From an uncultured Pelagibacteraceae bacterium (lineage in GTDB: Bacteria > Pseudomonadota > Alphaproteobacteria > Pelagibacterales > AG-422-B15): 38,226 nt of DNA. The notes under the pieces were generated by a model. It had not been told where the DNA came from. It was given only the letters and a program-made list of their open reading frames with translations, and made no database searches. The stretch is from assembly GCA_902614655.1 (NCBI GenBank), contig CACMLX010000001.1:133127-171352 (forward strand), written 5' to 3'. Below are positions 1 to 38,226 of this stretch, in pieces. Within the stretch, counting starts at the first letter, position 1; each line of letters starts with the position of its first letter. Made by a program: the position numbers and the translations under genes.

Positions 1-1092
1 CGCAGGTTCCATTGTTAATACTGCAAACATCACTGGAATATTATCTACAATAGCTGAGAGTATGCCAACTAAGACATTGGCAGTAGTTGCACCCAAGTCT
101 GTGTACATAAATTCTGATACGTATTCTAGATAGCCTATGAAGCCCAGGCCTCCAACAGCCAGAATTACACCAAAGAAAAATAATAACGTATCCCACTCAA
201 CACGAGCAACATTCTCGAAGAAATCATATTTTTGCTCCTCAATTTCTTTAACTCTTATTTTAATATAAAAACTATAGAGCTGTAAGTATGCCAGACCAGT
301 CATCATTCCAAACACTGGAGGAAGATGTAAAAAATTATGAAAACTTACGGCAGTCACAATAGTTAAAAGACCAAGAAGAATAATTGTCTTTCCACCATAC
401 TTGATTGTTACGCTTGTCTCTGCAACATCGGGCTTATGGTCTGAAACAAAAAAGTGCATTATGCTTGCAGGAATAATATAATTAACAACGGAAGGAACTA
501 CCAAAGCAAAAAATTGTATAAAGTCTAACTGACCAGCTTGCCATACCATTAGCGTCGTAATATCACCAAAAGGACTAAATGCGCCACCCGCATTTGCAGC
601 AACAACAATATTCACACAGGCTAATCCGACAAACTTAGGACTTGATGATCCTACAGCTACTACAACCGCACATAATACTAAGGCAGTTGTAAGATTATCA
701 GCTAATGGAGACAAGAAAAAAGCTAATACACCCGTAATCCAGAATAATTGTCTGTAACTAAATTGATTTTTAATCAACCACGACTTAAGAGAATTAAACA
801 CATTACGTTCTTCAAGAGCATTAATGTATGTCATTGCAACTAAGAGAAAAAAAGCAAGCTCTGTATATTCTAGAAAACTGTGTCTAATTTCATGTTCAAC
901 CATCTCGTAATGAGGAGTGTTGGAATATGCAATTGCAATCATTCCCCATATTAGGCCAGCCGCAAGTACAACCGGTTTTGATTTTCTCAAATGAGTGAAT
1001 TCTTCTGCCATCACAAATGCATAAGCGATTACAAAGACAGCTAAAGCTGAGAAACCAGCCCAGTGATAGGTTAAATCTAATGAGTGTTCCAT
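1..1092 (-). CDS. nhaD: NhaD-type Na+/H+ antiporter, C-terminus cut by window edge
   Basis: Inner-membrane sodium/proton antiporter of the NhaD (ion transporter superfamily) type, which expels Na+ in exchange for protons. The 364 visible residues begin MEHSLDLTYHW, run through many hydrophobic segments, and carry family blocks I recognise: 'ALEERNVF', 'SPLADNLTTAL' and 'NAGGAFSPFGDITTLMVWQ'. NhaD proteins are usually near 450-500 residues, so roughly the last 100 are outside the window. The ATG at 1090-1092 lies inside the end of the upstream permease gene (16-base overlap), so it is probably translated from the thiamine-uptake transcript. Pairing with thiamine transport is unexpected and is only a positional observation. 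The family assignment is strong; the exact ion preference is assumed from the family. Confidence 0.88.
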   Translation of the reverse strand, partial: MEHSLDLTYHWAGFSALAVFVIAYAFVMAEEFTHLRKSKPVVLAAGLIWGMIAIAYSNTPHYEMVEHEIRHSFLEYTELAFFLLVAMTYINALEERNVFNSLKSWLIKNQFSYRQLFWITGVLAFFLSPLADNLTTALVLCAVVVAVGSSSPKFVGLACVNIVVAANAGGAFSPFGDITTLMVWQAGQLDFIQFFALVVPSVVNYIIPASIMHFFVSDHKPDVAETSVTIKYGGKTIILLGLLTIVTAVSFHNFLHLPPVFGMMTGLAYLQLYSFYIKIRVKEIEEQKYDFFENVARVEWDTLLFFFGVILAVGGLGFIGYLEYVSEFMYTDLGATTANVLVGILSAIVDNIPVMFAVLTMEPA

Positions 1093-2621
1093 AACTTACC
1101 TTTCATAAATACGTATGAAGTTCCAAAGTAACAGATGCAATACATTAATAATATTAGAGAAACTGAATATGCTTCATCCATCCTATAACTTCCCATAAGT
1201 CTATATATTGTTTGAGTTAGAGTTGACAAGCTATTCGTTCCAAAAAAGGAAATGATAACGAGATCACTTGCAGATAGTATTGAAGATACTGAGAAAGCGG
1301 TAATTATTGGTACTTTTAGTCTAGGAAAATCAATAATTAGAAATCTCTGTAATCCATACATGTTGATACTTTTTGAGATGTCTTCATTCTCATGCATAAT
1401 TTTAAAGTATGAGGGCGCCAGAAAGTTATATGTAAATGGTAGTGAAAAAATTGCATTTAGAATGATAACAATAAGAATATTCGGTATATTTAATAAGCTT
1501 ATTTTATATAATAAAATATAATATCCAACAGCCATGACAACTGGTGAAAATATAATAAGTGAATAAATCAATATTTCTGTAAAATATTTTTTGCGATATA
1601 TCAAATTAAGGTAGTTGAGAGCTACAAAAACTGAAACAGATCCTGAGAAAAAACAAATTACAAATGTGTTATTTATTGCATGCCATAAATATGATGATGA
1701 AAATATATTTATTAGTTCTTTATTGAGTCCATTTAAGATTATGAAACATATCGGAGAAAAAATGAAAATAGAAATCAGTATTATGAATATAATTTCGATA
1801 TAGAAAGATAATCCTCTTTTTTCATTTTCATAGAAATTTCGTTGTTCATCAATTATAAAATTTGAACTTTTAAAATTTTTAAAGAAAGCAGCATATATGA
1901 AAAGACATATTGATAGTTGTATAAGCAATAAATTAAGGGCTGCATTAAAATCATTATTAAAAATTACAGAATAATAAATTGCTACTTCTAAAGTTGAATA
2001 TTTTGGGTTTCCACCAAGAATTAGAACTGGAGTAAAGCTTACAAAGCATATAAAAAAGACAATAACAAAGAGACTGGGTATATTTTTTTTTACAATAGGC
2101 CATTCAATAGCAAAGAAAATGCCCAACTTGTCTAAAGACATTTGTTTTGCAAGTATATATTCATTTGAACTGATATCATTTAGACTTTGAAATATAATTC
2201 TTGTTATTAATGGAGTATTTAAAACTGTATGACCAATTAATATGCCAATTATTCCATAAACAGAAAAATATTGTCCATAAAATGTTAGGACTCCAAATAC
2301 TGATAGTATTGTTGGCAATACAAATAAAATAGACAAAAAATTTACGATAAGTTTTATAGTTTTATGATATCTGTATCTTATTAATAAAAGTGCAAATACA
2401 GAACCTATTACTATGGAAAAAAAGGCAGAGGCAAATGATTGAAAGATTGTAAAAGAAATAATGGTAAAATAGTAATTTGAGAAATTAAGTGTGAAACTAA
2501 AATTGTAATAATAAACTAAACCAAAAACAGGTAACACAACCGCCGCCAAAACGAGAAAAAAAACTCCTATTGGAATTAAGTCTTTTATATTAGCCAGCAA
2601 CAGTCTCAAGCCAAGTTTCAA
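1077..2621 (-). CDS. thiP: Thiamine ABC transporter permease ThiP
   Basis: Two-domain inner-membrane permease (514 residues) of the iron/thiamine importer family. It has about 12 hydrophobic segments and two cytoplasmic EAA-type loops, one near 'EYILAKQMSLDKLG' in the first half and one near 'NMYGLQRFLIIDFPRL' in the second. The C-terminal 'IYRLMGSYRMDEAYSVSLIL' resembles ThiP rather than generic FbpB. It overlaps thiB by about 32 bases and is downstream of a TPP riboswitch, which favours thiamine over iron as substrate. There is no ATG near the N-terminus: the start would be TTG at 2621, or in-frame TTG codons at 2609 or 2600, and none has a clear Shine-Dalgarno sequence, suggesting translational coupling to thiB. 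No ThiQ ATPase gene follows; nhaD does. Confidence 0.9.
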   Translation of the reverse strand: MKLGLRLLLANIKDLIPIGVFFLVLAAVVLPVFGLVYYYNFSFTLNFSNYYFTIISFTIFQSFASAFFSIVIGSVFALLLIRYRYHKTIKLIVNFLSILFVLPTILSVFGVLTFYGQYFSVYGIIGILIGHTVLNTPLITRIIFQSLNDISSNEYILAKQMSLDKLGIFFAIEWPIVKKNIPSLFVIVFFICFVSFTPVLILGGNPKYSTLEVAIYYSVIFNNDFNAALNLLLIQLSICLFIYAAFFKNFKSSNFIIDEQRNFYENEKRGLSFYIEIIFIILISIFIFSPICFIILNGLNKELINIFSSSYLWHAINNTFVICFFSGSVSVFVALNYLNLIYRKKYFTEILIYSLIIFSPVVMAVGYYILLYKISLLNIPNILIVIILNAIFSLPFTYNFLAPSYFKIMHENEDISKSINMYGLQRFLIIDFPRLKVPIITAFSVSSILSASDLVIISFFGTNSLSTLTQTIYRLMGSYRMDEAYSVSLILLMYCICYFGTSYVFMKGKLWNTH

Positions 2622-3486
2622 TTAACGGTTCAGATTCTAGAAATACGTTATAATCAATTTCTTTTGGTTTTATTAATTTTTTCATTTTTTCTGGAACTAG
2701 TTCAGTTTTATCAACTGATGGATACATAATGTTCATTGAAGATATTATTTTTTGAATATCATCCTCAATAATGAAATCTATAAATTTTTTTGCAAGTTTT
2801 TGATTCATTGACTTCTCTCGAACATAAACAATCTCCCTCGTCGCTAAGTGACCCTCAGTAAAATTAAGTGACTTGTATTTGTATTCATTTTCATATTCTT
2901 GGTGATAAAATGGTGAAGTGCTATAGCTCAAAACAAGGTCTGCATTTCCTTCAAGAAAAATTCCATAAGCCTCAGACCATCCTGGTGTGTATGTTATTAT
3001 ATTCTGATCTAATTGTTTTAGTTTGATAGAGAAGTCATCTTTAAATATTGATTTCATCCACCTTAATAAACCAATGCCCACTGGACTTGTACGAGGATCC
3101 TGCACAACGATTTTGAGATCGTTACGATTTATTAACTCCTCAAAAGTTTTAGGTGGGTTAGTTAGTTTACTACTGTCATAAACAAAAGAAAAGAAACCAT
3201 GATCATACTCATGCCAATCTTCAATTGAATAATCAAATTCGTGCATTTCTACGCCAAGAATCACATCCTTTCCATTCAGAAAAATCTCATTATTTAAATT
3301 GCCTGCTTGACTGGTTGAGATGAATTGAAGATCGCAGTTGCAAATTTCTTCAAACTTTCCTTCTATAATAGGTCCTGGCCCCCAATCAGCTGAGAAAGAG
3401 TCGTAGGTGCCAACAACTAATTTTTCTTGGGCAAAGGAGCTGTTTAAATAAATAAAGAAAAATAAAACTATTGATATTTTTTGCAT
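2590..3486 (-). CDS. thiB: Thiamine-binding periplasmic protein ThiB (TbpA)
   Basis: Periplasmic substrate-binding protein that delivers thiamine or its phosphates to ThiP. A signal peptide covers residues 1-19 (cleavage after SFA). Family hallmarks are 'GTYDSFSADWGPGP' at 26-39, a 'CNC' pair at 49-51, 'DPRTSPVGIGLLRW' at 130-143, and 'GWSEAYGIFLEGNADLVLSY' in the second lobe. At 298 residues it is about 30 shorter than enterobacterial ThiB, mostly through loss in the segment after residue 72. The ATG is preceded by GGAGG (3491-3495), which lies at the 3' edge of a TPP riboswitch, so translation should fall when thiamine pyrophosphate is plentiful. First gene of the thiB-thiP-nhaD string. Confidence 0.95.
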   Translation of the reverse strand: MQKISIVLFFFIYLNSSFAQEKLVVGTYDSFSADWGPGPIIEGKFEEICNCDLQFISTSQAGNLNNEIFLNGKDVILGVEMHEFDYSIEDWHEYDHGFFSFVYDSSKLTNPPKTFEELINRNDLKIVVQDPRTSPVGIGLLRWMKSIFKDDFSIKLKQLDQNIITYTPGWSEAYGIFLEGNADLVLSYSTSPFYHQEYENEYKYKSLNFTEGHLATREIVYVREKSMNQKLAKKFIDFIIEDDIQKIISSMNIMYPSVDKTELVPEKMKKLIKPKEIDYNVFLESEPLIETWLETVAG

Positions 3487-3490
3487 ATTT

Positions 3491-3562
3491 CCTCCGCTAG
3501 CATTATCTAGATCAGGTTTTGGGTCGTTCCGTTATTTGGAACCTCTCAGCAATAGCTCCCCA
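3491..3562 (-). ncRNA. TPP riboswitch (THI box)
   Basis: Read on the minus strand, the leader of thiB carries the conserved TPP aptamer blocks in order: GGGGAGC, then GCTGAGAGG, an extra P3-type stem GGTTCC/GGAAC, ACCC pairing back to GGGG, then CCTGATCTAGATAATGC and TAGCGGAGGAAA. These match the CUGAGA, ACCUGAUCUGGAUAAU and CAGCGUAGGGA signatures of the family. The thiB ribosome-binding site (GGAGG, 3491-3495) forms the 3' end of the aptamer, which points to translational control by sequestration; there is no separate expression-platform terminator between aptamer and start codon. Confidence 0.96.
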
Positions 3563-3575
3563 TAATCTTCAATCT

Positions 3576-3605
3576 ATTATATATTTATCATTCATCATTA
3601 ATCAA
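3576..3605 (-). promoter_or_regulatory. Predicted sigma-70 promoter of thiB
   Basis: On the minus strand TTGATT (3600-3605), an 18-base spacer, and a perfect TATAAT (3576-3581). The expected transcript start, about 3569, lies a few bases before the first conserved base of the TPP aptamer, which is the geometry wanted for a riboswitch leader. The -35 matches four of six consensus bases. It lies in the 132-base divergent gap shared with the thioesterase gene. Confidence 0.6.
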
Positions 3606-3618
3606 ATATATTTTTGCA

Positions 3619-4053
3619 ATGCAAACTGACATATTAAAAAATATAAAAAACTATACCAAGGATACTGATCCTGGACCGTTCTCAAAAAATAATGGTTTTC
3701 TCTATAATTTAGAACTAGATGGAATTTTTTATAAAGGATTTACGGTTGAGGAAATTAATTGCAATAAAGCTGGTATAGCGCATGGAGGCACACTCATTGC
3801 ATTTGCAGATGGAATTATGGGGTATACTGCTTGGAAAAAGGACTCATTCCCATGCTTAACTGCTAAATTAAATGCTAATTATGTAGGCCCCGCTCCAAAA
3901 GGATCCTGGGTATATGGTTTTGCAGAAATTACTAGAGAGACAAAATCAATTTTATTTATGAAGTGTAATTTATTTATAGATGATAAAATTATTTTTACAT
4001 CAGATGGGATTTTTAAAATTTTAAGAAATCACGGAAAAAAGGATCCATCTTAA
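3619..4053 (+). CDS. PaaI-family hotdog-fold thioesterase
   Basis: A 144-residue cytoplasmic protein of the PaaI / 4HBT hotdog acyl-CoA thioesterase family. The diagnostic segment is 'AGIAHGGTLIAFADGIMGY' (51-69), with HGG at 55-57 at the start of the long hotdog helix and Asp64 inside it, as in PaaI-type enzymes. Members hydrolyse aryl- or acyl-CoA thioesters and usually act as tetramers; the substrate here cannot be told. It is followed after 2 bases by an alpha/beta hydrolase, so the two are probably co-transcribed, divergently from thiB. The ATG at 3619 has no strong Shine-Dalgarno sequence. Confidence 0.85.
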   Translation: MQTDILKNIKNYTKDTDPGPFSKNNGFLYNLELDGIFYKGFTVEEINCNKAGIAHGGTLIAFADGIMGYTAWKKDSFPCLTAKLNANYVGPAPKGSWVYGFAEITRETKSILFMKCNLFIDDKIIFTSDGIFKILRNHGKKDPS

Positions 4054-4055
4054 CA

Positions 4056-5000
4056 ATGTTTAATAAGAAAAATTTTGAAATTATTAAAAATAAGGATATC
4101 GAAATTAATACATATATTGATGGAGAGGGTCCATTAGTTATAATGGCACATGGGTGGCCAGAGTCTTGGTACTCTTGGAGACATCAGATTACTTCTTTAG
4201 TTAAAAACGGTTTCAAAGTAGCAGTGCCAGATATGAGAGGTTATGGAAAAACTTCAAAGCCAACTGAAATCGATGCTTACAATATTATGGAGCTCACTTC
4301 AGATATTATTGCTATAGCAGATGAGATGAAAGAAGATAATTTTTCATTAATTGGACACGACTGGGGAGCACCAGTTGCTTGGAATACATCATTGTATCAT
4401 CCTGATAGAGTCAATAGAGTTTGTGGAATGAGCGTACCATATTTAGTTTCAAAAATGTCTCCAATTGAAACAATGAAATTTTTATTCAAAGATGTATTTT
4501 TTTATATGATTTATTTTCAAGAAGAAGGACGTGTCGAGAAAGAATTAGAGCAAGACATGAGAAAATCTTTGATTGCAGTATATAGTTCTCTCACAAGTGA
4601 TGGAGAAGAGTCACAAACTTTTGAACCTAAGCCGTACACAGAAGAGATGACATTCTTAGACTCACTTGGTGAACATAATAAAATTCCTGAGTTTATGTCA
4701 GAAGAGGATTTTGATTTTTATCTTAAAGAATTTACAAATGGAGGAATGCGCGGACCAATTAACTGGTATCGAAACATTGACAAAAATTGGGAAATTACAA
4801 AAGATACACACGAAAAAAAAATATCACCTCCTTCATGTTTTATTGTGGGCGAGCACGATCCTGTGGCTAAATGGAGTTTGATAAATCCAGCCCTACATGA
4901 AAACCTTATCTCAAATCATATAATTAAAAATGCAGGTCATTGGGTACAACAGGAGAAGCCTGACGAAGTAAATAATATACTATTAGATTTTCTTAAATAG
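4056..5000 (+). CDS. Alpha/beta hydrolase, epoxide-hydrolase-like
   Basis: A 314-residue soluble alpha/beta-hydrolase. The oxyanion-hole motif HGWP is at 32-35 and the nucleophile elbow GHDWGAP at 100-106 puts Asp102 as nucleophile. Asp rather than Ser, with the downstream Trp, is the pattern of epoxide hydrolases and haloalkane dehalogenases. Likely charge-relay partners are Asp268 ('VGEHDPVAKW') and His295 ('NAGHWVQQEKP'). The cap domain between about 130 and 230 is rich in Tyr, Phe and acidic residues, and the epoxide-hydrolase order (HGWPESW, then DMRGYGKTSKP) is kept. Epoxide hydrolase is preferred over dehalogenase; the substrate is unknown. It follows the thioesterase gene by 2 bases. 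Confidence 0.85.
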   Translation: MFNKKNFEIIKNKDIEINTYIDGEGPLVIMAHGWPESWYSWRHQITSLVKNGFKVAVPDMRGYGKTSKPTEIDAYNIMELTSDIIAIADEMKEDNFSLIGHDWGAPVAWNTSLYHPDRVNRVCGMSVPYLVSKMSPIETMKFLFKDVFFYMIYFQEEGRVEKELEQDMRKSLIAVYSSLTSDGEESQTFEPKPYTEEMTFLDSLGEHNKIPEFMSEEDFDFYLKEFTNGGMRGPINWYRNIDKNWEITKDTHEKKISPPSCFIVGEHDPVAKWSLINPALHENLISNHIIKNAGHWVQQEKPDEVNNILLDFLK

Positions 5001-5041
5001 ATTGAAGATTTATCTGTTTTTAGATACATTCTCTCTCGTTT

Positions 5042-5118
<77 letters not shown>

Positions 5119-5130
5119 ATGAGGTTTTGA

Positions 5131-6168
5131 ATGAGCGTGCCAATCGAAAATTCTTACACAATGCCGGCTGAATGGTTTCCTCACGAGTGTTGCTGGATGC
5201 AATGGCCAACAGAGACATTTCCAACAAATGTTACATCATCTTGGTCACATTTTGATTATAAAAAAGGTAGAGAGGCATGGGCGAAAGTTGCAAATGCCAT
5301 CTCAATATTTGAAAAAACTAAAATGATAGTTCATCCAAAGGACTCTGCTAGTGCAAAAAGTCTATTGAGCGAAAAAATAGATATTATCGAGTTTCCTATT
5401 AATGACGCATGGTCAAGGGACTCAGGTGCTATATTTCTTTTAGATCATAATCATGGATTAGCAGGGGTGGATTCAGATTTTAATTGCTGGGGTTACAAAG
5501 AGAATTATGAGCTTGACGATAAAGTAGCCAAAATGATGATTGAAAAATCTGGAGCTAAATATTTTAAAAACAATATGGTGCTTGAAGGTGGTTCAATTGA
5601 TGTAGATGGTAATGGAACATTATTAACAACAGAACAATGCTTACTACATAAAAATAGAAATCCTAATCTTTCAAAATTAGAAATTGAAGCAAACCTTAAA
5701 AATTTTTTTGGTATTAAAAATATTATTTGGCTAAAACACGGTACAGACGAGGGCACAAATGGTCATGTAGATAATGTTGCATGTTTTATCTCACCTGGAA
5801 GAGTTATGGCCATGACATGTCAAGATAAACAAGATCCGTATTATGACTTACTGAATGAAAATCTGGAAATCTTAAAAACTTCAAAAGATGCAAATGGAAA
5901 TGACTTAGATGTAATTGAATTAGAGATGTCTTATAAAAGAATAATTCCAAATGATGATGAGCCATGTTCATATATTAACTTCTATATTGCAAATTCAGCT
6001 GTAATTCTTCCAATTTTCGGTGATGAAAAGGCAGATCAAAATGCTTTAGAAATAGTTAAAAGTTCATTTCCTGATCGAAAAGTAGTTACTCTTGATGGGT
6101 CTCATATACTTTTGGGAGGAGGTGGTGTACACTGCATTACGCAACAACAACCAAGGAGTAAATTGTGA
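5131..6168 (+). CDS. aguA: Agmatine deiminase AguA
   Basis: Cytosolic enzyme of the guanidino-modifying (peptidylarginine-deiminase-like) family that converts agmatine to N-carbamoylputrescine and ammonia. The 345 residues match the usual family size. Recognisable blocks are '[19 protein letters not shown]' (13-31), '[15 protein letters not shown]', '[20 protein letters not shown]', '[16 protein letters not shown]' and the C-terminal '[14 protein letters not shown]', where Cys335 is the expected nucleophile. Its stop overlaps the GTG start of aguB (GTGA), so the two steps of the agmatine route to putrescine are translationally coupled. Confidence 0.95.
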
Positions 6169-7034
6169 AAGAAGTGATCGTGGCAGCAACGCAAATGGCT
6201 TGCTCTAATGATACTGATAAGAATGTGAGTAATGCTGAGAAGCTTGTCAGACAGGCCGCCTCCGAAGGTGCTCAAATAATTTTAATTCAAGAATTATTTG
6301 AATCACAATATTTTTGCATGGACCAAAAAGAAGAACTATTTGAATTATCAAAGCCTTTTGATAACCATCCAACAATAAAGAAATTTTCTGAATTAGCTAA
6401 AGAGCTGCAAGTTGTTTTGCCAGTGAGTTTTTTTGAAAAAGCAAATAGAGCTCATTATAACTCAGTTGCGATTGTAGATGCAGATGGAAGCATATTAGGA
6501 AAATACAGAAAGTCGCACATTCCTGATGGACCAGGCTATCAGGAAAAGTTTTATTTTAATCCTGGAGATACAGGTTTTAAAGTATGGAATACTAAATACG
6601 CTAAGATTGGAGTTGGTATATGTTGGGATCAGTGGTTTCCAGAAGCTGCAAGGTCCATGGTTCTAAGTGGTGCCGAGTTATTGCTATATCCAACTGCTAT
6701 TGGAGGAGAACCGGAAGATGATGGATTTGACAGCTCAGATATGTGGCAAAGAGCAATGATAGGTCACTCTGCATCAAATCAAATACCAGTCATTGCTTCA
6801 AATAGAATTGGAACTGAAAAAGGAATTGATATTGAAAACTATTTTTATGGTCGTTCCTTCGTGACAAATCATGTTGGTGACAAGATCGCAGAAGGAAGTA
6901 GAGATAAAGAAGAAGTGCTGATAGGAAAGATAAATTTATCCGAAGCTGAAACATTACGAAATGTTTGGGGGGTTTTTAGAGATCGAAGACCTGAACTTTA
7001 TAAAGGCTTACTCAATCTTGATGGATCTGAATAG
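6165..7034 (+). CDS. aguB: N-carbamoylputrescine amidase AguB
   Basis: Nitrilase-superfamily amidase hydrolysing N-carbamoylputrescine to putrescine, CO2 and ammonia, the step after AguA. The Glu-Lys-Cys catalytic set is visible: Glu43 in 'LIQELFESQYF', Lys116 in 'GKYRKSHIP', and Cys153 in 'GVGICWDQWFPEAAR'. Length, 289 residues, fits the family (about 290). The start is GTG at 6165 with AAGGAG at 6153-6158, overlapping the aguA stop by 4 bases. The next gene, an NDUFS4-like subunit, begins 5 bases after its stop. Confidence 0.95.
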   Translation: MKEVIVAATQMACSNDTDKNVSNAEKLVRQAASEGAQIILIQELFESQYFCMDQKEELFELSKPFDNHPTIKKFSELAKELQVVLPVSFFEKANRAHYNSVAIVDADGSILGKYRKSHIPDGPGYQEKFYFNPGDTGFKVWNTKYAKIGVGICWDQWFPEAARSMVLSGAELLLYPTAIGGEPEDDGFDSSDMWQRAMIGHSASNQIPVIASNRIGTEKGIDIENYFYGRSFVTNHVGDKIAEGSRDKEEVLIGKINLSEAETLRNVWGVFRDRRPELYKGLLNLDGSE

Positions 7035-7039
7035 AGAAA

Positions 7040-7320
7040 ATGAAAGCTAAAATATTTAAACCTGCTAAAACTGCAATGCAGTCTGGAAGAGCAAAGTATA
7101 ACAAGTGGATTTTAAAATTTTCAGATCAAAAAAATCAATTAAAAGATACTCTGATGGGATGGAATGGGGGGGGGGCAGCACTTTCTCTCAGATTGAATTA
7201 AAATTTTCTTCAAAAGAGGAAGCAGTTAATTATGCCAAAAAAAATAATATTAATTATGAAGTGCTTGAAACCTCAGAGAGGAAAGTTATAAATAAATCAT
7301 ATGCAGATAACTTTAAATAA
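7040..7320 (+). CDS. NDUFS4-like complex I accessory subunit, frame broken at a G10 run
   Basis: ETC complex I subunit conserved region (NDUFS4-type), a small accessory subunit of alphaproteobacterial NADH dehydrogenase. From the ATG at 7040 the protein begins MKAKIFKPAKTAMQSGRAKY and reaches 'LMGWNGGG', then in this frame hits a stop after 54 codons. The missing C-terminal half, 'FSQIELKFSSKEEAVNYAKK' to 'KSYADNFK', lies in another frame and ends at 7320. The switch is at ten consecutive G (7166-7175). Eight G would restore one frame and the spacing between GW and the Q-I-x-L block that I remember for the family. A homopolymer error, slippage during expression, or a phase-variable or dead gene are all possible. 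The intact C-terminal half argues against an old pseudogene. Confidence 0.8.
7166..7175 (+). repeat. Poly-G tract (10 G) at a frame break
   Basis: Ten consecutive G in an otherwise AT-rich coding region, exactly where the NDUFS4-like reading frame changes. Either a homopolymer length error or a slippage-prone tract. Confidence 0.9.
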
Positions 7321-7397
7321 GCGCCCGTAGCTCAGCTGGATAGAGCAACAGCCTTCTAAGCTGTGGGTCAGAGGTTCGAATCCTCTCGGGCGCGCCA
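7321..7397 (+). tRNA. tRNA-Arg (anticodon TCT)
   Basis: A 77-base cloverleaf with acceptor GCGCCCG/CGGGCGC, discriminator G, encoded CCA (7395-7397), anticodon stem ACAGC/GCTGT with loop CTTCTAA giving TCT, and T-arm GGTTCGAATCC. The first base directly follows the TAA of the NDUFS4-like gene, and the next gene starts 8 bases after its CCA. Confidence 0.98.
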
Positions 7398-7405
7398 TTA
7401 AAATA

Positions 7406-8065
7406 ATGAATAAATTATTTATAATAACCGTATTAATGGGAGTTCTAAATTCTGTAGTTTTGTTAAAAGCTGAAAACGTATACGATCTTTTTGCTACTGG
7501 AAAAAAAGAAGAAGCAATTAATGTTTTAAAAAACATTATTTCAACTGAGTCAAATGCAGATGCGAAATATATACTTGGACTTTTATACAACGATGCTTCT
7601 ACTATAAATTTGTGTAAGATTGATGACTTCTGTTTAGATGAAAATGAGTCAAATTATGAAAAAGCTTATGAGATTTTTTTAGACCTTTACGAGAATGATA
7701 ACGATCCAAGAGCAGCATACGCTATAGGAGAATATTACGACAACCACTGGGTATTTTGGCCGAACTATAAAAAAGCATTTAAATACTATTTATTTGCTGC
7801 TGAGAGAGGTGTACCAGAAGCTCAGTATAATGTTGCAAATATGTATGAGTTTGGAGATGGTGTAAAAAAAGATCTTGTTCAATCAGTAAGGTGGTATTTG
7901 CAATGTAATAAGTCTTCATTATGCGGTGCTGGAAAAGAAGGAATTGATGATCTGATAGCGGAACTAAGTTCCGACGAATTAGATTATGCATTATCCTTAT
8001 TGGATGAGACAATTGATGAAGTAGATATAAGAATAACTGCAGCACGATCGATTGTGGTTCAATGA
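7406..8065 (+). CDS. Exported Sel1/TPR-repeat protein
   Basis: A 219-residue protein with a probable signal peptide (residues 1-22, hydrophobic core IITVLMGVLNSVVLL). Helical Sel1-like repeats follow: one around 'DPRAAYAIGEYYDNHW' and a classic one at 'YYLFAAERGVPEAQYNVANM' followed by 'YEFGDGVKKD', with a first, more diverged repeat near residues 47-60 ('ADAKYILGLLYND'). Sel1 repeats scaffold protein-protein contacts, often in the envelope; no partner can be named. Four cysteines between residues 72 and 175 could form disulfides if the protein is periplasmic. It begins 8 bases after tRNA-Arg and has no clear Shine-Dalgarno sequence. Confidence 0.75.
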   Translation: MNKLFIITVLMGVLNSVVLLKAENVYDLFATGKKEEAINVLKNIISTESNADAKYILGLLYNDASTINLCKIDDFCLDENESNYEKAYEIFLDLYENDNDPRAAYAIGEYYDNHWVFWPNYKKAFKYYLFAAERGVPEAQYNVANMYEFGDGVKKDLVQSVRWYLQCNKSSLCGAGKEGIDDLIAELSSDELDYALSLLDETIDEVDIRITAARSIVVQ

Positions 8066-8200
8066 AAATATGATACAACATGTAGTAGTGTCAATTTGAC
8101 TTTTCTGTTTCTTTTTTTTTGTTTCTCTTCGAATTAAAACTGTGATTATATTTTCATTATAAATTTAATTAATTAAATCAAAAAAAAGGATTAATCACTT

Positions 8201-9226
8201 ATGAATACAATGAGAATTACATTTCTTGGACTAGTATGTTCAGTATTGATGGTGCCGGCTTCTTTTGCTGGAACTTTAGATACTGTTAAGTCGCAAGGAT
8301 TTTTCAACTGTGGTGTAAGTCAGGGGGTTCCTGGTTTTTCAAACCCAGATGAAAATGGAAACTGGAGTGGTATTGATGTAGACGTATGTCGTGCTGTTTC
8401 TGCTGCCATTTTTGGAGATCCAGATAAAGTGAAGTACGTACCTCTAACTGCGAAAGAGAGATTTACTGCACTTCAAGCTGGAGAAATAGATGTATTATCA
8501 AGAAACACAACTTGGACATTGTCACGTGACGCACAAATTGGATTAGAGTTTGCAGGCGTTAACTTTTACGATGGGCAAGGTTTCATGGTTAGAAAAGACT
8601 CGGGCATCACAAGTGCAATGGAACTTGATGGCGCAAGTGTATGTACTAACCTTGGTACAACAACAGAATTAAACATGGCTGACTTCTTTAGAGCAAACGG
8701 CATGGCATATGAGCCTGTTGTGTTTGAAAAAGCAGATGAGGTTGTAAACGCTTACGATGAAGGTCGTTGTGATACATATACTACCGATAAATCTGGATTA
8801 GCTGCTCAAAGAACTAAGCTTGCTGATCCTAATGCTCATGTAGTACTTCCAGAAACTATTTCTAAGGAACCCCTCGGTCCTGTTGTAAGAGAAGGTGATG
8901 GAGATTGGGCTGACATTGTTAGATGGTCACTAAATGCAATGATTGAGGCTGAAGAATTTGGCTTATCACAATCAAACGCGAAAACTGAGTGTGCATTAAC
9001 TTCTAATCCTGTAGTTGCTAGACTGTGTGGTAAAGAAGGTGCAACAGGCGCTGGTTTAAACTTAGGTGAAAGCTGGTCATATGACATCGTAACAATGGTA
9101 GGAAACTATGGTGATGTTTACGAAAAACACGTTGGAGAAAATACTCCTGTAGGTCTTGCAAGAGCGGGGTCACCAAATGCTTCATACAAAAATGGTGGAG
9201 TTCTATACGCTCCTCCTGCTAGATAA
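8201..9226 (+). CDS. aapJ: General L-amino-acid ABC transporter, periplasmic binding protein AapJ
   Basis: Periplasmic solute-binding protein (341 residues) of the AapJ/BztA family, which binds a broad range of L-amino acids, especially acidic ones. Signal peptide is residues 1-23 (cleavage after SFA). The family core starts with 'LDTVKSQGFFNCGVSQGVPG' and continues with 'GIDVDVCRAVSAAIFGD', 'TALQAGEIDVLSRNTTWTL' and 'YTTDKSGLAAQR'. First gene of aapJQMP. A strong intrinsic terminator follows its stop, which should raise its level relative to the membrane parts. The 135-base leader contains a T-rich run and AAAGGA before the ATG; I see no convincing promoter in it. Confidence 0.95.
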   Translation: MNTMRITFLGLVCSVLMVPASFAGTLDTVKSQGFFNCGVSQGVPGFSNPDENGNWSGIDVDVCRAVSAAIFGDPDKVKYVPLTAKERFTALQAGEIDVLSRNTTWTLSRDAQIGLEFAGVNFYDGQGFMVRKDSGITSAMELDGASVCTNLGTTTELNMADFFRANGMAYEPVVFEKADEVVNAYDEGRCDTYTTDKSGLAAQRTKLADPNAHVVLPETISKEPLGPVVREGDGDWADIVRWSLNAMIEAEEFGLSQSNAKTECALTSNPVVARLCGKEGATGAGLNLGESWSYDIVTMVGNYGDVYEKHVGENTPVGLARAGSPNASYKNGGVLYAPPAR

Positions 9227-9258
9227 TAGTAAAAGCAATTTCTAGCAAAGATCACTTT

Positions 9259-9287
9259 AAAGGGGGCCATTTATGGCCCCCTTTTTT
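9259..9287 (+). terminator. Intrinsic terminator/attenuator between aapJ and aapQ
   Basis: GGGGGCC (9262-9268) pairs perfectly with GGCCCCC (9275-9281) around a short AT loop that can add two more pairs, followed by six T (9282-9287) and preceded by A residues that could extend the stem. It sits in the gap inside the operon, so partial read-through would give more binding protein than permease. Confidence 0.9.
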
Positions 9288-9328
9288 ATATGTAAATAAC
9301 TCAAATCAATATATAGTTTCTAGCTGTT

Positions 9329-10507
9329 ATGGAGACGGACAAATCAAAAATTGGAAGTTTTATATTTAATAGAAGTGTTCAAGGAGCTTTCTATCAGCTT
9401 ATAACATTAGGTTTAGTAGCACTTGGAATTTATTACATTGTTACTAATACAGCTCGCAATATGATGGAAAGAGGCTTAGCAAGCGGTTTTCACTTTCTAG
9501 GAGTTGAGTCTCAATTTGATATAGGCATGACTCTCATAGAGTATTCTCCAACATCTACTTATTTTGATTCATTTATAGTTGGCTTATTGAATACATTGCT
9601 GGTTGCGGGAATAGGAATTCTTTTTGCAACAATAATCGGATTTACAGTAGGTATCATGCGGCTGTCATCTAACTGGTTGATTGCAAAGATTGCAGAGGCT
9701 TATGTTGAGATTCTTAGAAATATCCCATTACTTCTTCAAATATTTTTTTGGTACTTTGCTGTTTTAAGGGCACTCCCAAAACCTAAGCAAAGTTTAGAGC
9801 TTTACGATTCATTTTTTCTAAATAATAGAGGTTTATTTATACCTGACACTGTATTCGGTGAGGGATCTTCAATAATATTTTACTTGCTTTGTCTTACAAT
9901 AATAATCTCAATTGGAATATTCATTTGGGCAAAACGAAGACAAAATAGAACTGGAGAGAGATTTCCTGCCTTCTATGTATCTGCTGCATTAATTTTAAGT
10001 ACATTTATTATTAGTTTGGCCGCAACTGGTTTTCCAGTTTCTTTTGAATATCCGGAATTAAAAGGTTTTAATTTTAAAGGTGGCGTAAAGTTAATACCTG
10101 AACTAGTTGCTCTAACTTTTGCGTTAGCCATGTACACAGCATCATTTATTGCAGAGGTAGTCCGAGGTGGTATTATGGCGGTATCGAAAGGTCAAACAGA
10201 AGCTGCAAAATCTGTCGGTCTAAAACAAAATCTAATACTTCGACTAATTATAATTCCTCAGGCTTTGCGGGTTATTGTACCTCCGTTGACTAATCAATAT
10301 TTAAACTTAACTAAAAACTCTTCCCTTGCGGCTGCCATTGCATATCCTGATCTCGTTTTAGTTTTTGCTGGAACTGCGTTAATGCAAACAGGTCAAGCAA
10401 TTGAAATTATAGGAATGGTAATGGGTGTATATCTATTTTTAAGCTTATTTACATCTTTAATTATGAATCTGTTTAACAGAACTATGAAAGTTGACGGTGA
10501 AAGATAA
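9329..10507 (+). CDS. aapQ: Amino-acid ABC transporter permease AapQ
   Basis: Inner-membrane permease of the polar/general amino-acid importer (392 residues, the usual long AapQ/BztB form with an inserted middle region). A first hydrophobic segment near residues 22-40 precedes the core, then 'GLLNTLLVAGIGILFATIIG' opens the HisM-type domain. 'VEILRNIPLLLQIFFWYFAV' and the cytoplasmic EAA-type loop 'GGIMAVSKGQTEAAKSVGLK' are diagnostic. AapM starts on the base after its stop. It lies after the aapJ terminator, so its transcription depends on read-through or on an unseen promoter in the 100-base gap. Confidence 0.95.
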   Translation: METDKSKIGSFIFNRSVQGAFYQLITLGLVALGIYYIVTNTARNMMERGLASGFHFLGVESQFDIGMTLIEYSPTSTYFDSFIVGLLNTLLVAGIGILFATIIGFTVGIMRLSSNWLIAKIAEAYVEILRNIPLLLQIFFWYFAVLRALPKPKQSLELYDSFFLNNRGLFIPDTVFGEGSSIIFYLLCLTIIISIGIFIWAKRRQNRTGERFPAFYVSAALILSTFIISLAATGFPVSFEYPELKGFNFKGGVKLIPELVALTFALAMYTASFIAEVVRGGIMAVSKGQTEAAKSVGLKQNLILRLIIIPQALRVIVPPLTNQYLNLTKNSSLAAAIAYPDLVLVFAGTALMQTGQAIEIIGMVMGVYLFLSLFTSLIMNLFNRTMKVDGER

Positions 10508-11590
10508 ATGAGCACTACCAACAAAGAGATCGGACCTCCAGTGATCGAATTAGGAGTAATGGGATGGCTTAGAAAAAATCTTTTTTCTAACTGGTATAAT
10601 TCTTTACTTACAATTTCTGGCTTATATCTCCTTTACATTCTAATTCCTCCTTTAGTGAATTGGATATTTTTAGACGCAAATTTTGTTGGCTCGACTCGTG
10701 ATGACTGTACAAACGAAGGGGCATGCTGGATATTTATACAACAAAATATCAAGCTAATATTTTACGGATTATACCCAACTGAAGAATTGTGGAGAGTAAA
10801 TTTTGTTTACCTTATTCTATTAATATCAGGAATATATCTTCTTATTCCTAATTTGAAGCGTAAAGGCTGGGTAGGCGCTTTTCTGCTTATAATTTTCCCA
10901 ATCATTTGTGTGGTTATGTTGTCTGGGGGTCTTGGCCTTGAAGCGGTTGAAACCCGTTTGTGGGGTGGTTTATTTTTAACATTAGTTATTGCAGGAGTTG
11001 GAATTGTATTATCTCTACCAATTGGAGTAATGCTTGCTTTGGGTAGAAGATCTAAGCTGCCAGTAGTTTCACTTTTATGTACAATCTTCATTGAAATTTG
11101 GAGAGGTGTTCCGCTTATAACAGTTTTATTTATGGCCTCAAATATGTTTCCACTGTTCATGCCTGAGGGGGTCAACTTTGATAAATTAATTAGAGCATTG
11201 ATTGGAGTTATGTTTTTTTCAGCTGCATATTTAGCAGAAGTTGTCCGAGGTGGTTTGCAGGCAATGCCAAAGGGACAGTACGAAGCATCGCAAGCAGTTG
11301 GTTTAACGTATTGGAGAATGATGGCATTAGTAATTTTACCTCAGTCACTCAAAATGGTTATACCAGCAATTATAGGAAGCTTTATAGCAATATTTAAGGA
11401 TACAACCCTGGTTTTAGTTATAGGTTTATTTGATTTTCTTGGTATTATTCAATTTGTTGGAACAAATCCAGATTGGTTAGGTTTTTCTCATGAGGGATAT
11501 GTTTTTGCTGCTGCAGTATTTTGGGTTTTTTGTTATGCTATGAGTTGGTATAGTCAACGCCTTGAAAAGAAATTAGATACGGGAAGATAA
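10508..11590 (+). CDS. aapM: Amino-acid ABC transporter permease AapM
   Basis: Second permease half (360 residues) that pairs with AapQ in the membrane. It has N-terminal hydrophobic segments around residues 35-55 and 95-115, a short central loop domain, and then the conserved core with '[20 protein letters not shown]' and the EAA loop '[20 protein letters not shown]'. Its ATG follows the aapQ stop with no gap, and AapP starts two bases after its own stop, so the three genes are tightly coupled. Confidence 0.95.
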
Positions 11591-11592
11591 GT

Positions 11593-12330
11593 ATGAGCTC
11601 TGAATTAATGATAGAAATGAAAAATGTTCACAAATGGTTCGGTGAACTTCATGTATTAAATGATATTAATCTTGAAATTAACAAAGGGGAAAAGATTGTT
11701 ATTTGTGGTCCATCCGGATCTGGCAAATCAACACTTATCAGATGCATTAATAGATTAGAGGAACATCAAAGAGGAAATATTATAGTAGAAGGCACAGAGT
11801 TGACTAACGACAGTAGAAGTATCGAGAGAATACGTGGAGAAGTTGGAATGGTATTCCAACAATTTAATTTATTTCCACATTTATCCATATTAGACAATTG
11901 TTCGCTTGCCCCTATTTGGGTTCGTAAACTACCAAAAGCTGAAGCAAAAGAAAAAGCTATGGAATATTTAAAACGAGTTCAGATAGATGATCAGGCACAC
12001 AAGTATCCTGCTCAGTTATCTGGTGGCCAACAGCAAAGAGCGGCCATAGCACGAGCCCTTTGTATGGAGCCAAGAATTATGCTTTTTGATGAACCTACTT
12101 CAGCTCTTGATCCTGAGATGATTAAGGAAGTATTGGATGTGATGGTTGGCCTAGCTCAAGGCGGAATGACTATGATTGTTGTTACACACGAAATGGGGTT
12201 CGCCAAAGAGGTTGCGGATAGCATCATATTCATGGATGAAGGGCAAATCGTAGAAGCAAAAAATCCAAAAGACTTTTTTGACAATCCTGAAAGTGAGCGA
12301 ACTAAAACATTCTTAAGCCAAATTTTATAA
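11593..12330 (+). CDS. aapP: Amino-acid ABC transporter ATPase AapP
   Basis: Cytoplasmic ATPase (245 residues) of the polar amino-acid uptake family, energising AapQM. All motifs are intact: Walker [10 protein letters not shown] (39-47), Q-loop '[11 protein letters not shown]', signature LSGGQ (142-146), Walker B 'IMLFDEP' (162-168), D-loop SALD, and the H-loop His199 in 'IVVTHE'. Last gene of the operon; its stop is 2 bases from the 3' end of the convergent tRNA-Asn. Confidence 0.97.
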
Positions 12331-12332
12331 TT

Positions 12333-12408
12333 TGGCTCCCCGGACTGGACTCGAACCAGTGACAAAGCGGTTAACAGCCGCTTGCTCTACCAACTGAGCT
12401 ACCGGGGA
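12333..12408 (-). tRNA. tRNA-Asn (anticodon GTT)
   Basis: A minus-strand 76-base cloverleaf with acceptor TCCCCGG/CCGGGGA, encoded CCA, anticodon stem GCGGC/GCCGC with loop TGTTAAC giving GTT, and T-arm GGTTCGAGTCC. It converges on aapP. Confidence 0.98.
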
Positions 12409-12485
12409 TTATGTAGTTTCTTATAACAAAAGATAAAGTTTATATCTAGTTTTACTTCAATAAGAAAGATATAAATATACTCTCA

Positions 12486-13502
12486 ATGACAGTACAAAAA
12501 GACAATATTTATGAGTTTGGATTTGGTAGAAGTGATCAAGTTTCTAAAAATGTAAATTTACTTGATGAGGCTGTATTTAGCTTTTTGTACGGTGGTTTAT
12601 TTAAAGTACTTAAATCACTTGCGCTTACAAGCTTACTAGATTTAGAAATTGTATTTAGACTTTATGTTAATTTTTATAAAGGTCTTTCATTTTATGACAT
12701 TCAATACTTTACTCAGTCCCCAGAAAGAACACTTTGGAGGAGGTTAAAATATCTTGAAGAAAATGGAGTAATAAGAAAATCAAAAAACCAAAAAGATAAA
12801 AGAACAATCAGGTTTTTGTTATCAAAAAACTCATATGACAAATTAAGTAGTTCAATACCAAAAGAAGACTTAGCTATTACGATTTCAAAAATTGCTATGT
12901 CTTACGCTGATAAACTTTGGATGTTTAATGTAAGAGATCCAAACAAAGTAAGAAAAACACTTTTAAACCTTGCAAGAAGTTCAGTTTCATTAAATGAAAA
13001 TAATTTTCTCTGTCAATTTGCCTTTGGATTATCATATTATTATGGTGGTAATTTTGACCTTGCTTTGAATCACTCTTATAACTCAATCAAGTTAAATAAG
13101 AAGTTTGCGCATGGACGTCGATTATTTGGCTCATCTTTATTTCAGATCGATGAGAAAAAGAGGGCCTATCAGGAGATGGACAAAGCGCTTGAGTTATACG
13201 AAGATATTTACGGGCAATGGAGAACATATTATGAGCTTTGGAGATTCAACTTTATTGACGAAAAAATGAAGGAAGCACAAAAATATTCAGAAAAACTTAT
13301 AAGATTGCAACCAGAATATCCGCAGTCTTATATTGCTTACCTTGCCTCGCATGAAAAGGGTACACCGATAAGGTCAATGAAAAGTAAACTCAATCAATTG
13401 TTACCAAATTTTTCACCTCCGATGATAAAAAATTTTCATTCTTGGATACGTGACGATCAAGCAGATAGACTTATCCAATCACTCAAAAAGCATCTAATTT
13501 AG
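12486..13502 (+). CDS. Winged-helix plus TPR-like protein of unknown role
   Basis: A 338-residue cytoplasmic protein I cannot assign to a named family. Residues about 50-120 look like a winged-helix DNA-binding domain: 'SFYDIQYFTQSPERTLWRRL' contains a likely recognition helix (78-92), followed by 'EENGVIRKSKNQKDKRTIRF' as a basic wing, much as in MarR-type regulators. Residues about 170-290 are helical and TPR-like ('FAFGLSYYYGGNFDLALNHS', then 'AHGRRLFGSSLFQIDEKKRA'). This suggests a transcription regulator with a protein- or ligand-sensing TPR domain. It lies alone on the plus strand between two minus-strand tRNA genes. Function is inferred from architecture only. Confidence 0.7.
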   Translation: MTVQKDNIYEFGFGRSDQVSKNVNLLDEAVFSFLYGGLFKVLKSLALTSLLDLEIVFRLYVNFYKGLSFYDIQYFTQSPERTLWRRLKYLEENGVIRKSKNQKDKRTIRFLLSKNSYDKLSSSIPKEDLAITISKIAMSYADKLWMFNVRDPNKVRKTLLNLARSSVSLNENNFLCQFAFGLSYYYGGNFDLALNHSYNSIKLNKKFAHGRRLFGSSLFQIDEKKRAYQEMDKALELYEDIYGQWRTYYELWRFNFIDEKMKEAQKYSEKLIRLQPEYPQSYIAYLASHEKGTPIRSMKSKLNQLLPNFSPPMIKNFHSWIRDDQADRLIQSLKKHLI

Positions 13503-13507
13503 ATGAA

Positions 13508-13581
13508 TGGAGGCCACGACCGGAATCGAACCGGTATACAAGGATTTGCAGTCCTCTGCGTAACCATTCCGCCACGTGGCC
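13508..13581 (-). tRNA. tRNA-Cys (anticodon GCA)
   Basis: A minus-strand 74-base cloverleaf with acceptor GGCCACG/CGTGGCC, discriminator T as expected for tRNA-Cys, encoded CCA (the TGG at 13508-13510), anticodon loop CTGCAAA giving GCA, and T-arm GGTTCGATTCC. Confidence 0.98.
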
Positions 13582-13675
13582 ATAATGTAAGTTTTATATA
13601 TCATTAATAAACATAAAATGTGAATACTTTTGAAATGTAAGTAATCATATATTATAAAAATGTATCAATTGAACT

Positions 13676-14326
13676 ATGGAAGAAGCATCACTCAATAAAA
13701 ATATGATTGAAGGGCAAATAAAGCCAATAAATGGAATGAGTGAGGAACTATTGTCTGCTTTTTACTCTCTTGATAGAAATGACTTCATGCCTGAGACAAT
13801 GAAAGAAATGTCATATTTTGAAAAAAATATCTTATTAGAAGACAAAAGAACTATTTTGAAACCTAGCTTGATTGCTCAAATTGCAATGAGTATTAACTTG
13901 AAGGCTAATGAAAATGTTTTGATATTAGGAGCAACTACAGGTTATTTGAGTGCAATATTATCTCATCAAGCTGAAACAGTCATTGTTGTTGAAGAAAATG
14001 AACAGCTTCTAAATAATTCCGAAAATGCAATAAAAAAAAATAATATAAACAATGTAGTTTTTGTTAATAATGAAATTGCTAGAGGATATAACGAACAATC
14101 ACCCTTTAATGCAATTATAATTGAAGGCGCTATTCAAGAAGTTCCACATAATATAATTGATCAATTGGATGAAGGAGGAAGACTTCTTGCTATAGTACAG
14201 GAAGAAGAAATTTGTTCAGCTAAATTATTTAAAAAGTATGGACAATCAATTAGTGAACAAAAGTTATTTAATTGTAAAATACCAGTCTTAAGCATGTTCA
14301 TGAAAAGAAATAGCTTTAGTTTCTAA
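13676..14326 (+). CDS. Pcm-like methyltransferase (protein-L-isoaspartate O-methyltransferase family)
   Basis: A 216-residue Rossmann-fold protein of the alphaproteobacterial Pcm paralogue group normally found beside tolC and popZ. The start 'LNKNMIEGQIKPINGMSEEL' matches that group. The SAM-binding motif I, VLILGATTGYLSAIL at 81-95, departs from the usual GxGSGYxxA form (Ala-Thr-Thr in place of Gly-x-Gly), and acidic 'VVEENEQL' follows as motif post-I. The changed glycine loop leaves open whether it still methylates isoaspartate. Next is the PopZ-like gene after 26 bases. Confidence 0.78.
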   Translation: MEEASLNKNMIEGQIKPINGMSEELLSAFYSLDRNDFMPETMKEMSYFEKNILLEDKRTILKPSLIAQIAMSINLKANENVLILGATTGYLSAILSHQAETVIVVEENEQLLNNSENAIKKNNINNVVFVNNEIARGYNEQSPFNAIIIEGAIQEVPHNIIDQLDEGGRLLAIVQEEEICSAKLFKKYGQSISEQKLFNCKIPVLSMFMKRNSFSF

Positions 14327-14352
14327 CTGCTTACCGCTATAAAAGTATTATA

Positions 14353-14760
14353 ATGAATAAAAATAGTCCAAATACTGAAGAGATACTAGATGCTATCAGA
14401 AATATGATGTCTGAGAAATCTGCACATCATAATGAAAAACTGCCTAAAGATGTAATTGAGCTCACAAATCCAATTGATGAAGAGGTAAAAAAAGAAGATG
14501 AGAAGATAGATATACTTGAATTATCTGATCCAATTAATGATAAGGAAATTAAAAATTTTGAAGAGGATAAATCCAAATTAGATATAAGTATTGCAGATAC
14601 AATAAATGAGGAGCAAATAAAAAAGGCGGTACGTGATGCAGTAGCTACATTGCCTCAGTCAAAGTTAGATCAAATCATTAATGAAGAGCTAACAAAAATT
14701 ATACAAGAGAGATTAAATTCATCAAAAATCATCATTAGCACAGAAAACAAAAAAAACTAA
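14353..14760 (+). CDS. PopZ-like (DUF2497) polar-organising protein
   Basis: A 135-residue protein recognised from layout and context. It has a short N-terminal helix 'NTEEILDAIRNMMSE', a long acidic low-complexity middle (about residues 25-90, rich in Glu, Asp, Lys and Ile), and a C-terminal helical block 'EQIKKAVRDAVATLPQSKLD' to 'ELTKIIQERLNS'. Caulobacter PopZ has the same three-part plan and assembles a chromosome-anchoring network at the cell pole; the gene lies just before valS in many alphaproteobacteria, as here (1-base overlap, TAATG). The middle is acidic as in PopZ but poor in proline, and the protein is shorter than Caulobacter PopZ. Role inferred. Confidence 0.68.
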   Translation: MNKNSPNTEEILDAIRNMMSEKSAHHNEKLPKDVIELTNPIDEEVKKEDEKIDILELSDPINDKEIKNFEEDKSKLDISIADTINEEQIKKAVRDAVATLPQSKLDQIINEELTKIIQERLNSSKIIISTENKKN

Positions 14761-17399
14761 TGTTGGAAAAATATTATCAACCCAGTCTTGTTGAAGATAA
14801 AATTTATAAAACATGGGAAAATGATGGAGATTTTAAACCTTTAGAGTCTTCAAGTGACGCTTACAGCATAGTGATCCCTCCTCCAAACGTTACAGGAACA
14901 CTTCATATGGGCCATGCTCTAAATAATACTCTCCAGGATATCTTGGTTAGGTTTTTTAGAATGCAGGGCAAAAGTGTTTTGTGGCAGCCTGGTACAGACC
15001 ATGCTGGTATCGCGACAGAAATGGTTGTTGAAAGAGAACTAAAAAAAAGAGACATAAATAAAAAAGATTTATCTCGTGAACAGTTTATAGAACATGTATG
15101 GGAATGGAAAAATCAATCTGGTAATGAAATTATTAATCAATTAAAAAGATTAGGTTGTTCATGTGATTGGTCTAGAGAAAGGTTTACTCTGGATGAAGGT
15201 TTGTCAAAAGCAGTAAGATTTGTATTCGTCAAATTATATAATGATAAACTTATTTATAAAGATAAAAGACTAAGTAATTGGGATCCAAAATTAAAAACCA
15301 CTATTTCAGATTTAGAAGTGATCCAAAAAGAAGTAAAAGGTTCGCTCTGGTATATAGACTACAAATTAGAAAATGAAGATAAGGTAATTACAATTGCAAC
15401 AACTCGACCCGAGACAATGCTTGGAGATACGGCAATTGCTGTTCATCCTGAAGACGAAAGGTTTACAGATTTTGTAGGTAAGTATGCATATATTCCCATC
15501 ATTAATAAAAAAATTATTATTATTGCTGATGAGTATGTAAAAGTGGATCAAGGCTCTGGTGCTGTTAAAATAACTCCAGCTCATGATTTTAATGATTATG
15601 AAATAGGAAAAAGACATAATCTTGAAGTAATAAATATTTTTAATGAGAATGCTGAGCTTAATGAAAACTGCCCAATCGAATATCAAAATCTTGATCGCTT
15701 TAAAGCAAGGGAGAAAATTGTTAATGAATTAGAAACTATTGGAGCACTAAATAAAGTTGAAGAAAATATTCATACTGTGCCATATGGAGATAGATCAGGT
15801 GAAGTGGTGGAGCCTTGGCTTACAGATCAATGGTTTGTAAATGCAAAAAAATTGTCTTTAAATGCAATCGATAAGGTAAAAACAAAAGAAACAATATTTG
15901 TTCCTCAAAATTGGCAGAAAACATATTTTGATTGGATGGAAAATATTCAACCTTGGTGCATTTCAAGACAATTAATATGGGGTCACCAAATACCAGCTTG
16001 GTATGGGCCAGATGGAGATATTTTTGTCGCCGAAAATTCAGATGATGCTCACAAGATAGCCAAGGAAAGGTACAAAAAAGATGTAAAACTTGTTCAAGAT
16101 GAAGATGTTCTTGATACATGGTTTTCTTCAGCTTTATGGCCCTTTTCTACTCTAGGATGGCCTGATAAAACACCAGAGTTTGAAAAATTTTATCCCACAT
16201 CAACTCTAGTAACTGGTTTCGATATTATATTTTTTTGGGTCGCCCGTATGATGATGATGGGTTTATATTTTACAAATAAAGTCCCATTCAGTGAAGTGTA
16301 TGTTCATGCTTTAGTGAGAGATGAAAAAGGACAGAAAATGTCTAAGTCAAAAGGAAATGTAATTGATCCTTTAATATTGATGGATGAGTTTGGCGCAGAC
16401 TCTTTAAGAATGACTCTTTGTTCAATGGCTGCTCAAGGTAGAGACATAAAACTTTCAAAGCAGAGAGTTGAAGGCTATAGAAATTTTATTACTAAGATTT
16501 GGAATGCAGTAAAGTTATGTGAAATGAATGAATGTCTTTACGTAGACTTTGAAATCAAAAATACCCAAAATATATTTAATTTGTGGATTTTAAATGAACT
16601 TGAAATTTGTAGAAAAAAAACAGAACAAACAATTAAAGACTATAAGTTTAATGAAGCGGCAAATGCTCTTTATAAGTTCACGTGGAGTATATTTTGTGAT
16701 TGGTATCTTGAAATTACAAAAATTATATATTCTTCAAATGATAAAATAATAATCAATGAGACCAAACAAATTACCTCACTCGTGCTTTCAAAAATTTTAA
16801 TTATGCTGCACCCAATTATGCCCTTTTTTACAGAACATGTTTGGGATCAAGCAACAAATATCTTAGAGAAAGGGTCTCAGAGAATTAGCCGATCTCAGTG
16901 GCCGCAGAAATTAGATTTTGAATCTAATAATAGTGAGAAAGTAAATTTGTTTATTAATTTGATATCATCAATCAGGTCTACAAGGGCTGAGCTAAATGTG
17001 CCCGCTAAGTCCAAAGTTAAAATAAGCTATTCAAATGTTAGTTCTGATTTAGAGGAAATAATTGAAAAAAACAAAGAAATAATTATTTCACTTACACGAT
17101 CTGACTCATTTGAAAAAGAAGAATTTTCTAAAGATGAGGGCATGGTTCAGGTAATATTTAATGATGGTTTGATATATTTATCACTTAAGGGTATTATTGA
17201 TTTTGGAGAAGAAAAAAGAAGGCTACAAAAAAATCTGAAAAAAACTGAACTAGAATTAAATAAAATACACAGCAAGTTAAACGACAAAAATTTTATTAAT
17301 AATGCGCCCGAAGAAATAATCTTAGAACAAAAAGAAAGAGAAAAAGAGTATCAATTGTCCAAAGATAAAATTACAAAAACTATTCAAAATTTTGAGTAA
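14760..17399 (+). CDS. valS: Valyl-tRNA synthetase
   Basis: Class I aminoacyl-tRNA synthetase charging tRNA-Val (879 residues, near the usual 880-950). The HIGH motif is HMGH at 49-52 in 'PPPNVTGTLHMGHAL', and KMSKS is at 526-530. The editing (CP1) domain carries 'TTRPETMLGDTAIAVHPED'. The C-terminus has the Val-specific coiled-coil arm, about residues 815-879, rich in Glu and Lys. The start overlaps the PopZ-like stop by one base, and ilvD, for the biosynthesis of the same amino acid, begins 3 bases downstream. Confidence 0.98.
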   Translation: MLEKYYQPSLVEDKIYKTWENDGDFKPLESSSDAYSIVIPPPNVTGTLHMGHALNNTLQDILVRFFRMQGKSVLWQPGTDHAGIATEMVVERELKKRDINKKDLSREQFIEHVWEWKNQSGNEIINQLKRLGCSCDWSRERFTLDEGLSKAVRFVFVKLYNDKLIYKDKRLSNWDPKLKTTISDLEVIQKEVKGSLWYIDYKLENEDKVITIATTRPETMLGDTAIAVHPEDERFTDFVGKYAYIPIINKKIIIIADEYVKVDQGSGAVKITPAHDFNDYEIGKRHNLEVINIFNENAELNENCPIEYQNLDRFKAREKIVNELETIGALNKVEENIHTVPYGDRSGEVVEPWLTDQWFVNAKKLSLNAIDKVKTKETIFVPQNWQKTYFDWMENIQPWCISRQLIWGHQIPAWYGPDGDIFVAENSDDAHKIAKERYKKDVKLVQDEDVLDTWFSSALWPFSTLGWPDKTPEFEKFYPTSTLVTGFDIIFFWVARMMMMGLYFTNKVPFSEVYVHALVRDEKGQKMSKSKGNVIDPLILMDEFGADSLRMTLCSMAAQGRDIKLSKQRVEGYRNFITKIWNAVKLCEMNECLYVDFEIKNTQNIFNLWILNELEICRKKTEQTIKDYKFNEAANALYKFTWSIFCDWYLEITKIIYSSNDKIIINETKQITSLVLSKILIMLHPIMPFFTEHVWDQATNILEKGSQRISRSQWPQKLDFESNNSEKVNLFINLISSIRSTRAELNVPAKSKVKISYSNVSSDLEEIIEKNKEIIISLTRSDSFEKEEFSKDEGMVQVIFNDGLIYLSLKGIIDFGEEKRRLQKNLKKTELELNKIHSKLNDKNFINNAPEEIILEQKEREKEYQLSKDKITKTIQNFE

Positions 17400-17402
17400 A
17401 TA

Positions 17403-19118
17403 ATGAAGTTCAATAAAAACAAATTGCCAAGTCGTCACGTGTCAGTTGGACCAGAAAGAGCTCCTCATCGATCATATTATTATGCTATGGGCATGGACGA
17501 AAATGACATTAATAAGCCATTTGTAGGCGTAGTTTCTACATGGAATGAGGCTGCACCATGTAACATAGCTCTGATGCGTCAAGCACAATCAGTTAAAAAA
17601 GGAGTTACTGAGGCAGAGGGAACGCCGCGCGAATTTTGCACAATTACTGTAACAGATGGCATTGCCATGGGTCATCAAGGCATGAAGTCATCATTGGTTT
17701 CACGTGAAGTAATAGCAGACTCAACTGAGCTGACTGTAAGAGGTCATTGTTATGATGCAATTGTCGGATTAGCTGGCTGTGATAAATCGCTCCCAGGCTT
17801 AATGATGGCGATGTGCAGATTAAATGTACCAAGTGTTTTTATGTACGGGGGTAGCATATTACCTGGAAAGTATAAAGGTAAAGATGTAACAGTAGTTGAT
17901 GTTTTCGAAGCAGTTGGCAAATTTTCATCTGGAAACGCTACTGAAGAAGAACTGCATGAACTTGAATGCGTTGCCTGTCCGAGTGCTGGTGCTTGTGGTG
18001 GTCAATTTACAGCTAATACTATGGCGTGTGTTTCAGAAGCAATTGGTCTAGCGCTTCCTTATTCTTCTGGTGCACCCGCTCCTTATGAAGAAAGAGATAA
18101 ATATGCATACGACTCTGGAAAACAAGTCATGTATTTAATTGAAAATAATATTAGACCTCGTGACATAGTGACAAAAAAATCATTAGAAAATGCCGCAACA
18201 ATTGTTGCGGCAACTGGTGGTTCAACAAATGCAGGACTTCATCTGCCAGCTATTGCTCATGAGTGTGGAATAAAATTTAATTTAGATGATGTAGTCGATA
18301 TTTTTAAGCGCACGCCTTATTTAGCAGATTTAAAGCCTGGAGGGCAATATGTTGCAAAGGATGTTTATGAAGCTGGTGGTGTACCAATAATCATCAAAAC
18401 TTTATTTGAAGGTGGTTTTATTCACGGAGATTGTTTAACAGTTACAGGTAGAACAGTTGCTGAAAATTTAGAGCAAGTTAAATTTAATAGTAAACAAGAT
18501 GTTATTCGTCCTTATGATAAACCACTTTCACTAACTGGAGGTGTAGTTGGCTTAAAGGGCAACTTAGCACCTGATGGTGCGATTGTAAAAGTGGCTGGTA
18601 TGGAAAATTTGAAGTTCTCAGGTAAGGCAAAATGTTTTGACTGTGAGGAAGACGCATTTGAATGTGTAAAAAATGGAAATTATAAGGAAGGCGATGTATT
18701 TGTCATACGATATGAGGGTCCCAAAGGAGGGCCTGGAATGCGCGAAATGCTCGCAACTACTGCAGCAATTTATGGTCAAGGCATGGGTGATAAAGTTGCG
18801 TTGATAACCGATGGGCGATTTAGTGGCGCAACACGTGGATTTTGTGTTGGCCATGTTTCCCCTGAAGCCGCAGTATGCGGACCAATCGCATTGATTCAAA
18901 ATGGAGATGAAATCACACTAGATGCTGAAAAAGGTGAAATTAATCTTAATGTGAGTAAAAACGAGCTTGATCAAAGAAAGAGTGCCTGGAAAGAGCGAAA
19001 AACTGATTTTAATTCAGGAACCTTGTGGAAATACACAAAAACAGTTGGCTCTGCGGCTAATGGAGCTGTCACCCATCCAGGAGCTGAGGATGAAACCCAC
19101 GTCTATGCAGATATTTAG
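17403..19118 (+). CDS. ilvD: Dihydroxy-acid dehydratase
   Basis: Iron-sulfur dehydratase of the IlvD/Edd family (571 residues) that makes 2-oxoisovalerate and 2-oxo-3-methylvalerate in valine and isoleucine synthesis. Cluster-ligand cysteines are Cys53 in 'WNEAAPCN', Cys126 in 'GCDKSLPG' and Cys198 in '[12 protein letters not shown]'. The C-terminal '[20 protein letters not shown]' is the conserved active-site block. Its ATG is 3 bases after the valS stop, so a valine-themed operon is likely. A 155-base gap follows before the tolC-like gene. Confidence 0.97.
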
Positions 19119-19205
19119 CGTATAGCACCAGAATTATGCACTGATATTAGCTATTTAGAATTAGATAATCTGTTTAAATAATAGGAAGAATCGTGATTAA
19201 AATCC

Positions 19206-19234
19206 TTGAATGTGACTAAATTTTAGATGATAAT
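19206..19234 (+). promoter_or_regulatory. Possible sigma-70 promoter for the secretion cluster
   Basis: TTGAAT (19206-19211), a 17-base spacer and GATAAT (19229-19234) lie in the 155-base gap after ilvD, placing a start near 19241, about 33 bases before the tolC-like ATG, which has AGAGGAG at 19260-19266. Match is 4/6 and 5/6 to consensus; prediction only. Confidence 0.45.
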
Positions 19235-19273
19235 TATTGACCATATTAATATGTAATTAAAGAGGAGTCCAAA

Positions 19274-20614
19274 ATGAATTTATTCATTAACAGATCAACA
19301 TCATTGTTAATTTCTCTTATGTTTTTTTCAACTATTTCCTTTTCTGCCAACGCCGAAAGACTCTCAGTGATGGTAGAAAGTGTTCTTGAAAAGCATGAAG
19401 ACATAGTTAACGCAAAAAAAGAATTAGAAGAGGCAAATAGAGACGTTACTGATGCCCTGCTTGTTTACGCGCCCGACCTTTCCGTAAAGTGGGAAGGTGG
19501 ACAAAACGACAAATATAATGCTGGTTCACCATCACAGATCGATGGATTTGATACTTATGATTGGACTTGGAAGCAAAAAATAATGGACTCTGGCGCTTCC
19601 ATGGCTGATGTGAGAAATAAGAACCTTGCGGTTGAAAAAAAACAACTTGAGTTGATCACATCACGAAACGATCTTTTAATCGAGGCTGCTGATGCATATC
19701 TTGGATTAATTAAAGCTTCAGAAAAACTTGAGGCCTCCGTTGCTGCTGAAGAAAATACCAGACAAACAACGGGTCAAGAGGAAATTAGAGTTCAGGTAGG
19801 TTCCGGATTAGCTTCTGATGTCTTAAAGGCAAAAAGACAACTTGCTAGTGCACAGAAAACTGTAATCTCTGACGAAAAAAGTTTTAAATCAGCAAAGTAT
19901 ACATATGAAAAACTCTTTAATGTTGATGAAGTAAACCTTAGCGCTTTGACCAAACCACGTCTTGCGGCATCTACATTATCAATGGTTCCCGAGTCAATGG
20001 AAGCAACAGTAGAAATTGCGCTTGCTAATAATAGAGATTTACAAATTGCCAAAATTGATGTCGAAACGGCAAGAAATGATTTAACAAGTGCACTTGCAAA
20101 TTTCGGACCAACAATTGATGCCGAGGCCAAGTATTCTGATAAAAGTGATGCATCACACACTAAAGGAAGTCATTATGAAGAACAGATTAAAGTAACAGTT
20201 GAGTTTCCTATTTCAGGTATTTATATGGAAATGCCTAGTTATTTAAATGATAGGTCTGCTCTTGATCGGGCTATAAATGATCTTGCGTTGAAAGAGCGAG
20301 ATACAATAAAATCAGCTAAAGAGGCTTGGGTTGAATACGCAAATGCAAGAACATTATTGTCATATAGTGAAAATGAGGCAACTATCGCTAAAGAGCTCTT
20401 AACCATTGCTCAAAAGGAAAGGGCTGCTGACCAAACTGACGCAGCTGCGGTTTTGGCTGCAGAAGAAGCATTGGAAAGTTCACTAAAAGATTTATCAGAT
20501 GATAGTATGTCTTTGTTAACCACTGTTTATGAAATTTTAGATGTAATAAACCTTCTTGAACCAGATATGGTAGAAGATACGACTAAACAAGGAACATTTA
20601 ATACTCCGTCTTAA
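19274..20614 (+). CDS. TolC-family outer-membrane efflux/secretion protein
   Basis: A 446-residue outer-membrane channel of the OEP/TolC family, with a signal peptide at residues 1-27 (cleavage after ANA). It shows the internal duplication of the family: long helices around residues 30-75 and 120-215 in the first half and 255-290 and 330-425 in the second, each pair separated by a beta-strand-rich segment ('LSVKWEGGQNDKYNAGSP', and 'IDAEAKYSDKSDASHTKGSH'). TolC proteins form trimeric ducts for type I secretion and drug efflux. Its place directly upstream of a giant secreted protein and its ABC/HlyD exporter points to type I secretion, though it may also serve other pumps. Confidence 0.88.
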   Translation: MNLFINRSTSLLISLMFFSTISFSANAERLSVMVESVLEKHEDIVNAKKELEEANRDVTDALLVYAPDLSVKWEGGQNDKYNAGSPSQIDGFDTYDWTWKQKIMDSGASMADVRNKNLAVEKKQLELITSRNDLLIEAADAYLGLIKASEKLEASVAAEENTRQTTGQEEIRVQVGSGLASDVLKAKRQLASAQKTVISDEKSFKSAKYTYEKLFNVDEVNLSALTKPRLAASTLSMVPESMEATVEIALANNRDLQIAKIDVETARNDLTSALANFGPTIDAEAKYSDKSDASHTKGSHYEEQIKVTVEFPISGIYMEMPSYLNDRSALDRAINDLALKERDTIKSAKEAWVEYANARTLLSYSENEATIAKELLTIAQKERAADQTDAAAVLAAEEALESSLKDLSDDSMSLLTTVYEILDVINLLEPDMVEDTTKQGTFNTPS

Positions 20615-20618
20615 ACAA

Positions 20619-20624
20619 TATAAT
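20619..20624 (+). promoter_or_regulatory. Possible -10 element before the giant gene
   Basis: A perfect TATAAT just after the tolC-like stop, with only TTTAAT at 20597-20602 as -35. It could give the giant gene its own transcript; weak evidence. The ribosome-binding site AGAAAGGA (20653-20660) is well placed for the ATG at 20669. Confidence 0.3.
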
Positions 20625-20668
20625 TTAGTGAGTTTATTACTGTTACAATTTTAGAAAGGAATAAATAA

Positions 20669-23600
20669 ATGCCAGTAACGCCAGCAGAAGCACAAGAATT
20701 TTTTCAAGAGGTTGCCGCCGCGGGCTCCCCTGAAGAACAACAGGCATTGATTCAAAATTATGCGGCTAATAATGATAATCCTGACGAAATGTTGGCAGCA
20801 GTCGTACAAGCTAATCCTGCCGCCGCTCAACAAATAGCAACTGTTACAGCACAAGCTATCCCAGAGCAAGCCGCAGAAATTGCTGGAGCAATTGCCGCAG
20901 CTGCTCCTGCCGCAGCAAATGCTACAGCTGCTGCAATGGCTGCCGCTGTACCAGATATTGCAGAGGATGTTGCTTCTGATGTTGTTCAAAATGCACCAGC
21001 TGCTGCTGGCGCTGTAGCTACATCTTTAACACAAATTAATCCAGAAGGTGCCGCTGAAATGGCTGCAGCAATTGCTGAAGTTGCTCCTGCAGCTGCGGGC
21101 GCTGTTGCAACAGCTGTTGCACAAGCTGCACCTGAACATGCTGTGGATGCCGCTGCATCAATGGCTGCTGCAAACCCTGCTGCTGCAAGTGGAGCTGCAA
21201 GCGCTGTAGCTGCTGCTGATCCTGAAGCTGCTTCTCAAGTCGCGACTGCCATGGCTCAGGCCGCACCTGAAGCTGCTGCCGCTGTTGCTGCCGGAGTTGC
21301 ATCTGGTGTTGCGCAAGCTGCTGTTGCGGAAGTTAATCAAGAAACTGCACAGGCAAACGCTGAAGTCCAAGCCGACGCGCAAGCTCAAGTTGCTGAAACT
21401 GGTCAAGAGGGCCTTGCTGATATCCAAGCTGATTTACAAGAAACGCTATTAGAAAATAATCAAGCAGGTCAAGAGGCTGCACTTGAGGCATCACAAGCTG
21501 CAACACAAGAAATTATTGCAGAGATGATTGAAATGAATCCTGATGCTGCAGCAGAAATTATTGCAGGAACAGCTGCATCGAACCCAGATGCTGCTGCGGA
21601 AATGGTTCAAGAAATGATGGCATCAAATCCTGAAGGAGCCGTTGAATTATGTGCTGATATAGCTGAGGCAAATCCAGCTGCCGCTGCACTTGCGACAGAA
21701 GCAATTATTGAAGCAGCTCCTGAACAAGCTATTGAAGCAACTGCCGCTATGGCTGAAGTTGCACCAGCTGCTGCAGGAGCCGCTGCTGAAGTTATGGCTG
21801 AGTTAGCACCTGATCAAGCAGGGGAAGCTGCTATGGCTATGCAGGAAGCTGCACCTGAAGCTGCCGCTGCAATTGCTGGTGGTGTGGCACAAGGTAATCC
21901 TGAAGTTGCTGCAGAAGTAGCTACAGAAATGGCTGCTGCTGATCCAGAAGCTGCAGCTGATATTGCAACAGGTGTTGCTGTTGCTGCACAAGCAAATGCC
22001 GCTCAAGAAATTGCCGCTGCTCAGGTTGAAGCGCAAGCACAAGTTGCCGATGCAACAGCAGACTTGCAGGTTGATTTAACATCTGACGATCCAAACGTAG
22101 TAGCTCAAGCTCAAGCTGCAATAGCTGAGGTACAAGATGCTGCTCAAGAAATAATTGCTGAAGCGCAAGGTGCTGCAGCAGAAGTCGCACAAGAATTAGC
22201 TGGCGATATTGCTGGCGCAATGATGGAGGCCAATCCTGAAGCAATTGGAGATATTGCTGAACAAATCGCTGAATCAGCTCCTGGAGCTGCTGAAGGAGTT
22301 ATGGGAGCAATTGCAGAAGTTGCACCAGAACAAGCAGTTGAAGCAGCTGCTACTATGGCTGATGCCAATCCAGTAACCGCAGGCGCTGCTGTTGGAGTAG
22401 TGAGTGAAGCGTTACCTGAACTGGCTACCGAGGCTGCCGTTGCTATGGCTGAAGCTGCACCAAGCGCTGCTGCAAATATTGCTGCAACCGTTGCTCAAGC
22501 CAATCCGGAAGCCGCAACGGAAATTGCAAGTGAAATGGCAGCTGTTGCTGCTGGAAATGAAAATTTTTCTCAAGATGAAGCATTAGCTATGCAAACAGCA
22601 ATTGCAACCCAAGTTGCAAGTGCAGCTCCTGAAGCTGCAGCAGAAGTTGCTGGAGCAATGGTTGATGCAATGACGGCTGTTGACGGCAATGCAAGCGAAG
22701 GTGCTCTTGCAGAAGCAGCTGCTGCAATGACAGCAAACGTTGCATCCGCTGCAACTCAAGCCGCTCCTGAGCAAGCAGCTCAACTTGCAGATACAATGAT
22801 GGAGCAAATGTCAGAGATTCCTGGTATTGAAATTGATACCCTTGCTGAAACAGGAGCTAATATGACTTCATCAATGGCTACCGCAGCTGTGCAGGCAAAC
22901 CCAGAAGCCGCAGCTGAAATTGTTGGTGATATGATGACAGCAATGGAAGTTGTTCAAGAAGCTGATGGTTTCTCTGAACTAAGTGATATTTCAAGAAATT
23001 TTGATATGGGAGAGCAGATGGCTCAGATGGCAACAAACATAGCCACTCAAGCTGCTGCAGCGTCACCGGAAATTGCTGCTGAAGTAGCTGGGGCAATGAT
23101 GGAACAAATGGCTGAAATATCTGGCGCTCCTGCAGATTTTGATCCTGCAGAACAAATGGCTGAAATGACAGCGAACATTGCAACAGCTGTTGCGGCTGCT
23201 GATCCTGAAGCTGCTGGAGAAATTGCAGGCCAGATGATGGAACAAATGGCTGACATACCAGGTGTATCGCCGGAAGATATGGCAGACTTCAATGCAGACA
23301 TGGCAGCACAAGTCGCTCAAGTTGCACCTGAAACTGCCGGAGAAGTATTGGGAGCAATGGCTGCCGCTGATCCAGGCGCTGCCGCTGAACTAGCAACTGC
23401 AATGGCAGAAGCAAACCCTGCTGCAGCTGGTGAAGCGATGGCGGGTCTTGCTGAAGCTGCACCTGAACTTGTTGCAGATGTGGCCGGAGCTGTTGCCGAA
23501 GCTGCACCAGAATTATCAGGAGCACTGGCTGCTGGAGTTGCATCGGGTAACCCAGAGGTTGCCGCTGAAGCCGCTCTTGCATTAGCAGAGGCAAACCCAG

Positions 23601-26600
23601 ACGCTGCGGCACAAATTGCTGCAAGCACTGCTGCTGCAAATCCAGAATTTGCTGCTGAAGTAACAGCTGCAATGGCTGATGCCAACCCTGACGCTGCAGC
23701 TGACATGGCTGCTGCTGTAGCCCAATTTGCACCTGATGCTGCTGCATCCGTTGCATCTGAACTTATTTCTAATGACCCTGAAGCTGCGGGTGAACTTGCA
23801 GCTGCAATGGCCGAAGCAAATCCAGCTGCTGCTGGAGATATTGCAGGTGCATTGATGGAGTCTGCACCTGAACAAGCTGTGGCTGCTGCTGCGGCGATGG
23901 CCGAGGCTAGTCCTGCCGCTGCTGCATCTGCGGCGCAAGGTATGGCTGCTGTTGTGGCCGACTCAGGACTCTTTGATGGTGGAAACGCCGACATAGCAAC
24001 TCAAGCTGCTGCTGCGATGGCAGAAGCCGCACCAGAAGTTGCTGCTTCGGTTGCTGCAGGTATTGCAAGTGGTAACCCTGAAATGGCTGCCGATGTTGCT
24101 GTTGCAATGGCAGAAGCTGCACCTGATGCCGCTTCCGCAATCGCAGGTGGAATGGCAAGAAGCGCACCTGATGCTGTTGGTGATGTTATCGGAGCAATGG
24201 CCGATGCCAATCCAGACGCTTTAAATGATATTGCAACAGGAGTTGCACAAATTGCACCGGCTGCCGCTGGTGATGCAATGGCTGCTGTTGTTGATGCAAA
24301 CCCTGAAGCTGCAGTTGCTGCTGCAACTGCAATGGCTGCTGCTAACCCTGCAGCCGCTCAAGATATTACTGCAGCAATAATAGAAGTTGATCCTGCTGCT
24401 GCTGCAGATACCGCTGCAGCGTTAGCGGAAGCTGTACCTCAAGCTGCTGGAATGATTGCTGCAGGTGTTGCAGAGGCTGCACCTGAAGCTGCTGCGGATG
24501 TGGCTGGCTCGCTTGCTGAAGCCAATCCTGCCGCTGCTGCATTAATCGCTACTTCTGTCGCTCAGGCTGCACCAGAACTTGCTGGAGATATTGCCGCCGA
24601 TATGGCCGCTGTTAATCCAGAAGCCATGGCAGGTGCTGTAGCAAATATTGCTGCGACTGTTGCTGCTGCAGATCCAGACTTGGCTGCTGATATTGCTGGA
24701 GAGATGGCTGCGATTAATCCTAATGCCGCTGGAGCAATTGCAAATGTTGTTTCAGCTCAAGCTCCGGAAGCTGCTGCTGAAGCTGCTGCCGCACTGATAC
24801 AAGCTAATCCAGATGCCGCTGGAGCAATTGCCGCAGGTGTTGCCGCTCAAGCACCAGAAGCAGCTGCTGATGCAGCTACTGCACTGGTTGAAGCTAATCC
24901 TGATGCCGCTGCTGCAATTGTAGGTGGAATGGCAAATGCAAATCCAGACGCTGTTGCTGATGTTGCTGGAGCTATGATGGAAGCCGCTCCTGACGCTGCC
25001 GCTGCTATGGCTGGCGCTGTGGCTCAAGCCGCTCCTGAAATGGCAGGAGATATGGCTGCTGCTATTGCCGAGAGTAATCCTGAACTAGCCGTTGAGGCTG
25101 CTGCTGCTATGGCTGAGGCCAACCCTGCTGCCGCACAAATGGCTGCAGAAGGAATGATGGAAGCCGCACCTGAGCTTGCTGCTGATGCAGCAAATGCGAT
25201 GGCTGCTGCTGCGCCTGAAGCTGCTGCTGATATCGCAGGTGGAATGGCAATGGCGAATCCTGAAGCTGCTGCTGATATTGCTGGTGCAATGGTTGCAGCT
25301 AACCCTGAAATTGCAGGCGATATTGCAACTGGTGTTGCGATGGCCGCTCCTGTTGCAATGGAAAATGTTGCAAATACTTTAATAGAAGCAAATCCTGAAG
25401 CGACAGCTACGATGGCCGCTGTTCTTGCGGAAACTGCACCTGGAGCTGCTGACAATATGATGAGCTCCGTTGCTGAATTGAACCCGGATGCTGCATTAGC
25501 CGTTGCTGGTGCAATGGCTGAAGCAAACCCAATGGCTGCTGAGGGTACTGCTGGAGCAATAGCTGATGCATTGCCTAATATTGCTGCTGATGCTGCGGGC
25601 GCAATGGCTGCCGCTAACCCAGACGTTGCTGGAGATATTGCTGTAGGAATGGCTGGAGCAAATCCAGAAATTGCTGGAGATATTGCTGGGGCTATGATGG
25701 ATGCTGCTCCTGAGGCCGCTCAAGGAATTGCTCAAGGAATTGCCACTGCTGCACCTGATCAAGCTGCAGATGTTGCTGGTGCGATGGCTGAAGCAAATCC
25801 AGAATTTGCTGGAGATATTGCTGGCGGTATGGCCGCTGGTGACCCAGGACAAGCCGCTGAAATAGCAACAGCTATGGCTGCTGCAAATCCAGAAGCCGCA
25901 GCTGATATAGCTGGTGGTGTAGCAGAGTTTGCACCAAGTGCTGCAGGAGACGTTGCCGGCGCTATGGTTGAAGCTAATCCAGATGCAGCAACAGATATGG
26001 CCGCTGCAATGGCTGAAGCAAATCCAATTGCCGCAGGGGCTGCAATGGGAGCAATGGCAGAAGCCGCTCCTGAGATTGCAGCAGACGCTGCAAGCGCAAT
26101 GGTCGCTGCAAATCCAGATGCTGCAGGTTTAGCAGCGCAAAGTTTAGCAGACGCTGCTCCTGAATTAGTAGCTGAAGCTGCAACCGCAATGATGGATGCT
26201 GCACCTGATGCAGCTGGTGCGATTGCTGGTGGAGTTGCAAGAGGTGATGCTGATATTGCCGCTCAAGTTGCAACAGATATGGTTAATGCCAATCCAGAAT
26301 TAATGGGAGATATTGCAGGAGGCGTTGCACAAATGGCTCCTGGTGCTGCTGGTGATGTAGCCGGCGCGATGGTTGAAGCAAATCCAGATGGTGCTGCTGA
26401 CATGGCCGCCGCTGTTGCCGAAAATGTTCCTGGAGCTGCTGGTGCTGTGGCTGGCGCAATTGCAGAAGCTGATCCAGCTCTAGCTGCTGAAGCTGCTGGT
26501 GCGATGATGGAAGCTAATCCAGCTGCTGCCTCTGCAGCTGCTGCAGGTATGGCAAATGCTGCTCCTGAAGTTGCAGGCGATGTTGCTGGCGCAATGATGG

Positions 26601-29545
26601 ACGTCGCAATGGCGCCTGATTTTGCTGCTGATTTTGCTGAAAATGCAGCTACTGCAAATCCAGATTTGAGCCCAGAACAACTAGATGCATTAGTAGATAA
26701 CTTTGCGGGTAATGCTGTTGGAGCAATTGCTCAAGGAATGGCAGCTGGTGACCCTGATATAGCAGGTGATATGGCTGGCATCATGATGGATGCTGCTATG
26801 GCTAATCCTGAGATGGCTGAAAATTTTGTAGGCGAGATTGCAGGTGGTATGGCCGCAGGTGCTCCACAACAAGCAGGTGAAATTGCTGTTGGAATGATGG
26901 AGGCAAATCCAGACATGGCTGGAGATATTGCTGGTGGAGCCGCTTCTGGAAATCCTCAAGTTGCAGCAGGTGTTGCAATGGAAATGGTTGGAGCAGATCC
27001 GAGTTTAGTTAATGATATTGCTGGTGGAGTTGCTGAAATGGCACCTGCCACAGCCGGTGGAGTTGTTGGCGCAATGGTTGCTGATAATCCTGATGTTGCT
27101 GCTGGTGTAATTGATGCAGCAATGACAGCAAATCCAGCCGCTGCTGGCGCTGTTGCTGGAGGAGTTTTAGCGGCTGTTCCTGATGGAGAGGCTGCTGTTG
27201 GAATTATGCAAGAAGTTGCTGCCGCTAATCCAGATGCAGCCGGAGCTTTTGCAGGTGGAATGGCGCAAGCCAACCCTGCTGCAGCAGGCGAAATAGCCGG
27301 TAGCCTTGCAGCTATTGATCCAGCACTTGCTGGAGATATGGCAGGAGCTATGGCAACCGCTAACCCAGCTGCTGCAACTTTAGTTGCTGCAGGTGTTGCT
27401 GAACTCGCACCTGATGCCGTGGGCGCAATTGCGGGCTCTATGGCAGATGCAAACCCTGCTATTGCAGGACAAGTTGCTGCAGGTATGGCCCAATTTGATC
27501 CTGGTGCGGCTGCACAGTTTGCGGGTGATTTAGTTGCCGCTAATCCTGAAATGGCTGCAAATATTGCAAGTGGAATGGCACAGCTAGCTACACAAGGTGG
27601 TATGGCAGATCTTGCTGGAGAGTTTATGGGCCAAATGGCTGCTGCAAACCCTGAGATGGCTGGAATGATGGCTGCTGGTATGACACAAATGATGGGTAAT
27701 CAAGGCGCAGCATTCATGGCAGATATGGGTGACGTAATGGGAGCTGATATGGCTGCACAATTACAAGCTGATATGCAAACTCAAATGGCTGACATGCAAT
27801 CAATGATGCAAAATGCTATGCAAGGTGGAGAAATGTTCATGGGACCAATGATGACTGCAGACATGATGGGCCCAGCAGACTTTGGTGGTATGATGGATAT
27901 GGATATGGGTATGCTCCCTGGTATGGATATGGGCATGGGGCCAATGATGGGACCTATGGATCCAATGATGGGCATGATGGGACCTATGGACCCTATGATG
28001 GGTATGGGACCTATGATGGGACCAGATCCAATGATGATGGGCATGGACCCTATGATGATGGGAATGCCTGGACCTATGATGGGACCGGATCCAATGATGA
28101 TGGGTGGTATGCCTGGAATGGGACCTATGATGGGACCAGATCCAATGATGCAACTGGGTATGGACATGGGTATGGACCCAATGATGATGATGACTGATCC
28201 AATGGCGGCAATGAATATGGGTATGGACATGATGATGAATGACCCTGCCATGATGCAAATGGGGATGGATTTCTTTGGCGGCCCTGAAAATATGATGAAT
28301 GAAATGATGATGGGCATGAACGATATGATGATGAGCGGTATGCCTGGAATGGGTCCTATGATGGGACCAGATCCAATGATGGGTGGTATGCCTGGAATGG
28401 GACCTATGATGGGACCAGCAATGCCTATGGGCCCTATGGATTATGGGCCTATGCCTGGAATGGGACCAATGATAGATCCAATGACTGGCGCAATGATGCC
28501 TGGAATGCCAATGGATACGCAAATGGGCTTAGATATGTTAGTTGCGCAGGGAATGGACCCTGCAATGGCTACTCAGCTTGGAATGATGGATGACCCATTT
28601 GGAATGATGCCTATGCCTGGAATGGGTCCAATGGTAGATCCAATGTCTGGTGCAATGATGCCTATGCCTGGAATGGGACCAATGATAGATCCAATGACTG
28701 GCGTTCCAACAATGAGTGGATTTAATGCGGGAATGGAAGGCATGGATCCTATGAATCCAATGAATCCAATGAACCCAATGAATCCAATGGCGCCTTTGTA
28801 TGATCCCTCAGTAATGAACATGGTTGAAGGTATGGGGTTTGAGTTTGGACCATTGGATCCAATGAACCCGATGAATCCAATGGGACCAGAAATGCCTATG
28901 GGACCAGGAATGCCAATGGCACCAATGGGACCAGAAGTGCCAATGGGACCAGGAATGCCTATGGGACCAGAAATTCCAATGGGACCAGCAATGCCTATGG
29001 GGCCAGAAATGCCAATGGGACCAGCAGAACCTATGCAAGGAAGTGATCCTGCTGAGGCTATTAATTTTGCAGGAATTTTGTTTAACGGTATTCAATATGA
29101 GGCAGGACCTGCGGGATGGTATTTATATCAAGCCGCGCTAATGAATCCTGGAGCTCCACCACCGGGACCAGGCTTACCAATGGTTCATGAGTCAACACCT
29201 GATCAGGATTTCTTTAACGGTTCTCCTGGACAACCAGATACTTTTGTATTCACACTCGGTCAAGGACCAGGAGCTGGGACATCCGATGAATCTGCCATCG
29301 CTGCGAACATGCCTGCTGCTGATAATATAGTGAATTTTTCCAGAGGTGATGGTGACAAAATCAAGTTGTATGATGTTGATGGTGTGACTCTAATTTCAGA
29401 TCCAATTACCATTAATGCAACTCTTGGCGCCACATCCATGGGTGGAATGACAGCTGTCTATAAACTTGGAACAAGTGAGGTTGTATTCACTAGTAACAGT
29501 GCTGACATTATATCATTATCAGACGCTGACTTCACCATAGTTTAG
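20669..29545 (+). CDS. Giant Ala-rich repeat protein with Met-rich region and type I secretion-like C-terminus
   Basis: A 2958-residue protein with no signal peptide, expected to leave the cell by type I secretion. Four parts are visible. Residues 1-34 are a short acidic N-terminus. Residues about 35-2340 are Ala-rich repeats with a 15-residue period, roughly A-N/A-P-E/D-x-A-A-x-I-A-x-x-M-A-E; Asn/Ala-Pro-Glu looks like a helix start, so each unit should be one short helix. Gln/Glu-rich, coiled-coil-like breaks occur near 214-290 and 436-510, and Met-rich 'MMEQMAEI' units near 715-870. Residues 2389-2789 are about 35 percent Met, the rest mostly Pro, Gly, Asp. Residues 2790-2958 end in 'PDTFVFTLGQG', 'NIVNFSRGDGDKIKLYD' and a hydrophobic tail 'SDADFTIV', as in RTX/serralysin-type secretion domains. 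There are no GGxGxD calcium repeats. I saw one Cys (328). Surface adhesin or filament is a guess. Confidence 0.88.
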   Translation: MPVTPAEAQEFFQEVAAAGSPEEQQALIQNYAANNDNPDEMLAAVVQANPAAAQQIATVTAQAIPEQAAEIAGAIAAAAPAAANATAAAMAAAVPDIAEDVASDVVQNAPAAAGAVATSLTQINPEGAAEMAAAIAEVAPAAAGAVATAVAQAAPEHAVDAAASMAAANPAAASGAASAVAAADPEAASQVATAMAQAAPEAAAAVAAGVASGVAQAAVAEVNQETAQANAEVQADAQAQVAETGQEGLADIQADLQETLLENNQAGQEAALEASQAATQEIIAEMIEMNPDAAAEIIAGTAASNPDAAAEMVQEMMASNPEGAVELCADIAEANPAAAALATEAIIEAAPEQAIEATAAMAEVAPAAAGAAAEVMAELAPDQAGEAAMAMQEAAPEAAAAIAGGVAQGNPEVAAEVATEMAAADPEAAADIATGVAVAAQANAAQEIAAAQVEAQAQVADATADLQVDLTSDDPNVVAQAQAAIAEVQDAAQEIIAEAQGAAAEVAQELAGDIAGAMMEANPEAIGDIAEQIAESAPGAAEGVMGAIAEVAPEQAVEAAATMADANPVTAGAAVGVVSEALPELATEAAVAMAEAAPSAAANIAATVAQANPEAATEIASEMAAVAAGNENFSQDEALAMQTAIATQVASAAPEAAAEVAGAMVDAMTAVDGNASEGALAEAAAAMTANVASAATQAAPEQAAQLADTMMEQMSEIPGIEIDTLAETGANMTSSMATAAVQANPEAAAEIVGDMMTAMEVVQEADGFSELSDISRNFDMGEQMAQMATNIATQAAAASPEIAAEVAGAMMEQMAEISGAPADFDPAEQMAEMTANIATAVAAADPEAAGEIAGQMMEQMADIPGVSPEDMADFNADMAAQVAQVAPETAGEVLGAMAAADPGAAAELATAMAEANPAAAGEAMAGLAEAAPELVADVAGAVAEAAPELSGALAAGVASGNPEVAAEAALALAEANPDAAAQIAASTAAANPEFAAEVTAAMADANPDAAADMAAAVAQFAPDAAASVASELISNDPEAAGELAAAMAEANPAAAGDIAGALMESAPEQAVAAAAAMAEASPAAAASAAQGMAAVVADSGLFDGGNADIATQAAAAMAEAAPEVAASVAAGIASGNPEMAADVAVAMAEAAPDAASAIAGGMARSAPDAVGDVIGAMADANPDALNDIATGVAQIAPAAAGDAMAAVVDANPEAAVAAATAMAAANPAAAQDITAAIIEVDPAAAADTAAALAEAVPQAAGMIAAGVAEAAPEAAADVAGSLAEANPAAAALIATSVAQAAPELAGDIAADMAAVNPEAMAGAVANIAATVAAADPDLAADIAGEMAAINPNAAGAIANVVSAQAPEAAAEAAAALIQANPDAAGAIAAGVAAQAPEAAADAATALVEANPDAAAAIVGGMANANPDAVADVAGAMMEAAPDAAAAMAGAVAQAAPEMAGDMAAAIAESNPELAVEAAAAMAEANPAAAQMAAEGMMEAAPELAADAANAMAAAAPEAAADIAGGMAMANPEAAADIAGAMVAANPEIAGDIATGVAMAAPVAMENVANTLIEANPEATATMAAVLAETAPGAADNMMSSVAELNPDAALAVAGAMAEANPMAAEGTAGAIADALPNIAADAAGAMAAANPDVAGDIAVGMAGANPEIAGDIAGAMMDAAPEAAQGIAQGIATAAPDQAADVAGAMAEANPEFAGDIAGGMAAGDPGQAAEIATAMAAANPEAAADIAGGVAEFAPSAAGDVAGAMVEANPDAATDMAAAMAEANPIAAGAAMGAMAEAAPEIAADAASAMVAANPDAAGLAAQSLADAAPELVAEAATAMMDAAPDAAGAIAGGVARGDADIAAQVATDMVNANPELMGDIAGGVAQMAPGAAGDVAGAMVEANPDGAADMAAAVAENVPGAAGAVAGAIAEADPALAAEAAGAMMEANPAAASAAAAGMANAAPEVAGDVAGAMMDVAMAPDFAADFAENAATANPDLSPEQLDALVDNFAGNAVGAIAQGMAAGDPDIAGDMAGIMMDAAMANPEMAENFVGEIAGGMAAGAPQQAGEIAVGMMEANPDMAGDIAGGAASGNPQVAAGVAMEMVGADPSLVNDIAGGVAEMAPATAGGVVGAMVADNPDVAAGVIDAAMTANPAAAGAVAGGVLAAVPDGEAAVGIMQEVAAANPDAAGAFAGGMAQANPAAAGEIAGSLAAIDPALAGDMAGAMATANPAAATLVAAGVAELAPDAVGAIAGSMADANPAIAGQVAAGMAQFDPGAAAQFAGDLVAANPEMAANIASGMAQLATQGGMADLAGEFMGQMAAANPEMAGMMAAGMTQMMGNQGAAFMADMGDVMGADMAAQLQADMQTQMADMQSMMQNAMQGGEMFMGPMMTADMMGPADFGGMMDMDMGMLPGMDMGMGPMMGPMDPMMGMMGPMDPMMGMGPMMGPDPMMMGMDPMMMGMPGPMMGPDPMMMGGMPGMGPMMGPDPMMQLGMDMGMDPMMMMTDPMAAMNMGMDMMMNDPAMMQMGMDFFGGPENMMNEMMMGMNDMMMSGMPGMGPMMGPDPMMGGMPGMGPMMGPAMPMGPMDYGPMPGMGPMIDPMTGAMMPGMPMDTQMGLDMLVAQGMDPAMATQLGMMDDPFGMMPMPGMGPMVDPMSGAMMPMPGMGPMIDPMTGVPTMSGFNAGMEGMDPMNPMNPMNPMNPMAPLYDPSVMNMVEGMGFEFGPLDPMNPMNPMGPEMPMGPGMPMAPMGPEVPMGPGMPMGPEIPMGPAMPMGPEMPMGPAEPMQGSDPAEAINFAGILFNGIQYEAGPAGWYLYQAALMNPGAPPPGPGLPMVHESTPDQDFFNGSPGQPDTFVFTLGQGPGAGTSDESAIAANMPAADNIVNFSRGDGDKIKLYDVDGVTLISDPITINATLGATSMGGMTAVYKLGTSEVVFTSNSADIISLSDADFTIV
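20771..27688 (+). repeat. Tandem array of about 45-base / 15-residue Ala-rich units
   Basis: Successive units such as 'ANPDAAAQIAASTAA', 'ANPEFAAEVTAAMAD' and 'ANPDAAADMAAAVAQ' (around 23590-23730) are each exactly 15 residues, giving on the order of 140 copies. Third codon positions vary among GCT, GCA, GCC and GCG, so the units are protein-level repeats diverged at DNA level rather than a fresh tandem expansion. The region is visibly richer in GC than its neighbours because of the alanine codons. Confidence 0.9.
27836..29035 (+). repeat. Met/Pro/Gly low-complexity region with near-identical DNA repeats
   Basis: A unit beginning GGACCTATGATGGGACCAGA recurs almost unchanged at 28007, 28070, 28121, 28352 and 28400. 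Another, CCTGGAATGGGACCAATGAT, recurs near 28454, 28617 (one base different) and 28667. NPM triplets are repeated at about 28750-28790. Unlike the Ala repeats upstream, these are close to identical in DNA, which suggests more recent slippage or duplication. Confidence 0.85.
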
Positions 29546-29565
29546 GTAATTGCCTCTTTCTTAAG

Positions 29566-29591
29566 CTATGGTTTTCATTACAGTTCCATAG
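29566..29591 (+). other. Small hairpin between the giant gene and its exporter
   Basis: CTATGG (29566-29571) can pair with CCATAG (29586-29591) around a 14-base loop. No T-run follows, so it is not an intrinsic terminator; it could be a processing or stability element. Low certainty. Confidence 0.3.
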
Positions 29592-29606
29592 TAAGGTCTG
29601 CTCGGT

Positions 29607-31253
29607 ATGCTGTTCGTTTTTAAAAAAATATATATAAATCGATTACTCTTTTTTAAGATATTGTTTGCTTCATTTTTAGTAAACATTCTTGCGCTCGCTA
29701 CACCAATATACGTTATACAAGTCCTGCAGAGATACATTGCCTATGGAGTCTTTTCTACACTTGTAACCCTATTTTGTGGAATAGTTTTTATAGTTATTTT
29801 TGAATTTTTTTTCAAAAATATACGGCATCGTATGGCTAGACAATACGAGTTAGAAAATATTATTTTTACAAATCAAGTTTTGAATAAATTTGTTACTATT
29901 AAATCTCAAATATATGAATTATCAAATAAATTTCGAATTGATATCATCAACCATCATTTAGGAAATATTCAAAACACTTTCTCAGCAAGCAACATAATTT
30001 CAATTTTAGACGTACCTTTCACCATCGTTTTTCTAATTGCTCTTTTTTTAATACACTATCAATTAGGACTAATTACTATTTTCTTTCTGGGACTTCCATT
30101 TGTAATTAATAAATTTATAAATGCTCGATTAAACAGTTTATCAAAGGTTGCTATTTTAGATAATAATAATTCGTACAAACTTTTTGAAAATGTTCTAACA
30201 AGAAATATTACGATTAAATACTTTAAGATTATTAATTTGATTAATAAGTCATGGAATTTGATTGCTAATAAGATGGCAAACACAAAAGAAAACCTTGAGT
30301 CAGAAAAAAATATTTTAAGTTCTTTGTCTGGCTTAACAGCATCACTTTTGACAGTTTTTATTATTGGTTGGGGAGCCACTTTAGCAGTAGCAGGAGAAAT
30401 ATCTGTTGGAGCTTTGATTGGTGCAAATATATTAGCCGCAAGAGCTCTGATGCCCATAAATCGTTATTTATTACTTCAAGAAAATCTATCAAAAATGGAA
30501 GACTCGTATCGAGAGTTAACTCAATATTCTAAATTTGCCTCAGAAAAAACTGAGGGTAGACAGTTATCAGAATTAAAGGGTGAGATAAAGGTCAAAGATG
30601 CATATTTTCAATATCCGGATCAAAAAAATCCAATTTTTGAAGCCTTAAGTTTTGAGGTGGTTCCTGGTCAGATAACAGTAATTATAGGATATAATGGATC
30701 AGGTAAAACTACTCTTATCAAATCGCTTGTAGGAATTCTGGATTTTACAAGAGGAAATTTTTTTCTTGATAATGTTGAAGTTTCACAGCTCTATGAAAAA
30801 TGGTATAGAGAAAAAATTATTTACTCGCCGCAAGAACCACAATTTATAGATGGCTCTATCAGGGACAACATTATTGGTGAAAACAAAATAGATCAAGAGA
30901 ACTTAGTTAAGATATTAAAGGAAGTAGATCTCATCAATTTCATTAACAGCGAACAAAATGGAATAAATAAACAATTAGATAATAGGGGGGAACAATTGCC
31001 TTTAGGCATAAGAAAAAGAATGTCCTTAGCAAGAGCTTTGATTAATGATGGGACATTGGCATATCTAGATGAACCTACGGAAGGATTAGATAAGGAAGGA
31101 AAAAAAGCTGTTTTAGATATTATAAAAAGGCTTAAAGTACAAAAAAAAACCATATTAATTGCATCAAATGACCAAGAAATTATTAATTCTGCAAATATAC
31201 TTATTGATTTAAACTCAAAACCAAAGCCTATAATAGTAAAGCAAAAGAATTGA
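29607..31253 (+). CDS. Type I secretion ABC exporter (PrtD-like) with degenerate ATPase motifs
   Basis: Inner-membrane exporter, 548 residues, with a transmembrane domain fused to an ATPase as in PrtD/HlyB, without an N-terminal C39 peptidase. Membrane segments lie at about 15-40, 50-72, 132-152, 155-172, 245-265 and 270-290. Walker A is GYNGSGKTT (361-369), the Q-loop is 'YSPQEPQFIDGSIRDNI', and Walker B is 'LAYLDEP' with Asp488 and Glu489. Two motifs are unusual: the signature reads LPLGI (464-468) instead of LSGGQ, and the H-loop position holds Asn521 ('TILIASNDQE') instead of His. It starts 61 bases after the giant gene and is followed after 4 bases by hlyD, so it is very likely the giant protein's exporter. 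Confidence 0.9.
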   Translation: MLFVFKKIYINRLLFFKILFASFLVNILALATPIYVIQVLQRYIAYGVFSTLVTLFCGIVFIVIFEFFFKNIRHRMARQYELENIIFTNQVLNKFVTIKSQIYELSNKFRIDIINHHLGNIQNTFSASNIISILDVPFTIVFLIALFLIHYQLGLITIFFLGLPFVINKFINARLNSLSKVAILDNNNSYKLFENVLTRNITIKYFKIINLINKSWNLIANKMANTKENLESEKNILSSLSGLTASLLTVFIIGWGATLAVAGEISVGALIGANILAARALMPINRYLLLQENLSKMEDSYRELTQYSKFASEKTEGRQLSELKGEIKVKDAYFQYPDQKNPIFEALSFEVVPGQITVIIGYNGSGKTTLIKSLVGILDFTRGNFFLDNVEVSQLYEKWYREKIIYSPQEPQFIDGSIRDNIIGENKIDQENLVKILKEVDLINFINSEQNGINKQLDNRGEQLPLGIRKRMSLARALINDGTLAYLDEPTEGLDKEGKKAVLDIIKRLKVQKKTILIASNDQEIINSANILIDLNSKPKPIIVKQKN

Positions 31254-31257
31254 CAAA

Positions 31258-32463
31258 ATGAATAAAAATTTAAATGAGAAATACGAAAAAACTACTAACT
31301 TATTATTTTATAGTTTTTCAGGCTTTCTATTAACCTTAATTATTTGGGCATTTGTATTTCAAATAGATATTGTTAGTAATGCTGAAGGTCAAGTCATACC
31401 TGTAGGAGAGATAAAGACGATTCAACACTTAGAAGGAGGCATTATTGAAAAAATATTAGTCAAGGAAAGTGAATATGTTGAAATAGGCCAGCCTCTAGTA
31501 GTTCTTGCGGCGACAGCAAGTGAAGTTGATGTAGAAGAGTTGCAGGTAAGAATGGATACTCAAATTATAAAATCAATAAGATTAGAGTCTGAAATAAACA
31601 ATTTTGATATTCCAATTTTTCCAGAAGAATTATCATCTAAAAGAGAAAAGATAATTAATAAGTCAATGGAATTGTTTTTAAGTCGCCAAAAAACATTCAA
31701 TGGCAACCTAAAAGAAATTGATACATTAGCAGGTAAGGCTCAAACAGATGTAGATATCCTGTTAAGACAAGCTGAAATGAGTCAACAATTAATGGAAGAG
31801 CAGGTTACGTCTGAGTTTGCTCACCTCAATATTCTTAAGGAGCTTAATAATGCAAAGGGAGTTCTTGAGGAAACAATTGAGAAGAGAGAGAACTATATTA
31901 ATGAATTTATTGAGGAAGCTCGTAATGAACTTCAAATCGCGCAACGAGAGCTTTCTCAATCTGAAGAGACTATGAAAAAATTAAGAGATAGCTTGAACAG
32001 AACCACTATTACCGCACCAGTGGATGGAGTTGTTAAAAATTTATTTTTTGTGACAGAGGGCGGAGTAATACAGCCTGGTGGCTCTATTTTAGATTTGGTA
32101 CCTACAAAAGACAGTTTAATTGTTGAGGCAAGATTGCCTAATAGTGATATTGGGTTTGTAAAAATAAACCAAGAAGCTGTTGTTAAGCTCTCTTCGGCTG
32201 ACTCAGTTAATTTTGGACAAATTAATGGACGTGTAATTCAAATCAGCCCTGATACTGAGGAAGATGAGAATGACAAGAGGATTGTTTTTTATAAGATCCT
32301 TGTTGAAACAGACCAAAACTTCTTTGAGAGCAAAAATAGAGTTTATCAATTAGTGCCTGGTGTCAAGGTTGTTGCTAGCATTCAAATAGGGCAAAGAACA
32401 GTTGCAAATTACCTGCTTTCTCCATTTATGGATACAATGGATCAAACATTTCAAGAAAGGTAA
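31258..32463 (+). CDS. HlyD-family membrane-fusion protein
   Basis: Periplasmic adaptor (401 residues) linking the ABC exporter to a TolC-type channel in type I secretion. An N-terminal cytoplasmic tail is followed by one membrane segment (about 16-36). The first half-lipoyl block is 'GEIKTIQHLEGGIIEKILVK' (50-69), the helical hairpin is about 95-255 with many Glu, Lys and Gln, and the second half-lipoyl block is 'TITAPVDGVVKNLFFVTEGG'. The C-terminal beta domain ends near 'YQLVPGVKVVASIQIGQRTV', the usual HlyD ending. It starts 4 bases after the exporter stop. Confidence 0.94.
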   Translation: MNKNLNEKYEKTTNLLFYSFSGFLLTLIIWAFVFQIDIVSNAEGQVIPVGEIKTIQHLEGGIIEKILVKESEYVEIGQPLVVLAATASEVDVEELQVRMDTQIIKSIRLESEINNFDIPIFPEELSSKREKIINKSMELFLSRQKTFNGNLKEIDTLAGKAQTDVDILLRQAEMSQQLMEEQVTSEFAHLNILKELNNAKGVLEETIEKRENYINEFIEEARNELQIAQRELSQSEETMKKLRDSLNRTTITAPVDGVVKNLFFVTEGGVIQPGGSILDLVPTKDSLIVEARLPNSDIGFVKINQEAVVKLSSADSVNFGQINGRVIQISPDTEEDENDKRIVFYKILVETDQNFFESKNRVYQLVPGVKVVASIQIGQRTVANYLLSPFMDTMDQTFQER

Positions 32464-32505
32464 AAATAATCTATCATTTACGTGATATCATTGTATGATG
32501 TTGTC

Positions 32506-33441
32506 ATGTACCGTACTGCTCTCATATCTTCTTTATTAGTTATTTTTGTCTGTTCATCAATTGCTCATGCAGATGATAGATTGGATCAAATAATACAGAA
32601 TAAAATTACATCTGGTCTTACTAATTTAGGAAATAAAATTGCAGAGTCTATTCCTGGAGAAGGCGATACCGAATTTACAATCTCAGAGCAAGATAATTAT
32701 GATATTAAATTTTCAATTCTAGCCGTTCGTCCAATACTAAAAAACCCATATAGTGGATTAAATAATGAGCATTTATATTTTACTCAATTTCGATTAAGCA
32801 GTCATGAGCCATTTGCCAATGGAGATGAAAGAACCTTATTAAATGCAGGTATCGGCTTCAGAACTCTTGTAAATAACAACAATGCCATATTAGGCGCAAA
32901 CTTATTCCATGACTATGAATTTGACGAAGGGCATCAGAGAGGAAGCATGGGAATTGAATACCTTGCCAATAATTTTCAGTTATATGCAAATATTTATGAC
33001 AGATTGTCTGAAAAAGTTAGTTATACAGTAGGTTCGTCTAACGTTTATGAGGAAGTGTTGAATGGATATGAATTTTCTGTTGTTGGATCTTTACCTTACC
33101 TACCATGGGCAAACGTTATATATAATGGTTATAGCTGGGACAAATCAGGTGCAGACATAGAGGGTGATAAAATTTCTTTAGAAGCTCAAATTATTAATGG
33201 AGTATTATTTGAATATGGTAAAAATGATATTGAGAACAGCTCTGACGATGAAGATTTCTATAAGATCACGTTTAAATGGCCGAGAGATCATTTATCGCCA
33301 ACGCTCGTATCTCATGGAATAACTGAATATGCATTTCCAAAATATAATATGAAAAATGAAATGCTCCATAAAGTTAGAAGAACAAACAATATTATAACTG
33401 AAAAAAATATGGGAGGAGTTTATATAGCTAGATCACAATGA
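32506..33441 (+). CDS. Inverse-autotransporter-type outer-membrane beta-barrel without passenger
   Basis: Starting at ATG 32506 gives 311 residues with a clean signal peptide ending AHA; an upstream in-frame GTG at 32482 would add eight residues and neither start has a good ribosome-binding site. The mature part resembles the beta-domain of intimin/invasin (IAT): 'LYFTQFRLSSHEPFANGDER', 'LNAGIGFRTLVNNNNAILGA', 'NLFHDYEFDEGHQRGSMGIE' and 'YLANNFQLYANIYDRLSEK', with alternating strands and the N-D-x-x-L-G-A-N-x-F-x-D-Y pattern. Proteins of this family normally continue into Ig-like passenger domains; here only about 40 residues follow. It could anchor or receive the giant protein at the surface. 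It overlaps the next gene by 4 bases (ATGA). Confidence 0.82.
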   Translation: MYRTALISSLLVIFVCSSIAHADDRLDQIIQNKITSGLTNLGNKIAESIPGEGDTEFTISEQDNYDIKFSILAVRPILKNPYSGLNNEHLYFTQFRLSSHEPFANGDERTLLNAGIGFRTLVNNNNAILGANLFHDYEFDEGHQRGSMGIEYLANNFQLYANIYDRLSEKVSYTVGSSNVYEEVLNGYEFSVVGSLPYLPWANVIYNGYSWDKSGADIEGDKISLEAQIINGVLFEYGKNDIENSSDDEDFYKITFKWPRDHLSPTLVSHGITEYAFPKYNMKNEMLHKVRRTNNIITEKNMGGVYIARSQ

Positions 33442-34427
33442 TTGATATAAATAAATTTTTTTACATATTTTGTTTTGCTATTTTTTTCGCCAATAACTCT
33501 TTTTCCGCTCAATTTGAGTTCGATCAAGGTGATCCAACCATTTTTAAAGTAAAGCCAATGAACATGCAATTATGTGAGGATTGGGATCGCTCTACAGGGG
33601 AGTGTGTCGGTGACAATACTTATACTATTACAAAGACATTAACAGCTGATGATGGAAGGTGCGATATTGCTGGAGTTGCACCAAATGCAATTGCTTGTAA
33701 CTATGGTTCATTTAATAATCCAAAGCTTCCATCAGGTGTGACTTATACGTACATAAGAACAGAATTATCAAGATCAATGTGGTTAGAGGGAACTGTAACA
33801 AATACAAATGATCCAAGTGTTTCTGGCGTTTCCCAGTGTCATACTGATGGTAGCCATACACAGGCAAATAATTCACAAAATGCTGAGGGTAATACTGCGA
33901 GTGATTTTACACCTACCCTTCAAAAATTTAATTTTGTTAATGGTCCAGGAAATGAAGCTACGATTGCTTCAGGGCTTGATAATGGCACAAAAACAACTGC
34001 GAACACCAATGCGAATTACTTCACTACTTGTATAAATGATCTTAATGCACAAGCTTGTTATTGGAACACAGTTCCATCGCTGGTAACTCAGGGCGCAACA
34101 CATTTTGGATTGGCTATAGATGGTAATGCGGGAACTGCAAACTGGTTATCCAAAGATTATTATATGCATACACCGTATTACGCGTCGACAGAACATATTT
34201 GGATGAGTGATCTCGATGAGGCTGATACAACTTTAGTATTAATGTATGTACTTGAGACTCCATATTTAACTAAACCAGGGATTACCCCTACACTTAAGAT
34301 GTCTTTTTCTGTGAAAGATGCTTTAGATGCTGATTTTTTTATATCAGAGGTAGCAGGGAAAGAGGATGTTGCCTCTTGTGCTTTGTATGTTGGCTCTCCA
34401 GGTGTTTCAATGTCTCTTTTTGATTAA
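33438..34427 (+). CDS. Exported cysteine-containing protein of unknown function
   Basis: A 329-residue protein I do not recognise. It has a signal peptide at residues 1-24 (hydrophobic core FFYIFCFAIFFA, cleavage after FSA) and a mature part that looks beta-rich, with many Thr, Asn and Asp. Eight cysteines in the mature part, several in 'C-x(n)-C' pairs ('LCEDWDRSTGEC', 'RCDIAGVAPNAIAC', 'CINDLNAQAC'), suggest disulfides outside the cytoplasm. Its ATG overlaps the stop of the beta-barrel gene, so the two are translationally coupled and the product probably works with the barrel or the giant secreted protein at the cell surface. No lipobox is visible. Confidence 0.75.
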   Translation: MIDINKFFYIFCFAIFFANNSFSAQFEFDQGDPTIFKVKPMNMQLCEDWDRSTGECVGDNTYTITKTLTADDGRCDIAGVAPNAIACNYGSFNNPKLPSGVTYTYIRTELSRSMWLEGTVTNTNDPSVSGVSQCHTDGSHTQANNSQNAEGNTASDFTPTLQKFNFVNGPGNEATIASGLDNGTKTTANTNANYFTTCINDLNAQACYWNTVPSLVTQGATHFGLAIDGNAGTANWLSKDYYMHTPYYASTEHIWMSDLDEADTTLVLMYVLETPYLTKPGITPTLKMSFSVKDALDADFFISEVAGKEDVASCALYVGSPGVSMSLFD

Positions 34428-34486
34428 TTTTTTTAATAAAAAAAAATAGGTCTTCTGACTAATTTTTAATTATGTTATAAAAAATT

Positions 34487-34981
34487 ATGAAAATATTAAT
34501 TTTTGGTTTACCAGGCTCGGGCAAAACTTGGTTAGCAGAGAGACTTGTTCAAAATATAGATAATTGTGCCTGGTATAACGCAGATATTGTAAGAACCGCA
34601 TCAAATGATTGGGATTTTTCAAAAGAGGGTAGGTCTAGGCAGGCAATGCGAATGAAAACCTTTGCGGATTTTGAAAAAGATAATGGAAGATATGTAATAT
34701 GTGATTTTGTGGCTCCATCAAAAGCTGCAAGAGAGTCTTTTGGCGCAGATTATTTAATCTGGCTTAATACAATCAACGAAGGAAGAGTTGTGGACAATAA
34801 AAAAAAAGAATTAGAGAACTCCAAGGACCTTCCATTTGAAGTTGAAACACTTGAGAGTTCTCAAGCATTTAAAGACACAACCAATATGTTTGAAGCGCCT
34901 AATAATGCAAATAAAATCATTACAAGCTTCATGAATGATCAGGAAATAGCTGCTCTGGCTGATGAAATAACTAATGTTTGA
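34487..34981 (+). CDS. Adenylylsulfate-kinase-like P-loop kinase
   Basis: A 164-residue cytosolic protein of the APS-kinase (CysC) / P-loop kinase family. The P-loop GLPGSGKT is at 7-14, and 'NADIVRTASNDWDFSKEGR' corresponds to the D/N-A-D-x-V-R and GFS-x-E-x-R substrate-binding block of CysC. 'CDFVAPSKAARESF' matches the FISP-type segment. APS kinase would make PAPS from APS and ATP. The sequence is shorter and more divergent than CysC, so another small sulfated or phosphorylatable substrate is possible. It overlaps the next gene by 8 bases. Confidence 0.78.
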   Translation: MKILIFGLPGSGKTWLAERLVQNIDNCAWYNADIVRTASNDWDFSKEGRSRQAMRMKTFADFEKDNGRYVICDFVAPSKAARESFGADYLIWLNTINEGRVVDNKKKELENSKDLPFEVETLESSQAFKDTTNMFEAPNNANKIITSFMNDQEIAALADEITNV

Positions 34982-35369
34982 TTGGAAAAAGCCAACTTCT
35001 CAAATGCTTGGCCGTTGGCAACCTTGGCATAAAGGACATACGGAGCTATTTAAAAAAGCTTTCAATTTGTCAGGACAAGTATGCATAATGTTTAGAGACG
35101 TCTCTGGAGTTGATGCTGGAGTTAATGGTCAATCAGATAACCCGTTTGAGTTTGAAGAGGTAAAGCGACGTATAATTAACAGTCTTGAATTAGAGGGATT
35201 TAAAAATGAGAGAGAATTTATTGTAATAAAGGTACCTAATATAACCGATATTTCATTTGGTAGAGGGGTAGGTTACACATTTACAGAGCACGACCTGGGA
35301 GAAGAAATTCATAAAATTTCGGCAACAAAAATTAGAAAAGAGATGAGAGATAAGGACGAATTAGCTTAA
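34974..35369 (+). CDS. Small nucleotidyltransferase (cytidylyltransferase-like fold)
   Basis: A 131-residue protein with the two hallmarks of the HxGH nucleotidyltransferase superfamily: 'GRWQPWHKGHTELFKKAF' with HKGH at 19-22, and 'ISATKIR' (115-121), equivalent to the ISSTxIR loop that binds the nucleotide triphosphate. Such enzymes transfer AMP or CMP to small molecules (for example NMN, pantetheine phosphate, glycerol phosphate); the substrate is not clear. The start at 34974 overlaps the kinase gene, so the two are probably a functional pair. Its last 4 bases overlap the end of the convergent gene on the minus strand. Confidence 0.8.
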   Translation: MFDWKKPTSQMLGRWQPWHKGHTELFKKAFNLSGQVCIMFRDVSGVDAGVNGQSDNPFEFEEVKRRIINSLELEGFKNEREFIVIKVPNITDISFGRGVGYTFTEHDLGEEIHKISATKIRKEMRDKDELA

Positions 35370-35716
35370 AATATTGTTGCTCCAAATATTTTTATTTCAC
35401 CGTCTTCTGTCCCTAAAACTAGTCTTCCAAGATAGTCGCCATCTGAAATAGTACTTTTTTGTTTGAATAGTACCGTAACATGTTCGTCTCTTCTAATGCA
35501 TCCAAGAAATTCATTCTCTTGTTTTAAATTTGTAATAACCTCGTTGTTTGTCCATTGTTTTGCGAGCTCAATTTCATTCGCCCCAAAAAGCATTCTTGCT
35601 GAAAAATCTTTAGTAAATCCAAAGTAATCTTGAGAATTTGAGCAAATAATTAAGTTATCCCAGAGGGGGGAAGCAATTTCTAAAATTTCTTTGTCAGATT
35701 TTTTTAGTAAATCCAT
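35366..35716 (-). CDS. Small conserved-looking protein of unknown function downstream of aprA
   Basis: A 116-residue cytosolic protein, not recognised. It begins MDLLKKSDKEILEIASPLWD, has an N-terminal helical part and a C-terminal part of beta character ('DEHVTVLFKQKSTISDGDYL' and 'GEIKIFGATIF'). The helix-then-sheet layout and size are compatible with an NTF2-like fold, but this is a guess. Its ATG follows the aprA stop with no gap (TAAATG on the minus strand), so it is very likely a member of the apr operon with a role linked to APS reductase. Confidence 0.7.
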   Translation of the reverse strand: MDLLKKSDKEILEIASPLWDNLIICSNSQDYFGFTKDFSARMLFGANEIELAKQWTNNEVITNLKQENEFLGCIRRDEHVTVLFKQKSTISDGDYLGRLVLGTEDGEIKIFGATIF

Positions 35717-37552
35717 TTAGTCGACAAGATTATGCATTGGAGCCTTATTCATACTGAATTCACCTGTCTCTCTGTCTCTTTGTGAAACCGTCAAACAGTG
35801 CCAATTAGCATCATCAATTTTCATGTGATCACCACGATAATAATAGCCAGGCCACCGTGTTTCTTCCCTAAATAATGTATGACTCGTTACACACTGAGAA
35901 GTGGTAACTCTATGCTTTAATTCCCAAGCTCTCATGAGTTGGTGATAATCTTCCGCAGCTACATGCTCTAAATCTTCTTCTAGCATCTTTAGGAGATTAG
36001 TCCCAATTTTTAATAAATTATCATTTGTCATATACGAAACTCCAACACCGCCTACGTATTCATCCATGATTTTTTGTAAACGTTGAAGCCCTTGAATTGG
36101 AAGAATATAGCTTGGCGATACTGTACCGGCAGTAATTTCGTTTCTTCCTACTTTATAATTTTCAAGAGGTTTGTAGATTTCTTCTTTTAAATCTTCGTAT
36201 TGTTTATCAGTAACTTTAATTTCTTCGTTTTGCATATCATTTACGTATTTTACAGCAGCTTTTGCTGCAAGACGCCCCTCAGTAAATGATCCTGAGGAAA
36301 ACTTATGCGCACTTCCACCAACTGTATCTCCTGCTCCAAACAAACCATTGACACTTGTCATCCTGTTGTATCCCCAGAAATAGTCGCTTGGTGAAATATC
36401 CTCTGGACCACTCACCCAGGCTCCGGAACAAGTAGCATGAGAGCCCATTACATATGGTTCGGATGTAGTGAGTTCAGGATTAGTATATTTTGGGTCAATG
36501 TTCTGAGATGCCCATACAACTGCTTGACCAACAGTCATACCAAGAAAGTTCTCCCAGCCAACCGTTTCCATGTGAGGATCTTGAAATGCTTCTTTGGTAA
36601 CCATGTGAATAGGGCCACGTCCAGCTTTTACCTCTTCAATAAATGCATGGTTTCTTAAGCAAGTCGGAACAGGAACATGATCAATATATTCGCCTACAAG
36701 TTTTTTAGTTTCTTCGTACCATTTTTTTTCATAATTTTCCCCATTACCATTTTCTGTATAAGTCTTGAGATGTAAAAAATAAGCACCCACTGGCCCGTAA
36801 CCATCTTTAAATCTTGTCAGAACTATTCTATTTTCCATTTGTGTCATTTTTGCTCCAGCCATAATAGGAAGAGCGTATGCTGAGCCATTACTCCATGGTG
36901 CATACCAAGTCCTTCCCATTCCTTCGCCAACAGCTCTTGGTTTGAAAATATGAGATGCTCCTCCTGCAGCCACAATAACTGCTTTGGCTTTAAAAACATG
37001 GTAATTCCCTGTTCGCATATTGAAACCAACTGCGCCACCTACTCGGTCGGATTTACTTTCATCCATGAGAAGATGAGTAATCATTATTCTATTGTAAATT
37101 TTATCAGCTGATTTTTTTGCGGCTTCAGCTACAATGGGTTTATAACTTTCACCGTGGATCATTATCTGCCATTTGCCTTCCCTTTGGTACCTGCCGGTTT
37201 CTTTGTCTCGCATGATTGGTAATCCCCATTCATCAAACATATGAACAGTAGAATCAACATGTCTTGCGATATCGTATGTAAGATCCTCTCTAACTAATCC
37301 CATTAGGTCATTTCTGGCATATCGAACATGATCTTCTGGTTGGTTTTCATCCCATTGCATTCCCATGTAGCAATTTATAGCGTATAGTCCTTGAGCTACT
37401 GCACCGCTTCGATCAATATTTGCTTTTTCAACACATACTATTTTAAGATCTCTGCCCCAATGTCTTGCTTCAAAGGTAGCTCCTGTTCCAGCCATTCCAC
37501 CGCCGACAATGAGAATATCACAATCCTCATGAATTGTTTTAATTGAAGCCAT
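35717..37552 (-). CDS. aprA: Adenylylsulfate reductase alpha subunit (AprA)
   Basis: FAD-containing catalytic subunit (611 residues) of dissimilatory APS reductase, interconverting APS and sulfite plus AMP. The N-terminal dinucleotide motif is 'CDILIVGGGMAGTGATFEAR' (11-30). Further family blocks are 'RSGAVAQGLYAINCYMG', 'VIVAAGGASHIFKPRAVGEG', 'MGSHATCSGAWVSGPED' and 'GLFGAGDTVGGSAHKFSSGS'. In aerobic marine alphaproteobacteria without sulfate respiration the enzyme is thought to run in the oxidative direction, disposing of sulfite from organosulfur breakdown. It starts 4 bases after aprB ends. Confidence 0.96.
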   Translation of the reverse strand: MASIKTIHEDCDILIVGGGMAGTGATFEARHWGRDLKIVCVEKANIDRSGAVAQGLYAINCYMGMQWDENQPEDHVRYARNDLMGLVREDLTYDIARHVDSTVHMFDEWGLPIMRDKETGRYQREGKWQIMIHGESYKPIVAEAAKKSADKIYNRIMITHLLMDESKSDRVGGAVGFNMRTGNYHVFKAKAVIVAAGGASHIFKPRAVGEGMGRTWYAPWSNGSAYALPIMAGAKMTQMENRIVLTRFKDGYGPVGAYFLHLKTYTENGNGENYEKKWYEETKKLVGEYIDHVPVPTCLRNHAFIEEVKAGRGPIHMVTKEAFQDPHMETVGWENFLGMTVGQAVVWASQNIDPKYTNPELTTSEPYVMGSHATCSGAWVSGPEDISPSDYFWGYNRMTSVNGLFGAGDTVGGSAHKFSSGSFTEGRLAAKAAVKYVNDMQNEEIKVTDKQYEDLKEEIYKPLENYKVGRNEITAGTVSPSYILPIQGLQRLQKIMDEYVGGVGVSYMTNDNLLKIGTNLLKMLEEDLEHVAAEDYHQLMRAWELKHRVTTSQCVTSHTLFREETRWPGYYYRGDHMKIDDANWHCLTVSQRDRETGEFSMNKAPMHNLVD

Positions 37553-37556
37553 CTAT

Positions 37557-38021
37557 TTAGTTGATCCCTTTTTGATTATCTTTCTTTAGACTTGGAAGAC
37601 CTGTTTCAATATTAAGTCCATTAGGTTCTGAGTAAAGTAACTGTGAATCTATCTCTTCATTTGTTGGAGGAGTTTCATCAGCAAGATTTGGAATATGTTT
37701 ACCCCAAGGTTTAGTTGTAATTGGCGATACAAAATTTTTCTCGTGACCATTTCGGAATTTTATTCTCCAAGATATGGTTCCTTTTTCCTCTTCACGTAGA
37801 ACTCTTACTTTATGATGCATTGGCGCAAAATCAGCATATCCTCTTGCATCAATAGCATTCTGTGGACATGCTTTGACACATGAATAGCACTCCCAGCACA
37901 TGTTAGGCTCTATATTTACCGCACGTCTAGTTTCTTTATCAATATGCATAATGTCTGATGGACATATGTCTACGCAATGACCACAACCATCGCATCTTGT
38001 CATGTATACAAATGTTGACAT
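37557..38021 (-). CDS. aprB: Adenylylsulfate reductase beta subunit (AprB)
   Basis: Electron-transfer subunit with two [4Fe-4S] clusters (154 residues, the normal size). Ligand sets are Cys10, 13, 16, 20 in 'CDGCGHCVDICPSDI' and Cys42, 45, 48, 52 in 'CWECYSCVKACPQNAID'. The C-terminal tail, about residues 80-154, wraps AprA in known structures. Good ribosome-binding site (AGAGGAA on the minus strand) before the ATG. Upstream on the same strand is a partial gene that looks like the membrane anchor AprM. Confidence 0.96.
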   Translation of the reverse strand: MSTFVYMTRCDGCGHCVDICPSDIMHIDKETRRAVNIEPNMCWECYSCVKACPQNAIDARGYADFAPMHHKVRVLREEEKGTISWRIKFRNGHEKNFVSPITTKPWGKHIPNLADETPPTNEEIDSQLLYSEPNGLNIETGLPSLKKDNQKGIN

Positions 38022-38060
38022 ATATATTCCTCTTCTCGTTTCCTAGTAAATCAGTTTTTA

Positions 38061-38226
38061 TTAATAATGCCTAGGCGATTCTCGTTTAATTCCAAGCCCA
38101 AATTGCTTTGGTGCATCAGCTGGGGCAGGCAAGTCATCTCTATACCCATCAGCCTCAGATAAATTCTTTTGAATGGCTGCACCTGGTTTGTAAAACATGT
38201 GAGCAAATTTTGACCAATAAACACCA
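38061..38226 (-). CDS. aprM: C-terminus of probable APS reductase membrane anchor AprM (partial)
   Basis: Only the last 54 residues are in the window, running 'GVYWSKFAHMFYKPGAAIQK' then 'ADAPKQFGLGIKRESPRHY'. The aromatic 'SKFAHMFYKPGA' segment is of the kind seen at the last membrane helix of heme-b/quinone-reactive anchors. In several sulfur oxidisers aprM directly precedes aprBA, and the 39-base gap to aprB fits that operon. It does not look like the end of ATP sulfurylase. Identity rests on context and this short match. Confidence 0.62.
   Translation of the reverse strand, partial: GVYWSKFAHMFYKPGAAIQKNLSEADGYRDDLPAPADAPKQFGLGIKRESPRHY

Follow-up and report, generated by a model that had tools for sequence, protein, structure and literature searches.

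The window analysed here is a stretch of 38,226 nucleotides from an uncultured Pelagibacteraceae bacterium, the source assembly of which amounts to 1.08 Mb in 26 contigs and is 83% complete. It contains six genes on one strand. They were found where the initial annotation had placed them, all six with an open reading frame, and the ATGA overlap that it had described between the stop of a barrel gene and the start of a gene for a Cys-containing protein was also confirmed. The genes fall into two modules. Module 1 comprises a TolC-like channel, a giant protein, an ABC exporter and an HlyD-type adaptor, and module 2 an inverse-autotransporter-type barrel and an exported Cys-containing protein, referred to below as the partner. 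The features are the following.

19274..20614, + strand: TolC-like outer-membrane channel, module 1 (OEP 4.2e-34; TIGR01844 117 bits, below the cut-off of 225)
20669..29545, + strand: giant type I substrate, 2958 aa, about 284 kDa, module 1 (open reading frame; full-length relatives)
20813..27586, + strand: Ala-rich 15-residue repeats with less regular stretches between them, predicted alpha-solenoid with one helix per repeat (identity lags, AF2 slice)
27602..29047, + strand: Met/Gly/Pro/Asp block, residues 2312-2793 (159 Met in 482 residues, 33%)
29096..29545, + strand: C-terminal export tail, last 150 residues (co-variation with the ABC exporter; tails of relatives)
29607..31253, + strand: ABC exporter of the type I (LssB/PrtD) kind, module 1 (ABC_tran 1.7e-23, ABC_membrane 1.6e-9)
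31258..32463, + strand: HlyD-type adaptor, module 1 (HlyD_3 4.4e-16; TIGR01843 319 bits, cut-off 208.65)
32482..33441, + strand: inverse-autotransporter-type barrel without passenger, module 2 (IAT_beta 1.1e-29, 104 bits)
33367..33438, + strand: conserved barrel tail, a V-R/K-R-x-N motif, about 15 residues and the stop (similar tails in 68 barrels, by eye)
33438..34427, + strand: exported Cys-containing partner, 329 aa, module 2, unnamed family (profile-profile homology to partners of other Alphaproteobacteria)

A scan of the region for promoters and terminators gave counts at chance level (36 against 32.1; 16 against 14.2).

The type I exporter and its giant substrate

The ABC exporter, HlyD adaptor and TolC-type channel that make up a type I secretion system are all present, the HlyD protein being the only one to score above its NCBIfam cut-off. 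The best NCBIfam matches of the ABC protein, TIGR03375 and TIGR01842, are both under cut-off, and its LssB match starts at profile position 144, so that the N-terminal part of the LssB family is missing. Relatives of this exporter at E<=1e-40 were observed in 26 of 53 family genomes. In two genomes in which the locus is whole, G036 and G022, the TolC orthologues are 84% and 74% identical to that of the window, each lies directly upstream of a giant gene, and the common order is ilvD-TolC-giant-ABC-HlyD-kinase-like-nucleotidyltransferase-like-aprA (aprA was named by eye, the kinase-like and nucleotidyltransferase-like genes from weak matches).

The giant contains 7 K+R against 393 D+E and a single Cys, and it shows no N-terminal signal sequence by eye. 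Its full-length relatives measure 3058 aa (G036) and 3176 aa (G022). Self-identity peaks at lags of 15, 30, 45, 60 and 75 residues, and AF2 applied to residues 1335-1634 alone returned a helix of 11-14 residues for each repeat, 20 in all, with a mean pLDDT of 84.7; the solenoid reading of the whole protein is an extrapolation from these 300 residues. Compared with the PDB, the slice met generic solenoids only (best E 3.2e-3; none at E<=0.001). The name Ala-repeat protein given at the outset is apt for the 15-residue repeat part and does not hold for residues 2312-2793, in which a third of the residues are Met. The corresponding block reaches 38.6-39.3% Met in G036, G022 and a partial G030 copy. 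An XPC-binding Pfam match of the giant was treated as compositional, as no single stretch passes alone. No conclusion was drawn from four-fold-site figures of the giant, which Ala codon use biases. The literature on methionine-rich or low-complexity secreted proteins offered nothing bearing on it.

A search with the first 244 residues of the giant through 297 sampled genomes of the order gave matches in 15, each belonging to the genus of the window; the export tail was matched in 8 of 53 family genomes. The tail has no Pfam or NCBIfam match of its own in the window; the relatives in G022 and G050 carry RTX repeats in their tails, that of G050 together with Peptidase_M10_C. The contig ends within the reading frame preceding the ABC gene in 18 of the 20 loci of one fetched set. 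The last 150 residues of this frame co-vary with the ABC protein (Mantel rho 0.63, p 0.001, 22 genomes, one of 23 having been dropped with its neighbour genes missing; Mantel tests do not remove relatedness). Against HlyD the value was 0.52 (not permuted), and no co-variation was seen with the kinase-like neighbour (0.05) or aprA (0.13); given the neighbour gene, the partial Mantel value for tail and ABC was again 0.63. The Pfam components, this co-variation and the RTX repeats in the tails of two relatives uphold the proposal of a complete type I locus that includes its own substrate, the giant, which is linked to the exporter and has a C-terminal signal and no N-terminal one.

When three full-length giants are compared in blocks of 300 residues, identity stays within 0.79-0.98 as far as residue 2700 and drops to 0.32-0.51 at the C-terminal end. 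In the same three genomes, the giant after residue 2800 is 0.33-0.47 identical and the ABC protein 0.49-0.70. Since the tail co-varies with the ABC protein and both diverge beside a nearly constant body, tail and exporter look as if they had been exchanged together while the body of the giant stayed. HlyD does not always track the ABC protein: in G026 the ABC protein is 48% and HlyD 84% identical to those of the window.

Type I systems with giant substrates include SiiE, LapA-like RTX adhesins and RsaA. The window resembles them in its ABC, HlyD and TolC proteins, in the C-terminal signal and in the very long acidic repeat protein devoid of a signal sequence. It differs from them by predicted single-helix 15-residue repeats instead of Ig-like beta domains and by the Met block, 33-39% Met in the giant and its relatives. 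A retained adhesin of the LapA-like kind was set aside: none of the 53 family genomes yielded a LapG-type protease (PF06035), and a Caulobacter control was positive.

The barrel and its partner

The IAT_beta match covers barrel residues 35-302 on profile positions 23-279 and reaches into the tail. By sequence, the barrel also matches the invasin/intimin barrels 4e1t (1.1e-5) and 4e1s (0.0058), over the barrel part only and with the tail uncovered. The GTG start at 32482 is probably unused, since the ATG at 32506 opens a normal-looking signal sequence by eye. An inverse-autotransporter barrel is thus present, and the same chain carries no C-terminal passenger, about 15 residues following the linker motif. 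A passenger is likewise lacking on 56 of the 57 family barrels whose neighbour is visible (open frame <=370 aa); the exception, in G044, bears two Big_12 (Ig-like) domains and has a partner too.

The partner of the window belongs to no Pfam or NCBIfam family and has no relative in the PDB at E<=1; partners in general reach no Pfam family over cut-off, and a Hia_Tpr_ring_dom match of one of them was set aside (13.9 bits against a cut-off of 27). The AF2 model of the partner was poor (pLDDT 45.7) and nothing was built on it; Foldseek gave no fold match with it (best E 0.48). By eye, the partner carries its own signal sequence, and in many partners the C-terminus is a strand-like segment preceded by a G/P motif. 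Partner types were found to be homologous by hhalign (A2-A5 98%, A3-A4 100%, A6-A3 98%, A5-A4 92%). Compared directly, type A and type B partners (A2-A3) reach only 25%, and their homology rests on the A2-A5 and A5-A4 links.

The barrel family PF11924 yielded 58 matches in 40 of the 53 family genomes, all of which were examined; one lies off a contig end. Behind each of the other 57, which have a visible neighbour, a same-strand partner was recognised downstream (four profiles, E<=1e-3; some family partners are themselves profile rows), in agreement with the earlier proposal that barrel and Cys-containing protein belong together. The gaps run from -11 to +14 nt in 56 cases and amount to 139 nt in one, a frame-broken G035 copy. 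The source genome holds three pairs in all, the two further ones (C1:34425 and C9:12820) with no exporter adjoining.

Outside the family, PF11924 was present in 45 of 385 genomes of a class sample, in many of them in long frames. Ten short-frame loci of this sample showed an exported-looking gene directly downstream and contributed rows to the profiles; L134 and L144 had no such neighbour, and L135 runs off its contig. In a second order, that of G265, there were 47 matches, two of them profile sources; a partner was recognised beside 38 of the 45 barrels outside the profiles (27/28 and 11/17). Seven barrels lack a recognised partner: L269, L272, L273, L274, L278, L232 (beside an exported-looking gene) and L263, whose N-terminal part resembles OmpA by eye. 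Of the matches from the order of G352, three served as profile sources; a partner accompanies L210, L211 gives only a weak match, L212 and L216 together make up a single frame-broken gene, and no partner match was obtained for the longer frames L213-L215. In other classes of a phylum sample, PF11924 occurred mostly in long frames (at least 471 aa, barring broken and contig-end pieces), and a partner match at E<=1e-3 was obtained in 0 of 21 fetched loci; L188 of this sample gave a weak partner match. A class-wide search with profile A7 through 385 genomes returned 9 matches, spread over 8 of them; each lies beside a barrel, and no orphan partner was met. However, 8 of the 9 are rows of A7, which missed A5-type partners known from the class sample. 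Among viral contigs, 8 pattern matches were found, none a relative of profile A7.

Distances between barrels correlate with those between partners (Mantel 0.59, p 0.001, 68 pairs; type A alone 0.41, p 0.008, 15 pairs; short or cut pairs and L220, L232, L233, L239 and L242 excluded), and barrel and partner subtypes roughly match. Type A comparisons show the partner to be less conserved than the barrel in 98 of 105 cases, type B comparisons in 138 of 202; the effect is weaker in type B, in which it is absent from 64 of 202. A partner that changes faster than its barrel fits a surface-exposed subunit. As far as sequences tell, barrel and partner form a recurring two-gene inverse-autotransporter unit in Alphaproteobacteria. 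No description of the pair or the giant was found in the mostly open-access literature searched on inverse autotransporters and on HIMB59/SAR11 secretion.

Relation of the two modules and competing explanations

The six genes probably represent two independent modules that share one chromosomal slot. In the initial annotation they were taken for one machine, in which the barrel, with its Cys-containing protein, anchors or receives the exported giant. Such a view draws on the common strand, the short gaps, the single slot and the position of the pair directly behind HlyD in 9 of the 30 type I loci in which HlyD and the next gene are visible. Four of these nine (G031, G032, G017 and G033) had entered through a partner match, and among the 26 loci found through the ABC gene five have the pair. 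Against it, the pair is missing there in the other 21 loci, each a positive view of the HlyD junction, which rules out an obligate six-gene machine. Barrel and partner are also common away from giant and exporter, the very situation that the annotation had named as telling against its proposal. In a sister genus, pairs occur in 3 of 5 genomes and the ABC gene at E<=1e-40 in none of the 5, neither exporter nor giant being found. Type A partners are present in 18 of 53 genomes, behind HlyD in 9 and elsewhere in 8; in the remaining one, G052, the pair precedes the kinase-like gene and HlyD would lie beyond the contig end. Four genomes (G020, G026, G039 and G043) combine a type I locus lacking the pair with a type A pair at a separate place, and G046, which is 100% complete, has the ABC gene and no type A partner. 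Most of the genomes compared are incomplete, and one absence alone carries little weight.

Identities are reassorted as well. G031 has a barrel 90% and a partner 94% identical to those of the window beside an HlyD of only 63%. G036 has an HlyD of 89% with a pair of 73/44%, located between HlyD and the kinase-like gene, a position that is without the pair in G022; and G042 and G045 have 89% HlyD relatives and no pair. From the pair-less loci, the exporter-less pairs and these reassorted identities, anchoring or reception of the giant by the barrel is not supported and is highly improbable. The pairing of the modules at one locus looks incidental, and the gene content of the genomes examined gives no sign that barrel and giant depend on each other.

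In the explanation that we prefer, TolC, ABC and HlyD would export the giant with its C-terminal tail first, as a long surface or released polymer. Barrel and partner would both leave the cytoplasm through Sec, and the barrel would insert into the outer membrane. In intimin, the segment that corresponds to the barrel tail leads the passenger out; by analogy, the conserved tail may run to the surface, where the barrel may carry or hold the Cys-containing partner as a separate subunit. Of the roles considered for the barrel, carrying or displaying the partner at the surface is the most likely. The most far-reaching version of this explanation joins a two-component type V system, in which an intimin-type barrel would take a separate, disulfide-bonded partner to the surface recurrently in Alphaproteobacteria, to a type I substrate whose solenoid-Met body stays near constant and whose tail and exporter would be swapped as a cassette; this version is put forward tentatively, at less than even confidence.

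Two other explanations concern the pair itself. The partner could be a periplasmic accessory (a plug, an assembly factor or a gate) and the barrel a small channel or structural protein, with nothing secreted. Most barrels do lack a passenger, the G044 partner coexists with one, and Int/Inv proteins that consist of the barrel only, 417-497 aa long, have been reported (PMC3008723). However, change tends to be faster in the partner than in the barrel, which is unusual for an internal assembly factor, and the conserved tail resembles the passenger-exit segment of intimin-like proteins; this explanation is rather doubtful. Gene fission, by which an old passenger came to be encoded separately and now re-attaches to the barrel tail as its own chain, would account for a barrel that stops soon after the linker motif and a partner start that overlaps or abuts it, and passenger parts on separate chains have been proposed for Yfr4 and Ahy1 (PMC3008723). 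Nevertheless, the partner has its own signal sequence, and fused barrel-partner proteins were absent from the longer-barrel loci scanned with the partner profiles (reading frames of at least 100 aa, flanks of about 1.5 kb beyond the barrel match, long frames cut). As the G044 barrel has both Ig-like passengers and a partner, the latter is not simply a detached passenger; a companion subunit is favoured and fission appears unlikely.

Place among known systems and significance

Inverse autotransporters are described as one-chain systems. The window resembles type Ve members (intimin, invasin, YeeJ, FdeC) by its IAT_beta barrel and linker-like tail; unlike them, the barrels of its family have a fixed separate partner gene, and all except that of G044 lack a passenger. 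With two-partner secretion (type Vb) it shares a barrel and a separately encoded exported partner, but the barrel matches IAT_beta and not Omp85/TpsB, and type Vb membership was rejected, Pfam scans showing neither an Omp85/TpsB barrel nor a TPS domain on the partners. In the Yfr4 and Ahy1 operons, the genes following the barrel gene were proposed to supply or extend the passenger (PMC3008723). These operons and the pair share the arrangement of a barrel gene and then a putative passenger-supplying or partner gene; there, the followers resemble passenger repeat domains, whereas here they belong to one unnamed Cys-containing family.

The finding of more weight here, at the level of predicted proteins, is the two-gene inverse-autotransporter unit with an unnamed partner family, rather than anchoring of the giant. 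Such a recurrent barrel-plus-partner unit in streamlined marine bacteria would extend type V secretion, and the pair is a candidate surface layer for cells facing phage and grazer pressure. The giant, for its part, illustrates the joint divergence of a type I substrate tail and its exporter, and it poses the question of why a streamlined cell spends about 300 Met on one predicted exported protein.

Base composition of the giant substrate gene

Over window 21001-29000, within the gene for the 2958-aa type I substrate, GC content was about 50-54%, versus 31-39% in the surroundings, a rise that probably stems from the Ala, Gly and Pro codons.

Barrel-partner pairs in the source genome and elsewhere

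Two further pairs of an inverse-autotransporter barrel gene and a downstream exported Cys-containing partner gene were found in the source genome (coordinates within each locus; neighbouring genes named by eye).

L002, 1390-3138: second barrel-partner pair, directly 3' of a rhodopsin-like gene
L003, 246-2073, minus strand: third barrel-partner pair, directly 3' of a rho-like gene

Many relatives hold type B pairs, one of the pair subtypes, that are similar to the second pair, and in the family relatives G031 and G044 pairs adjoin a gene similar to the rho-like neighbour of the third. A pair is also present in another order, in the one-contig genome G265 (L121) of 2753527 bases. In the family relatives G050 and G032 (L094, L106), a 612-aa opposite-strand gene replaces the kinase-like gene after the pair, and the locus may therefore lie at a different site there. 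One relative, G035, carries a copy that looks damaged, through either decay or an assembly error.

L093, 4160-6189: apparently frame-broken pair, with a short barrel and a partner split in two pieces

Barrels with additional domains

L263, 2080-4230: inverse-autotransporter barrel from another order, preceded by an OmpA-like stretch (by eye)
L259, 1642-3174: barrel of G044 with two Big_12 Ig-like passenger domains

No recognised partner was found in the gene adjoining the L263 barrel. In G044, the partner still lies downstream of the passenger-bearing barrel, thus passenger and partner are able to coexist.

Follow-up and report, generated by a model that had tools for sequence, protein, structure and literature searches.

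Can an ABC exporter that has kept only half of the canonical ATPase site still hydrolyse ATP, and in what assembly would it do so? The question is raised by a gene within a 38,226-nucleotide stretch of DNA from an uncultured Pelagibacteraceae (SAR11) bacterium, hereafter the window, whose host genome measures 1.08 Mb and is 83% complete. The encoded protein matches PF00664 and PF00005. It has the Walker A Lys, the Q-loop Gln and the Walker B Asp-Glu pair of the canonical site but misses the other half, the signature Ser (LSGGQ type) and the H-loop His, in whose place it carries LPLGI and Asn521 (Table 1). We place Asn521 at the H-loop because the TILIASND stretch aligns gap-free with the canonical H-loop region. 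Codon reading and alignment bore out, with exact coordinates, both altered motifs reported in a preliminary description of this DNA, as well as its statement that Walker A, the Q-loop and Walker B Glu489 are intact. The structure predicted for the monomer from 42 relatives (mean pLDDT 90) has the exporter fold of PCAT1, HlyB, TAP and PrtD, with Z of about 28-30.

Table 1. Genes of the secretion locus and nucleotide-binding motifs of the ABC exporter (window positions).
Feature	Position	Strand	Remarks
TolC-like outer membrane efflux protein	19274..20614	+	PF02321
Giant protein, probable substrate	20669..29545	+	2958 aa; Ala-rich repeats, then Met/Gly/Pro-rich low-complexity repeats
ABC exporter half-transporter, probable T1SS permease-ATPase	29607..31253	+	548 aa; without N-terminal C39-like domain
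Walker A, residues 361-368, GYNGSGKT	30687..30710	+	Intact; Lys367 invariant in 64 clade members
Q-loop Gln409, inside PQEP	30831..30833	+	Intact
Signature motif, residues 464-468, LPLGI instead of LSGGQ	30996..31010	+	Codon 464 starts at 30996
Walker B Asp488-Glu489	31068..31073	+	Intact
D-loop, residues 492-495, EGLD	31080..31091	+	Glu492 near-invariant in clade
H-loop position, Asn521 instead of His	31167..31169	+	Codon aat
HlyD-family membrane fusion protein	31258..32463	+	Same operon as ABC exporter; TIGR01843, 319 bits (cut-off 208.65)
Lone inverse-autotransporter beta-barrel	32482-33441		PF11924; without passenger; adjoins T1SS

The exporter is encoded together with an HlyD-type adaptor and an outer-membrane factor, in the gene order TolC-like protein, giant protein, ABC, HlyD, and its neighbourhood suggests that it is most likely the inner-membrane ATPase of a type I secretion system (T1SS). 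The pairing of ABC with HlyD is retained in SAR11 and in most other relatives. The giant protein, which matched none of the NCBIfam models, is probably the cargo exported by the adjoining system. In most SAR11 operons the final ~100 residues of the protein whose gene immediately precedes that of the ABC exporter can be aligned (DTFVFxLG...DKI...DxDFTxV), the C-termini from L036 and L037 aligning poorly with the others, and outside this region the giant-protein sequence diverges between operons. From this pattern we infer that the conserved C-terminal ~100 residues may form the substrate's secretion module. Met/Gly-rich proteins resembling the giant protein lie upstream of the ABC gene even in a distant relative (L090), and a giant repeat protein was noted at L090, L103 and L105 as well as in the window. 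The PF11924 barrel downstream of HlyD occurs in some SAR11 relatives only. Across 45 pairs of SAR11 operons, the ABC exporter diverges faster than HlyD (mean identity 51% versus 71%).

Matches to the models of known T1SS ATPases span the length of the exporter and all fall below the cut-offs, with 274.6 bits for the PrtD subfamily (TIGR01842, cut-off 510.15), 307.6 for the LssB subfamily (TIGR03375, 693.1) and 194.2 for the HlyB subfamily (TIGR01846, 725.55). The exporter shares with these proteins the fold, an operon that also encodes HlyD and an outer-membrane factor, and a large probable substrate adjoining; like PrtD, it is without a C39-like domain. In contrast to all three, the third signature residue in the exporter's own clade is never Gly, and Asn or Gln stands at the SAR11 H-loop. 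It is most likely a variant inside the known T1SS kind rather than a new kind of system. Among 29 readable curated PrtD-type ATPases, the signature Ser is present in 29/29 and the H-loop His in 27, the remaining two, whose motifs are normal in other respects, having Asn and Gln (one each). L202 and L225 are PrtD-type ATPases whose signatures read LSGGE or LSGGQ but whose H-loop has Asn or Gln rather than His. When 15 other ABC ATPases from the same genome were aligned, all had the His except one LivF-type protein, which has Gln.

Odd motifs alone speak for an assembly error or gene decay, and the preliminary description had named orthologues with normal motifs as the outcome that would point to either. 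We compared 97 related genomes, the bacterium's own among them. The ABC gene is present in 26, hence in 25 relatives, 24 of which belong to the same genus. No orthologue with normal motifs occurs among these 26 SAR11 copies: the signature is altered in every one, with LPxGI in 25 copies and LALGI in the remaining copy (L022), and the H-loop His is absent from 25/26, replaced by Gln (12 copies), Asn (11), Ala (L031) or Ser (L037) and retained only in L036. The frames are open in these 26 independent genomes, and dN/dS (unsaturated pairs only) ranges from 0.03 to 0.09, meaning that the gene is under strong purifying selection. Because orthologues share the changes at such low dN/dS, error or decay can be ruled out for all practical purposes. 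Unusually relaxed constraint on the nucleotide-binding domain was considered separately and rejected, as an MsbA-like control displays the same excess of membrane-domain over nucleotide-domain conservation. The sampled genomes of a sister family within the order contained no relative of the exporter, so the variant is not a trait of SAR11 in general.

Profile searches covered 385 genomes from the class and 398 from the phylum. A set of relatives stood out, with scores well above those of other exporters; its members occur in further Alphaproteobacteria and in a second class, where genomes often encode two or three of them. In the 64 full-length members the signature takes the form L[SAP]xG, with Ser, Ala or Pro second, never Gly third and always Gly fourth. 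Lys367, Gln409 and Asp488 are invariant; Glu489 is kept in 61/64, with Asp in three, and Asp522, directly following the H-loop residue, is near-invariant, as is Glu492. L128, L131 and L133 have Asp for the Walker B catalytic Glu (DDP) together with a retained H-loop His. Outside SAR11 the clade usually keeps the His, and 23 of the 27 full-length members without it have Asn or Gln. A quickly built tree omitting the motif columns, in which the placement of long rows is unsure, separated the 64 members from 12 other exporters (support 88) and united SAR11 as one group inside the clade (support 100). Across the whole tree, the presence or absence of the His requires a minimum of seven changes, so that by this reconstruction the residue has been lost several times.

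The exporter thus apparently belongs to a separate clade undescribed so far; we found no description in the open-access literature, an absence that is no proof. Viral contigs contained no relatives, and plasmid matches were all below 60% identity, the best being Azospirillum relatives of the clade. In two members from the second class, the ABC exporter and HlyD are fused into a single chain (L181:8332-11325 and L191:6977-10036). Directly adjoining the ABC gene in Azospirillum and two second-class genomes is a ~1020-residue fusion of a periplasmic-binding protein with a mechanosensitive channel, MscS (L086:11861-14926, L188:11011-14085, L189:11246-14353). Elsewhere (L088:5715-7991 and L185:4014-6695), the ABC gene adjoins genes for a TPR-glycosyltransferase 41 (OGT-like) and a TPR-sulfotransferase, hinting that the exported protein may be modified.

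The preliminary description had raised the possibility of pairing with another half-transporter. Heterodimers commonly have a degenerate site (PMC7756269), and the genome encodes an MsbA-like protein and a third exporter. Yet a heterodimer in which a second, canonical half-transporter contributes one normal site is improbable. In a 99% complete relative (G019) the only exporter-type half-transporters are this ABC protein and the MsbA-like one, itself expected to form a homodimer; a third exporter is present in a 100% complete genome (G040), but the identity of that third protein varies between genomes. The operons examined contain one ABC exporter gene each, and the two ABC-HlyD fusions also speak against a partner. 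The pairing proposal therefore found no support. Since the 99% complete relative offers no partner and two relatives are such fusions, the exporter is most likely a homodimer with two altered sites. In this it would differ from TAP1/TAP2, ABCC1 and TM287/288, which likewise have an altered signature and, in some, an altered H-loop: one of their sites is canonical, whereas in the probable SAR11 homodimer both sites would be alike, with the Walker B Glu kept.

The preliminary description had argued from HlyB that the H-loop His is needed for hydrolysis. This holds for the H662A mutant, which has less than 0.1% of its ATPase activity left (PMC6222333), but need not extend to Asn or Gln: mutation of the His in NBS2 of human ABCC1 abolished transport except when the replacement was Gln or Asn (PMC7756269). 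Simulations suggest that the signature Ser acts as a catalytic 'finger'. Our best explanation, to which we assign a probability of about 0.6, is that a homodimeric T1SS ATPase powers export of the 2958-residue protein through HlyD and the TolC-like channel and still hydrolyses ATP with Asn or Gln in place of His. Each of its two ATP sites would combine intact Walker A and B motifs with the L-P-x-G-I signature of the opposite subunit and an Asn/Gln H-loop. Glu489 would position the attacking water, and Asn or Gln would preserve the hydrogen bond that His makes with the gamma-phosphate. Instead of a Ser side chain, the loop of the signature would use backbone contacts, Gly467 and the start of the helix to grip ATP.

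LivF and LivG of E. coli display the same kinds of change, LivF having Gln at the H-loop and LivG the signature LAYGD, and these two meet in one composite site. They form an importer and a heterodimer, however, with Glu in place of the LivF Q-loop Gln, and their second site combines His with MSGGE; because that other site is canonical in these respects, LivF/LivG offers no proof that two altered sites suffice. We nonetheless consider retained hydrolysis to be likelier, because Asn and Gln work in ABCC1, 23 of the 27 His-less clade members have one or the other, two PrtD-type ATPases do as well, and LivF/LivG provides a further parallel. Against it stands the loss in the SAR11 protein of both the His removed in H662A and the Ser held to be catalytic, and Asn/Gln mimicry leaves the Ala of L031 and the Ser of L037 unexplained.

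That double loss gives some weight, perhaps a quarter of ours, to a homodimer whose two sites are truly impaired, closing tightly on ATP and hydrolysing it very slowly or by other chemistry during low-turnover export of the giant protein. The same kinds of loss mark the impaired sites of heterodimeric exporters (PMC7756269). Such impairment sits poorly, though, with the conservation of the Walker A Lys and the Walker B Glu in all SAR11 copies, with relatives that retain the His beside the same kind of signature, and with the fact that Gln and Asn are the very replacements still functional in ABCC1. A similarly tentative proposal takes in the widespread clade of homodimers as a whole, with SAR11 sites that, in the absence of Ser and His, may use a different catalytic arrangement, possibly involving Glu492 and Asp522, or a slow, clamp-like use of ATP suited to very large substrates. 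As for the earlier reading of the site as altered, what stands is an exporter of T1SS type whose two changes are fixed in orthologues; simple degeneration does not stand, because the non-Gly third signature residue is clade-wide, the clade mostly keeps its His, and Asn and Gln are functional in NBS2 of ABCC1.

In conclusion, work on HlyB assigns direct catalytic roles to the signature Ser and to the His of the H-loop. Here a strongly selected, probable T1SS ATPase has neither, and its probable homodimer would lack any canonical site that could compensate. L036, which retains His, and other close kin of the exporter that combine LSLGI with His form a natural mutant series. Such an ATPase without either residue, together with this series, makes the disputed need for Ser and His directly testable. 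Furthermore, the finding suggests that one of the most abundant groups of ocean bacteria has a clade of secretion ATPases dedicated to giant proteins.
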